DNA from: Chloroflexota bacterium
GTDB taxonomy: Bacteria > Chloroflexota > Dehalococcoidia > Lucifugimonadales > UBA3495
NCBI GenBank assembly: GCA_028875055.1
Contig: JAPPGG010000060.1
Coordinates: forward strand, 1-50,903
Length of the DNA: 50,903 nt
Reading direction: 5' to 3'
This document shows positions 1-50,903 of this stretch, piece after piece; position 1 is the stretch's first letter, and every line of letters begins with the position of its first letter. The notes under the pieces are model-generated. The model searched no databases. It worked only from the letters and a program-made list of their open reading frames with translations, and was not told the DNA's origin. Both the position numbers and the translations under genes were made by a program.

Positions 1-95
1 GATATCTGCCCCTATCCAGTTGCTCTACCAAAATCTTGACGGACACCCGCCTGACTGGAGACAGTCACTTTATAAATACAGCCTCTGGTAAAATC

Positions 96-126
96 TTGAG
101 CGTAGTTTTGTCATCCAATGTATATT
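96..126 (+). promoter_or_regulatory. weak candidate promoter for the ABC transporter operon
   Basis: TTGAGC at 96-101 and TATATT at 121-126 resemble sigma70 -35 and -10 boxes, but the 19-bp spacing is long. An imperfect dyad, CCAAT/ATTGG, spans 115-129. The first gene starts at 235. This is suggestive only. Confidence 0.25.
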
Positions 127-234
127 GGATTCTGGATGCAAGCCGGATCGCAGAGATGGGCAATTCAGCCTTCTCGCCTCTCACATACACTTGGCGGCTG
201 CTGAAGTATGGCATTGCCGCGAAAGGGAAGGTTC

Positions 235-945
235 ATGACAGACGATTTGCGGGATTCCGTTGTCCACGCCAGGGAAGTGCACAAGAGCTATGGTTCGGGG
301 GAGCTGCAGGTTCACGTTTTAAGGGGGGTGAGCCTGGAGGTAAAGCGGGGAGAGATGGTGGCCATTATGGGCCCCAGCGGCGGCGGCAAGACCACCCTTC
401 TGAACTGTATGTCCGGCCTGGACGATATAGATGCGGGCACAATCACCATTGGCGGGGCTGACCTGTCGGAGATGAGCGACACGGCGAAGACCCGCTTCAG
501 GGCGACCCGGATGGGGTATATTTTCCAGTCTTTCAACCTGCTGCCGGTGCTTACCGCCCTGGAAAACGTGGAAATGCCCCTGCTGGTGTCCGGCTTTCCG
601 GAAAAGGAGTCGCGGGAGAAGGCGCTTGAAGCGTTGTCGCTGGTCGGCCTCTCCCACCGGGCCGGCCATTATCCGTCAGAGATGTCCGGCGGCCAGCAGC
701 AGCGGGTGACCATTGCCAGGGCCCTGGTCAACCGGCCGGAAATTGTGTGGGCGGATGAACCTACGGGCAACCTGGACAGCGAGACTGCCGACGAGGTGAT
801 GGAACTCCTCATCAGGCTGAACAAGGAACTGGACGAGACCTTTGTCATAGTCACCCACTCGGATGCGGTGGCGGAAATGTCGCACCGCACTGTCCGAATG
901 CGGGACGGCCTGATTGCGGACGACGGCACAGGCAAGGCGGTGTAG
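235..945 (+). CDS. ABC transporter ATP-binding protein (MacB/LolD type)
   Basis: This 236-residue protein is a cytoplasmic ATPase that drives a partner FtsX-type permease. It shows Walker A GPSGGGKTT at residues 46-54, the ABC signature MSGGQQQR, Walker B ending WADEPTGNLD and the H-loop in VIVTHSD. Size and motifs match the MacB/LolD family, which powers export or extraction of lipoproteins, peptides or lipids. The ATG at 235 is chosen because AAGGGAAGG lies just upstream; an upstream in-frame ATG at 208 lacks a good ribosome site. The permease gene begins 6 bp after the stop, so the two form one operon. The substrate cannot be told from the sequence. Confidence 0.95.
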   Translation: MTDDLRDSVVHAREVHKSYGSGELQVHVLRGVSLEVKRGEMVAIMGPSGGGKTTLLNCMSGLDDIDAGTITIGGADLSEMSDTAKTRFRATRMGYIFQSFNLLPVLTALENVEMPLLVSGFPEKESREKALEALSLVGLSHRAGHYPSEMSGGQQQRVTIARALVNRPEIVWADEPTGNLDSETADEVMELLIRLNKELDETFVIVTHSDAVAEMSHRTVRMRDGLIADDGTGKAV

Positions 946-951
946 GTTCGT

Positions 952-3900
952 ATGGATGAGCTTTTCGGGGCGCCCATCGCCAATGTTGCCGCCGTTCTGG
1001 CGGTCCTATTCGGGATTGCCTTCTCCTTCCTGGTCTTCATCAGGATTCGGAACCCCATCCTGGTCCGCATGGCCTTTCGCAATGTGTTCCGGAGGCCGGG
1101 GCAGAGCATGCTGATTCTGGCGGGCCTGATGCTGGCGACGGCGATTATTTCCAGCGCCTTCACCATTGGAGACTCGGTTACCTACAGCATCAAGATTACT
1201 GCCGCAGAGGTTTTCCGGTCCATGGACCAGGTACTGCAGGTGGATGAGGACGCGGCGGTATGGGAGGGCCGCTCCCTGCCCAGCGGCTTTTCCCAGTCGG
1301 TATTCGCGGAACTGGCCCCCGCGCTGGACGCGGACGAGGATATCGACGGCGTTCTGCCCGCGCTGGTTGAAAGGATAGCCACGATCAATCCAGCCAGCCA
1401 GCGGTTTGAGTCTTCCGCCCTGCTGGCGGGCCTGGACCCGGAACGGGCCAGGGCCTTTGACGAACTGGTGGACACCAGCGGCGCACCCGTTGATATCGCG
1501 GGTCTTGAAGATTACGAGGTCTATATCACCAGTGACGGGGCGGAAGCATTGGAGGTGCAGCCAGGGGGCAGCATAAACATTGCCCTGGGGCCGGGTCCGC
1601 TGGTCCCCGTCACCGTTCGGGGAGTGGCGGACGGCGCTTATGTGCCCAGGCAGGGCGCGGACGTCATTTTGATGGCAGACCTGGCGGCCGTACAGGAATT
1701 ACTGGGCCGGCCTGGGGAGCTGTCGTCCGTCCTGGTTTCCAACCGGGGCGACGTTTTCGGCGGCGTGGAACTGACCGATGCCGTGGTTTCCCGCTACGAG
1801 GACCATCCGGTAGTCGTTGCCAACGGCCTGGAGATGGACCCGGTCAAGCAGGTTGCCATCGCGCGGGCCAACGAAGTGGGCGGGATTTTTGTATCGCTGT
1901 TTACCACCTTTGGGCTCTTTTCCATCGGGGTGGGCCTGCTGCTGATATTCCTCATATTTTCCATGCTTGCCGCCGAGCGGAAGAGCGAGATGGGAATGGC
2001 CCGGGCCGTGGGCATGCAGCGGCAGCACCTGGTGCGGATGTTCATGGTGGAAGGGGCCATCTACGGCATAGGCTCAGCGGTCATCGGGGCGGTCATTGGA
2101 GTGGGGCTGGGCCTGGCCCTGGTGGAAGCCGTTTCCGCAGTGATCAGCGAGGCGGTGGAAAGCTTCACCTTCACTCCCCGGGTGCAGCCGGTGAGCCTTG
2201 TTTCCGCGTTCCTGGCGGGAGGCGTGCTTACCTTTGTCACCGTGGCGTTTTCTTCCTGGCGCATCAGCCGGCTGAACATTGTACGGGCAATTCGAGATCT
2301 TCCCGAACCACAGCTGGAACGGGGGCGCCGAGGTCCGTTGATCCGGGCCATCGTGATGACGGCCATTGGCGTGGGAGCCACCCTGGCCGCATTCAACGCG
2401 GCCCACCTGCCCTTCTTTGGGCTGGGCCTCTCCCTCACGGCCATTGGCCTTGCCATGGTTGCCCGGGCGTTCAGGGTATCGCAGAGGACTGCGTTCACGG
2501 TGGTGGGACTTTTCCTGGTCATTTACTGGCTGATACCCCACAGTGTTTTGAAGGCCTGGAAAGAGGACTTTACGGAGGATATGTCCGGGTTCTTCATCCT
2601 GGGAGTTTTCCTGGTAACGGGCGCGGTGCTGGTAACCGTCAACAACGCCCCCATAGTGCTGGGCCTGGCCAGCAATACCGTTGGCCGAATCCGGCGGTAC
2701 GCCCCGGTGGTGAAATCGGCGGTGTCCTATCCTCTCCAGAACCGCTTCAGGACCGGGATGTCGCTGGCCATGTTCGCCATCGTCATATTTTCCGTCACCG
2801 TCATGGCCACCTTTGTAGATGTCTTTTCCAATCTGCTGGACAACCAGGAGCGGATGGGAGGCGGCTACGAGGTAGTGGGGTTCGTGCGGTCGGACCTGAA
2901 CCCCATAGGCGACTTGAGAGCGGCCGTGGAAGCCAACCCGGACCTGGCTTTCGTGGAGCGTGTCAACGGGTCACCTTCGGTGGGTACCTTCCGGACCATT
3001 TCGCTGGCGGATGCCAGGCTGGCCGCCGATTCCTCCGGCGGGTATGCCGATACCACCCTGACCGGGATAGGCGACGATTTTGTCGAGTCCAACAGATACG
3101 ACATTGCCCTGTCTCTTCCTCAATACACGGGGGAAGAGGGCGTGGACCGCGTGGGCGTATGGGAGGCGGTAAGGACGAACCCGGGGTTTGCCGTGGTGAA
3201 CTCTACCATTGTCCCCCAGCGTAACAATCCCGCATTTGCCCTGACGTCGGACCAGTTCACGCTGGCGGGGGTGGAGGACCTGTACATTGAAAACGAGACG
3301 ATGGAACCGGTGGAAATAGCTGTTCGCGACCTGGAGAGCGGGAACACCATAGACATTACGGTTATAGGGGTGCTGGATACGCTGGCTTCCATCGGGCCCG
3401 TCCCCGTGGGGTTCTACGTATCCCCGGAGACCATCGGCCGTGAAGTGAATGCCACCCAGCTGTTCTTCAATATCGAGGAGGGCGCCGCCGACGGAACGGG
3501 CGCCATCGAGTCGGCCTTCTTCCGGAATGGAGTGGAGACCCTGAACCTGAAGGAGTCAATTGCCGAGGCGCAGGCGTCCCAGCAGGCCCTGTTCAACCTG
3601 CTCATCGGGTTCATGGCGCTGGGCCTGTTCGTGGGGATAGCCGCCCTGGGGGTTATCAGCGCCCGGGCCGTGGTGGAACGGCGTCATGCCATCGGCGTGC
3701 TGCGGGCCATCGGCTTTTCCCGGGGAATGGTCCAGCTGAGCTTTATCGCCGAGGCTTCTTTCATATCTATCCTGGGTATTGGCCTGGGGCTGGTACTGGG
3801 CCTGATTTCCTCGGTGGAGCTGATAGACGAGCTGCGGGTGGACGAGCCTGAAGTGGCGTTCGTGCTGCCGTGGGGCAAGGTGATATTGATCTCGCTGGCG

Positions 3901-3987
3901 GCGTATTTCTTTTCAATTCTGACTACCATTCTGCCGGCCCGTCAGGCGGCCGCCATTGCCCCGGCGGAGGCGCTGCGGTATGAGTAG
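952..3987 (+). CDS. FtsX-like ABC transporter permease
   Basis: This 1011-residue membrane protein is the permease partner of the upstream ATPase. A first hydrophobic helix lies at about residues 10-30, followed by a second helix and a large extracytoplasmic domain. A bundle of helices near residues 305-440 contains the FtsX-type stretch 'SMLAAERKSEMGMARAVGM'. A central group of helices and a second extracytoplasmic domain follow. A C-terminal FtsX domain, from about residue 880, contains 'ARAVVERRHAIGVLRAIGF'. The duplicated FtsX arrangement matches long permeases common in Gram-positive bacteria and Chloroflexota. These usually act on lipids, lipoproteins or peptides; the cargo here is unknown. 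The start codon is 6 bp after the ATPase stop. Confidence 0.93.
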   Translation: MDELFGAPIANVAAVLAVLFGIAFSFLVFIRIRNPILVRMAFRNVFRRPGQSMLILAGLMLATAIISSAFTIGDSVTYSIKITAAEVFRSMDQVLQVDEDAAVWEGRSLPSGFSQSVFAELAPALDADEDIDGVLPALVERIATINPASQRFESSALLAGLDPERARAFDELVDTSGAPVDIAGLEDYEVYITSDGAEALEVQPGGSINIALGPGPLVPVTVRGVADGAYVPRQGADVILMADLAAVQELLGRPGELSSVLVSNRGDVFGGVELTDAVVSRYEDHPVVVANGLEMDPVKQVAIARANEVGGIFVSLFTTFGLFSIGVGLLLIFLIFSMLAAERKSEMGMARAVGMQRQHLVRMFMVEGAIYGIGSAVIGAVIGVGLGLALVEAVSAVISEAVESFTFTPRVQPVSLVSAFLAGGVLTFVTVAFSSWRISRLNIVRAIRDLPEPQLERGRRGPLIRAIVMTAIGVGATLAAFNAAHLPFFGLGLSLTAIGLAMVARAFRVSQRTAFTVVGLFLVIYWLIPHSVLKAWKEDFTEDMSGFFILGVFLVTGAVLVTVNNAPIVLGLASNTVGRIRRYAPVVKSAVSYPLQNRFRTGMSLAMFAIVIFSVTVMATFVDVFSNLLDNQERMGGGYEVVGFVRSDLNPIGDLRAAVEANPDLAFVERVNGSPSVGTFRTISLADARLAADSSGGYADTTLTGIGDDFVESNRYDIALSLPQYTGEEGVDRVGVWEAVRTNPGFAVVNSTIVPQRNNPAFALTSDQFTLAGVEDLYIENETMEPVEIAVRDLESGNTIDITVIGVLDTLASIGPVPVGFYVSPETIGREVNATQLFFNIEEGAADGTGAIESAFFRNGVETLNLKESIAEAQASQQALFNLLIGFMALGLFVGIAALGVISARAVVERRHAIGVLRAIGFSRGMVQLSFIAEASFISILGIGLGLVLGLISSVELIDELRVDEPEVAFVLPWGKVILISLAAYFFSILTTILPARQAAAIAPAEALRYE

Positions 3988-4037
3988 CGGCAGTCAGCGC
4001 TATTCAAAGCAACGAGCCCGGGGATGGCTCCAGGGTC

Positions 4038-4161
4038 TGTCGTCAAATTGAAGGTAGAAGTATCCCAGCGTCCCTTTCCGTCGTTCCCGCGAAGGCGGGA
4101 ACCTCGCTGGCTGAAGTCAGGATTCCTGCTTTTGCAGGAATGACGGGGCAAATTGACGACA
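4038..4161. repeat. 124-bp MITE-like element, copy 1
   Basis: Left end TGTCGTCAAATTG (4038-4050) and right end CAAATTGACGACA (4149-4161) form 13-bp terminal inverted repeats with one mismatch. A perfect internal hairpin GTTCCCGC-GAAG-GCGGGAAC lies at 4083-4102. A second copy of exactly the same length lies inverted at 8297-8420. It carries no coding capacity. No target duplication is obvious at the ends. Confidence 0.7.
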
Positions 4162-4174
4162 CGCCCAGGACGCT

Positions 4175-4576
4175 TCACCCTGCCTCAGGATGCAGGAATT
4201 CGCACTCTGCGCCCCTGGCGGCAATGAGCCTCAGGTCCAGGGTTGCCAGGGGGCATTCCAGGGCCTCGGCCAGGGCAACATACCAGGCATCGTAGCTGGT
4301 GAAGTTGCCACGCAGTTCCCATATCCGATGGGCAAATGGAGCGAAGGAAAACAGGTCCAGGTTGAGGCGTTGCAGGTCGCCATAAGCGAGGGTAGCTTCC
4401 GCGGCGGAGAGCCTGCCCGACAGTTCCAGCCGGCGCAAAACGTTGCACACCTCGGCCGGCAGCATTTCCGGACCGGCCAGACTCTCCCGGGCAATCAAAG
4501 ACGTTGCCCAGCGGCCATCGGGACCGGAGTCAACCAGCGCGGCCACCAGCGCCGAGGCGTCTATGACCACGGTCAC
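4175..4576 (-). CDS. PIN-domain ribonuclease toxin (VapC/FitB family)
   Basis: This 133-residue protein fits the PIN-domain toxin family, Mg-dependent ribonucleases that cleave RNA when freed from their antitoxin. The expected acidic residues are present: D6 in VVIDAS, E42 in PAEVCNVL, D96 in SYDAWYVALAE and D114 in ATLDLRL. Its start overlaps the end of the antitoxin gene by 4 bases, typical of translationally coupled toxin-antitoxin pairs. The gene ends just beyond the right end of the MITE-like element, so the pair may lie in a mobile or rearranged spot. The cellular RNA target is unknown. Confidence 0.88.
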   Translation of the reverse strand: MTVVIDASALVAALVDSGPDGRWATSLIARESLAGPEMLPAEVCNVLRRLELSGRLSAAEATLAYGDLQRLNLDLFSFAPFAHRIWELRGNFTSYDAWYVALAEALECPLATLDLRLIAARGAECEFLHPEAG

Positions 4577-4809
4577 TTGCGGTCCCGGTCTCTGGCCTCA
4601 AGAATCTCAGTTGCCGGTACCCGGGTCCCATAGGCGGCCTTGCGTTCCTGCACCCGCTCCAGCCACATTTCAACCGAGGGCTTGGAGGCAAGGCGCTCCA
4701 GTTCACCCTTCAGGTATTCCTGCATTGACTGATGCCGTAGCGCCGCCCGGGCGGCCAGCTCATCCCGAACTTCCTCGGGAACTCCCCGTATCGTTATCTG
4801 CACTGCCAT
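4573..4809 (-). CDS. ribbon-helix-helix antitoxin (FitA/VapB type)
   Basis: This protein of about 78 residues begins MAVQITIRGVPEEVRDELAA, the usual N-terminal beta strand and helix of FitA-like ribbon-helix-helix antitoxins. These bind their own promoter and neutralise the PIN toxin. The C-terminal half is charged and probably wraps the toxin. Its end overlaps the toxin start by 4 bases. The start at 4809 is chosen from family similarity; an ATG five codons upstream at 4824 is equally possible because neither has a clear ribosome-binding site. Family practice suggests autoregulation of the pair, but I see no distinct operator. Confidence 0.82.
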   Translation of the reverse strand: MAVQITIRGVPEEVRDELAARAALRHQSMQEYLKGELERLASKPSVEMWLERVQERKAAYGTRVPATEILEARDRDRK

Positions 4810-5043
4810 GCAATTATTATGCAAGCATTGCCATCAATCTGCAATCAGTCCGATGAGGCCAATGAGGTTAGTTTCCGATCAGGGTGGTCTGCCGGGGGAA
4901 CGAGGCAGACCAGTGGGCCTGCTCCCACCGGGCTTCCGGCCAACCCCGCAATAGGAAAGGCTGCCGCAGGCAACACAGAGCCGAGAGCCTTGCCGGCGGA
5001 GCAGGAACGTTGTGCCGCCCGAGCGGTTCTTTCGGGAGAGCTG

Positions 5044-6183
5044 TTAATAGATGCCGGGAAGAATCCGGTACTTAACCCGGCTGCGGTACTCGTTCCACTT
5101 TTCCTCGCCGTACTTTTCGGCGCAGTTGGCTTCGTCCACCCGCTGCCGCCAGGTGAACAGGGAAGTGATGAAGACAAAGTAGGTCCAGGCCCAGGGGTTG
5201 GCAAAATAGCCGAAGACCAGCCCGATGGAGAAGGACAAGAAGCCCTCGCCCAGGTAGTTGAAGTGGCGGGCAGCTCCCCACAGGCCGCTGCAGAGAATCT
5301 TGCGCTCGCCGGCCTCGATGTATCTGGGCTCCATAAACCCCAGGAACTTCCGTTCGGGCCACCGCTTGAAGGTGTATTTCTGCATATTGGCGCCCCGGGA
5401 AATTCCCCAGCCGGTGAGGAAGAGGGCAGCCGCGCCGATGAGCCAGACATACGTCCACGCCGTGGAGAACCCGGGATTGGGGTAGGCGGCCATGCCCCAC
5501 AGGGGCAGGATGTAGATCCACCCGTAAATAACCAGCCCGCCCCATATCAGCTTGAAGCCCAGGTGTTCGTGGATCAGGTCGTAGGTATATAGCTGGACTC
5601 GTTCGAAGATGAAGTAGTCCACCACGTAGAAGGTGAGGAAAGCCGCGTAGAGGAAAACGCCGGGATTAAAGTCGGCGCCAAACCTGTCGTAGTGATAAGC
5701 GGCCCCGGAAAGGGCGTTGAGGGACAGCATAGTCCCGCCGACCACGTACAGGTACATCTTCACGTCGAAGCGCCCTTTAAGGAAGGGCAGTTCCAGGGCC
5801 CGTCCGTCCCAAAAGGCCACAAAGGGGTTCCTGATTCTCCCCGGAGGCTGGCTGAGCAAAGCGTACAGGGAGAATATGAGGCAAAAGACCGTCCCGCCGG
5901 CAATGGCGTACATGGCGGACCGGTAGAACCAGTCCCGGGGCATTCCCGTCAGTTCGAAGGCCCACACCGCCAGGGCGATGATATAGACCAGGAGGCCGTT
6001 CAGGCGGTAGCTGCGCGGCTCGCCCGTTTCCGGATTGACCACATACCCGGTGACCCGCCGGGCCGGCAGGATGATCTGGGCCAGGAAGAAGGCGACGAAT
6101 ATCGCCAGGGGAGTGAAAAAGCCGGCTATTGCTTCCGTGCCGGAAAGCTGGAAAAGGTGACTGATGCCAAGCCATTCAATCAT
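5044..6183 (-). CDS. ERG4/ERG24 sterol-reductase-family membrane protein
   Basis: This 379-residue protein is largely hydrophobic, with about nine or ten membrane segments. The C-terminal part carries the family hallmarks: GLWGAARHFNYLGE, then an Asn/Cys-containing segment, and the ending KYG..W.EY...VKYRILPGIY. Members of this family include eukaryotic C14 and C7 sterol reductases and bacterial relatives; they reduce ring double bonds with NADPH. No sterol-synthesis gene lies nearby, so the substrate may be another isoprenoid or steroid taken up from outside. A related alternative is a DUF1295 or isoprenylcysteine-methyltransferase-like enzyme, which shares the C-terminal fold. The start ATG at 6183 follows a GGGGGTGAAG-like ribosome site. 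It appears monocistronic. Confidence 0.85.
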   Translation of the reverse strand: MIEWLGISHLFQLSGTEAIAGFFTPLAIFVAFFLAQIILPARRVTGYVVNPETGEPRSYRLNGLLVYIIALAVWAFELTGMPRDWFYRSAMYAIAGGTVFCLIFSLYALLSQPPGRIRNPFVAFWDGRALELPFLKGRFDVKMYLYVVGGTMLSLNALSGAAYHYDRFGADFNPGVFLYAAFLTFYVVDYFIFERVQLYTYDLIHEHLGFKLIWGGLVIYGWIYILPLWGMAAYPNPGFSTAWTYVWLIGAAALFLTGWGISRGANMQKYTFKRWPERKFLGFMEPRYIEAGERKILCSGLWGAARHFNYLGEGFLSFSIGLVFGYFANPWAWTYFVFITSLFTWRQRVDEANCAEKYGEEKWNEYRSRVKYRILPGIY

Positions 6184-6756
6184 GAGTCTTCACCCCCCTT
6201 GCTGATTTCCCATCAATTATGGATACACGCGCCAAAGCGGTCAATTGCGCCGGAAATTTGCCAGTAAGGGGAGCGCCAGGTACGGTTAGTGAGCGGTTGA
6301 AGGAGAAGAACGCTATTTCAGGTTGAAGGAGAATGAAGAAACCTTCACCTTTGTCCGCTACAGGGCAATGGCCGGCGTCCGGCGGATGCGGCGGGACGCC
6401 TCAGACCGGCGCGGCAGCCTGGGCGCCACCGCCCCGGCGCAGCAGGGAGCTGTAATTGCGTCCGATTCGGGTGGTTGGCTGGTGGATCGGCAGCATAAGC
6501 CCGGGGCAGGTACCGTCAGCTAACCGCCCCTGCCGGTAACGCGAATGCCTGGAAGGGTACACTCCTGGCGACAATCTCCCGATCCCCTGGTCGGGAAGAG
6601 TTGGCCCGCAAACCTGGCAGTTTTCCCCGCCGCCAGCGGTGACATGGACCCTTTGTTTGGGTTAAATTGGTGGCGCACAGGTGGGTCAGTATCAAGTAAC
6701 CATTCCGCTGTTCCGGGTCAGTCGCTGGGCCGGGGCCGGAATTGCAGGAGGAGATC
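6184..6756. other. 573-bp intergenic region
   Basis: This region separates two divergent genes. I see no convincing gene. GGTTGAAGGAGAA occurs twice, at 6295-6307 and 6321-6333, as a 13-bp direct repeat with a period of 26 bases. The short open frames here lack ribosome sites or recognisable domains. Promoters for both flanking genes should lie here, but none stands out. Confidence 0.4.
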
Positions 6757-8094
6757 ATGCCAGAGACGATCCGGGATGAGTACATCAGGAAAAACCCCCG
6801 CTCGGCAGAACTTTATCCCAGGTTCAGGGAGCTTTTTCCCTCGGGCGGCGCCGGCCATGACGGCTATGTAGCCGCGCCCTTTCCCATCACCATTGAACGC
6901 GGGCAGGGACCCCGCAAGTGGGACGTGGACGGCAACGAGTACATTGACTACGGTCTGGGCTCCGCGTCGTTGCTGCTGGGGCACGCCCACCCCGAGGTGG
7001 TGGAAGCGCTGACCCGGGCCGCGCCCATCGGGTCCCACTTTGGCGCGCCGGTGGAGTCCATGCTGGAATGGGGAGAGAGGGTCTGCAACCTGATCCCCTG
7101 CGCCGACAAGGTGCGGTTTGTCGCGTCGGGCGCCGAGTCCACCATGCTGGCCATGCGCATCGCCCGGGCCTACACGGGCAAGGAGAAGATAATCCGGTGG
7201 GAGTCCCACTACCACGGGTGGCACGACTACGTTATGCCCGGCAACCTGCCTCCCTTCGATTCTCCGGCTTCCCTGGGCATACCCCAGGGAGCGGTGGACT
7301 CGGTTATGGTCCTGCCGCCGGACCTGAATGTGCTGGAGGACGCCCTGGCCAGCAACAGCGATATTGCCGGGGTGATAACCGAGGGTTCCGGCGCCTCCTA
7401 CGGCACGGTGCCCCGGCAGGAAGGTTTCGTGGAAGGCGTGAGGGAACTGACCCGCAAGTACGGCGTGGTCATGATCCTGGACGAGGTGATCACCGGCTTC
7501 CGGTGGAGCCCGGGTGGACTGCAGGAATGGCTGGGCATTGAACCGGACCTGTGTACCCTGGCCAAGATCCTGACCGGCGGTCTTCCCGGCGGCGCGGTGG
7601 CCGGACGGGAGGAGGTGATGCAGGTGATGGTGCAGACGGGCGACCGGCAGCATGACCGCTACCAGCGGGTACTGCACGGCGGCACCTTCAACGCCAACCC
7701 CTATTGTGCCGCCACGGGCAACGCAGCCCTGCGCATCGCCGCCACCGGCGAAATGCAGGCCCAGGCGGACCGCATGGCTGAACGGCTGCGGGTTGGCCTG
7801 CGCCGGATAATTGACCGTCACGAGATAGCCGCTACCGTGTACGGGGAGTCGTCCACCTTCCACCTCTATTTTGGCGGGCGCTCCATCGAGGGGCTGGACG
7901 CCAACACCCTCAAGAACGCGCCTCCCGACGTGCAGACCGCCTTCCGGCAGGCCCTGCAGGTACGGGGTGTGGACCTGATGTCCCGCACCAGCGGCGTCCT
8001 GTCCGGCGTCCACACCGAGGCCGACATTGACGCCAGCCTGGAAGCCTTCGACGGCGCCTTCAGGGCCATGATTGACGAGGGGATTGTGGGCTAG
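6757..8094 (+). CDS. class III aminotransferase (glutamate-1-semialdehyde aminomutase-like)
   Basis: This 445-residue PLP-dependent enzyme resembles glutamate-1-semialdehyde 2,1-aminomutase and related class III aminotransferases. It has the substrate and cofactor-binding stretch SGAESTMLAMRIARAYTGK, the sequence ESHYHGWHDYV, the Asp that contacts the pyridine nitrogen in ILDEVITGFRW, and the Schiff-base Lys in TLAKILTGGLPGG. The ATG at 6757 is preceded by a strong AGGAGGAG. No tetrapyrrole gene is nearby, so it may be a catabolic or secondary aminotransferase rather than the haem-pathway HemL. A strong hairpin follows at 8217-8238. Confidence 0.9.
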   Translation: MPETIRDEYIRKNPRSAELYPRFRELFPSGGAGHDGYVAAPFPITIERGQGPRKWDVDGNEYIDYGLGSASLLLGHAHPEVVEALTRAAPIGSHFGAPVESMLEWGERVCNLIPCADKVRFVASGAESTMLAMRIARAYTGKEKIIRWESHYHGWHDYVMPGNLPPFDSPASLGIPQGAVDSVMVLPPDLNVLEDALASNSDIAGVITEGSGASYGTVPRQEGFVEGVRELTRKYGVVMILDEVITGFRWSPGGLQEWLGIEPDLCTLAKILTGGLPGGAVAGREEVMQVMVQTGDRQHDRYQRVLHGGTFNANPYCAATGNAALRIAATGEMQAQADRMAERLRVGLRRIIDRHEIAATVYGESSTFHLYFGGRSIEGLDANTLKNAPPDVQTAFRQALQVRGVDLMSRTSGVLSGVHTEADIDASLEAFDGAFRAMIDEGIVG

Positions 8095-8216
8095 CGGGAA
8101 CAGGTCGGTACCGTTGGTTTTAGGCCCTTCTGCGTGGACGGCGCGGCGGCGAAGAGACTCGACCGTGCGGGGCGCGTCCAGTGTTAGTCCGGGACGCGAC
8201 GGCAAGGCCAGGGGAA

Positions 8217-8240
8217 GGGGCGGCTCACCGGCCGCCCCTT
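8217..8240 (+). terminator. terminator-like hairpin after the aminotransferase gene
   Basis: The stem GGGGCGGC (8217-8224) pairs with GCCGCCCC (8231-8238) around a 6-base loop. Only two T residues follow, so intrinsic termination would be weak. It lies about 120 bp beyond the stop at 8094. Confidence 0.5.
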
Positions 8241-8296
8241 GCGGCAACACCGTCGCCGGACAGGTAATGCTATCTGGACGGTGGGGTTGTAGGTGG

Positions 8297-8420
8297 TGTC
8301 GCCAAATTGGCTCCTCATGCTTGAAACAGGGGGAATCTTGGCTACAGCCGGCGAGGTTCCCGCCTTCGCGGGAACGACGAAATGGTAGGCTGAGAAACTT
8401 CAATTTTCAATTTGACGACA
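8297..8420. repeat. 124-bp MITE-like element, copy 2 (inverted)
   Basis: The ends are TGTCGCCAAATTG (8297-8309) and CAATTTGACGACA (8408-8420), a 13-bp inverted pair with one mismatch. The internal hairpin is GTTCCCGC-CTTC-GCGGGAAC (8356-8375). Read on the minus strand, its order of landmarks (terminal repeat, hairpin, CCTCGC-GGCTG motif, terminal repeat) matches the copy at 4038-4161, which has the same length. Confidence 0.7.
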
Positions 8421-8724
8421 ACCCCTAATAGATCAACCAGATTGTATTGATGGGTTGGGGATAAACCGTCGTTCCCGCGCAGGCGGGAACCTCGACGCAA
8501 CTTGTAAGATCAGGTTCCCACAGGAATGGCGATAGACAGGCGCCATCCATCATTTCAAAGCAGTTTGACCACTAATATGCCAATGAATGTAATGTCGAGC
8601 CCTCCGGCGATCGCGTTTTACCCCAGTCAAGGCCTTTGCCGGCGACTGCCGTCCCCCGTAGCGGTGCGACCGGCCTGACCCATAACCGGCAACTGCGCTC
8701 CACATTCCAGAAAGGTGTCTGATT

Positions 8725-10782
8725 TTGCGTACCGTCTCCCTGATCCTGGCGATTTTTCCGGTTCTCTTCATCTTGGCCTGTACCGAGCCCGAGACTGCTC
8801 CAACGGAGGTGAATACGCCTGCTGTGCTGGCGGTTCCCACCGTTCCCACCGTTCCCACCGTTGCTTCGGCTAACCCAAGTGTCCCAGCCCAGGCAGCAAC
8901 TCCCGCCACCTCCGCTGCGAACCAGGTCCAACCGGGCGCACCGCCGCTATTGGTAAGCGCTTCGCCGCCCGGGATTCAGCCTTCCGGACCGGCCGCCATC
9001 CCCGTACCTGCCGCCGGCGCGTCCCCGATGCCTGCGCCCATGCCCACGCCAACGGAACCTGCCGTCGTAGCAGCGCCTGCGCCTACGCCGGAGCCGACGG
9101 CAACCCCGGCGCCTACACCTACAGCCACGCCCACACCGCCACCAACGGCAGATACTTTGCCCTGGGTGCAGGACGGGCTGGATGGTCTCCTGGAACAGCG
9201 GGCGCTGGCTATTCTGCGTGAACTGGAGACCGGCGCTCCAGCCGTCTTTCTCAGCGTTGCGAGGGCGGAACACCAGCTTCTTCCCCCTGAATCGGACCGC
9301 GCAATCCGGGCGCTGGAAGCCCTGGCATCCCTGGCCCTGGCCAACGAGCATGCAACGGCGCGTCTTGCGGCGATGCCTTTCCTTTACGAGATTGAATACA
9401 ACGACTTCGAAGCCCTGCAATACCTTCAGGCGGCTGCGGATATCCACCCGGGCTATCTCGATACTTTAGTGCCGTTCGAAGGGCAGGGCACACCCATCAC
9501 GGACGAGTTGGCGGGAGAAATACCCGTCAAGTACCTGGAAATATTCCTGCCCGATGCCGGTTCCAGAATTCGCTCACTCCCCTGGGTGGACGATGGTATT
9601 GCCTACGTTCCGGAAAGTGAGGAGTCAACCCCCGCAGGCCGGAAATTGGCCCTGGAACGCCGGAAAATGCTCATCCTGGTAGATACCGCGCAGGCGATGC
9701 CGGCCGTGTTCGATGGGTTGGTAGGCAAGCAGTGGATGCAACGACACTACGACGGCGTCGAGCTTGTCGTTATGGAGAACATCATCGAACTGGCGCAAGT
9801 GGACCGGGCGCTGGCGCTGAAGCTCCTGGCAATGCCCTTTCTGGATACCTACCAGAATCCGGACGCATGGGCCTTGCGTTTCATCCTGGAGCTTCGCAGC
9901 ACCGAGCCCTGGCAGCTGGACCGACTGCTGGCAGACCGGGACCTGGCCGGCGGAATCACCGATGAGATCAGGGACCGGCTAACGTCCATCTACAAGGAGA
10001 GATACCTGGAGTCGCCCACTGCATCCAGGGTCAGGGAAGTAACCGGTTTGAATCCCGATACATTCCCCGGCTGGGTGACCGAGCCCGGTAATCGCCACGA
10101 GGAAGCGGCCGGAGAACAGTTGCTGGAAATTTGGTCCAACCATCCAGCCATTGCTGAAGAGCTGGTTGAACGTCCCTGGGCAGCCCCGGAGTTGACCACC
10201 ACCGGCCGGCGGCAGATGGCCTATTTTCACGAAATTGTGGTCTCCAGTGATCAGGTGGCCGAACGACTGGCTTATCTATGGGAGACGCAAGGGTACTCGG
10301 AAACATTCCTTTTGTCGCTGCATCGGCTCACAGTGAAGAACCCGCAGGCCGCCCTGCTTTTCCTGGACCTGGACTGGGCCAGGGGAAATGGCCACAGCGG
10401 GGTGCCCCAGGGTCTCGGCAGAGTTATCACTAAGGACAGAGAAGGAACGGACCTGATCGAGAGGGTCCTCGGGATGAGATGGGTCGTTGACGGATTGAAC
10501 TGGGAGGAGGAGAACGAAGCCGCAAGGCTGCTGGCCGCTATCTGGGAGGAGGACCAGGGCCAGGACCTGGCAAGGAGGGTTCTCGAACTGGACTGGGTCA
10601 ATGACGGCGCTTCCGAGGAGGACAACGCCGCCCTGCTGGCCATCTACGTCATCATTCACACCGATCCGGAAGGGACGGGTCCCTACCAGGAACAACTCGA
10701 AAGGGTTTTCGAGCTGGGGGGCAGCATAGGTATTGAGGGACTCTGGGAGCTGATTTACGCGTCAGAGACGTATGTGGGCTAG
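8725..10782 (+). CDS. predicted lipoprotein with Pro/Thr linker and repeated W-V-x-D-G segments
   Basis: I do not recognise this 685-residue protein as a named family. The N-terminus is a short lipoprotein signal (hydrophobic 5-18, lipobox ILAC with Cys19). A Pro/Ala/Thr-rich linker follows to about residue 140, including TVPTVPTVPTV and many 'TPAPTP' runs, which would space the folded part from the membrane. The remainder is helical and acidic and repeats a motif near residues 145 (LPWVQDGL), 285 (LPWVDDGI), 449 (GWVTEPG), 584 (MRWVVDGL) and 622 (LDWVNDGA). Each motif is followed by an amphipathic helix, suggesting an alpha-solenoid. The start is TTG at 8725, behind AGAAAGGTG. It probably acts on the outside of the membrane as a binding or structural protein. 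Confidence 0.85.
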   Translation: MRTVSLILAIFPVLFILACTEPETAPTEVNTPAVLAVPTVPTVPTVASANPSVPAQAATPATSAANQVQPGAPPLLVSASPPGIQPSGPAAIPVPAAGASPMPAPMPTPTEPAVVAAPAPTPEPTATPAPTPTATPTPPPTADTLPWVQDGLDGLLEQRALAILRELETGAPAVFLSVARAEHQLLPPESDRAIRALEALASLALANEHATARLAAMPFLYEIEYNDFEALQYLQAAADIHPGYLDTLVPFEGQGTPITDELAGEIPVKYLEIFLPDAGSRIRSLPWVDDGIAYVPESEESTPAGRKLALERRKMLILVDTAQAMPAVFDGLVGKQWMQRHYDGVELVVMENIIELAQVDRALALKLLAMPFLDTYQNPDAWALRFILELRSTEPWQLDRLLADRDLAGGITDEIRDRLTSIYKERYLESPTASRVREVTGLNPDTFPGWVTEPGNRHEEAAGEQLLEIWSNHPAIAEELVERPWAAPELTTTGRRQMAYFHEIVVSSDQVAERLAYLWETQGYSETFLLSLHRLTVKNPQAALLFLDLDWARGNGHSGVPQGLGRVITKDREGTDLIERVLGMRWVVDGLNWEEENEAARLLAAIWEEDQGQDLARRVLELDWVNDGASEEDNAALLAIYVIIHTDPEGTGPYQEQLERVFELGGSIGIEGLWELIYASETYVG

Positions 10783-10902
10783 GGGTCTCCCCAACGGCAA
10801 GCCGGTCCGGAATGCCGGCGGGCGGAGACGGCTGGACCGGGTCGGGGGCAGCCCGAGAGGACTGCCCCGCGCCGGTACCCTGCCGCCTGGCGGGTTCTGC
10901 CT

Positions 10903-11862
10903 TCAGCCCTGGGGGCGCGCGCCTTCGAAGTAGCGGCGGGGGTTTTCGATCATCATGCGGTCGATGTCCCCCTGGGGCGTTCCCGCTTCCATCAGCCTTG
11001 GGATGACGGCCCGGCTCAGCCACAGGTAGCCGTCGGGGTTCTCCTCCCTGGTGGGCATGCCTGGCGATCCGATGCGGGACAGGACGATGTTCCAGTCGTG
11101 GGACAGCATCATGTTGGCGGTAAGGCCTTCGTCCAGCCGCTCTTTCAGGTAGTCGGTCCGTTCCTGCCATGCCGGAAGATTGGGCCGGCCGAAGGGGTTG
11201 TTGATGTCCCAGCCCAGCCAAACGCCCAGGCGGGCCAGTTCGTGGTGGTATTCCGGTATCAGGGTGTTGTTGATGTGGCCCACGTATATGTTGTGGGGCT
11301 CAACGCCCTCCTCCTTCAGGATGCGCACCTGCTCTTCGCCAATGCGAGACTCGGCGGGGGTGTGGGTGGTGACGGGGACGCCGGTGCGCAGGTGGGTACG
11401 CGCCGAAGCCCGCAGCATTAACTCCTCCTGCTCGGTAATGGGGTCGCTGGTGGCCACCTTGATGATGCCGGCGCGGATGCCCGTCCCCTCAATGCCTTCC
11501 TCGATTTCCCGCACCCATAGGTCCGCTATGAAGTCCTTGTCCCGGCCCCAGAAACTGCGGGGTACGTCCAGCCAGCAACCCGTGCAGCAGATGAACTGCA
11601 CGCCGGTCTGCTCCGAGACTTCCCTCATCAGGACCACGTCCCGGCCCAGGTCGAGGGGTGAAACCTCGACCACGGTGTCCACGCCGCCTTCCCTGGCCTG
11701 GGTGAAGGATTCCAGAGCCATTTCCAGGGCCTGGTCGCGCAGTTCCAGTTCGTAGTAGGTCTGCCGGATGCCGGCGGAAGAATCTATCAGGTGTTCGTGG
11801 GGGAGGGTGAAGCCCAGGTCTGCCGTGTCCAGTGGTCCAAGCACCGAGTTTATGGTTGCCAT
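10903..11862 (-). CDS. phosphotriesterase-family metal-dependent hydrolase
   Basis: This 319-residue amidohydrolase-fold enzyme belongs to the phosphotriesterase group (aryldialkylphosphatases and lactonases). Binuclear metal ligands are visible: H22 and H24 in LPHEHL, a probable carboxylated bridging K135 in AGIIKVATS, H167 in VTTHTPAE, H196 in IYVGHINN and D256 in LSHDW. Typical substrates are lactones or phosphotriesters; the actual one is not evident. The ATG at 11862 is supported by GGAGGTGTCGT directly upstream. The gene is divergent from the M24/creatinase-like gene that starts 147 bp away, suggesting shared control of a small catabolic locus. Confidence 0.9.
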   Translation of the reverse strand: MATINSVLGPLDTADLGFTLPHEHLIDSSAGIRQTYYELELRDQALEMALESFTQAREGGVDTVVEVSPLDLGRDVVLMREVSEQTGVQFICCTGCWLDVPRSFWGRDKDFIADLWVREIEEGIEGTGIRAGIIKVATSDPITEQEELMLRASARTHLRTGVPVTTHTPAESRIGEEQVRILKEEGVEPHNIYVGHINNTLIPEYHHELARLGVWLGWDINNPFGRPNLPAWQERTDYLKERLDEGLTANMMLSHDWNIVLSRIGSPGMPTREENPDGYLWLSRAVIPRLMEAGTPQGDIDRMMIENPRRYFEGARPQG

Positions 11863-12008
11863 ACGACACCTCCGGTCTTGTGATGCAGGCCCTGTCGGAG
11901 AGCGGGTCTCTTGCGGATTATACAGGGGACGCCCCCTTTGCGGTGTTAGAATCAACCCGTAGTACCATGCTGGCCGGCGACTATGATTTTGCCGTAAGGA
12001 GGACTGTT

Positions 12009-13160
12009 ATGCCGCTGCATTTCACCGAGGAGGAACTGGCCGGTCGCCGGGAGAGGGTGGCGGCGGAATTACAGTCCCGTGGGCTGGCGGCTCTGCTGAT
12101 TTTCCGGCAGGAGAGCATGTACTACCTGACGGGCTACGACACTACCGGCTATTCCCAGTTCCAGTGCCTGTACCTGGGGACCGACGGCAGGATGGTGCTG
12201 CTGACCAGGTCGGCAGACCTGCGCCAGGCCCGGTTGACCTCGGTGATTGAGGACATTCGCATCTGGGTGGATGGGGCCGACAGCAACCCGGGGCAGGACC
12301 TGTGGCAGATTCTGGAAGAGCAGGGCTGCCGGGGGCAACGCGTTGGGGTGGAAATGGAAGCCTGGTGCCTTACCGGGGCCAGATGGGAGTACGTGAAGGC
12401 AGCCATTGATGGCCGCTGCGAATACGAGGACTGCTCGGAACTGGTCAGCGGCTACCGGATTATCAAGAGCGATGCGGAGGTGGCCTACGTCCGCCGCGCC
12501 GCGGAACTGGCCGACGATGCCCTGGCGACCGCCCAACAGCTGGCAAAACCGGGAGTCCCGGAACAGGAGGTGCTGGCCGGAATGCACGCCGCCGTCTTCC
12601 GGGGTGGCGGAGACTACGCTGCCTCCCGCTTTATCATCGGTTCGGGCGAAAACGCCCTGATGGTGCGCAACTTCACCGGTTACCGCACCCTGGAAGCCAA
12701 TGACCAGCTGCAGCTGGAGTTTGGCGGAGCTTACCGTCACTACCACTCCTGCCTGATGCGAACGATTCTTACCGGCCAGCCCCACCCCCGGCAGGTGGCC
12801 ATGCATGCATCCTGCCGCGACGCCCTCCAGGCCTGCAAGGAGGCTGCCAGGCCGGGTTCCACCTTTGGCGACGTTTTCGCGGCCCACGCTGACTCCCTGG
12901 ACCGCTCCGGTTTCGGGGAGCACCGGCTCAACGCCTGCGGATACAGCCTGGGGGCGCTGTACCCGCCCACCTGGATGGACTGGCCCATGATTTACCAGGA
13001 CAACCCGACGGTGGTCCGGCCCAACATGGTCATCTTCATGCACATGATCCTGCTGGACTGGGACAATCGGCTGGCGATGGCGGTGGGGGACACGGTGCTG
13101 GTCACTCCCGAAGGGTGCGAGACGCTGACCAGGATGGGTACCGACCTGGTAGTCAACTGA
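12009..13160 (+). CDS. M24-fold creatinase/Xaa-Pro dipeptidase-like hydrolase lacking the metal ligands
   Basis: This 383-residue 'pita-bread' protein has an N-terminal creatinase-type domain (residues 1 to about 150) and a C-terminal M24 catalytic domain. The five usual metal ligands (D, D, H, E, E) appear replaced. The first two positions read LEFGGAYRHYHSCLMRT (E237, C248), the GHG position reads GYSLG (Y312), the first Glu position reads FMHM (H345), and no Glu stands in the last motif (AMAVGDTVLVT). Creatinase and some related amidinohydrolases or ectoine hydrolases work without metal, so this enzyme probably cleaves a C-N bond in a small nitrogen compound. The ATG at 12009 follows TAAGGAGGA. 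It is divergent from the phosphotriesterase-like gene. Confidence 0.88.
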   Translation: MPLHFTEEELAGRRERVAAELQSRGLAALLIFRQESMYYLTGYDTTGYSQFQCLYLGTDGRMVLLTRSADLRQARLTSVIEDIRIWVDGADSNPGQDLWQILEEQGCRGQRVGVEMEAWCLTGARWEYVKAAIDGRCEYEDCSELVSGYRIIKSDAEVAYVRRAAELADDALATAQQLAKPGVPEQEVLAGMHAAVFRGGGDYAASRFIIGSGENALMVRNFTGYRTLEANDQLQLEFGGAYRHYHSCLMRTILTGQPHPRQVAMHASCRDALQACKEAARPGSTFGDVFAAHADSLDRSGFGEHRLNACGYSLGALYPPTWMDWPMIYQDNPTVVRPNMVIFMHMILLDWDNRLAMAVGDTVLVTPEGCETLTRMGTDLVVN

Positions 13161-13244
13161 GTGTTACTCTGAGTGAGGCCGCAGAGGCTGGAATCCACCA
13201 TACAAGCGTGCTCTCGGACCCGAAACCGGGGTGAGGATCAGGAC

Positions 13245-13279
13245 TTCAGGCCCTTCGGCACGCTCAGGGCGACATGACT
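13245..13279 (+). repeat. 35-bp dispersed repeat, copy 1
   Basis: This 35-bp intergenic segment, beginning TTCAGGCCCTTCGG, occurs in inverted orientation at 43009-43043 with a single mismatch. It lies between two co-directional genes. Confidence 0.6.
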
Positions 13280-13332
13280 TTTGCTAGCCGAATTTGCGCC
13301 TCTATGGCCTGAATCCATAACGCTATTGTCCT

Positions 13333-13381
13333 GTTGCCCTGTCCGCAACAGGCAACGGCTGGGCGACTGATGGTTTATAAT
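13333..13381 (+). promoter_or_regulatory. candidate promoter and dyad for the luciferase-like monooxygenase gene
   Basis: A perfect -10 box TATAAT lies at 13376-13381, 38 bp before the start codon. No good -35 is seen at the expected distance. Instead there is a dyad-rich stretch from 13332, GTTGCC...GGCAAC with an inner TGTTGC/GCAACA, which could be an activator or repressor site. Confidence 0.45.
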
Positions 13382-13418
13382 CGGCTGCGAGACCTATACC
13401 TGACCTGTTGAGGAAGAC

Positions 13419-14453
13419 ATGCGCTTCGGATCCTTCGTATTTCCCGTCAGCCACCATCCCGAGAACGACTCCGCGGTTATTGACAGCACCCTGGATGAGA
13501 TTCAGCTGGCCGAGGAGATCGGCATGCACTCGGTGTGGCTTACCGAGCACCACTTTGATGGCGCGGCGGCCCACGCCGACCCGCTGGTTCTGGGCGCGGC
13601 CATCGCCGCCAGGACCCAGCGCATCAGGATCGGGTTCGCGGTGGTTGAACTGGCCTTCCACCACCCGGTGCGACTTGCCATCCAGACCGCGCTGCTGGAC
13701 AACCTGAGCCACGGCAGGCTGATAGTAGGTACCGGCCGGGGCTCGGCCTACAACCACTATGAATACCTGGGCTTCGGTATAACCATGGAAGATGGCCTGG
13801 CCAGGCTGGAAGAAGCCGAAGAACTGATGGTGGCGGCCTGGACCGGCGAGGACCTGAAACATAAGGGCGAACACTGGAGCATAGAGTTTCCCCTGCTGCG
13901 GCCCCGCCCTTACCAGAAGCCCCATCCTCCCATGGTGCGGGCCTGCATCAGCGAGGCCTCGACGGTCAAGATGGCGGAGATAGGTCGCCCCATAATGATC
14001 GGCATACAGACGCTGCCCACCCTGCAAGCCAGGCTGGAACGGTACCGGGCCACCATGCTGGATTCCGGCTTTACGGAGAAGCAGGCCGAGGAAACGCTGG
14101 ACCAGTGCTGGGCTTCCCGGGACCTGCTGGTTGCCGACAGCTATGATGAAGCCCTGGAGATTGCGGCGGCAGGGTTCGAGCGAGAGCGGACCCATTTCCG
14201 CCATGCCCGCGAGGTTTACAACCCCGGGGGATTCCCCCCGCCCGATCCCAACCGACCTGCCCCGCCCGGGGAGGTCCTGGAACACGCCTTCATCCTCGGC
14301 ACCCCGTCGCAGGTGGCGGAACAGGTGGCGGAGATGCGGGACATTGGTGTGCGCAACCTGATGCTCAAGCTGAACACCGGGGAGATGGACACCCACAAGG
14401 TGCGGAAGTCCATGCGGCTGTTCGGCGAGAAAGTAATGCCCCTGTTCACCTAG
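13419..14453 (+). CDS. LLM-class (luciferase-like) flavin-dependent oxidoreductase
   Basis: This 344-residue TIM-barrel protein belongs to the bacterial luciferase-like monooxygenase family, which uses reduced FMN or F420 to oxidise organic substrates. Family features are the N-terminal strand MRFGSFVFP, EEIGMHSVWLTEHHF (the EHH motif at about residues 43-45), the flavin-site stretch RLIVGTGRGSA, and a C-terminal LGTPSQVAEQVAEM. The ATG at 13419 follows GAGGA. It is followed after 68 bp by a cupin gene on the same strand, so they may be co-transcribed. The substrate is unknown; such genes are abundant in Chloroflexota that degrade refractory organics. Confidence 0.92.
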   Translation: MRFGSFVFPVSHHPENDSAVIDSTLDEIQLAEEIGMHSVWLTEHHFDGAAAHADPLVLGAAIAARTQRIRIGFAVVELAFHHPVRLAIQTALLDNLSHGRLIVGTGRGSAYNHYEYLGFGITMEDGLARLEEAEELMVAAWTGEDLKHKGEHWSIEFPLLRPRPYQKPHPPMVRACISEASTVKMAEIGRPIMIGIQTLPTLQARLERYRATMLDSGFTEKQAEETLDQCWASRDLLVADSYDEALEIAAAGFERERTHFRHAREVYNPGGFPPPDPNRPAPPGEVLEHAFILGTPSQVAEQVAEMRDIGVRNLMLKLNTGEMDTHKVRKSMRLFGEKVMPLFT

Positions 14454-14521
14454 CTGAGGGGCGGACCGATTCTGCTCCCAGGTCCAGGTTGGAGCGAGCA
14501 AACAAGCCAGGAGGAGATATT

Positions 14522-14917
14522 ATGCAGGCTACGGAACAGCAGAGCGGTCTGAAGCCCTACGTTGTCCATGCCGTGGGCGACGCCTCGGAGACGATACAGA
14601 CGCCGGGGATGGTGCGCCAGCCGGCGGTCAACCCGGGCAAGGGCGATACCACCAAAATCTGGATGGGCAAGGTCACCGCCGCCCCGCAAGAGAAGGGCCC
14701 GCCCCACACGCACCTGGAAGCGGAAACGGCCGCCTATGTGCTGCAGGGCCGGGTAAGGGTGCTGTTCGGCGACAACTTCGAGGAATGGATTGAGGCCGGC
14801 CCCGGGGACTTCCTTTTCGTACCGGCCCATACCGCGCACATTGAGGAGAACCCCTACGACGAGGAGATGGTGGCCATCCTCTGCCGCGCGCCCGACAACA
14901 TCGTCCAGAACCTTTAG
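14522..14917 (+). CDS. cupin-domain protein
   Basis: This 131-residue single-domain cupin has motif 1 in GPPHTHLEAETAAYVLQGRV (two His and a Glu as likely metal ligands) and motif 2 in GPGDFLFVPAHTAHIEEN (a further His). These form a small beta barrel with one metal ion. Small cupins act as dioxygenases, isomerases or ligand-binding proteins; the reaction cannot be assigned. The ATG at 14522 has an excellent AGGAGGAGAT upstream. It follows the luciferase-like gene by 68 bp and could process its product. Confidence 0.88.
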   Translation: MQATEQQSGLKPYVVHAVGDASETIQTPGMVRQPAVNPGKGDTTKIWMGKVTAAPQEKGPPHTHLEAETAAYVLQGRVRVLFGDNFEEWIEAGPGDFLFVPAHTAHIEENPYDEEMVAILCRAPDNIVQNL

Positions 14918-15005
14918 CGCACAACTTCCTTCCGCTGGCGGGTGGCCCTTCAGCAAGGACAGGTAAAACGGGAGATGCGCATGCCGCTCCGACGGCGTTC
15001 TCCGG

Positions 15006-15719
15006 TCAGCCCTTAAGGTGGCTGTCCAGGAACTGTATGGTGGCCGGCCAGGCGGCCTGCGCTGCCGCTTCCTGGTGCCGGGCGGGCTGGGTGTGGTCCA
15101 GGAAGGCGTGACCGGCCCCGGGGTAGGTGCGGAAATCGTGTTGCTTGCCCAGCCTGGTTAACTCATCGTCCAGCTTCTGCATGTCCTGCTGGGAGGGGTT
15201 GGCGTCCACCTCGCCAAAGTGGAAGAGCATGGGGCAGTTGATGCCCTCCGCCAGCGCAAAGGGTGATGCAGTGGCATTGCCCACGGTGGCCATGATGTTG
15301 CCGCCGTAGAAGGGCGCCACCGCCTTGTAGTGGGGGTTGGTGGCCGCCGACAGCCAGGCAATCCTGCCTCCGGAGCAGAAGCCGATAATCCCGATTCGGT
15401 CCGACTGGATGGACGGGTGGCCCTGCAGGAAATCCACGGTGGCGTTCATATCCGCAATGGTTTCCAGGTCGTTGAGGAACTGCCCGGCGGCCCGGCCGTC
15501 GGAGAGGGCCTCTGCCGGCACCCGGTGAAACCGGTTGGGCGCCACGGCGGCGTAGCCTTCGCTGGCCAGGCGGTCAACAATTCCCTGGGTGAACTCCCCC
15601 AGGCCGCTGGCCGGATGGGCCACCACAACCGCCGGAAAGGGGCCCGACCCGTCGGGAACGCTGGCGTACAGGTCCATTTCTTTTCCGTCAACTTCGACCG
15701 TTTCCCAGAAAGACGGCAT
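15006..15719 (-). CDS. dienelactone hydrolase family protein
   Basis: This 237-residue alpha/beta hydrolase fits dienelactone hydrolase. The nucleophile is Cys in GIIGFCSGGRIAW (GxCxGG), the usual DLH variant. A catalytic Asp lies in HFGEVDANPS and a His in YPGAGHAFLD. DLH opens the lactone ring of dienelactones in chloroaromatic catabolism, and broader members act on other esters. The ATG at 15719 follows GGAGGTTGAAAAG. It is divergent from the nitric oxide reductase gene and convergent with the cupin gene. A catabolic role is inferred from its neighbours. Confidence 0.92.
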   Translation of the reverse strand: MPSFWETVEVDGKEMDLYASVPDGSGPFPAVVVAHPASGLGEFTQGIVDRLASEGYAAVAPNRFHRVPAEALSDGRAAGQFLNDLETIADMNATVDFLQGHPSIQSDRIGIIGFCSGGRIAWLSAATNPHYKAVAPFYGGNIMATVGNATASPFALAEGINCPMLFHFGEVDANPSQQDMQKLDDELTRLGKQHDFRTYPGAGHAFLDHTQPARHQEAAAQAAWPATIQFLDSHLKG

Positions 15720-16087
15720 CTTTTCAACCTCCTGCGTGCGACTGCTACCAATCCCTGCCGGGCCAGTCTAACAGAGTACCGGCAGGATGTGGGCCGAGGG
15801 CGCCTTCTGTACGGCGCATACCGCGCCTGGGATGTTACCCGCTGAGCTCGGGCGGCAACTCCCGTGTCCGGCTGTTGGACTTCGGTACCCCCGAAGGGAT
15901 GCCAGGATAACCACCCCAGCGGGGACTATACCCCTACGGCAGTATGTACGATCGCCTGATTTGCCTCTAACATAACAGTCATTCCGAAGTCAGGAGCTTC
16001 ACGGAAACCTGGGTACCATCGCTCGGCGCAAGTCCCCGCCTCCGGTGACGCCGATCCGCGATAGCCAATTCAACGGAGGTAACGCTC
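15720..16087. other. 368-bp divergent intergenic region before the nitric oxide reductase gene
   Basis: It separates the dienelactone hydrolase and nitric oxide reductase genes. I see no FNR/DNR-type TTGAT-N4-ATCAA site and no convincing sigma70 promoter. The ribosome site CGGAGGTAACG lies just before 16088. Nothing else is recognisable. Confidence 0.4.
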
Positions 16088-18457
16088 ATGAACGACGCCA
16101 CCTCAATCCCTGGCGACCCCCATATATCCGAAGACATGGACGCAGGCCAACGCCGCATGACCCGGGGTCTCATCTACTTGTGGGTGGGCCTGATTGTCAT
16201 TGTGGTGGGTTCCTTTGCCGCCTTGCTCTACTATGGCGGCGAGGTGTACCAGATGGCCCCGCCCGTCCCGTCAGCGGTGGTCGTGTCCGACGGAAACGTC
16301 GTTTTTACCGAGGCGGACATTAACCAGGGTCAGGACGTGTGGAGATCTATCGGGGGCCACGAACTGGGCTCGGTTTGGGGCCACGGCGCCTACACGGCCC
16401 CGGACTGGACGGCGGACTGGATACACCGGGAAGCGGTGTGGCTGCTGGAGCGCTGGGCGCAGGAGGACTACGGAGCCCGTTACGACATCCTGGACGGCGA
16501 ACAGGCGGCGGCGCTGCGGTCCAGACTCCAGGAGGAGCTGCGCACCAATACCCTGGACCCCGCCACCGGCATAATCTCCATTTCACCAATCAGGGCCCAG
16601 GCTATCGAGGCGGTGCAGGGGCACTACACCGCGCTTTTTGGCGATGATCCCGCCCTGGACCATCTCAGGGAAAGCTACGCCATGCCGCGGTCGGTTATTC
16701 CCGACGGCGAGCGGCGAGCCGCCTTCACCGCCTTCCTGTTCTGGGCGTCGTGGGCCTGCGTAACCGAACGCCCGGGCAGGGATATTACCTACACCCACAA
16801 CTGGCCGCCCGAAGACCTGGTGGGCAATGGGCCCACGCCGGTGATGGTGGTCGTGTCGGTGGTGAGCTTCGTGCTGCTGCTGGGCGGCATAGGGGGCCTG
16901 GCTTGGTTCTTCGCGGCCAGCCGGGATACCTGGAGGAGCCAGCCGGCGGCAGCGCCAGCCGATCCCATGCTAGGCATTGAGCCGACGCCGTCAATGAAGG
17001 CCACCCACAAGTACTTCTGGGTGGTGGGAGCCCTGGCGGTATCGCAGATCATTTTCGGAATCATAACCGCCCACTATGGCGTGGAGGGGACCGAGTTTTA
17101 CGGCATTGCGCTGGCGGAGCTGGTGCCCTACTCGCTGTCGCGGACCTGGCACGTGCAGCTGGGGATGCTGTGGATTGCCACGTCCTGGCTGGCCACGGGG
17201 CTTTGCCTGGTGCCGCTGATTGCGGGCTTTGAGCCCAGATTTCAGCGATGGGGAGTCAACCTGCTGCTGGTGGCCCTGATAATCGTGGTGGCCGGGTCCA
17301 TGCTGGGCCAGGCCTTCGCCATCCACCAGCTGCTGGGCGACAAGATTAACTTCTGGTTCGGGCACCAGGGCTACGAGTACCTGGACCTGGGACGCTTCTG
17401 GCAGGCCCTGCTGCTGGTGGGGCTGATGCTGTGGCTGGCGCTGATGCTGAGGCCCCTGATACCAGCCTGGCGCGCGGCCAAAGGGGACAGCCGGCGGCGG
17501 CAGTTCCTGACCATATTCATGCTGTCCATTGGGGCAATAGCCTTCTTCTACTCGCCGGGGCTTATTCCGGGCCAGCATACCAACCTGGCCATCGCGGAGT
17601 ACTGGCGATGGTGGGTGGTGCACCTGTGGGTGGAGGGCTTCTTTGAAGTTTTCGCCACCGCGGTGATTTCGCTGATATTCGTGAGGCTGGGGCTGGTGCG
17701 CGTGCAGTCGGCCGTGATGGCCATCCTGTTCACGACCATCCTGTACCTGAGCGGCGGGGTGCTGGGAATGTTCCACCACCTCTACTTCACGGGCACCTCC
17801 CCGGTAATTCTGGTTATAGGCGGGACCTTCAGCGCGCTGGAACTGATGCCCCTGGTGATGATTGGATTTGAGGCGCATGAGAACCTGTCGATGACCCGAC
17901 GGACATCCTGGATTCACCACTACAAGTGGCCGGTCTATTTCTTCATAGCATCGGCCTTCTGGAACCTGGTGGGCGCGGGGCTTTTTGGCTTCCTGATAAA
18001 TCCGCCCATTGCCCTCTACTACATGCAGGGCCTGAACACCACGGCGGTACACGCCCACGCGGCCCTATTTGGGGTTTATGGCAACCTGGGCCTGGGGCTG
18101 ACGCTGCTTAGCCTGCGGCTGCTGACGGTGCGGTCCCAGTGGCGAACTGGAACACTGTCCTTCGCCTTCTGGACCATCAACGTTGGGCTGGCGCTGATGG
18201 TAATGCTGAGCCTGCTGCCCGTGGGACTGGCGCAGACCTGGGCCAGCGTGGAGCACGGCATGTGGTATGCCCGGTCCGCCGAATTCCTGCAGACACCCTG
18301 GCTGGAAGTGGCGCGTTGGCTGAGGTCCATCGGCGACACCATCTTCGCCGCCGGCATCCTGGCCCTGGGCTGGTTTGTGATTGGACTGTCCGGCGGGTGG
18401 TCCCGCAGTGAGGCCAGGGAGGACAGCACGCCCGCGATGGAGCCGGCGGGAGACTAA
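16088..18457 (+). CDS. norZ: quinol-dependent nitric oxide reductase, single subunit (qNOR)
   Basis: This 789-residue membrane enzyme reduces two NO to N2O using quinol electrons. After one N-terminal helix comes an extracytoplasmic domain with GQDVWRSIGGHELGSVWGHG, a cytochrome-c-like fold without a CxxCH haem site, as in qNOR. The catalytic core (from about residue 310, 12 helices) shows WHVQLGMLWIATSW, VVHLWVEGFFEVFA (a non-haem-iron His and conserved Glu), GMFHHLYFTG (paired His) and HAHAALFGVYG (haem His pair). The length matches the qNOR family. The ATG at 16088 follows CGGAGG. No other denitrification gene is present, so detoxification of NO is the simplest role. It is followed by a strong hairpin. 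Confidence 0.95.
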   Translation: MNDATSIPGDPHISEDMDAGQRRMTRGLIYLWVGLIVIVVGSFAALLYYGGEVYQMAPPVPSAVVVSDGNVVFTEADINQGQDVWRSIGGHELGSVWGHGAYTAPDWTADWIHREAVWLLERWAQEDYGARYDILDGEQAAALRSRLQEELRTNTLDPATGIISISPIRAQAIEAVQGHYTALFGDDPALDHLRESYAMPRSVIPDGERRAAFTAFLFWASWACVTERPGRDITYTHNWPPEDLVGNGPTPVMVVVSVVSFVLLLGGIGGLAWFFAASRDTWRSQPAAAPADPMLGIEPTPSMKATHKYFWVVGALAVSQIIFGIITAHYGVEGTEFYGIALAELVPYSLSRTWHVQLGMLWIATSWLATGLCLVPLIAGFEPRFQRWGVNLLLVALIIVVAGSMLGQAFAIHQLLGDKINFWFGHQGYEYLDLGRFWQALLLVGLMLWLALMLRPLIPAWRAAKGDSRRRQFLTIFMLSIGAIAFFYSPGLIPGQHTNLAIAEYWRWWVVHLWVEGFFEVFATAVISLIFVRLGLVRVQSAVMAILFTTILYLSGGVLGMFHHLYFTGTSPVILVIGGTFSALELMPLVMIGFEAHENLSMTRRTSWIHHYKWPVYFFIASAFWNLVGAGLFGFLINPPIALYYMQGLNTTAVHAHAALFGVYGNLGLGLTLLSLRLLTVRSQWRTGTLSFAFWTINVGLALMVMLSLLPVGLAQTWASVEHGMWYARSAEFLQTPWLEVARWLRSIGDTIFAAGILALGWFVIGLSGGWSRSEAREDSTPAMEPAGD

Positions 18458-18494
18458 CTGCGGGTTATTCGGCCGGGCAGCGGAAGGTAAACGA

Positions 18495-18524
18495 CGGGCC
18501 CGCGCCCAATGCGGCGCGGGCCCG
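18495..18524. terminator. strong GC hairpin between convergent genes
   Basis: A perfect 12-bp stem, CGGGCCCGCGCC (18495-18506) and GGCGCGGGCCCG (18513-18524), with a 6-base loop lies 37 bp after the nitric oxide reductase stop. It is not followed by a T-tract on the plus strand. It probably helps end transcription between convergent genes. Confidence 0.55.
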
Positions 18525-18662
18525 AAACTCCAGGCGAGAAGATTGTTGCGAACCGTTTCAATGGCTGGCTCTGGGTCCATTTGGCGCCTGGGGAGGAAGC
18601 ATTCGCAAGGGGACCACTCATACCTTACTCCATCCTCAATGGGGCAAGGGACTTTTGGATGA

Positions 18663-18908
18663 CTACAGGCGGCGGGGGTCGGTGAAGAAGGCGGAATCGC
18701 CCCGCTGGGCTGCCTGGGCCTGCAGGCGGTTAGCGTTCGCCCTGCGGTGGCCGTGTCCTCCGAGCAGCACCCCCAGCAGGATGGGCGCGGCTATCAGGGT
18801 GATGAAGCCGGCTGCCAGGATATGCAGGAAGATAAAGGCCAGAATGAGACCGGGAACTATGGTCCCCACCGTAGCCAGGACCAGGACCGTTCTTTTCCGT
18901 CCATGCAT
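18663..18908 (-). CDS. small two-helix membrane protein, function unknown
   Basis: This 81-residue protein begins MHGRKRTVLVLA and has two hydrophobic helices (about residues 6-28 and 32-50), followed by a Gly-His-Gly-His turn and a basic, polar tail ending FFTDPRRL. I do not recognise the family. The ATG at 18908 is chosen over a GTG five codons upstream because GGAGGGGAG stands at the right distance. It converges on the nitric oxide reductase gene, so a functional link with that enzyme is possible but unproven. Confidence 0.7.
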   Translation of the reverse strand: MHGRKRTVLVLATVGTIVPGLILAFIFLHILAAGFITLIAAPILLGVLLGGHGHRRANANRLQAQAAQRGDSAFFTDPRRL

Positions 18909-18964
18909 ATCTCTCCCCTCCACCGGTGAATTGCGAATCCAGACGAAGCCGCAGCGCCAGGATG

Positions 18965-19029
18965 CCGGACTTTGGAGCCGGACTTTGGAGCCGGACTTTG
19001 GAACCGGACTTTGGAACCGGACTTTGGAA
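18965..19029. repeat. tandem array, five copies of a 13-bp unit
   Basis: CCGGACTTTGGAR is repeated five times without interruption (65 bp). The first two copies end in G and the last three in A. It lies upstream of the small membrane-protein gene on the minus strand and before the carboxylase promoter on the plus strand. Confidence 0.9.
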
Positions 19030-19130
19030 GATGATAAGGGCCGGACGCCAGCGGGTCTAGTTGCTTACCACGCAGTATAGCGTGAAAATTGCCTTTCCCT
19101 CCAGCCTGAAACGGGGCCATTCGGGCAGGA

Positions 19131-19136
19131 TATAAT
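19131..19136 (+). promoter_or_regulatory. -10 box before the acyl-CoA carboxylase operon
   Basis: A perfect TATAAT lies 61 bp before the first start codon. No strong -35 is visible at 16-18 bp, so an activator or another contact may be needed. Confidence 0.45.
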
Positions 19137-19197
19137 TGAGACGGCGGGCAAGCGCGGCAGTCTGTCGCGAAACCCAGGGCGGCAAGTCAGGAAGGAC

Positions 19198-20805
19198 ATG
19201 GAAACGATCGGAACCAAGGCAACAACTACGGGCGGTGACTTCAGGGAGAACCAGGGCCGAATGGAGGCTTTGGTGAAAGAGCTGAAGGAGCGATTGGCCC
19301 TGGCCCGCGCCGGTGGAGGTCAGCGGACGGTGGACTTGCACCGGAGCCGGGGCAAGCTGCTGGCCCGGGAACGGATTGACGCCCTGGTGGATGCCAATAC
19401 GCCCTTCCTGGAGCTTAGCCCCCTGGCGGCGTGGGACATGTACGAGGGGGAGGTGGCCTCCGCCGGCATCGTTACCGGCGTTGGCGTGGTGCGCGGGAAG
19501 CAGGTGGTCATAGTCGCCAATGACGCCACGGTCAAGGGTGGCACCTATTACCCCATCACCGTCAAGAAGCACCTTCGCGCCCAGGAAGTGGCCCTGGAAA
19601 ATCACCTGCCCTGCATCTACCTGGTGGATTCGGGCGGGGCCTTTCTTCCGCTGCAGGCCGAGGTGTTTCCCGACCGGGACCACTTCGGGCGCATCTTCTA
19701 CAACCAGGCCCGGATGTCCGCCCTGGGTATTCCCCAGGTGTCGGTGGTGATGGGTTCGTGCACGGCCGGCGGCGCGTATATTCCGGCCATGAGCGACGAG
19801 GTGGTGATGGTGCGAGAGCAGGGCACTATCTTCCTGGGCGGTCCGCCGCTGGTAAGGGCCGCCACCGGCGAGGAGGTGGACCCGGAAACCCTGGGCGGAG
19901 CCGAGGTGCATACCCGTATATCAGGCGTTGCAGACCACATTGCGGCCGACGACGGCGAGGCCTTGGCCATAACGCGGGATATTGTCGAGAACTTCGTCCG
20001 CCGGCGGGACCTACCCTTTGATGTTGCCGATCCCGAGGAGCCGGCCTTCGACCCCTCCGAGCTGTACGGCATCGTGTCGTCCGATAACCGGCGGCAATAC
20101 GATGTGCGCGAGGTGATTGCGCGCATTGTTGACGGGAGCCGATTTCATGAATTCAAGGCTGGCTACGGGGAAACGCTCGTGTGCGGCTTTGCCCGAATCT
20201 GGGGCTTTCCCGTGGGCGTGGTAGCCAATAATGGTGTCCTCTTCTCTGAAAGCGCGCTGAAGGGCACACAATTTATTGAGTTGTGCAGCCAGCGGGGCAT
20301 CCCCCTGCTCTTCCTGCAGAACATTACCGGCTTCATGGTGGGCCAGCAGTACGAGGCCGGCGGCATCGCCAAGGACGGAGCCAAGATGGTTATGGCGGTA
20401 ACCAACGCCGCCGTTCCCAAGTTCACCGTTATCATTGGCAGTTCCTTCGGGGCGGGAAATTACGGAATGTGCGGGCGCGCCTACCAGCCCCGCTTCCTGT
20501 GGATGTGGCCCAACGCCCGGATTTCGGTTATGGGCGGGCAGCAGGCGGCGGAAGTCCTGCTGGTGGTCAGGCAGCAACAGCTGGAGCGGGAAGGACGGGC
20601 GCTGGAGCAGGAGGAAAGGACGGCCCTGCAGCGGCCCATCCTGGAGAAGTACGCGGAGGAAAGCGACCCCTACTACAGCACCGCCCGCCTGTGGGATGAC
20701 GGCATCATAGACCCGGTGGATACGCGCACCGTGGTGGGTCTCGGCATCGCTGCCTCGCTGAACGCGCCCTTCCCGGACCGGAAGCAGGGCGTTTTCCGGA
20801 TGTGA
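19198..20805 (+). CDS. acyl-CoA carboxylase carboxyltransferase subunit (methylcrotonyl-CoA carboxylase beta-like)
   Basis: This 535-residue protein is the carboxyltransferase that moves CO2 from carboxybiotin to an acyl-CoA. The N-terminal crotonase-like domain contains [15 protein letters not shown] and [27 protein letters not shown]. The C-terminal domain contains [24 protein letters not shown] and [28 protein letters not shown]. These stretches are typical of the methylcrotonyl-CoA subgroup (leucine breakdown), though geranyl-CoA carboxylase is similar. Its length is normal for the family. It is the first gene of an operon with biotin carboxylase (46 bp downstream) and the biotin carrier. 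Confidence 0.93.
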
Positions 20806-20851
20806 TTTTGTTGCCTGGTCCGCCCATATAACCACGACTGGAAATTTGCAG

Positions 20852-22369
20852 ATGTTTTCCAAAGTACTGGTAGCCAATCGAGGCGAAATAGCCGCCCGGA
20901 TTATCCAGACCCTGCGGGTGATGGGCATGGCCTCGGTCGCCGTCTATTCGGAGTCAGACGCGACCACCCCCCACGTTACGCTGGCGGACCAGGCCGTACC
21001 CCTGGCGGGCCAGACCGCGGAGGAAACGTACCTGGACATCCCGAAAATAATTCAGGCCGCCCGGGACTCCGGGGCCGACGCCGTACACCCGGGGTATGGT
21101 TTCCTGTCGGAGAACCCCATGTTCGCCCGGGCCTGCCAGGATGCCGGTCTCACTTTCATCGGCCCTTCCCCGGAAAGCATGGAAGCGCTGGGCGACAAGC
21201 TGCGGTCCAAGGAAATTGCTATCGAGGCCGGGGTTCCGGTGGTGCCCAGTTCGGCCGCGTGCCTTCCCGGGGATGCGGATGTCGCGGAGTTTGTGGGCGA
21301 GTGGGGTTTCCCCCTGCTGGTCAAGGCCGCTGCCGGAGGCGGCGGACGGGGCATGCGCCTGGTCCACCGCCAGGATGAACTGAACGGGGCGATGGAGTCC
21401 GCCAGCCGGGAATCCCAGGCGGCCTTCGGTGACGGGCGGGTGTTCGTGGAACGCTACGTAACCCAGCCCCGGCACGTGGAGGTGCAGGTGCTGGCCGACG
21501 GACAGGGCCACACCATCCACCTGGGCGAGCGGGAGTGCAGCATCCAGCGCCGTCACCAGAAGATTGTCGAAGAGACACCCTCCCCTGCGCTTGCACCCCA
21601 GTTGCGCCAGATCATGGGCGATGCCGCCGTGGCTGTAGCTCGAGGAGCGGGATACGTCAACGCCGGAACGGTGGAATTCCTGCTGGATGCCCGGAGCGGC
21701 GACTATTACTTCCTGGAAATGAACGCCCGCCTGCAGGTGGAACACCCCATAACCGAGGCAGTCCTGGGCCTGGATATGGTGGAATGGCAGGTACGCATTG
21801 CCTCCGGGGAGCCCCTTTCCTTGCGGCAGCAGGATATTGATCCCAGGGGCCACGCTGTTGAATGCCGTATCTACGCGGAAGACCCTTACCACGATTTTGT
21901 ACCCTCTACGGGCAGCCTGTTGCGGTGGCGGCCACCCGGCGGACCGGGGCTGCGCCTGGACAGCGGCGTATCCGAAGGACAGGAGATCACCATCCACTAC
22001 GATCCCATGCTGGCCAAGCTGACTGCCTGGGGCCCGGACCGGGCCACGGCGTTGGGCCGGATGGATGAGGCCCTGTCGCGGTTCCAGGTATTGGGTGTCG
22101 TCACCAACATTCCCCTGCTCCGGAGGGTTGTGACCCACCCCCAGTTCCGGACAGGTGAGTACGATACCGGGTTCCTGGAATGGAACCCGGCGGTAACCAC
22201 GCCGGCCGTGGCGGAACAGGCGCGCCTGCTGGCCCGGGCGGTGGCAGCGTGGGCAGCTGACCGGCCTGCTATTACGCGGGAGTCCCAGCCCGGACCGGAC
22301 AGCCCAGCCGGAACCGGCCCAGCCAATCCCGGGCCGTGGGATTCGGCTGGTGGGCGGAGGCTGCCATGA
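20852..22369 (+). CDS. biotin carboxylase subunit of an acyl-CoA carboxylase
   Basis: This 505-residue ATP-grasp enzyme carboxylates biotin using ATP and bicarbonate. It starts MFSKVLVANRGEIAARI and shows the nucleotide-site glycine-rich loop KAAAGGGGRGM, ERECSIQRRHQK, and the metal-binding EMNARLQVEHPITE. The C-terminal 40 residues are Pro/Gly-rich and overlap the ribosome site of the next gene, so they are probably a linker remnant. In most methylcrotonyl and propionyl carboxylases this domain is fused to the biotin carrier in one chain; here the two are separate. The ATG at 20852 is preferred to an in-frame TTG at 20846. Its stop overlaps the next start (ATGA). Confidence 0.93.
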   Translation: MFSKVLVANRGEIAARIIQTLRVMGMASVAVYSESDATTPHVTLADQAVPLAGQTAEETYLDIPKIIQAARDSGADAVHPGYGFLSENPMFARACQDAGLTFIGPSPESMEALGDKLRSKEIAIEAGVPVVPSSAACLPGDADVAEFVGEWGFPLLVKAAAGGGGRGMRLVHRQDELNGAMESASRESQAAFGDGRVFVERYVTQPRHVEVQVLADGQGHTIHLGERECSIQRRHQKIVEETPSPALAPQLRQIMGDAAVAVARGAGYVNAGTVEFLLDARSGDYYFLEMNARLQVEHPITEAVLGLDMVEWQVRIASGEPLSLRQQDIDPRGHAVECRIYAEDPYHDFVPSTGSLLRWRPPGGPGLRLDSGVSEGQEITIHYDPMLAKLTAWGPDRATALGRMDEALSRFQVLGVVTNIPLLRRVVTHPQFRTGEYDTGFLEWNPAVTTPAVAEQARLLARAVAAWAADRPAITRESQPGPDSPAGTGPANPGPWDSAGGRRLP

Positions 22370-22938
22370 CTCCCACTACAAAGCAAATGCGGGAGGTATT
22401 TCCGGCAGGGGCCGGGGCTTACCGCTACCGCATTCTGGAAAGCGATGAGACGTTCACTTTCGAGTTGGAAGGGCAGCATTCGCTGGACCCGGAAGCCTCC
22501 ATTTCCCTTGCTGTTGAAACCAGCCAGGACGGGGAAGGGGTAGTCCGGACCGAGTCGGGCGGCACCCATGCCTTCGCCTGGGCCTGGGTAAACGCCGAGC
22601 TGCACCTTTGGCTGGACGGCGAACTGTTCGTCTTTGAGAGAGACGAGGGTCGTCGGAGCGCTGTCGGCCCGGCCGCCGCCACCACGGGAGACATACTGGC
22701 CCCAATGCCCGGGTCAGTGCTGGAAGTGCTGGTCAGGGAAGGGGAGCGAGTGGAGCAAAACCAGACCCTGGTCATCATGGAGTCCATGAAGATGGAGCTG
22801 GTGATCAGCGCGCCCCACCAGGGGACTGTCCGGCGGGTGGCTGTAGAACCGGGGCAGCGGGTGGAACGGGGTATGCGGTTACTGGAGATTGCTTCGGGGG
22901 AAGGTGGCGGGGAGGAATGGGTGCTTAAACTCAATTGA
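22366..22938 (+). CDS. biotin carboxyl carrier protein with BT-like N-terminal domain
   Basis: This 190-residue protein carries biotin between the carboxylase and carboxyltransferase. The C-terminal biotinyl domain has MESMKME with the biotinylated Lys142. The first roughly 95 residues form a beta-rich segment resembling the BT domain that joins the subunits in methylcrotonyl- and propionyl-CoA carboxylases. So the gene looks like the second half of a normal alpha chain. The start ATG at 22366 overlaps the biotin carboxylase stop, with GGAGG at 22355-22359. Translational coupling would keep the two in step. Confidence 0.9.
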   Translation: MTPTTKQMREVFPAGAGAYRYRILESDETFTFELEGQHSLDPEASISLAVETSQDGEGVVRTESGGTHAFAWAWVNAELHLWLDGELFVFERDEGRRSAVGPAAATTGDILAPMPGSVLEVLVREGERVEQNQTLVIMESMKMELVISAPHQGTVRRVAVEPGQRVERGMRLLEIASGEGGGEEWVLKLN

Positions 22939-23692
22939 AGCGAGGAATATTGGTTGCCAGGGGGACGTTATCCCGCCCCGGGTAGCAACCTGGAACGTGG
23001 AGTGGGCGACACCCCGGTCGCGGCGCACCCCGGAAATCCTGGACCGCCTTGAGCAGACCGGCGCTGAGGTGGTGTGCCTGACTGAAACTCATCGCGACCT
23101 GCTGGCCGGGCAGGGGTACGGCATTTGCGCCCAGGAGGACTACGGTTATCCGGTTACCGAGGGCCGCCGCAAGGTTGCGCTCTGGTCCAGGGAACCCTGG
23201 CAGGAAGTGGATGATGTGGGGAGCGACGGGCTGCCCCCGGGTAGGTATGTATCCGGGGTTACCCATACATCGGTGGGCGCTATCAGGGTTGTGGGGATCT
23301 GCATTCCCTGGTCAGGGTGCCGGACGGAATCCAGGCGCGGGGCGGAACGAAAACTGCGCTGGGAGGACCACGAACAGTACCTGGCCCGCCTCCCCGGCGT
23401 GCTGAAGGGACTCGGTTCCGGCAGCCTGGTGGTGATGGGAGACTTCAACCAGGTAATCGGGCCGGGCTCCCGCGCCCCTCTCAGGCTGCGGTCAGCATTG
23501 ACGCTGGCTTTCCCCACGGGTATCCGCATCGTTACCCCAGACCTGGAATTCCAGGGGCGCGAGAGCATTGATCACATCGCGGTCAGTGACGACCTGGTGG
23601 TGGAGTCTGTGGGAATCGTAAGCAACCTCCACGGAGACAGGAAGCTGTCGGACCACTACGGCGTATTCGCTGACTTGGCGGCGCGTGACTGA
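22904..23692 (+). CDS. endonuclease/exonuclease/phosphatase family protein
   Basis: This protein of about 262 residues is a metal-dependent phosphoesterase of the DNase I / exonuclease III fold. The motifs are in order: ATWNVEW (Asn), LTETH (catalytic Glu), VMGDFNQ (Asp and Asn), ESIDHIAVS (Asp-His) and LSDHYGV (Asp-His). The substrate class (DNA, phospholipid or other) is not clear. The start is uncertain: no ATG lies in frame before the first motif. The GTG at 22904 or TTG at 22889, both inside the biotin-carrier gene, are the only standard starts. Co-transcription with the carboxylase operon follows from this overlap. Confidence 0.78.
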   Translation: MAGRNGCLNSIEARNIGCQGDVIPPRVATWNVEWATPRSRRTPEILDRLEQTGAEVVCLTETHRDLLAGQGYGICAQEDYGYPVTEGRRKVALWSREPWQEVDDVGSDGLPPGRYVSGVTHTSVGAIRVVGICIPWSGCRTESRRGAERKLRWEDHEQYLARLPGVLKGLGSGSLVVMGDFNQVIGPGSRAPLRLRSALTLAFPTGIRIVTPDLEFQGRESIDHIAVSDDLVVESVGIVSNLHGDRKLSDHYGVFADLAARD

Positions 23693-23720
23693 GGGCGGGA
23701 CGTCCCGGAAGTCAGGGCCC

Positions 23721-24167
23721 TTATGGGGTATTGAACTGGACGAGAATGCCGTCGGGGTCGTGAACGTAGATGCTGCGGATATTCCCGTCAGGGCCGGTGA
23801 AGGACTCAATGGGGCCGGCCAGTTCAACGCCTTTGTCCAGCAGTTCCCGGGTCAGCGCATTGACGTCGGCGACACCAAAGGAAATGTGGCTGATTCCGAC
23901 CTCGTCCAGCTTTATGGGCTGTCCGTCGGGCTCGTCGCCGGGGTGACTGGTGAGGGTCAGGGTAGGCGTGGCGCCGTCCCCGTAGGCCAGGCTGACCCAG
24001 CGGCGGGCCTGCCGTTGGCGGCGGTAGTTATGCAGGCGACCCCCCTCGGTGGGATCGGTCATCCGGTCTCCCACCACGATCATGCCCAGCACATCACGAT
24101 AAAAGGCAAGGGAGCGGTCCATATCCCTGACGCATATTCCGATGTGGGTGACGCAGGTTGCTTTCAT
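23721..24167 (-). CDS. VOC-family (glyoxalase/dioxygenase-like) protein
   Basis: This 148-residue protein has the paired beta-alpha-beta-beta-beta modules of the vicinal oxygen chelate superfamily. It begins THIGICVRDMDRSLAFYRDVLG, with His as a first metal ligand, and ends IRSIYVHDPDGILVQFNT with the usual C-terminal metal Glu position read as Gln/Phe. The second module begins ISHISFGVADVNALTREL. Members act as glyoxalases, epimerases or ring-cleaving dioxygenases; which applies is unclear. The ATG at 24167 follows GGAGGTACG. It converges on the endonuclease-family gene. Confidence 0.87.
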   Translation of the reverse strand: MKATCVTHIGICVRDMDRSLAFYRDVLGMIVVGDRMTDPTEGGRLHNYRRQRQARRWVSLAYGDGATPTLTLTSHPGDEPDGQPIKLDEVGISHISFGVADVNALTRELLDKGVELAGPIESFTGPDGNIRSIYVHDPDGILVQFNTP

Positions 24168-24409
24168 AGTTCGTACCTCCACGGGTTCATTGGGGCCCGG
24201 TCAAGAGGGGCACACTCGGTCCAGCCTGGCAGGGTTCCAATTCAGGTGATACTGCCACCTGACCAGGGCGGACACGCAGGCCTGCCCCTGCCAGGGTTCT
24301 CGCCAAACCATCCAGTACCAAGCGTTGCCGTAAAGCTGCAGCAGGTGGACAACCTTCCCTCGACCTGACTATTCTAACAACTCCCCAAGACAAAGCAGGA
24401 GCAATGAGA

Positions 24410-25444
24410 ATGACTTACGAACCGGGCATAATCGTAACTGTTGCCGGGACGGGAGAGCGCGGGTATGACGGTGACGGCGGGCCGGCCGCATCGGCGCTGC
24501 TCAGCGAACCTTTTATGTGCGCATTTGACCCCCACGGCAACCTGTACCTCGCCGAGGCTACGAACCACTGCATCCGCCGGGTTGACCGCGACAGCGGTGT
24601 TATCGTCACCATAGCGGGTACGGGCGAAGAGGGCTATTCGGGCGACGGCGGGCCGGCCACCGGGGCCACCTTCAATCAGCCCTATTCCCTGCAGGTGGAT
24701 GCCAACGGCGACGTTTACGTGGTTGACCGCCTCAACTACGTCATCCGGAAGGTTGACGCCGCCACCGGTACAATTTCCACCGTGGCCGGTACGGGCGAGG
24801 TGGGTTACGGCGGTGACGGCGGGCCGGCAACGCGGGCCCAGTTCCGGGAACCCAATGACTGCTTTCTGGATGGGCGGGGTGGGCTGCTTATAACCGACAT
24901 ACAGGACCAGCGGGTGCGCCGGCTGGACCTGGCATCGGGGATGATTACCACCTTTGCGGGCAATGGCGTCAAGGAAAGGGACGGAGACGGCCTCCCCGCC
25001 ACTGAAGCCAGCATCCTGGGCGCGCGGGCAGTCTGCATGGATGGCGTGGGCAACACCTATATCGCCGAACGGGAAGGCAACGGCATCCGCATGGTGGACG
25101 CCAGCGGAGTTATGCATACCCTGGCTGGCACCGGAGAACGGGGCTACGAGGGTGACGGCGGGCCGGCCATTGGCGCTACCTGGGGCGCTCCCAAGGGCCT
25201 GCGATGCGACCCCGCCGGCAATTTGCTGGTGGTGGACACTGAAAACCACGCCATCCGCCGCATTGACGCTGCCACCCGGGTGGTCGCCACCATTGCCGGG
25301 GGCCATCTGGGCGGTGAAGGCGACGGCGCGGCGGCTACTGAAGCGGGCATGGACCGTCCCCACGGCATGGACCTGGATGCCGCCGGAAACATCTACATTG
25401 CCGACAGCAACAATCACCGGGTAAGGGTTGTGGGCGCAGAGTAG
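24410..25444 (+). CDS. NHL-repeat beta-propeller protein
   Basis: This protein of about 344 residues consists almost entirely of six NHL-type repeats of 50-60 residues, and I see no signal peptide. Each repeat has a 'AGTGE.GY.GDGGPA..A' turn followed by 'D..GN.Y..D...H.IR.VD'. Six blades would close one beta-propeller. Such propellers bind ligands or proteins, or have lyase or lactonase-like activity; no catalytic signature is evident. The ATG at 24410 is favoured because AGGAG ends 8 bases before it; an ATG at 24404 is too close to that site. It is divergent from the VOC gene. Confidence 0.88.
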   Translation: MTYEPGIIVTVAGTGERGYDGDGGPAASALLSEPFMCAFDPHGNLYLAEATNHCIRRVDRDSGVIVTIAGTGEEGYSGDGGPATGATFNQPYSLQVDANGDVYVVDRLNYVIRKVDAATGTISTVAGTGEVGYGGDGGPATRAQFREPNDCFLDGRGGLLITDIQDQRVRRLDLASGMITTFAGNGVKERDGDGLPATEASILGARAVCMDGVGNTYIAEREGNGIRMVDASGVMHTLAGTGERGYEGDGGPAIGATWGAPKGLRCDPAGNLLVVDTENHAIRRIDAATRVVATIAGGHLGGEGDGAAATEAGMDRPHGMDLDAAGNIYIADSNNHRVRVVGAE

Positions 25445-25539
25445 AGGGAGGCGGGCCCGCCCCTGCCGCGGCAGCAGGTCAGTGTACCCTCGCTTCCCGA
25501 CCTTCCTCCTCGACGGGAAATGGAACGTTGAAAAGGCTC

Positions 25540-27240
25540 TTACGCGCGTTCGCGGTTCAGGACCAGTTCCAGAATGTCGCGGCTGGTGAGGGCGCCCATG
25601 AACTCCTCGGACACCCGGTCCACCACGGGAAGAGTGGTCAGGTGGTTCTCGGCCATTCGCTGCAGCACGTCCTCCACGTGTTCGTCGGGCCACGCCACCG
25701 GGGGTTCCGTCCGCATTAGATGGCTCAGGGGGGTGCTCGTCCAGGCGTCCTCCGGCAGGTAGCGGAACATCCCGATGGAAACGATGGCGGCGGCCGAGCC
25801 ATCGTCAATCACCACGTAATCATGCTGCTGGGGCGTGGCCCAGATGTCCGTAAAGTCGCGCACCGACATTGAAGAACTGGGATAGGGGCGTGAGCTGTCA
25901 AGGATATCTTCCACGATAATGTCGTGAAGAACGAAACGTACAATCCCCCGGGGTATGTCTGTGGGGGTAGGAGTGGACTGCCGGTTCCGGGTGGCCCGCG
26001 AAGCCGTGAAGCTGATAATCGAGGGCATCAGCAGAATGTAGCAGAACATCACCAGCACCAGGAAGGAGAAAGTCACTTCGTCTATAATCGCCAGTTCCCT
26101 CAATACCAGCAGCAGGGCGATTTCCGCTACGCCCTTTCCCATCAGCCCGGAAGCCACGGCGTAAGGCACCGTCAGTCTCGATATGTAGGCTCCCAGGAAG
26201 GCCCCGACGAAGTTGCCGGACAGGGGAATGAAGGCCAGGGCCAGCATAACCCACCAGGGCATGGTCACAAAGTGGAAGTTGAAATAAAGGCCGGCGGAAG
26301 CGAAGAACAGGGGTACAAAGAAGCCTTCGGCGACGCTCCGCAGCCCGGGCATCATCTCGGACCGCACCTGGTAGGTGAGCCCGGAAAGGGATGCGCCAAA
26401 GAGGAGCGCCCCCAGGGTGCCGTGCAGGCCCATAAGCTCGGCGGCGTCAACCATCAGGAACAGGACCCCCAGCAGCAGGCCCAGGGAAAGCTGGGGTACC
26501 CGTATTGCCCGCTGCAGCAGGGCCACCAGCGGCGGCAATATCCTGGAAGACAAGAGCCAGGCCAGCGCGGCGAACCCGGCGATCTTGCCGATGAGAATCG
26601 CCAGGGAAAGGAACGAGAACTCGTGGGTGTGCTCCCCAATGCTGAAGCCGATTACCAGCAGGGTGAGCAGTTCCGCGATTACCACCACGGTGAAAATCTG
26701 CAATCCGACGGGTTCCCTCAGGCGTCCCTCGTCGGCCAGGACCTTGGCCACAATTCCCAGGCTGCTCATGGAGAGTATGCCCGCCAGGGCCATGGCCTCG
26801 GTAAAGGTCAGGCCCAGGCCGATGTCCAGGATGACGCCGGTGGTGACCAGCGCCGAAATGCCGAGGGAAATCAACACGGAGACTATCGCGGCGAGGAAGT
26901 AGTGGCCCCTCAACGTTGCCACAAAGCTGGAAATGTCGATCTCGTCCAGACCGATGAGGAAGAAGAATATGAAAATGCCCAAGGTAAGGAGCAGGTCGAT
27001 GTGGCCTGTAGGCTGCACGGACCAGCCCGTCAGGGACTGCAGCACGGGTCCCAGCAGGATGCCCGCCGAGGCGTAGGCCAGGATGGAATTCAGATGCAGG
27101 CGGCGGAAGACGCCCTCAGCCAGCTTCGCCACGATCAGCAGGAGGCCGAGGGCCAACAAGGACTGGCGAATATCCCCGACCTGCGAGAGGAAACCGGCCG
27201 GATCGGTCAATACGGGGATGGTGAGGCCTTCGAACAGCAT
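25540..27240 (-). CDS. Kef/NhaP-type cation:proton antiporter with C-terminal CBS domains
   Basis: This 566-residue protein has an N-terminal transport domain of about 12-13 helices (residues 20-410) of the CPA2 monovalent cation:proton antiporter family. Features include 'LLLTLGIFIFFFLIGLDEID' and 'GLMGKGVAEIALLLVLREL'. Instead of the usual TrkA-N/RCK nucleotide-binding domain, the C-terminus (from about residue 440) carries a CBS-domain pair: 'VRDFTDIWATPQQHDYVVIDD' and 'HLMRTEPPVAWPDEHVEDVLQRMAENHLTTLPVVD'. CBS domains bind adenine nucleotides, so energy-state control of ion exchange is inferred. It appears monocistronic. Confidence 0.92.
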   Translation of the reverse strand: MLFEGLTIPVLTDPAGFLSQVGDIRQSLLALGLLLIVAKLAEGVFRRLHLNSILAYASAGILLGPVLQSLTGWSVQPTGHIDLLLTLGIFIFFFLIGLDEIDISSFVATLRGHYFLAAIVSVLISLGISALVTTGVILDIGLGLTFTEAMALAGILSMSSLGIVAKVLADEGRLREPVGLQIFTVVVIAELLTLLVIGFSIGEHTHEFSFLSLAILIGKIAGFAALAWLLSSRILPPLVALLQRAIRVPQLSLGLLLGVLFLMVDAAELMGLHGTLGALLFGASLSGLTYQVRSEMMPGLRSVAEGFFVPLFFASAGLYFNFHFVTMPWWVMLALAFIPLSGNFVGAFLGAYISRLTVPYAVASGLMGKGVAEIALLLVLRELAIIDEVTFSFLVLVMFCYILLMPSIISFTASRATRNRQSTPTPTDIPRGIVRFVLHDIIVEDILDSSRPYPSSSMSVRDFTDIWATPQQHDYVVIDDGSAAAIVSIGMFRYLPEDAWTSTPLSHLMRTEPPVAWPDEHVEDVLQRMAENHLTTLPVVDRVSEEFMGALTSRDILELVLNRERA

Positions 27241-27472
27241 TTGCCTATGCCCTGCCTGTAACTGTATGTATCATTCGTAGGGGCATAATTGGGGAAATTG
27301 AAAGGAGAGCAACCTGCCTGATTCCGTCAACGGTCAGTCTTGGTCCGTTCGCTGTGCCGAGGCTTCAGCCTTCAGGAGGTTGGATTATAACGGTTCCGGT
27401 CCCTGACTTGACCACTATTCAGGTACAAGGTTCGGGAAGAAAGGTAATCCTGTCCCGGAAATGTCAGGGCAT

Positions 27473-28312
27473 CTATTCCCTCGTCAGCCGCTCGCTTAAA
27501 TTCCAAAGCTCCGAGGCAAGATTCTCGTCATAGCTCAGGTCGGAGGAAGCTACAGCGCGGCAGTCAATGAAGAATTCTCCGGTGACTCCCTCCACCTCGG
27601 GAGACGATGCCAGGTACACCGGTGTCTCAGCTCCTTTTTCCACGTCTATTCCGCGAACTCCGATGAAAAAGTTGACCACCCGACCGATCAGGCCATTATT
27701 TCGGGCAATGCTGGTGCGCACCAGCCCGGGATGCAGGGCGTTCACCGTCACGCCGCTGCCCTGGACAAGTCGGGCCAGCTTGTAGGTGAACAGGACATTG
27801 CAGAGCTTGGAGCGGCCATAGGCCCGGTACCCTGGCTTTTCTGCCGGGTTGGGCAGGTCTTCCAGCCGGAAATTGCCCGCCGAGTAGTGGGAGCTGGAAG
27901 ATACGTTGATGATTCTCGAGGGAGCGGAGTCCTTTAGAAGGTCCAGCAGCAGGGTAGTCAACAGGAAGTAGCCCAGGTGGTTCAGGGCAAAGGTCATTTC
28001 AATTCCGTCCACGCTGGTACGGCTGGACAGGAAAATGGCGCCGGCGTTGTTCAGCAGCACGTCCAGCCTCGGGGTCTGCGCCTTAACCTGTTCGGCCAGG
28101 GCCCGCACCTCGGCCTGGGACGACAGGTCTGCCAGCAGGACGCTTACTGATCCGTTGCCGGTCTCCCTGATGATGCGTTCTGCTGCGGCTTCCGTCTTGG
28201 GGCGGTTCCGGCCGACAAGCAATACCTCCGCGCCCAGTCCAGCCAGTTGGTAGGCGGCGGCGTAGCCAATGCCGTCGCTGCCGCCCGTTATCAAGCAGGT
28301 CTTGCCTTCCAT
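27473..28312 (-). CDS. short-chain dehydrogenase/reductase (retinol-dehydrogenase-like)
   Basis: This 279-residue Rossmann-fold enzyme has the nucleotide-binding GGSDGIGYAAA at residues 10-20, NNAG, a catalytic Ser in NVSSSSHYSAG, and the YxxxK pair in YGRSKLCNVLF. The overall pattern, including LNNAGAIFLSSRTSVDGIEMTFALNHLG, matches the retinol-dehydrogenase/WWOX-like branch, which prefers NADP and acts on carbonyls or alcohols of hydrophobic compounds. The substrate is unknown. It is divergent from the alpha/beta hydrolase gene. Confidence 0.93.
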   Translation of the reverse strand: MEGKTCLITGGSDGIGYAAAYQLAGLGAEVLLVGRNRPKTEAAAERIIRETGNGSVSVLLADLSSQAEVRALAEQVKAQTPRLDVLLNNAGAIFLSSRTSVDGIEMTFALNHLGYFLLTTLLLDLLKDSAPSRIINVSSSSHYSAGNFRLEDLPNPAEKPGYRAYGRSKLCNVLFTYKLARLVQGSGVTVNALHPGLVRTSIARNNGLIGRVVNFFIGVRGIDVEKGAETPVYLASSPEVEGVTGEFFIDCRAVASSDLSYDENLASELWNLSERLTRE

Positions 28313-28453
28313 GACGAGGATTGTAACGCAGGCGTCCTCGGGCTGCCAGAAAGGAGAGCCCCTTATCTCGAGACGAGACGCTGCCCCAACGTGTCGCTGA
28401 CGTGCTAAACTCCACCCAAACAGCTTCGATTTAGAGCTTCAGTGGAGGAAGTT

Positions 28454-29272
28454 ATGCCAAACGTTACTGTTGAAGAGAACGTGATGGTCGCCAGCGCCGA
28501 TGGTTTTCAACTGGGTGTGGACATAGCCCGGCCCGCCGACTCCGACGGCAATGCACCGGGGGTGCTGTTCCTGCCCGGGGGCGGGTGGGTTTCCGCCGAC
28601 CACAAACCCCTGAAGGAACGCTACGGCATTCCCCTGGCGGAGCGGGGTTTTGTCTGCGTGACTGCCCCGTACCGGATCATGCAACAGGCAATCTGGCCGG
28701 CAGCCATTCAGGATGTGAAGGCCCTGCTGCGGTGGATGCGGACCAACAGCGAAAGCCTGGGAATTGACCCGGAGCGGATCGCGGTAGCTGGAAAGTCGGC
28801 CGGCGGACACCTGGCTTTGTTGACAGCGGCCACCAACGGCAGGGTGGAGTACGAGGGACCTGGCATTACTTCCGCGGAACTGAGCCGGGTTTCCGCCGCG
28901 GTGGGCGTGGCGCCGGCATCGGACATACGGGAGTACTGGCGCCGTGAACCGCTGGAGCCATACACCGCCAGCGATTCTTCGGACGCGGCCCTGACCGCCG
29001 CCAACCCCACGGAACTGGTGCACGGCGACTGGCCGCCGGTGATGCTGCTCCACGGCACCAACGATGAGCGAGTGGACCACCGGATGTCCATGCGCCTGTT
29101 TGACCTGCTGGAAGAGGCCGGGGTGACCGCCGACATGCGGCTGTTCGCCGGCCAGGACCACATGTTCGACGGCATACCGGAGTTCAGCCAGGCAATTGTG
29201 GAGTCGGTGGCCTTCTTCCTCGAGCGGTACGTGACCGCGCCGGTGGCCGAGGCGGTGGCGGCGGATAACTGA
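28454..29272 (+). CDS. alpha/beta hydrolase (esterase/lipase, BD-FAE-like)
   Basis: This 272-residue cytoplasmic hydrolase has an oxyanion-loop stretch FLPGGGWVSAD (the HGG equivalent), a nucleophile elbow VAGKSAGGHLAL (GxSxG), an Asp region HGTNDERVDH and a catalytic His in GQDHMFDG. This order matches esterases of the BD-FAE / hormone-sensitive-lipase group. The ATG at 28454 follows GGAGGAAG; a GTG at 28442 overlaps that site. A hairpin-forming repeat follows the gene. The substrate is unassigned. Confidence 0.9.
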   Translation: MPNVTVEENVMVASADGFQLGVDIARPADSDGNAPGVLFLPGGGWVSADHKPLKERYGIPLAERGFVCVTAPYRIMQQAIWPAAIQDVKALLRWMRTNSESLGIDPERIAVAGKSAGGHLALLTAATNGRVEYEGPGITSAELSRVSAAVGVAPASDIREYWRREPLEPYTASDSSDAALTAANPTELVHGDWPPVMLLHGTNDERVDHRMSMRLFDLLEEAGVTADMRLFAGQDHMFDGIPEFSQAIVESVAFFLERYVTAPVAEAVAADN

Positions 29273-29292
29273 AGGCCTGCCAGGCATCAAGC

Positions 29293-29376
29293 CGGATGGA
29301 CAGAATTTTCAGGATGTCCGTGGATTGATGGGGTGGTCGGCGGCCCCCGATACCTTTTGAAATTCTTGTCCATCCA
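29293..29376. terminator. inverted repeat between convergent genes
   Basis: GGATGGACAGAATTTTC near 29294 is the imperfect complement of GAAATTCTTGTCCATCC near 29358-29374. The arms are about 45 bases apart, a long loop for a terminator, but the position between two convergent genes fits a bidirectional stop or a palindromic repeat. Confidence 0.4.
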
Positions 29377-29378
29377 GG

Positions 29379-30773
29379 CTACGCCTGGGTGAACATTTGC
29401 CGGTGGTGGCGGTGCCAGTCGCTGCTAAAGACGCCTGACGGGTCGTACTTCTCCTTTAGTTCCAGGAACCTGGGAAACTGGGGGTAGGCCCGCTCCACCT
29501 GGTCTCGCCTGGCCCAGCGGTGGTAGGTCAGGTAGAAGCTGCCCTCCCTCTCCAGGGCGCAGTCGGTCAGGGCCCGGAACTGGGTCCTGGCCCGTTTTAT
29601 CCCCTGGGGTGAGTGTTCCACCAGCAGGTTGAAGATGGTGCAGGCATAGCCGTCTTTCGCCCACCTCAGCAGGGTCTCCTCTTCGGCCTCAATGAGGCGC
29701 ACGGTGCCATAGACCACGTTGGCTCCGGTCTCCAGGACCGCTGTCTTCGCCGCAGACATAAAGTCCACAAACCGCTCCCGGGGCACGTACAACTCCGTAA
29801 TCATCAGCGATGCAAAGGTCTGCCATCCCAGCTGACGATACAGGGCCTCGCCGGCCTCGGGCAGGTAGGGGCTGAACTGGAGGTCGTCGGACCAGTAGAG
29901 CTGGCCGTCGGTCTGCCGGTAGTGGTCGGCGTACTCCTGGTAGGCCCGGGCCTTGTCGGTGTGGGCCAGGACGTAGAGCCGCGACCACTCCTCCTGGGAC
30001 AGCCCCAACTGACCCTTCCCCGTCTCTGTGACATTTGGTTCCGGCAGGTAAACCGACATTATTCCCCGGGCCATGAAGTCGGCAGAAGTTTCGTCGGTCA
30101 TGTACTGGAAGTCGCCGTAGGTTGCCCCCGCCGCAGTCTGGGCTTCCAGGGAGGGAATTACCTCCTCAAGGGACAGTTCCTGCACTCGCCGGGTGTGCAG
30201 CCTTCGCGGCGTCAGCCTCAGGTTGATGGAGTCAACGAAGCCAAACAGTCCGTAGCCCCCGATTGCCAGGCTGAACAGTTCCGCATTTTCTTCCCTGCTG
30301 CACTTCAGGGGCTCGCCGTCGGCCAGCGTGATGTGAAAGGCGACGATGTCTTCGACTATTGGCCTCCTGCCCAGCACCCGTCCGTGGATGTTGGAAGAGA
30401 GGGCGCCGCCCAGGGTCAGTTCATCCGCGCCTGTCTGTTTCTGAATTATGGACCAGGCCGGGTCGCTGTTCCCCTCGTGGCGCTGCAGCCACTCCACCAG
30501 CCTGGGCCAGGTCACCCCCGCCTGGACCCAGACGGTACCCTCTGCCGAGTCCAGGGGACCCACACCGGTAAGACTGGAAGAGTTCAGGGATATGCCCCCT
30601 TCCAGGAACTGCTGGCCTCCCATGGAGTGCAGGGAACCGGCGGGGCACAAGGAAGTTTTACAAGCGATGGCCCGCGCGATGGCTGCCGAAATTTCGTCGG
30701 GGGTGGCTGGGGACAGGACCTGCTGAACCTGGGTAGCGTTGAGCCGGGACTGGACATCGTTAAGCGTAAGCAA
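29379..30773 (-). CDS. FAD-binding oxidoreductase (aldonolactone-oxidase-like)
   Basis: This 464-residue flavoprotein has an N-terminal PCMH-type FAD domain with CPAGSLHSMGGQQFLEGG, where the GxSHS-type stretch binds FAD, and TLGGALSSNIHGR. The C-terminal half is a substrate-binding domain ending in YHRWARRDQVERAYPQFPRF, close to the HWxK region of L-gulonolactone and related oxidases. The expected reaction is oxidation of a sugar lactone, alditol or similar alcohol. The start is a TTG at 30773, set by GGGAGACC upstream and the absence of an in-frame ATG. It lies 70 bp before the TPR gene's 3' end on the same strand. Confidence 0.9.
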   Translation of the reverse strand: MLTLNDVQSRLNATQVQQVLSPATPDEISAAIARAIACKTSLCPAGSLHSMGGQQFLEGGISLNSSSLTGVGPLDSAEGTVWVQAGVTWPRLVEWLQRHEGNSDPAWSIIQKQTGADELTLGGALSSNIHGRVLGRRPIVEDIVAFHITLADGEPLKCSREENAELFSLAIGGYGLFGFVDSINLRLTPRRLHTRRVQELSLEEVIPSLEAQTAAGATYGDFQYMTDETSADFMARGIMSVYLPEPNVTETGKGQLGLSQEEWSRLYVLAHTDKARAYQEYADHYRQTDGQLYWSDDLQFSPYLPEAGEALYRQLGWQTFASLMITELYVPRERFVDFMSAAKTAVLETGANVVYGTVRLIEAEEETLLRWAKDGYACTIFNLLVEHSPQGIKRARTQFRALTDCALEREGSFYLTYHRWARRDQVERAYPQFPRFLELKEKYDPSGVFSSDWHRHHRQMFTQA

Positions 30774-30843
30774 AGGGGGTCTCCCTGGGTGGTATGAGCC
30801 ATGAACAGTGCCGTTACATTAACTTTAACATATACAACATTGA

Positions 30844-31314
30844 TTATTCATAGTTTTCCTTGTTCTCTTCCAGCACTTTCCTGGCCCTGTCCAGGTTGTT
30901 GCGGCTGGCCCGGGTGCTGGGGTGGTCGTGACCCAGGACTTTTTCCCGAAGCGCCAGGGTCTGTTCGTGCATGGAGACGGCCGTTTGGTACTCGCCGGTG
31001 GCGTGGAAGCAGTTGCCCAGACTGCCCCGGCTCCTGAGGGTGTCGGGGTGTTCGGTACCCATGGTCCTGGCCCGCCGCTCCAGCGTGTCTTCGAAAAGGG
31101 CAATTGCCTCCGGGTAATGACCGGCGGCATAAAAGCTGTTGGCCAGGGCGGTGCTGCTGCGCAGGGTCTGGGGGTGGTCCGGCCCCAGGGACTCCCGCAA
31201 ATCCATAAGGGCCCGGTGGTGGAGCCGTATAGCCTGCCCGTAGCGCGATGATACCCGGTGAAACCGGCCCAGGTGGTAGTCAACGTTGAAGGATGCGGTC
31301 TGCTCAGTTGGCAT
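30844..31314 (-). CDS. tetratricopeptide-repeat protein (kinesin-light-chain type)
   Basis: This protein of about 156 residues contains three TPR units of 42 residues, each with 'LG..HP.TL.S...L......G.Y..A' (TPR_10/TPR_12 type). It is mostly helical and cytoplasmic and probably a protein-binding module. The ATG at 31314 is chosen from GGAAAGAC upstream and because the open frame further upstream overlaps the protease gene. Similar TPRs usually form larger multi-domain proteins; this short stand-alone one could be a fragment or a small adaptor. Confidence 0.75.
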   Translation of the reverse strand: MPTEQTASFNVDYHLGRFHRVSSRYGQAIRLHHRALMDLRESLGPDHPQTLRSSTALANSFYAAGHYPEAIALFEDTLERRARTMGTEHPDTLRSRGSLGNCFHATGEYQTAVSMHEQTLALREKVLGHDHPSTRASRNNLDRARKVLEENKENYE

Positions 31315-31451
31315 GGTCGTCTTTCCGAATATAGAGGTGAGGCGGCCCCGGGTCCTGCGCCGGTTGGCGACAGGAAAGGCCTCTTCCAGGCCCGGCTGCC
31401 AGGGGGACGGGTTGAATTTTCCGAAAACTTTGCCGAAGGCGAACCTGGCGG

Positions 31452-32150
31452 TTAGAAGCCGGTGGCCAGGGAAATGAGCGCAGTTACAACCGGCCCGATT
31501 ACCTTCCACAGGAGGCCCAGCCGCAGGACGTAGTCGGCCAGAATGATTCCCAGCAGGATCAGGGGGCCGAACCGTTCGAATTTGGCATAGCTGTCGGCCA
31601 TGCTGTCGGGGAGCAGCCCGCCCAGAACCCGGGAGCCGTCCAGGGGGTAGATGGGTATCAGGTTGAACACGGCCAGCAGAACGTTAAAGAATATGACCAC
31701 TCCGGCAATGTCCGTAAGCGCTTCGCGCATTCCTCCGGACAGAACGTGGGTTGCCCGGTACAGGCCGGGCGCGCTCCATCCCAATAGGCCCAGCTTGACG
31801 GGGATGGCCACCAGGAAGGCCAGGGCCAGATTGGACAGCGGCCCGGCAGCGGCTACCAGGGTCATGCCCCAGGGGCCCCGCAGCTGGTGGTGGTTTACGG
31901 GGACAGGCTTGCCCCAGCCGAACCCCACCACCAGCATCATTACCGCTCCGCTGGGGTCCAGGTGGCGAATGGGGTTCAGGGAAAGGCGTCCCAGGCTGCG
32001 GGAGGTGCCGTCCCCCAGGACTGTGGCTATCAGGGAATGGCTGAATTCGTGGACAGTGATGGCCGTGAGCAGGGCAAAAATGACCAGTACGGTCAGGCGC
32101 ACGAAGCTGGCAGGGTCGTAGAGAAGGAGTTCGAAGGAGCCTAAAAGCAT
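31452..32150 (-). CDS. site-2 protease family membrane metalloprotease (M50)
   Basis: This 232-residue integral membrane protein has about six helices. The zinc-site HEFSH lies in the second helix (about residues 34-38) and the third ligand Asp in [14 protein letters not shown]. Both match the FPSBP-type branch of the M50 peptidases, which cleave membrane-embedded substrates such as anti-sigma factors. There is no PDZ or CBS domain. The substrate is not apparent from the neighbours. It is followed at 137 bp by the TPR gene. Confidence 0.93.
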
Positions 32151-32281
32151 GTCAATTCAATCTGGATGAATGAAGAGGTAAAGTGCGTTGCCCGGGCTGG
32201 CTCTTGCGTGAGCAAGTCTCCAGGACGGGTTCCCCGGACAGGCCACGCGGCACATGCCGGGGAATCCCCTGCGTTCTTCAA

Positions 32282-33073
32282 TTACTCGTAGTCGTCGTCG
32301 TAGTCGTCATCGTGGTCGTCGTCTTCGCGGGAGGGAGCGGGGGATGATGCGAAGCCGGCTGAAGGAACAGTGGCCCGAACGCGGTCACGACGGCGGCGGG
32401 GACGCGGCATATCCTGGAGGGCGGACTTCAGGCTGGCCAGGTCGTCAGGACTCACGCTGGACACGTCCACAATCAGGCCGCTGGCGCCCATATCCCTGAG
32501 GGCTTCCAGTTCCTGATCCGCGGGAGCGGCGGAAACCAGCACCAGGACCTGCTTGTCGGTGCGGCGGGTGATGGAGCCCACCGTCACCAGGTCCTGCAGT
32601 GTCCAGGGGCCGGATACCGAGCCCATATCCAGGATGAAGCAGTCCACCGGCAGGGCGGACACGGCTCGAAGCTCGCGGTCGCTCAGGTTGGGCGCCAGGG
32701 AAATCATACGCGCCATGTCGTCTTCCCCGGCCAGGCCGGCCGCCGGACTTTCCAGCCCGAAGGCCAGCACGTCGGCGCCATTTTCCCGGCAGGCCCGGGC
32801 GGTCTCTCCGGAAAGGGCAGAGGCAAAGGCGCCCCAGGGAACTCCGTCGGCGGAACCTGCTACGCCGCTGAGTCCCGCAGAGTCATTGACGCCGGAAACC
32901 AGTATCCCGTCCAGGCCGGCCGATGCGGATGCGGCCAGGCCTGCCTCGTGGTCTTCAGTTACCAGGCCCACCAGGGCAAGGCCGGGAAGTCCGGCGCTCC
33001 GAGCCGCGCCAAAACCGAGAGGCGCCGGCGATCCGTCGCTGATTCTTTGCAAAAAGTCCAAAAGTTTGCTCAT
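32282..33073 (-). CDS. TIM-barrel-like protein of unknown function with acidic His/Asp tail
   Basis: I do not recognise this 263-residue protein. Alternating strands and helices ('GLALVGLVTEDHEAGLAASASAG', 'VDCFILDMGS', 'KQVLVLVSAAPADQELEALRDMGASGLIVDVSS') suggest a beta/alpha barrel, possibly phosphate- or flavin-binding but with no clear catalytic signature. The last roughly 35 residues form a basic patch (PRPRRRRDR) and then a very acidic end, EDDDHDDDYDDDYE, reminiscent of metal-binding or protein-interaction tails. Its promoter (TATAAT at 33108-33113) is good. It is divergent from the His-rich protein gene. Confidence 0.75.
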   Translation of the reverse strand: MSKLLDFLQRISDGSPAPLGFGAARSAGLPGLALVGLVTEDHEAGLAASASAGLDGILVSGVNDSAGLSGVAGSADGVPWGAFASALSGETARACRENGADVLAFGLESPAAGLAGEDDMARMISLAPNLSDRELRAVSALPVDCFILDMGSVSGPWTLQDLVTVGSITRRTDKQVLVLVSAAPADQELEALRDMGASGLIVDVSSVSPDDLASLKSALQDMPRPRRRRDRVRATVPSAGFASSPAPSREDDDHDDDYDDDYE

Positions 33074-33107
33074 GGTTGCTCGCTTGTTCCCCAGAATGGT
33101 TGTGCGA

Positions 33108-33136
33108 ATTATACCCTATGAAGGTAGATTTGTCGG
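33108..33136 (-). promoter_or_regulatory. sigma70-type promoter for the barrel-like gene
   Basis: On the minus strand CCGACA (33131-33136) and a perfect TATAAT (33108-33113) are separated by 17 bp, and lead toward the start codon at 33073. Confidence 0.5.
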
Positions 33137-33244
33137 TAAAGTACGAAGCCGTTCGCGCCGTGACTGCAGCGTGTTCCCCATTTGTGAAAAAGGCTGGTCC
33201 GGTTGGGCCTGCCCTGGCCTGGCACAGGAAGGGTTGCGATGCTT

Positions 33245-33296
33245 AGTCTCAATAAGCGACGGCGATTTACCTTTGCAATTTTGCTGAATTGAGACT
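33245..33296. promoter_or_regulatory. 9-bp inverted repeat, possible operator or attenuator
   Basis: AGTCTCAAT (33245-33253) is the exact complement of ATTGAGACT (33288-33296), 34 bases apart, followed by a run of T. It lies just upstream of the -35 box of the His-rich gene, so it could be a binding site or the end of a leader transcript. Confidence 0.35.
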
Positions 33297-33303
33297 TTTT
33301 GCC

Positions 33304-33333
33304 TTGACAAGCGATTTCTGGCCGTGTTCAAAT
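33304..33333 (+). promoter_or_regulatory. sigma70-type promoter for the His-rich protein gene
   Basis: A perfect -35 TTGACA (33304-33309) is 18 bp from TCAAAT (33328-33333), which matches four of six -10 bases. The leader to the start codon is about 58 bases. Confidence 0.55.
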
Positions 33334-33398
33334 ATTAGTCACTCAGCGGGCTATGAGGCATGTCAGCAGCGTAGTACCGGGCTTTTTGGAGGCATCAG

Positions 33399-33638
33399 AT
33401 GCAGCATCACGATATCCACGAGTGTGACACCCACGAGCATCACGGCGACGAACCCGGCCACGTCCACGACATTCACGAGTGCGACGGCCACGAGCACCAC
33501 GCTGAAGCTCACGACCACGACATCCACGAGTGTGACACCCACGAGCATCACGGCGACGAGCCGGGCCACGTGCACGACATTCACGAATGCGACGGCCACG
33601 AGCATCACGCCCATGACCACGCCGGTCACGTTCATTAG
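33399..33638 (+). CDS. 79-residue His/Cys/acidic repeat protein, probable metal-binding
   Basis: This tiny protein is made almost wholly of His, Asp, Glu, Gly and Ala with four Cys; I count 28 His in 79 residues and no Lys or Arg. The motif DIHECD[T/G]HEHH occurs four times (residues 5-15, 24-34, 41-51, 60-70), arranged as two copies of a 31-residue unit 36 residues apart. This composition would bind several Zn, Ni or Cu ions. It has no signal peptide or membrane segment, so a cytoplasmic metal buffer or chaperone is inferred. The ATG at 33399 follows GGAGGC. It has its own promoter and terminator and converges on a zinc-type CDF exporter. I do not recognise a named family. Confidence 0.85.
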   Translation: MQHHDIHECDTHEHHGDEPGHVHDIHECDGHEHHAEAHDHDIHECDTHEHHGDEPGHVHDIHECDGHEHHAHDHAGHVH

Positions 33639-33664
33639 ACCGGGCTCAGCCAGGCTGAAAAGCG

Positions 33665-33696
33665 CCCCGCTGCTGAATGAAGCAGCGGGGTTTTTT
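33665..33696 (+). terminator. Rho-independent terminator
   Basis: A perfect 10-bp stem, CCCCGCTGCT (33665-33674) and AGCAGCGGGG (33681-33690), with a 6-base loop is followed directly by six T. It ends the His-rich gene 27 bp after its stop. Confidence 0.93.
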
Positions 33697-33743
33697 CGTG
33701 GAAAAAAGGAAGCCTCGGGCCAGGCTTTTCCCGCAGGGTCGGG

Positions 33744-34889
33744 TCAATCCCGGGCTCTGGCTAACAGGTGGCCGACGTGGTGGTCTTCGGTGCAGTCTGC
33801 GGTGGTATGCTCCAGCTGGATGGTGACATGACCGATCTGGTACTTGTTGTGCAGCATGTCCTTCATTTCGCTGGTCACAGCGTCCAGGTCACCGGCATAT
33901 TCCCGGTCCATCAGTATGTGGGCGGTAAAGGCCACGTTGCCCTGGGTAATGGTCCAGACGTGGACGTCATGGATCAGGGTTACCCCTTCAAACTCCTCCA
34001 GGTCGTGGCAGAGGGCGTAAACGTCCACATGCTCCGGCGCGCCCTCCAGCAGTACGTTGAGGATGCTGACAATGAGCTTTCGGGTGTTGTACACGATCAG
34101 GAAGGCGATGACCACACTGAGAATGGGGTCCGCGATCTGCCAGTTAAAGGCCATGATGAGGACGGCGGAGATGATAACGCCCACCGAACCGAGGAGGTCG
34201 GCCAGCACGTGCTGGAAGGCCCCTTCCACGTTCATGCTTTCTCCGGATGAGCGGTGGAGAATCCAGGCGGCCACCACGTTGACCAGAAAGCCGCCGATAC
34301 CCACCAGCAGCACGGGCAACCCGATTACCTCACTTTCGGGGAAGCGGATGCGGTGGTAGGCCTCGAAAAGGATCCAGCCGGCAATCAGCCACAGGGTAAA
34401 GGTGTTGGCCAGGGCTGCCAGGATTTCCGTACGGTGGAAGCCGAAGGTGCGCTCGACGGAGGCTTCGCGCTGCCCGATCCAGATGGCCACCAGGGCCATG
34501 ACGATGGCGGCGGCGTCGGTGAGCATGTGACCGGCATCGGCCAGCAGGGCCAGGCTGCCGGATATCAGGCCGCCAATGACCTCGGCGACCATATAGGTTG
34601 ATATGAGGATCAGGGCGAGCCAGAGGCTCCTCTTGCTGGCGCTCCTGAAGTCATGGGAGTGATCGTGGTGGCCGTGTCCATGGCCTCCGTGGTCGTGGCC
34701 GGCGTGGGAGTCGTGGTCGTGGGCCCCTTCCGCCGGGTGGTCGTGGGCCGCGTGGTCATGGCCGGCGTGGGCGTCGTGGTCGTGGCCGGCGTGGGCGTCG
34801 TGGTCGTGGGCCCCTTCAGCCGCGTGGTCGTGGGCTGCGTGGTCATGGCCGGCGTGGGCGTCGTGGTCGTGGCCTTCGTTGTCTCGCAT
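33744..34889 (-). CDS. CDF-family zinc-type cation exporter with long His-rich N-terminus
   Basis: This 381-residue membrane exporter of the cation diffusion facilitator family expels divalent metal from the cytoplasm in exchange for protons. The first 75 or so residues are a His-Asp repeat (HDHAAHDH.AEGAHDHD.HAG). Six helices follow. The metal site is HxxxD in ADAGHMLTD and again in FQHVLADLLG, the His-Asp form typical of zinc-specific ZitB/ZnT members. A cytoplasmic domain with HVWTITQGNVAFTAHI ends the protein, and extra His/Cys residues at the tail (TADCTEDHH) may also bind metal. The ATG at 34889 is set by GGGGGTGG. It is convergent with the His-rich small protein. Confidence 0.93.
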   Translation of the reverse strand: MRDNEGHDHDAHAGHDHAAHDHAAEGAHDHDAHAGHDHDAHAGHDHAAHDHPAEGAHDHDSHAGHDHGGHGHGHHDHSHDFRSASKRSLWLALILISTYMVAEVIGGLISGSLALLADAGHMLTDAAAIVMALVAIWIGQREASVERTFGFHRTEILAALANTFTLWLIAGWILFEAYHRIRFPESEVIGLPVLLVGIGGFLVNVVAAWILHRSSGESMNVEGAFQHVLADLLGSVGVIISAVLIMAFNWQIADPILSVVIAFLIVYNTRKLIVSILNVLLEGAPEHVDVYALCHDLEEFEGVTLIHDVHVWTITQGNVAFTAHILMDREYAGDLDAVTSEMKDMLHNKYQIGHVTIQLEHTTADCTEDHHVGHLLARARD

Positions 34890-34912
34890 CTCCACCCCCA
34901 ATACTCCGGGTC

Positions 34913-34918
34913 ATTATA
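34913..34918 (-). promoter_or_regulatory. -10 box before the CDF exporter
   Basis: A perfect TATAAT on the minus strand sits 24 bp before the start codon, within the AT-rich stretch TGATATATAATG. No clear -35 is present, so a metal-responsive regulator may act here. Confidence 0.45.
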
Positions 34919-35063
34919 TATCAAATGTGTGGGAGCAGAACCCTGTCGCCGTACATACTTGGCGAAATTGGAGGGTTCGACGGCCTGGGTGCAACATCGG
35001 GGACGGCGAGGCGCCGCGGGCAAAGTCACCACGGCGCCCCCTGCCCGGGAACTCTGATCCCAT

Positions 35064-35100
35064 CAACCCACCTTCCCTCTTGCACAGGGAAGGTGGGTTG
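35064..35100. terminator. perfect 15-bp hairpin after the TPP-enzyme gene
   Basis: CAACCCACCTTCCCT (35064-35078) pairs fully with AGGGAAGGTGGGTTG (35086-35100) around a 7-base loop. It lies 27 bp beyond the minus-strand stop at 35128 and lacks a clear T-tract. Confidence 0.6.
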
Positions 35101-35127
35101 AATGGACTTAAGGCGCGCTGTCCCTGC

Positions 35128-36804
35128 CTATCGGGAGGGGAGGGAGGCGCCGGGCGGGAAGTACTCGGCTACGGGGATTTCCACCACGCTGGGGCCGTCG
35201 AGGGAGAGGGCGTCGCGGACGGTATCGGCCACATCCTCGGGCCGTTCCACGTAGTAGCCCCTGGCCCCGTACACCTCGGCCAGGCGGTCGAAGCGGGGGT
35301 TCTCCAGGTCAACGCCGATGTACTTCTGGTCGTAGAAGCGTTGCTGCTGGGCCTTCTCCGCGCCGTGGCAGCCGTTGTTCAGGACGATGCTGACCAGGGG
35401 AATGTTCTTGCGCACGGCGGTGTTGAGCTCCTGGGAGGTGTAGAGGAAGCCGCCGTCGCCCTGCAGGCTGATGGCGGGACGGTCGGGGCGGCCCAGCTTG
35501 GTGCCCAGTCCAACGCCCAAACCCATGCCCAGTCCGCCCTGGCCGGCGTAGTTGAACATGGTCCGGGGCAGTTCGTAGCTGATGCGGTCGTAGGACAGGC
35601 CCGGAGCGATACCGGCGTCGATGGTTACCATGCAGTCCCGGGGAAGGACCTTGTTGAGTTCGCTGAAGACCCGCTGGGGCATCATGGGGTCGCCGCCCAA
35701 CTGGGCTTCGGCCTCCAGGCGGGCATGGCGGCGGGCCCTGAAGTCGGCAATCTCCGCCGTCCACTCGGGGTTGGTCTTGCCCTCGGGGAACTGGGCGGAG
35801 AGGGCCTCGGAAAGCTGCTGGGCCACGGCGCCGGCGTCGCCGACGATGCCCACGGCCAGCGGGTAGTTGCGGCCAATCTCCCGGGGGTCAATGTCCACCT
35901 GGATGATCTTCGTATCGGGGTTGATGACCGAGTAGTCCCAGGAGGTGCTGCCCTGGTTGATGCGGGTGCCCAGGGCCAGGATGACATCGGCCCGGTTCAT
36001 GGCCTCCAGGGCCTCGGATGCGCCCCGTCCGCCCGGCGGCCCCACGTAGAGGCGGTGGCTGTTGGGGAAGGCGTCGTTATGGCCGTAGGAAGGGACCACC
36101 GCCATATCCAGCCGCTCGGCCAGGGCCACGGTATCATCGGTAGCCTCGGAGTCAACGATGCCGCCGCCGGCCAGGATCAGGGGCCGCTGGGCGCCGGCCA
36201 GCAGGGCCGCCGCCTGCTGAATGGCCTGGGCGTCGCCGGCGGTGCGGTCGGCCACCGGACGGTAGGTGCCCGGGGCCTCCACGTCCCACTGTACGGTCTG
36301 CCCGTCAATCAGGTCGCGGGGGATGTCCAGCAGCACGGGGCCCTTCTTGCCGTACATGGCGGCGCGGAAGGCGTAGTGGAGCATCTCGGGGATGCGGTCG
36401 GTCTGGTTGACCTGCAGGGACATCTGGGTGATGGACTTGAAGGTGTTGACCAGGTCGAACTCCTGGGCGCCGTCGCGGTAGGTGTACTCCTGGGCGGTGT
36501 TGCCGGCGATGGCGATGACCGGGGCGCGGCCCTTGTAGGCCAGGGAGATGCCGGTGGCCAGGTTGATGGTGCCCGGCCCGGAGGTGGTGACGCAGGCGGA
36601 GGGTTTGCCCGAGGCCTTGGAGTAGCCGTAGGCCATGAAGGCGGCGCCCTCCTCGTGGCGGGTGTCGATGAAGCGGATGTCGTCCCGCCCGTAAAGCTCG
36701 GTAACGATGCTGTTGGTGGTGGTGCCCACCAGTCCGAAAATATGGTCCACGCCCTCGGCCTTCAAAGCCTCTACGATGGCGCGGCCGGCTGCCATTTCTG
36801 CCAT
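35128..36804 (-). CDS. TPP-dependent enzyme (acetolactate-synthase-like large subunit)
   Basis: This 558-residue protein has the three-domain layout of the acetolactate synthase / benzoylformate decarboxylase superfamily. The N-terminal PYR domain has a catalytic Glu51 in TRHEEGAAFMA and the TSGPGTINLATGI stretch. A central domain is FAD/DHAP-synthase-like. The C-terminal PP domain has the TPP/Mg motif QGDGGF followed by NNGCHG. No regulatory-subunit gene lies alongside and no branched-chain amino acid genes are near, so the biosynthetic IlvB role is not supported. A decarboxylase or carboligase in a degradative pathway is possible. The ATG at 36804 follows AAGGAGCAACCCC. Confidence 0.9.
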   Translation of the reverse strand: MAEMAAGRAIVEALKAEGVDHIFGLVGTTTNSIVTELYGRDDIRFIDTRHEEGAAFMAYGYSKASGKPSACVTTSGPGTINLATGISLAYKGRAPVIAIAGNTAQEYTYRDGAQEFDLVNTFKSITQMSLQVNQTDRIPEMLHYAFRAAMYGKKGPVLLDIPRDLIDGQTVQWDVEAPGTYRPVADRTAGDAQAIQQAAALLAGAQRPLILAGGGIVDSEATDDTVALAERLDMAVVPSYGHNDAFPNSHRLYVGPPGGRGASEALEAMNRADVILALGTRINQGSTSWDYSVINPDTKIIQVDIDPREIGRNYPLAVGIVGDAGAVAQQLSEALSAQFPEGKTNPEWTAEIADFRARRHARLEAEAQLGGDPMMPQRVFSELNKVLPRDCMVTIDAGIAPGLSYDRISYELPRTMFNYAGQGGLGMGLGVGLGTKLGRPDRPAISLQGDGGFLYTSQELNTAVRKNIPLVSIVLNNGCHGAEKAQQQRFYDQKYIGVDLENPRFDRLAEVYGARGYYVERPEDVADTVRDALSLDGPSVVEIPVAEYFPPGASLPSR

Positions 36805-36985
36805 GGGGTTGCTCCTTATGGGGGGTTGGGTTGGGGAAGTACACTGGGTTGACTGGGATTTCTGACCGCGCTAGTTTAGCATATAAGTGCGTCTTCCCAG
36901 ATCGGGCGACGGAGAAGACCAAGGGATGTCCAAATTTTGCCATCAACCCCGGCATTCCAGTCATTGGCGAATCTAGGAGACGGTG

Positions 36986-37537
36986 ATGGTAACTAAGAAA
37001 AACTGGGTTACGGCCCAGCAGTTAGCGGAAATGCCCGACGACGGGTACCGCTATGAACTGGTGCGGGGGGAAATCAGGAAAATGGCGCCAAGTTTCGAAG
37101 AACACGGCCTGGTTTCGGCGAACGTCGCCGTAGATTTAGCCCCCTACGTGCGGCGCAATGGTTTGGGCCGGGTGGTTATTTGCGAGACAGGCTATCTGTT
37201 GGAGTCCAACCCGGACACGGTGCGGGCGCCAGACGTTTCCTTCATCCGGCAGGAACGGGTGTCGCCTCCCGGGGAGCGACGCAGTTTCGTCCAGGGTGCG
37301 CCAGACCTGGCTTTCGAGGTCCTCTCCCCCAGCAACCGTCCCGGTCCCATGGCCGAGAAGGTGGCCGACTACGTGGCCGCCGGCTGCCGGATGGTGGTCG
37401 TCATAGACCCGGTCCTGCGCACGGCCACCGTCCACCGCCCCGACCAGGAACCCCATGTCCTCAGCGAGGGCGACACCCTGGACGGAGGCGACGTGGTCCC
37501 CGGCTGGCAGATGCCAGTGGGGGAGATTTTTGCGTGA
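36986..37537 (+). CDS. Uma2-family PD-(D/E)xK endonuclease-like protein
   Basis: This 183-residue protein belongs to the Uma2 family (DUF820), which has a restriction-endonuclease-like fold. It shows YRYELVRGEI, a conserved Asp in APDVSFIRQERV, and PDLAFEVLSPSN (the ExLSPSN core) followed by EKVADYVAAGCRMVVVIDP. The family is heavily expanded in cyanobacteria and Chloroflexota and its cellular role is not established. The ATG at 36986 has AGGAGA six bases upstream. A second, longer member lies at 48482-49189. Confidence 0.9.
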   Translation: MVTKKNWVTAQQLAEMPDDGYRYELVRGEIRKMAPSFEEHGLVSANVAVDLAPYVRRNGLGRVVICETGYLLESNPDTVRAPDVSFIRQERVSPPGERRSFVQGAPDLAFEVLSPSNRPGPMAEKVADYVAAGCRMVVVIDPVLRTATVHRPDQEPHVLSEGDTLDGGDVVPGWQMPVGEIFA

Positions 37538-37539
37538 AT

Positions 37540-37569
37540 TTGGCCAAGCTTCTTGAATGAACCTATAAT
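37540..37569 (+). promoter_or_regulatory. candidate promoter downstream of the Uma2 gene
   Basis: TTGGCC (37540-37545) and a perfect TATAAT (37564-37569) are 18 bp apart. The only open frame it could serve is the small uncertain one at 37594; it may belong to an untranslated RNA. Confidence 0.4.
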
Positions 37570-37593
37570 GCAGTCGAAATTTAAGCATTTATC

Positions 37594-37788
37594 ATGCAGG
37601 TTCCTGCCACTTCTCAAGACGTGAACTCTGCCCTCGATATCGTCGCACCCTCTGTTAGGGAGATTAAAGGGCGGGCTTTCAGCCCATTCGCCTTCGCTAG
37701 GCGAGACATCGGCTTGGCTGGCGAAGTATCAGTGACGCTGACGGATTACAGGTTTGCAATAGTGACAACGGAGAAAGACCAGAATTGA
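37594..37788 (+). CDS. possible 64-residue small protein, uncertain
   Basis: An open frame beginning MQVPATSQDVNSALDIV starts 24 bases after a good -10 box. It has no ribosome-binding site and no domain I know. Near-leaderless translation is possible, but this could equally be non-coding or a gene fragment. Confidence 0.22.
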   Translation: MQVPATSQDVNSALDIVAPSVREIKGRAFSPFAFARRDIGLAGEVSVTLTDYRFAIVTTEKDQN

Positions 37789-37807
37789 CAAAGGACCGCC
37801 CAAACTG

Positions 37808-38461
37808 TCAGCTCGTCTTGTTCTCGTATTTCCGGTCGAAATCCTCCTTAAAACGCTGGTCTACGGCTGGTCGCACAAAGTAAAAATCAAGAAGCCTTTC
37901 TACCAGACTCAACAGCCTACTTGCCTCACCCGGCTCTACGTAAATGATCTCTTGTTCGTCGGCCGTCTTATTGGGATGCGTACCCAAATTCCCGCCCTTC
38001 CGTATAGTATGCAATGCCTCTACCAAGCCCGCTGGCATGGCCTGATCTTTAGCTGCTTGCTCTATCTCGTTGGCCAGGGTCCCATGATGGACCCCCGCTT
38101 TCTCCCGTAATATGTGCTGTATACAATACCGGCTTAAGGCAGCGCTGGCACGTGGGCTATGTGGAAGGACCAAACCAGCTTCGATGTAGATTTTTGCAAA
38201 CTCATCAGGCACTTCAGAGTCAGGAGTAGGAAAATCGAATGACTTAGGGTAGATTGTCTCGTACCAGACATCTGCCAATGGACCCTTGCTATTTTCGAAC
38301 TCTTCCAGGTTCCTTACCAGAATAACGATTAGTTGCTCACATCTAGGGCAGGTTTCAGCCAACACATTGGTGAACCCTGAGCTATTGTGTTCTAAATCCT
38401 CCAAATAATTTCCATCCAATCGGAACATAACCTTACACTTTGGGCAATCCACATATCCCAT
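37808..38461 (-). CDS. DUF4145-like protein with N-terminal zinc ribbon
   Basis: This 217-residue protein begins MGYVDCPKCKVMF and has a second CPRC pair, so a CxxC...CxxC zinc ribbon covers about the first 55 residues. A helical part follows with SPRASAALSRYCIQHILREKAGV and ALHTIRKGGNLGTHPNK, which matches DUF4145. That domain is often found in defence or restriction-associated proteins, but its function is not established. The gene is visibly AT-richer than its neighbours, with many codons ending in A or T, which suggests acquisition from elsewhere. The ATG at 38461 follows AAAGGTAAGAACA. Confidence 0.78.
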   Translation of the reverse strand: MGYVDCPKCKVMFRLDGNYLEDLEHNSSGFTNVLAETCPRCEQLIVILVRNLEEFENSKGPLADVWYETIYPKSFDFPTPDSEVPDEFAKIYIEAGLVLPHSPRASAALSRYCIQHILREKAGVHHGTLANEIEQAAKDQAMPAGLVEALHTIRKGGNLGTHPNKTADEQEIIYVEPGEASRLLSLVERLLDFYFVRPAVDQRFKEDFDRKYENKTS

Positions 38462-38577
38462 TGTTCTTACCTTTTCCCGCAATCCTATTGGAAAATACTT
38501 GATTCTAGGATGGTTCGGCTCGGCGCTAAGACCATTATTGGGGTAAGGCACTCACACTGTTCGTTGTCCCACCCCCC

Positions 38578-39357
38578 TTACCTCGCCCCATACTCCGGCC
38601 GCCTTTTTTCCACATATGCCCTTGCCGACTCCTGGAAGTCTTCGGTTTTGTGCAGCTGCAGGGGCTGCAGGTACATGCCGGCGTCGTAGAGGTCCATTAC
38701 CCACTGGCGGCGGGTTAGGCGGACGCCCGAGCGGGAGGCCAGGGGCGGGGCTTCCAACACCTTGCCCGCCAGTTCTTTCGCGGCGTCCAGGTGCTGGCCG
38801 GTGGGTACCAGGCGGTTGATGAGGCCCAGGCGATATAGCTCCGCCGCCGCTATGGGCTCGCCGGTGATAACCATTTCCGACAGGATTTTCGAGGGCATGA
38901 AGGCGTTGCACTTGGCCCACACCCGGGCCCCGGGCAGGCCGCGGCGGGTCTCGGTGATGCCGAACTGGGCTTCCTCCGACGCAACGATCAGGTCGCACTC
39001 GCCGGCCAGGGAGAGGCCGGCGCCCAGGCAGTAGCCGTGGACGGCGGCGATGACGGGCTTCCAGTTGATGGTGCGGGCCAGGTAGCCCTCGGCGCTGGTG
39101 CCCCGACTGCGGAGGGCGCTCTGGCGGGGCGTCATTTCCACGAAGCGCTGCTTGATGTCGGCGCCGGCGCAGAAGGCCCGGCCCTCGCCGTGGATGATGG
39201 CCACCCAGGCGTCCTCGTCCATGTCGAACTCCAGCAGGGCCTCGGCAATGTCCTCCTCGAACTGGTCGTTGACGGCGTTGAGGGCCTGGGGCCGGTTGAG
39301 GGTGACGTAGCCGATGCGGCCATCGCGATGGTAGGTCATGGTCTGGTATTCGGACAT
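38578..39357 (-). CDS. enoyl-CoA hydratase/isomerase family protein
   Basis: This 259-residue crotonase-fold enzyme starts MSEYQTMTYHRDGRIGYVTLNRPQ. It shows the oxyanion-hole stretch AFCAGADIKQRF and GYCLGAGLSLAGECDLIVASE. Members hydrate or isomerise enoyl-CoA thioesters in fatty-acid or aromatic breakdown. The exact reaction is not fixed, because the catalytic Glu positions are only partly clear (ITETRRGLPGA). It lies opposite the promoter and palindromes of the small Cys-rich HTH gene, so both may respond to the same acyl-CoA signal. Confidence 0.9.
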   Translation of the reverse strand: MSEYQTMTYHRDGRIGYVTLNRPQALNAVNDQFEEDIAEALLEFDMDEDAWVAIIHGEGRAFCAGADIKQRFVEMTPRQSALRSRGTSAEGYLARTINWKPVIAAVHGYCLGAGLSLAGECDLIVASEEAQFGITETRRGLPGARVWAKCNAFMPSKILSEMVITGEPIAAAELYRLGLINRLVPTGQHLDAAKELAGKVLEAPPLASRSGVRLTRRQWVMDLYDAGMYLQPLQLHKTEDFQESARAYVEKRRPEYGAR

Positions 39358-39559
39358 TGCGCGCCTCGCTCTTGAAGATTGGTGTGCCCGGCGGGCACGG
39401 TGGAAATGGCCTGAAGGTTAACGGGCTACCCGGGGACTCTGGACGACTTCGTTCTTTCGCTGGTGGGCCCCGGGCGGGCCGAATATAGCAACCCTCGGGG
39501 CGAGCGTCAAACCCGGCAAAAGTTTAAGAAATTGACCAAAAATTGGGCTGAAAAACCCA

Positions 39560-39589
39560 TTGACACTATCAGAACGGCCGTTCTATACT
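39560..39589 (+). promoter_or_regulatory. strong sigma70-type promoter overlapping a palindromic operator
   Basis: A perfect -35 TTGACA (39560-39565) and TATACT (39584-39589) are 18 bp apart. The perfect 14-bp palindrome AGAACGGCCGTTCT (39571-39584) fills the spacer, where a bound dimer would block RNA polymerase. The AACG-N2-CGTT core is of the kind used by TetR-type repressors. Confidence 0.75.
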
Positions 39590-39604
39590 TTGCTTGCAAT
39601 TAGA

Positions 39605-39616
39605 ACAAACGTTTGT
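39605..39616 (+). promoter_or_regulatory. second palindrome ACAAACGTTTGT
   Basis: A perfect 12-bp palindrome lies 15 bp after the -10 box and 18 bp before the start codon. It may be a second operator half or an autoregulatory site for the encoded HTH protein. Confidence 0.5.
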
Positions 39617-39633
39617 GCAAGAAGGTGAGTGAG

Positions 39634-39978
39634 ATGACAATGACGGCAGTTTTGAAAGATAAGACGGCGACCTCGGATTCCATGGATTCCGTGCCGGAGT
39701 TTTGCCATTACGAGGACACGGGCTGCGAGGTTTCGGACGCCTGCCTCAACTGCCCGCTGCCCCAGTGCAAGTTCGACGACCCGGTATGGTACCAGCGCAA
39801 CCGCAGGCTGGCGCGGGACTTCCGGATAATGTACACCATCCAGCAGGAGAGGCTGTCCATGGAAGAGGCGGCGGCCCGGTTCTCGGTGACGGTGCGGACG
39901 GTGTTTCGCATCCTGCAGCGGTGCCGCAATGCCCTGTCCAGCGCGGACAGCCAGCAGTTTGAGGTCTTTGCGGCATAG
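39634..39978 (+). CDS. small Cys-rich helix-turn-helix protein
   Basis: This 114-residue protein has a Cys cluster, CHYEDTGCEVSDACLNCPLPQC (Cys 24, 31, 37, 40 and 45), that could hold zinc or an iron-sulfur cluster. A basic helical part follows, with an HTH motif near residues 75-100 (EEAAARFSVTVRTVFRILQR). It looks like a small DNA-binding regulator with a metal or redox switch. I know no named family for this arrangement. The ATG at 39634 follows GAAGGTGAG; an in-frame TTG at 39613 overlaps a palindrome. Its own promoter contains palindromic sites, consistent with autoregulation. Confidence 0.78.
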   Translation: MTMTAVLKDKTATSDSMDSVPEFCHYEDTGCEVSDACLNCPLPQCKFDDPVWYQRNRRLARDFRIMYTIQQERLSMEEAAARFSVTVRTVFRILQRCRNALSSADSQQFEVFAA

Positions 39979-40024
39979 TCGCCTGCGCCAGGCGGACAGG
40001 TTTCCCTGCCAGGGGAATTAAACA

Positions 40025-40050
40025 GGGGCGGGTTTGCGGCCCGCCCCTTT
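40025..40050. terminator. terminator hairpin between convergent genes
   Basis: GGGGCGGG (40025-40032) pairs with CCCGCCCC (40040-40047) around a 7-base loop, followed by TTT. It ends the HTH gene and may also stop the acyl-CoA dehydrogenase transcript arriving from the other side. Confidence 0.75.
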
Positions 40051-40078
40051 GTGCTGGCTGTTCTGTTCTGCGAAGGGC

Positions 40079-41254
40079 CTATCCCCGGGGCAGGCCCAAC
40101 CCACGGCTGGCGATGATGTTCCGCTGCACCTCGGAAGTGCCCGCCGCAATCTTGTGGGAGAAGCTGGTCATCCAGTGCTCCTGGATGCGGCCCCGCAACG
40201 GCGCAAACTTGTCGTTGCGGTCCAGGGCCCCGTAGAGGCCCAGGATCTCCATGCCGGCAATGGTGACCCGCTGGAGGGTCTCGCTGCCGAAGACCTTGCT
40301 CATGGAGGCTTCCTTGTTGGGCACCAAGCCCTCGCCCTGCATCCACGCCACGTTGTAGGCCATGAGGCGGGCCACTTCACACTCGATGTAGCGGTCGGCC
40401 AGCAGGTTGCGGACCCAGGGATTCTGCAGCATGGGCTGGCCGTTCTGATTGGTCTCGGCGGCGTAGCCCTTTACCTCGTCCAGCAGGCGTCGGCCCATGG
40501 CGGAGTAGTCGATGCCCGACCGTTCGAAGTCCAGCAGGGTGACCGCCACGTACCAGCCCCGGTTCTCCTCTCCCACCACGTTGGCCACGGGCACGCGGAC
40601 GTTGTCGAAGATGATCTGGTTGAACTCGTGGCCCCCGGCCATGTTGATGATGGGGCGGACCTGGATACCGGGGGTTTTCATATCCACCAGGATGAAGGAA
40701 ATGCCCCGGTGCTTGGGGGCGTCGGGGTCGGTGCGGGCCAGGAGCATAATCCAGTCGGCCCGGTGGCCCAGGGTGGTCCAGATTTTGGCCCCGTTGATGA
40801 TGTACTCGTCGTCGTCGCGGACGGCGCGGGTGCTGAGGGATGCCAGGTCGGAGCCGGACTCGGGTTCGCTATAGCCCTGGCACCACTGGACTTCGCCGCG
40901 GGCTACGGGCTGCAGGTGGGCCTGTTTCTGCTCCTCGGAGCCGTGGATCATCAGGGTGGGCCCCAGCATCCGGACACCAAAGATGTCGCGCCCCGGGGCG
41001 CGCATGTAGGCCAGCTCCTCGTTGTAGATGGCCGAGCGAACGGGGGAAGCGTCCTGGCCGCCGTACTCCTGGGGCCAGTGCATGGTGAGCCAGCCGTTCT
41101 GCGCCATTTTGCGGCGCATGTCCCGGGTAAGCTCCCAGTTCCATTCTTCGGGCCAGCGGCCGCCGCCCTCCCAGTCGGGGGGCAGTTCGCGCTGCACAAA
41201 GTCGCGCAACTCCTGGCGAAAAGCGTCGTCTTCGGGTGTAAAACGATAGTCCAC
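40079..41254 (-). CDS. acyl-CoA dehydrogenase family protein
   Basis: This 391-residue flavoprotein has the N-terminal helical domain (MDYRFTPEDDAFRQELRDFV) and a mid beta domain with QGYSEPESGSDLASLSTRAVRDDDEYIINGAKIWTT, where the PESGSDL loop binds FAD. A C-terminal helical domain ends SHKIAAGTSEVQRNIIASRGLGLPRG. It oxidises an acyl-CoA to an enoyl-CoA. The substrate class is not clear; the long loops and MYWP-type segment LTMHWPQEYGG resemble members that act on branched or steroid-derived acyl groups. The start is a GTG at 41254 behind GGGGAGGGGACC. It is convergent with the small HTH gene. Confidence 0.92.
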   Translation of the reverse strand: MDYRFTPEDDAFRQELRDFVQRELPPDWEGGGRWPEEWNWELTRDMRRKMAQNGWLTMHWPQEYGGQDASPVRSAIYNEELAYMRAPGRDIFGVRMLGPTLMIHGSEEQKQAHLQPVARGEVQWCQGYSEPESGSDLASLSTRAVRDDDEYIINGAKIWTTLGHRADWIMLLARTDPDAPKHRGISFILVDMKTPGIQVRPIINMAGGHEFNQIIFDNVRVPVANVVGEENRGWYVAVTLLDFERSGIDYSAMGRRLLDEVKGYAAETNQNGQPMLQNPWVRNLLADRYIECEVARLMAYNVAWMQGEGLVPNKEASMSKVFGSETLQRVTIAGMEILGLYGALDRNDKFAPLRGRIQEHWMTSFSHKIAAGTSEVQRNIIASRGLGLPRG

Positions 41255-41347
41255 GGTCCCCTCCCCGTTGGTCGGAGGATGCTGGCCGCCGGGGCCAGAC
41301 CTGGCAGGTGGTGACGGCGCCGCGGTCAGGCCAGCGGCGCCTGTTTC

Positions 41348-41584
41348 TTACAGGTCAACAACCGGATAGGAGGTAGCACGGACGATACCGGGGATAGTGT
41401 GCACCTTTTCGGTTACCAAAAGACCCACCTGGGTAAAGTCTTCCACGTTGATAAGGGCGATAACGTCAAAGGGTCCGGTTACCACGTCCGCTGACTCGAT
41501 GCCGTCCACCGAGCGCAGCGAAGTCACCACTTCGCGGGTGGTGCCGATGGCAGTTTCCACCAGCAGATAAGCCTTGATTGCCAT
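41348..41584 (-). CDS. stand-alone Lrp/AsnC effector-binding (RAM) domain protein
   Basis: This 78-residue protein consists of one alpha-beta RAM domain, MAIKAYLLVETAIG...VDGIESADVVTGPFDVIALINVED, as found in Lrp/AsnC regulators, with no DNA-binding part. Such single-domain proteins assemble as dimers or octamers and bind amino acids or other ligands. The role here is unknown; it may modulate the adjacent acyl-CoA dehydrogenase gene, 93 bp downstream on the same strand. The ATG at 41584 follows GGAGAGGTAGTAC. Confidence 0.88.
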   Translation of the reverse strand: MAIKAYLLVETAIGTTREVVTSLRSVDGIESADVVTGPFDVIALINVEDFTQVGLLVTEKVHTIPGIVRATSYPVVDL

Positions 41585-41661
41585 GTACTACCTCTCCGGA
41601 TTTCCTGATTGAATGTCGGGGTAATTCTAAGGCGGGCACCTGAGGGTGTCAATTGAGACAC

Positions 41662-41671
41662 GCTCTTACAC
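41662..41671. repeat. 10-bp target site duplication, left copy
   Basis: GCTCTTACAC directly precedes the left end of the insertion sequence and is repeated exactly after the right end at 42945-42954. Confidence 0.9.
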
Positions 41672-42944
41672 CAGGGTCTTTTCATTCTTGGGTGGGATAA
41701 GGAATGCCCAGCAGGATGAGGGTCTCGGAAAGGTGAGCGGCGTGGCGGCGCAGGGCAGCGGCTACGTTGCTATGTCCAGCCCGCCGCACCAGGGTGGTTG
41801 TCAGGTTGCGTAACGAGGCCATCACTTGGGGTGCGGCGCCGGTTCTTACCTGGGAACGGTCTTCGTCAAAGGTGACATCCCTTACCCAGTGGAGCCGGTT
41901 TTCGATGTGCCAGTGCTCCCTGAGAATCTGCAACAGACGCTCCGCTCCAGCGGCGGTTGGGGGCAGACTGGTCACCGCATAGCTCACCGCCACCTGGGTC
42001 CGCCCCTTTACTGTGCGCTGCCGCTCCAGCCGGCACACCTGCTGCAGGTGAGGCCACCCTTCTCCCACCGTCCCAGCACTGCCCGCATACCCGTTTAGCT
42101 CTGGGTCGGCCAAGGCCCACAGTTCCCGCCGTTCCCACCGTCCGTGACGGGGCTTCGACTCGGCATCCACCCACACCCTTAGCGTTGCTCCCCGCTCCCG
42201 CCATTCCTGGGCCTGCCAGGGGGCCACTGCTGGACCACGACCCCCTTCAGGTTGCAGTGGGGGAAAAGGCTTCCACCAGGTCCTGGTGCAAAGTGGGTTG
42301 GTTCTCCTTTACCGGCAACAGGTAATCCCCGCCACCGGCTATAACCTGCCGGCACACTTCCCGTTGCGTCAACAGGGCGTCCGCCACCACTACCCGGCCC
42401 TGCAACGGAATCTGACCCAGCACTGCTTTGGCCGCCGCCAACTCCTGACCCTTCCCCGGGGCCGCTGCCTGGGCCAGTACCGTCCCGCTCTTCGTGGCAT
42501 AGGCCGACACCAGGTGAACTCCAGGCACCTCTTCCCCGTGAATGCCGCGCAGGGTCTTGCCGTCCAAGGACACCACCTCTCCCAGGTCTATCCCGCTATC
42601 CCTCACCCATTCCCGCAGCACCCCTTCAAAGGCATCCACATCCAGATCCTTGAACACTCGGTGAAAGGTGGCTACGCAGGGTGTCTTCCCCAGCTTGAAC
42701 CCCAAAAGTTGACCAGTGGTGGCTCCCTGATCCCGACCCCACTGGGCTATGGCGTACATGCTACGGGCGCCGCACAACATGGCGCATACTGCCAGGCTCA
42801 AAATCGCTCCCATTGGGTGTCGCCGACCCTGGCCCCTCCGGTGGTCCGGCACTCGCTCCAATGCTTCCCTCAATCCCATCTTCCTCACCCCACCTTCTTC
42901 TTCCCTGGACCTTAAACCTCTTTTCTTAGAATGAAAAGACCCTG
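41672..42944 (-). mobile_element. ISAs1-family insertion sequence, 1273 bp
   Basis: Both ends carry the same 17-bp inverted repeat, CAGGGTCTTTTCATTCT (41672-41688) and its complement (42928-42944), without mismatch. The element is flanked by a perfect 10-bp target duplication. Length, ends and the encoded transposase fit the ISAs1 family. The intact ends and duplication show recent insertion. Confidence 0.93.
41682..42888 (-). pseudogene. ISAs1-family transposase, split by a frameshift
   Basis: The first part (42888 to 42247, 213 residues) begins with REALERVPDHRRGQGRRHPMGAIL and contains the catalytic-domain start VVSLDGKTLRG (first Asp of the DDE triad) and VVVADALLTQ (second Asp). The second part (ending at 41682) has KPRHGRWERRELWAL and REHWHIENRLHWVRDVTFDEDRSQ (the third acidic residue and the HxxExxLHWxxDV signature). 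The two are in different frames and join at a run TTTTCCCCC (minus strand, near 42258-42266); removing one base restores a single reading frame with a continuous protein. This may be a real mutation, a homopolymer sequencing error, or programmed frameshifting. The ATG at 42879 is an alternative start to GTG at 42888. Confidence 0.88.
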
Positions 42945-42954
42945 GCTCTTACAC
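42945..42954. repeat. 10-bp target site duplication, right copy
   Basis: GCTCTTACAC matches the copy at 41662-41671 exactly. Confidence 0.9.
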
Positions 42955-43008
42955 AGGACAATCGCGTTATGAATTAGGGCTATAGGTGGCACAAATTCCG
43001 TAGACAGG

Positions 43009-43043
43009 AGTCATGTCGCCCTGAGCATGCCGAAGGGCCTGAA
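43009..43043 (-). repeat. 35-bp dispersed repeat, copy 2 (inverted)
   Basis: This is the complement of 13245-13279 with one mismatch. It lies in the gap between the insertion sequence and the methyltransferase gene. Confidence 0.6.
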
Positions 43044-43198
43044 TTCCTTCCCCACGGCCTCGCTACGGGTCCAAAAGCCAGATGGCGGTGAGGAGTTTAG
43101 ATTCTTCGGCAAGCTCCAAATGACGATTTACTCACTCGTGCCATAGCCCTGGGCAACGAGGGCCGTCGTGTTACAATCTGGCGACCGGATGCCATATA

Positions 43199-43873
43199 TT
43201 GGCCAACCCAGGGAGGCCCGCCACGAGTTCACCCTATCCCCCCTTCCCGCCCTTTCTGCCCGAATACTTTGGGCGGGAAGACGAAAGCGACGACAGCAAC
43301 TTTTACGTCCAGCCCCGGCTGGTGGTGCACATTGACGACGTGGCCATTGCCGCGGTGGGCAACGTCTTACGCAGCCTGATTCCCCCGGATTCGGTGGTGC
43401 TGGACCTGATGAGCAGCTGGCGTTCCCACTGGCCGTCAGACCATCCCCGACAGCGGCTGGCGGGACTGGGTATGAACGCCGTGGAGATGGAGGACAACCC
43501 CGACCTGGACGACTACCTGGTCAAGGACATTAACAAGGACCCCGTCCTGCCCTACGAGGACGATACTTTTGACGCGGTGGTTATCACGGTTTCCGTCCAG
43601 TACCTCACCCGTCCCATCGAGGTCTTCCGGGAAGTGAACCGCATCCTCAAGCCCGGCGGCATCTTCATCGTCACCTTTTCCAACCGCATGTTCCCCACCA
43701 AGGCGGTTCTGATCTGGCGTTACTCCAGCGACCGGCGGCACATTGACCTTGTTGCCGCCTACATGGAAGAGGCGGGCGACTTCGACGATATTCGCGGCGG
43801 TTTTACCAACCCAGAGACCAGTCCCCCGGGCGACCCCCTCTTCGCCGTGGTGGGAAACAAGGCTTCCGGGTAG
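43199..43873 (+). CDS. class I SAM-dependent methyltransferase (type 11)
   Basis: This 224-residue protein has a Rossmann-like methyltransferase core. Residues near VVLDLMSSWRSHWP stand at the SAM-binding motif I. YEDDTFDAVVITVSVQYLTRPIEVFREVNRILKPGGIFIVTFSNRMF covers motifs II to post-II and is typical of type 11 methyltransferases. Motif I lacks the usual Gly-rich E/DxGxGxG, which is odd. The acceptor is unknown. The start is a TTG at 43199, the only in-frame start before the conserved part; there is no clear ribosome site. Confidence 0.8.
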   Translation: MANPGRPATSSPYPPFPPFLPEYFGREDESDDSNFYVQPRLVVHIDDVAIAAVGNVLRSLIPPDSVVLDLMSSWRSHWPSDHPRQRLAGLGMNAVEMEDNPDLDDYLVKDINKDPVLPYEDDTFDAVVITVSVQYLTRPIEVFREVNRILKPGGIFIVTFSNRMFPTKAVLIWRYSSDRRHIDLVAAYMEEAGDFDDIRGGFTNPETSPPGDPLFAVVGNKASG

Positions 43874-44034
43874 TTTTCCACGAAGGGGCACGAAGGGGCA
43901 CGAATGGATTTGGCGGCGATGCTGGTTGAATCGGCCGGGTCGGGCGTGAGGTTTTCCGGTTCAGGCAAATGAGACCGGCACAAGGGTCGCCCTGCGAAAT
44001 TTACCGTTCGTGAATGTTCTTGCCCACTCGTGGA

Positions 44035-45507
44035 TTAACCCCTGTCGCGGGGTGGGGTGGCGGTGAGGACGAGCAGACCGGCGATGAAGACGGCGGTGGA
44101 GAAGATGCGGAAGGGCCACAGGTAGCTGCCGGTAAAGTCGTAGAGAAAGCCGGCGATGATGGGCCCCAGGGCCTGCCCGCCCACCTGCACCGGCAGGGTT
44201 ATGCCGGTGATGCTCCCCAGGTGCTCCCGTCCGTAGTATTCGGCCCAGGCCAGCCGCAGCAGCAGGTGGAGGCCGCCCACGCCCGCGCCAAGCACGGAGG
44301 CGGCGGGCAGGCCCCAGGCCAGCGTGGAACTGGCCTGCACCCCCAGGGCGCCGCCGGAGACGCAGAAGGCTGAAGCCGCCAGCAGTATCCGAATGGGCGC
44401 CCGCCGCGAGGCCAGGCTGGACCACAGGAGCCCTCCCAACATCTGGCAGAAGGCAAAGGAACCGGCCGTCAGAGCCGCCAGCGACGGTTCCAGGCCCTGG
44501 TTGATGAAGTGGGAAACCTGGTGGAGGCTTACCCCCGCCTGCACCATGAATCCGGCCCCCGAGAATATGGCCATCACGTAAAAGGCCCGGGTGCGCAGGG
44601 CGCGGGACACGGTGTAGTTGCGCTCCGGAGGGACGGTGGTCGGCCGCGTCGAAGCTGGCGGTTCACCCGAGTCCCCGTCCGCGCCGCCACCGGCCTCGCC
44701 GGACGTGGTCTCCTCCCGGGCAGGCGGGGCAGTCTCTCGCTGGATTTGCGGAGTCCGGGGTTCGCCCCGGCGAGGGTCGGCGGTCAGGCCCATGTCCTCG
44801 GGGCGGCGGGACATCAGGAACAGGGCCGGCAGAATTCCCACCACCAGGGTGTAAATCCCCAGCCAGGCCCAGGCGTTGCGCCATCCCCAGCCGCCGATGA
44901 GGAAATCGGCCACCAGGGGCATGGCCGCCAGCCCGGTACTCTGGCTTACGGTCAGCAGGAACAGGGCGAAGGCCCGGCGGCGGATGAACCAGTTGTTTAC
45001 CGCCGTGGTCGTCCCCAGTTCCAGGGGGCTGGCGAAGGCCATCCGGCCCGGAACGTACAGGGCGTAGAAGGCCCAGGCCTGGTTGACCAGGGAAAGCCCG
45101 AAAGCGCAACACCCCACAATAGCCGCGGTTATGGCCAGGATTACCCCGGAGCCGTAGCGGTCAATAAGCCGCCCGATGAAGGGCGACACGCCGATGGCGC
45201 ACAGGCCCCCCAGGCTGACTACGCCGGAGAAGAGACCGTAGGACCAGCCGAACTCCCGGGTCATGGGTACGGCAAAGACGGACAAGGTAGCCACCGCCAT
45301 CAGGGGGCGGGAGGAGTAGCTGGCCAGGGCGCCAATGGAGAAAATGACCCACCCGTAATAGAAGGGCAGGGAGTGGGCCAGCCGGTGGCGCAGGGAGTTG
45401 GTTGCATGAAAAATGTTGACTCCGAGGACTGCCGGATTCCCCGGCGGAATGGCGGGAACCGTTCTGGAGGTGACCGGCTCCTGTATTGGTGGGCGCGGCT
45501 TCCGCAA
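44035..45507 (-). CDS. major facilitator superfamily transporter
   Basis: This 490-residue carrier has about 12 helices in two bundles with a long hydrophilic loop (about residues 240-300) between them. Motif A-type residues appear in GRLIDRYGSG after the second helix, and similar turns recur. The first helix stretch PFYYGWVIFSIGALASYSSRPLM is reminiscent of the oxalate/formate or monocarboxylate branch. The substrate is probably an organic anion, but this is not certain. The start is taken as the TTG at 45507 because no ATG precedes the first helix; GGGGAACCAGGGAG lies upstream. Confidence 0.88.
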   Translation of the reverse strand: MRKPRPPIQEPVTSRTVPAIPPGNPAVLGVNIFHATNSLRHRLAHSLPFYYGWVIFSIGALASYSSRPLMAVATLSVFAVPMTREFGWSYGLFSGVVSLGGLCAIGVSPFIGRLIDRYGSGVILAITAAIVGCCAFGLSLVNQAWAFYALYVPGRMAFASPLELGTTTAVNNWFIRRRAFALFLLTVSQSTGLAAMPLVADFLIGGWGWRNAWAWLGIYTLVVGILPALFLMSRRPEDMGLTADPRRGEPRTPQIQRETAPPAREETTSGEAGGGADGDSGEPPASTRPTTVPPERNYTVSRALRTRAFYVMAIFSGAGFMVQAGVSLHQVSHFINQGLEPSLAALTAGSFAFCQMLGGLLWSSLASRRAPIRILLAASAFCVSGGALGVQASSTLAWGLPAASVLGAGVGGLHLLLRLAWAEYYGREHLGSITGITLPVQVGGQALGPIIAGFLYDFTGSYLWPFRIFSTAVFIAGLLVLTATPPRDRG

Positions 45508-45881
45508 CTCCCTGGTTCCGGGGAGTTCCGGTATTTCACGCCGGTCGGAGCCTACAGATCCGGTAACGCAGGGGCAAGCCTGGCTCCGGAAATCAGGGCA
45601 ATGGCATTTTGATGAATGTTATACCGAGCCCTTCGGCAATCCCAGGGTGAAATGAACCTTTGCCGCCGGCCCTGGCGTGAAATTGACCGGAATTTACAGT
45701 GCGATTTCCCCGTTCCGGAAACCCAACCGCAATGAGTTCAGCCCTGCTGCCTACGGAGGCCGGCGCTAAAGCCAGGGAGCCCCCCAATACGACGAGCGGT
45801 CGTGTTTACTATGGACTGAACGGGGCCCATCCTCACATCAGTCATTCCCCGTTCAAAATTAAGGGGTCCTTCGACGGGCTC
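45508..45881. other. 374-bp intergenic region
   Basis: I see no gene here. A short hairpin-like segment with GAGCCCTTCGGC at 45629-45640 resembles part of the dispersed repeat family. No promoter stands out. Confidence 0.35.
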
Positions 45882-46349
45882 CTATTCCGGGTGAATCACC
45901 AGCACCGGCAGGTGGGTGGAGCGAATCACCTTGTCGGTCACGCTGCCCACCAGGAAGCGGCGGACGCCACCGCGTCCGTGGGTGCTCATTATTATCAGGT
46001 CAATGCCCGCGGCCTCGGCGTAGTCCACAATCTTGTCAGCGGGCTGTCCGTCTTCCACCGCATTGACCACCGTCAGGCCATCGGAAGCCAGGCCTGCCCC
46101 CACTTCGTCCAGGTACCGCTCTATCCGGTCGCGCTGGGCGGCCATCACCTCATCCAGCACCTGCTGGGAGTAGTCCGACCCCATAGTGCCGAACTCGGCG
46201 CCCCGCAGAACGGCGAATTCTTCCGTTTGGGAAGATACCTGCAGCAAATGGACGCGCGCCCCCAGGGATTGGGCCAGCTGGCGGGCGGTAGGCAGGGAAC
46301 TTGCCGATACTTCCGAACCATCCAGGGGAACCAGAATTTCCTTGTACAT
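45882..46349 (-). CDS. universal stress protein (UspA family)
   Basis: This 155-residue cytoplasmic protein has one Usp domain. It starts MYKEILVPLDGSEVSASSLPTA and ends with the ATP-binding G-2x-G-9x-G-[S/T] signature, seen as STHGRGGVRRFLVGSVTDKVIRS, so an ATP-binding Usp is likely. Members respond to starvation, redox or respiratory stress. The ATG at 46349 is chosen from AAGGAGACCTC upstream. It is divergent from the NAD synthetase gene. Confidence 0.93.
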   Translation of the reverse strand: MYKEILVPLDGSEVSASSLPTARQLAQSLGARVHLLQVSSQTEEFAVLRGAEFGTMGSDYSQQVLDEVMAAQRDRIERYLDEVGAGLASDGLTVVNAVEDGQPADKIVDYAEAAGIDLIIMSTHGRGGVRRFLVGSVTDKVIRSTHLPVLVIHPE

Positions 46350-46642
46350 GAGGTCTCCTTGTTGAGCCGCCTTCCGTAGCAAACAGCGGGCTGGAATGGC
46401 GGCGGCGCCAGCCTGAATTTTACCTGAATTCCTGAGATGCAAGTATGATTGAGGGTACCGGGGGGTGTCAATGCGGCGGGATGTGGAGAGACCCGGCTCT
46501 GCGCTCGCCCGTGCAGGCGCCCGAGGCGACCGGTTCCGGAAATCCCGTTACTGGACAATTGGTGATTTTTCCCCAAGGTGCGCTGGTCTCCTGGAAAGGG
46601 TTAATATGTAGCGATATTGGGGTATCCATACCCGGAGCTCTC

Positions 46643-48412
46643 ATGATTCGCAGCTTTCGCCTGGCCCTGGCCCAGCTAAATCCCACGGTGGGAGATATCG
46701 AGGGCAACACAGCCAGGATAATAGAATACGTGGAACAGGCGCGGGAGCGCGGCGCCGACCTGGTGGCCTTTCCCGAGCTGGCCATAACCGGGTACCCGCC
46801 CGAGGACCTGCTGTTCAAGACCTCCTTCCTGCAGGCCAACGTGGGGGCCATGCAGCGGGTGGTGGCCGCCGCCCGGGACATTGCCGTGGTGGTTGGCTAC
46901 GTGGAGGTCGGTGATTCGGCTACGGGCACCGACATCGCCAACGCCGCCGCCATCGGCTACGATGGGCAGCTCATAGACAGCTACCGCAAGATGTACCTGC
47001 CCAACTACGGCGTGTTTGACGAGGACCGCTACTTCCGGCGGGGAACCGAGTGCCCGGTGTACCGCATCAACGGCGTCGGTATCGGCGTCAACATCTGCGA
47101 GGACATCTGGTATCCGGTGGGGCCCATTGCCGTGCAGCGAGAAGCCGGAGCTGAACTCATCGTCAACATCAACGGCTCCCCCTTCCACGCCGGCAAGGCT
47201 GCCTACCGCGAGAAAATGATCGGGACCCGCGCCGCCGACAACGGCCTGTTCGTAGCCTACCTGAATATGGTGGGAGGGCAGGACGAGCTGGTATTTGACG
47301 GGGCCAGCCTGGTCTGCGATATGACCGGAGATGTGATAGCCCGAAGTCCGGCCTTCGCCGAGGACCTGCTGGTAATGGATCTGGACATCGAGGCCGTTTT
47401 CCGGTCCCGGCTGCGGACTCCCCTCTCCCGCAAGGAGAACCCAACCATCCTGCGGGAGGTTGGCGAAGCCAGGACGACCGCCGTGTCCGGCTACCGCGAA
47501 GCTGACCGTCCTCCGCTGGAACCGGCCGCCCAGGCCCCGGCAATGGGGCCGGTGGAGGAGGTCTATCACGCCCTGGTAACCGGCACCCGCGACTACATCC
47601 GCAAGAGCGGATTCTCCCGGGCGCTGGTGGGCCTTTCCGGCGGCATTGACTCGGCCCTGACCGCCACCCTGGCCGCTGACGCCCTGGGTCCGGAGAACGT
47701 GGTGGGCGTCACCATGCCCTCCCGCTACTCCTCCGAGGGCAGCATCAGCGACTCAAAAGAGCTGGCCGACAACCTGGGCATTGAATGCTGGATGGTCCCC
47801 ATCGAACCGGCCCACCTGGCCTTTACCGACATGCTGGAGCCCTGGTTTGAAGGCGCCGCGACCAACGTAGCCGAGGAGAACGTCCAGGCCCGCATACGCG
47901 GCAATGTCCTGATGACCATCTCCAACAAGTTCGGCTGGATCGTTCTGACCACGGGCAACAAGAGCGAGATGGCCATGGGCTACGCCACCCTGTACGGGGA
48001 CATGGCCGGTGGTTTCGCGGTTATCAAGGACGTGCCCAAGACCCTGGTGTACGAGCTGTGCCGCTGGCGCAATGGCCAGGGGTTTGGCCCCACCGGGGCA
48101 AAGGCGCCCATACCCGGGGCCATTATCGACAAGCCTCCCAGCGCGGAACTGCGTCCCGACCAGCTGGACGCGGATACGCTGCCCCCCTACGAGGAGCTGG
48201 ACCCCATAGTCAGGGCCTACGTGGAAGAGGACTACAGCTACGAGGAAATGGTGGAGATGGGCCACGATGCGGCGGCGGTACGCCAGGTAATCACCTTCGT
48301 GGACCGCAACGAATACAAGCGCCGCCAGGCCCCGCCCGGGGTCAAGATAACCCCCCGCGCCTTCGGCAAGGACCGGCGCCTGCCCATTGTTAACCGCTAC
48401 CGGCCGGTTTAG
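46643..48412 (+). CDS. nadE: glutamine-dependent NAD+ synthetase
   Basis: This 589-residue protein joins a nitrilase-fold glutaminase to an NAD synthetase. Glutaminase catalytic residues are E45 (FPELAITGYPPEDLL), K116 (SYRKMYLPNYGVFDE) and C152 (GVNICEDIWYP). The synthetase domain has the PP-loop GLSGGIDSALTATLAADALG (about residue 330) and TTGNKSEMAMGYATLYGDMAGG. It converts deamido-NAD and glutamine to NAD, the last biosynthetic step. The length fits the short bacterial glutamine-dependent type. The ATG at 46643 follows GGAG at 46635-46638. Confidence 0.96.
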   Translation: MIRSFRLALAQLNPTVGDIEGNTARIIEYVEQARERGADLVAFPELAITGYPPEDLLFKTSFLQANVGAMQRVVAAARDIAVVVGYVEVGDSATGTDIANAAAIGYDGQLIDSYRKMYLPNYGVFDEDRYFRRGTECPVYRINGVGIGVNICEDIWYPVGPIAVQREAGAELIVNINGSPFHAGKAAYREKMIGTRAADNGLFVAYLNMVGGQDELVFDGASLVCDMTGDVIARSPAFAEDLLVMDLDIEAVFRSRLRTPLSRKENPTILREVGEARTTAVSGYREADRPPLEPAAQAPAMGPVEEVYHALVTGTRDYIRKSGFSRALVGLSGGIDSALTATLAADALGPENVVGVTMPSRYSSEGSISDSKELADNLGIECWMVPIEPAHLAFTDMLEPWFEGAATNVAEENVQARIRGNVLMTISNKFGWIVLTTGNKSEMAMGYATLYGDMAGGFAVIKDVPKTLVYELCRWRNGQGFGPTGAKAPIPGAIIDKPPSAELRPDQLDADTLPPYEELDPIVRAYVEEDYSYEEMVEMGHDAAAVRQVITFVDRNEYKRRQAPPGVKITPRAFGKDRRLPIVNRYRPV

Positions 48413-48481
48413 GGTGTTTCAGGCCCACCCGGCGCAGTTCCCGAGATTGACGGGTTCCTGAAAACTCGTGCCTGCAGGCGC

Positions 48482-49189
48482 TCACGGTTTACTTTGCCGG
48501 AGCTCCTCCTCCAACTGCCGAATCCGTGATTCGGCTGTTTCCCGCTGCTGCCGTTCCGATTGCACCTCTTCTCCCAGAGAGTCCAGGCTGGGCAGAGGAG
48601 AGCCTGTCTTGGGGTCGTAGAACTCCAGGTTTCCCTTTTCCCAGCAGATATAAAGACCCAGTAACCGGCTGTAGCTTCTGATGCGCCCGTCAGCCAGGGT
48701 CTCGGCCGGAATTGACTGGTAGGCGCCATCTATCAACCGGTCTCCCCCCAGCTTTTCACCATGGAATTCGCCGGTCTCGTCAAAGCGCCAGTATTCGGCA
48801 ATGCTCAGACTGGCGTAAAAGTCCGGCTTCTCTCTCGTATCCATATGACCCGTAGCTCTCGACGCTATTTCCAGGACCAGGTCGGGTGGTTTTCCCTGCA
48901 GCGAAACCACGTAACCGTTGTTGGATTCGTAAAGTTCCGGATCTGCGTCGAAGGACACCAAAAGGTCGGGGTAGCGCATGGTACTTCCGGGTTCGGCGCA
49001 TATGTACCTTTCTCCGGATACGATAGTGGTGTCGAAATTGCCCAGGTGGTGGGCAAGCCGGTACATGTTGCCGTTTCTGGCCAGGTGCTTGGAACTGGTC
49101 ATATCATCGGGGTCTTTCTCCGGGATGTCGGGAAGCCGGAATGGAGGAGGCTGTCTTGCGGGACTGGAGCCGGCGGTTGGGGTAGTCAT
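48482..49189 (-). CDS. Uma2-family endonuclease-like protein with C-terminal coiled coil
   Basis: This 235-residue protein is a second Uma2 (DUF820) member. It has TMRYPDLLVSFDAD (conserved Pro-Asp), PPDLVLEIASRATGHMDTREKPDFYASLSIAEYWRFD (the core with Glu and Lys) and a C-terminal helix of about 35 residues (EEVQSERQQRETAESRIRQLEEELRQ) likely to form a coiled coil. The coil may mediate dimers or link to partners. Its function is not established. The ATG at 49189 follows GGGAGAGAAC. Confidence 0.88.
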   Translation of the reverse strand: MTTPTAGSSPARQPPPFRLPDIPEKDPDDMTSSKHLARNGNMYRLAHHLGNFDTTIVSGERYICAEPGSTMRYPDLLVSFDADPELYESNNGYVVSLQGKPPDLVLEIASRATGHMDTREKPDFYASLSIAEYWRFDETGEFHGEKLGGDRLIDGAYQSIPAETLADGRIRSYSRLLGLYICWEKGNLEFYDPKTGSPLPSLDSLGEEVQSERQQRETAESRIRQLEEELRQSKP

Positions 49190-49261
49190 GCTGTTCTCTC
49201 CCTTGCGAGAGATTCCGTACTGTTACAGGTATTGTGGCAGTGGCTGCTCAGGGAAGTCAAA

Positions 49262-49332
49262 TGGCTCGGTTTCCGAGCCAGGGCTGCTCTTGAGACGGCT
49301 CGGAAACGTGGGCAAGCGGAAACGTGGGCAAG
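49262..49332. repeat. hairpin and 16-bp tandem duplication
   Basis: TGGCTCGG (49262-49269) and CCGAGCCA (49273-49280) form an 8-bp stem with a TTT loop. CGGAAACGTGGGCAAG then occurs twice in tandem (49301-49316 and 49317-49332) without mismatch. Confidence 0.8.
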
Positions 49333-49427
49333 GGCAGCTCCCGAGTCTGCCCCTACAGCAACGCGTTCAACCCATTGGTGGACATTCGTGCCTATTCGTG
49401 GATAACAACCCCTTAGTCGAATAGATT

Positions 49428-50537
49428 CTAGCCCCTCATCCTCTCCCGAAACTCCTCCGATATTTCCCGCAGGCGCTGGCGGAAGAAGGTGTTTTCCCGT
49501 TCGGGCATGCGACGAACAGCTTCCAGCATTAGTTCCACGCCGCCCAGGTAGTCCTTCTCGTGGATGTACTCCGCCTCTATGCCGCCGTCGGGGGCGCCGT
49601 TGTGGTAGTTGCCCAGGGGGAAGGCAATGCCGGTGGTACGGTAGCCATAGACGGAAAAGGCGCTGGCCTCGCAGGTGCCGCCGCTCATCAACTGCCGCTG
49701 CACCTTGAACCCCTCGGGGCGGGCCTGCAGCGTTTCCCTGGCGCGGATCAGGGGAGTCTCGGCGTCGGCGTTGAATGTGAATCCGGCATCGCCCACCCTT
49801 ATCACCGGCCCGTTGCCGATTTCCGCCCCGGGCAGGGTGCGGCTGGATTCCAGGGACACCACCAGCGTATCGCTGGGCAGGGTCCCCGCTTCGGCCAGCA
49901 GGCGGGCGCCCACCAGCCCCACTTCCTCGGCGCGGGTGAAGACGCCGTACACGTCGCCGGCCGGTTGCTCACCGGCCAGGGCCGTCAGCATGGCCAGGGT
50001 GCTGCCGCAGCCGGCCAGGTCGTCCACGGCGCGCATTCGGATGTAGCCGTCCTCCAGCTGAAAATCAACCAGGTCGAAGACCGCGGATGAAGGCAGGGGT
50101 ATTTCGGCCAGGCGGGACGAGTCTTCCAGGCTGATCAATACCCTCCGCTCCGACGGCTCCCCCGAGGGTCCGGCGGTGACGGCAGCCAGCCTCTCACCAT
50201 CGGGGAGCAGGACCTGCAAGGGAACCCCCGCCTCAAAGGAAGACTGGGGCACACCGCCCATGGCCGCGCCCACCAGGAAGTCGCCATCAACGGCAATGGT
50301 CTCGAAGCCAGGATGGTCCATGTGGGCCATGAAGGCGATGGGCGGCACCGACCCATCAGATTCGGTTCCGGACAGGTGGGCGATGATGTTGCCGTAGCTA
50401 TCCGTACGATGAGTCACCTGGGCCTCGTCCAGCGCCTCCCTTACCACACGGGCAACGCCGCCTTCCATGAAGGATGTGGCCGGCTGGGCGCCCAGCCGGG
50501 CCAGAATATCAAGGGCCCTTTCTCTGATGTCGGTCAT
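49428..50537 (-). CDS. M42-family metallo-aminopeptidase (glutamyl aminopeptidase/endoglucanase-like)
   Basis: This 369-residue protein matches the tetrahedral M42 aminopeptidases. The dinuclear zinc ligands appear in MAHMDHPG (His), VDDLAGCGS (bridging Asp), RAEEVGLVGA (catalytic and ligand Glu) and the C-terminal region GNYHNGAPDG (His). It removes N-terminal residues from small peptides in the cytoplasm. The ATG at 50537 follows AAAGGAGAATTTGATCC, and an extended -10 promoter lies just upstream. No peptide-transport genes are adjacent. Confidence 0.93.
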   Translation of the reverse strand: MTDIRERALDILARLGAQPATSFMEGGVARVVREALDEAQVTHRTDSYGNIIAHLSGTESDGSVPPIAFMAHMDHPGFETIAVDGDFLVGAAMGGVPQSSFEAGVPLQVLLPDGERLAAVTAGPSGEPSERRVLISLEDSSRLAEIPLPSSAVFDLVDFQLEDGYIRMRAVDDLAGCGSTLAMLTALAGEQPAGDVYGVFTRAEEVGLVGARLLAEAGTLPSDTLVVSLESSRTLPGAEIGNGPVIRVGDAGFTFNADAETPLIRARETLQARPEGFKVQRQLMSGGTCEASAFSVYGYRTTGIAFPLGNYHNGAPDGGIEAEYIHEKDYLGGVELMLEAVRRMPERENTFFRQRLREISEEFRERMRG

Positions 50538-50903
50538 GGATCAAATTCTCCTTTAAGGCGGGAATCCGGGGGATTATAGCACCGGAGCCGATACTTACCC
50601 ACGACAAGAGTGAAGGAGTAACCGTTCAGAGTTGATGAGCCACAGTGGCCTGGAAAGTGTTATTCCGGCGCAGGCCGGAATCCAGCAAGGCTGACGGTGC
50701 TTTCAAGTGAAGAGCAGCAAGGATCCCTGGGTACGGGCGAAAGCCGTATGACGGGGCTGGCCGGGAGATCCCACCAAATTTGAACTCTTAAGTGAAGGAT
50801 TGTTTACTTTCGGCGGGTTAAGGGTGGCGGCTGTTGTGTAGCGATGCAGTGGGTTCTGTTGCATTGTGCTGGGTAGGATTATACTATAGGGCCTATGAGC
50901 CAT
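50538..50903. other. 366-bp terminal region without a gene
   Basis: The region holds the M42 promoter at its left end, then ATTCCGGC-GCAG-GCCGGAAT at 50664-50683, a hairpin resembling the MITE core. Nothing else is recognisable up to the window edge. Confidence 0.45.
50573..50581 (-). promoter_or_regulatory. extended -10 promoter for the M42 aminopeptidase gene
   Basis: The minus-strand sequence TGCTATAAT (50573-50581) is an ideal extended -10 element (TGnTATAAT), 36 bp before the start codon. No -35 is needed for such promoters. Confidence 0.55.

Follow-up and report, generated by a model that had tools for sequence, protein, structure and literature searches.

We propose that a His- and Cys-rich microprotein of 79 residues, encoded in the window (the whole 50,903-nt stretch of DNA under analysis), is a cytoplasmic and probably unstructured protein that buffers or stores zinc(II) within a zinc-homeostasis gene set, a reading to which we assign a probability of about 0.7. 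This gene set would consist of the microprotein and a CDF exporter, joined in relatives by ZnuABC/AztABC-type uptake genes and Fur-family regulators. What renders a zinc-buffering role probable is that zinc import or export genes nearly always adjoin the microprotein gene, and that its motif module is occasionally fused to the exporter itself.

The microprotein and its paired motif

The microprotein ORF runs from ATG to TAG on the forward strand (33399-33638), is backed by translation, homologues, and purifying selection, and specifies the product MQHHDIHECDTHEHHGDEPGHVHDIHECDGHEHHAEAHDHDIHECDTHEHHGDEPGHVHDIHECDGHEHHAHDHAGHVH. It contains 28 His, 4 Cys, 23 Asp/Glu, and no Lys or Arg, in exact agreement with the length, the His and Cys counts, and the lack of basic residues given by an earlier, sequence-only reading of this DNA. 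The two 31-residue units with four motifs described there were equally evident: residues 5-35 (33411-33503) and 41-71 (33519-33611) are identical as protein, flank a 5-residue linker that sets a period of 36, and carry HECDxHEHH at 33417-33443 and 33474-33500 in the first unit and at 33525-33551 and 33582-33608 in the second. Codon differences between the units are synonymous without exception. The nearest two Cys lie at least 17 residues apart, with no CC pair, and the source genome holds a single copy of the gene.

Family-wide, 264 copies of HxCxxHxHH in 59 proteins read H-E-C-D-x-H-E-H-H, with the E, D, and E positions all but invariant, the constancy of H and C being set by the search pattern itself. 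Motifs occur in even numbers per protein (2, 4, 6, 8, or 10), and the two proteins scored with three each have a degenerate fourth; the window gene, a short leaderless ORF with four motifs, follows the same rule. These even copy numbers point to the motif pair as the unit, and we infer that pairing reflects either growth of the array or a metal site made by the pair. No leader or membrane segment is visible in the family proteins, whose M-x-x-H start directly precedes the first motif, which argues for a cytoplasmic location. AlphaFold produced no fold (pLDDT 44), a result uninformative beyond fitting metal-induced structure.

A periplasmic or surface collector that supplies an uptake system with metal would fit several Acidimicrobiia, where ZnuA-ZnuB-type genes precede the microprotein gene, but the leaderless M-x-x-H start speaks against it, as do the exporter fusions described below, in which the module occupies the N-terminus of the CDF, a cytosolic part according to established topology. 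We consider such a collector very improbable.

Conservation and signals around the gene

That the ORF is a real gene, as previously proposed, is borne out by homologues in all four genus mates and by codon changes among relatives that are overwhelmingly synonymous. Across ten ortholog pairs pN/pS ranged from 0.02 to 0.23, which evidences purifying selection. These codon data also rule out a tandem DNA repeat left open by accident in place of a gene. The repetitive sequence, the openness of other frames, and the existence of one RecQ gene holding the module as an in-frame insertion would suit such an accident; besides the pN/pS values, however, a Shine-Dalgarno-like site upstream of 57 of the 60 homologues, the single copy in the source genome, and the fixed neighborhood render its probability next to nil.

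In the window, the ribosome site anticipated by the sequence-only reading corresponds to GGAGG (33388-33392, forward strand), 6 nt 5' of the ATG. A terminator scan likewise recovered the perfect Rho-independent terminator, an 11-pair perfect hairpin followed by TTTTTT (33664-33691, forward strand). The claim of an own TTGACA promoter survived only in part: a TTGACA does occur at 33304-33309, but no −10 box is better than the poor TCAAAT (33328-33333, spacer of 18), and a consensus promoter scan made no call for this pair, so that the forward-strand stretch 33304-33333 figures here as a possible promoter. TTGAC was found in the −130 to −30 zone of 18/60 homologues, against 5.4 expected.

Further upstream, GTCTCAA (33246-33252) and TTGAGAC (33289-33295) are inverted candidate operator half-sites, together spanning 33246-33295 with no strand assigned. 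Upstream of Dehalococcoidia homologues, the density of TTGAKAC half-sites is 19 times that in the remaining locus sequence, and 13 of 45 loci contain such sites versus 1.8 expected by shuffling. A fixed-spacing operator, GTMTCAAT-N2-10-ATYGAKAC, was not found in the five genus genomes, and half-sites around the ZnuA and second CDF loci of the source genome are sparse and poorly placed. We therefore treat them as a lead on regulation of the microprotein gene. An Rfam search of the window found nothing.

Distribution and hosts of the family

The sequence-only reading had called for a homologue search in related genomes, which uncovered a conserved family. Within the genus, the gene recurs in all four remaining genomes, in two at full length, in one as a short copy with two motifs, and in one interrupted by an assembly gap. 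At the level of the order, 32/250 genomes from ~14 families matched, one match being the RecQ insertion, while in a phylum-wide sample of 400 genomes the window's own was the sole match (0/399 others). A GTDB scan with one genome per species yielded 60 loci across two phyla, namely in Dehalococcoidia/SAR202/Chloroflexota and in Acidimicrobiia, the latter set including six loci that protein sequence and gene order would place there. Counts given below for 61 loci add the window to these 60. No microprotein relatives were detected in viral contigs or in plasmids, the plasmid search being weakened by its low-complexity filter. In the nearest relative (L007/L050, G003:C29), the tandem repeat of the microprotein gene is broken by a stretch of N where the assembly has a gap; this gene may thus be dropped or shortened in short-read assemblies.

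The RecQ case lies on a complete chromosome (L100, OY282371.1, 5995-8169; the same site as L015 and L107), where an insert of ~34 residues brings two HECDxHEHH motifs in frame into the helicase. At that position, the helicase of a genus mate (G102, L108) forms a short loop. The L100 RecQ carries further extra segments, and its genome has no free-standing microprotein copy above threshold.

By their record titles, at least 23 of the 60 loci are attributable to sponge-derived MAG sets. The isolate codes RHO, IRC, APA, and COS agree with the host names Rhopaloeides, Ircinia, Aplysina, and Coscinoderma in a seven-sponge study (PMC8163846), and the MPM/MPN records fit a study of Aplysina aerophoba (PMC5649159), which names MPMM00000000. 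The family is thus at least in part one of sponge symbionts, and a restriction to sponges is suggested.

The convergent CDF exporter

Facing the microprotein gene, 109 nt downstream, is a convergent gene on the reverse strand (33744-34889) for a ZitB/ZnT-like CDF exporter. Its product combines PF01545 (E=1.3e-42) with a C-terminal ZT_dimer domain (PF16916, E=3e-11), both over cut-off, and an HxxxD motif in each of two membrane helices, TM2 (GHMLTD) and TM5 (QHVLAD), the full set of features of a CDF transporter. Translation further revealed a His/Asp-rich N-terminal tail (34650-34889, reverse strand), devoid of the HECD motif in the window's copy. The CDF identity, the tail, and the HxxxD motifs agree with the earlier description of a facing CDF with a His-Asp repeat and a zinc-type His-Asp site. 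Among NCBIfam models, TIGR01297 scored over cut-off, whereas the best equivalog model, ZitB (NF002923), reached 255.9 bits against a curated cut-off of 408 bits, and the Co/Ni exporter DmeF model matched weakly. Judged by these scores, the exporter is ZitB-like and no ZitB equivalog. Its nearest relatives with a solved structure are ZnT8, ZnT4, and ZnT3. With no more than two CDF genes in the 3.75 Mb of the source genome, the likelihood that one of them adjoins the microprotein gene by chance is well below 1%.

Zinc transporter genes recur beside the microprotein gene

We surveyed the neighborhoods of the 61 loci by clustering adjacent ORFs and by tblastn with the recurrent families. A CDF exporter gene lies within ~6 kb in 44/61 loci, and a CDF or ZnuA/ZnuB-type gene is near in 52/61; the tabulation of metal genes next to homologues that the sequence-only reading had recommended thus turned out in favor of the link. 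ZnuA-, ZnuB-, or ZnuC-like genes accompany 20 and Fur-family genes 12 of the 61 loci, and the searched zinc transporter genes are absent from nine, one of which is the RecQ insertion. Pfam confirmed the neighbor families ABC-3, ZnuA, and FUR. The best NCBIfam matches were AztB for the uptake permease, just under cut-off, and AztC for the binding protein, also under cut-off; the ATPase came nearest to a manganese model, and some ABC matches are equally near Mn and Zn models.

The arrangement varies among lineages. The CDF gene is convergent in the window and in the Acidimicrobiia RHO group and co-directional in many Dehalococcoidia, while in other Acidimicrobiia the microprotein gene lies downstream of ZnuA-ZnuB-type genes. 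In L062, L084, and L087, the N-terminal tail of the CDF itself holds two or three HECDxHEHH motifs together with long DDH/GHD repeats. No other single observation ties the microprotein to the exporter as strongly as these fusions do.

The source genome also encodes, at L119 (G000:C14:134721-137228) and L118 (G000:C8:7109-9514), ZnuA-type proteins in open frames of more than 800 aa, in which a long insert splits the ZnuA match; at L119, on C14, an ABC ATPase and a permease come next.

At L053, L057, L060, L062, L063, and L093 (Acidimicrobiia-type) and at L054, L067, L073, L089, L094, L096, L102, and L104 (Dehalococcoidia), the microprotein gene adjoins a STAS/response regulator-SpoIIE phosphatase operon, in which an anti-sigma-type ATPase, a Peripla_BP_6 binding protein, and a sensor kinase are often encoded as well. 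Its recurrence in the two phyla gives the impression of a relocated cassette. A CDF tree, moderately supported and built without an outgroup, gathers its five Acidimicrobiia-type proteins in one group among Dehalococcoidia lineages. Transfer from one phylum to the other is likely.

L054 and L104 share their flanking order with L067, L073, L089, and L096 and lack the CDF gene that in these sister loci sits between the microprotein gene and a DinB-like ORF cluster (c15).

The metal

Zinc is our best guess for the metal bound by the microprotein, given the HxxxD of the CDF, its likeness to ZnT8, ZnT4, and ZnT3, and the ZnuA-type uptake genes alongside. It has been established that a TM5 HxxxD distinguishes Zn and Fe/Zn CDFs from Mn-CDFs, which have DxxxD, and that Zn-CDFs usually bear His-rich regions (PMC1868760).

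The metal may still be nickel, cobalt, copper, or cadmium, all of which are also bound by His/Cys ligands. A buffer for one of these (Ni, Co, Cu, or Cd), beside zinc transporters for reasons of general metal handling, would accord with the binding of several metals by His/Cys-rich proteins in vitro, as documented for Hpn with nickel, copper, zinc, and bismuth (PMC4671568), and with the weak DmeF match. The recurrence of ZnuA/ZnuB-type uptake genes and the zinc-type CDF run counter to it, and we regard this alternative as unlikely.

A model for zinc buffering

The potential ligands in each HECDxHEHH motif are one Cys and four His (H-x-C-x2-H-x-H-H). Pairwise occurrence of the motifs makes the pair the likely working unit, in which Cys and His ligands may close one or more zinc sites. 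So loaded, the microprotein would hold free cytosolic zinc low and act as an exchangeable store, from which the metal could be released to enzymes or to the CDF for export; the His-rich tail of the CDF may be a comparable metal collector. We infer both metal binding by the microprotein and transfer to the exporter.

The three exporter fusions make it plausible that metal is handed directly to the CDF, but this is unlikely to be the sole role, since the gene is kept beside uptake genes where no CDF is found, and in L054/L104. The sequence-only reading had envisaged a buffer or chaperone that hands ions to the exporter; homologues, the frequency of nearby CDF genes, and the fusions sustain the core of this proposal, but not hand-over as an obligatory step. 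A stricter version, a dedicated exporter chaperone that would dock in its zinc-loaded form on the His-rich tail at the CDF N-terminus and there pass on its metal, draws on the CDF being the commonest neighbor and on the occurrence of the HECDxHEHH module both free and as a CDF tail. Against it, six Acidimicrobiia-type loci have the gene after ZnuA-ZnuB-type genes with no CDF in the sequence around, L054 and L104 retain the gene without the CDF of their sister loci, and E. coli ZitB needed neither terminal region for function (PMC1868760). Such a dedicated chaperone is conceivable but rather doubtful. More speculative still, and distinctly improbable in our estimate, is a split metal relay in which soluble microprotein and exporter tail share the HECDxHEHH code, as the common motif in three loci would suggest: zinc would bridge paired motifs in trans, docking would take place only at zinc excess, and the cassette would have spread between two sponge-dwelling phyla.

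If zinc buffering is indeed the function, the question of whether a dedicated bacterial cytosolic zinc carrier feeds a CDF exporter becomes testable in a microprotein that purifying selection has preserved among Dehalococcoidia and Acidimicrobiia known without culture, many of them from sponges. The HECDxHEHH module would also offer a compact peptide for metal-binding chemistry.

Comparison with known systems

The microprotein has no match in Pfam, NCBIfam, PHROGs, PDB, or the open full-text literature, in keeping with the earlier reading, which knew of no named family with such a repeat. Hpn and Hpn-2 (Hpn-like) of gastric Helicobacter resemble it as small, cytoplasmic, lineage-restricted His-rich metal sequestration proteins, and the very high His content of 28/79 residues is Hpn-like. 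Some Hpn-type proteins also have short tandem repeats, such as the 11 GEH3 motifs in H. mustelae reported in the part of PMC4671568 consulted, which records no CDF or ZnuABC linkage for Hpn. Hpn, however, belongs to a nickel and urease context and has its Cys in CC pairs and no HECDxHEHH repeat, whereas the microprotein lacks CC pairs and its homologues in the GTDB-wide scan all fall in Chloroflexota and Acidimicrobiia-type MAGs, with none in Helicobacter.

Bacterial metallothioneins of the SmtA/BmtA type are likewise small metal buffers with Cys and His, but they are Cys-rich, in contrast to 4 Cys versus 28 His in the microprotein, whose widely spaced Cys form no CxC/CxxC clusters and which matches no metallothionein model in Pfam or NCBIfam. 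The His-rich termini and loops of zinc CDFs (ZitB, ZnT, and MTP1) are similar His/Asp-rich cytosolic metal collectors; the HECDxHEHH module differs in existing also as a free-standing gene and in its invariant Cys per motif. AztD, the zinc chaperone of AztABC operons, likewise adds a zinc-binding protein to the locus of an AztABC-type importer; as a folded periplasmic protein, it differs in kind from a leaderless repeat microprotein. By the sequence tests made, the microprotein would thus work like Hpn or a metallothionein and belong to neither. It probably represents a lineage-restricted, previously unnamed family of His/Cys zinc buffers with a strict nine-residue metal code, which occurs both as a free protein and as a tail of the exporter.
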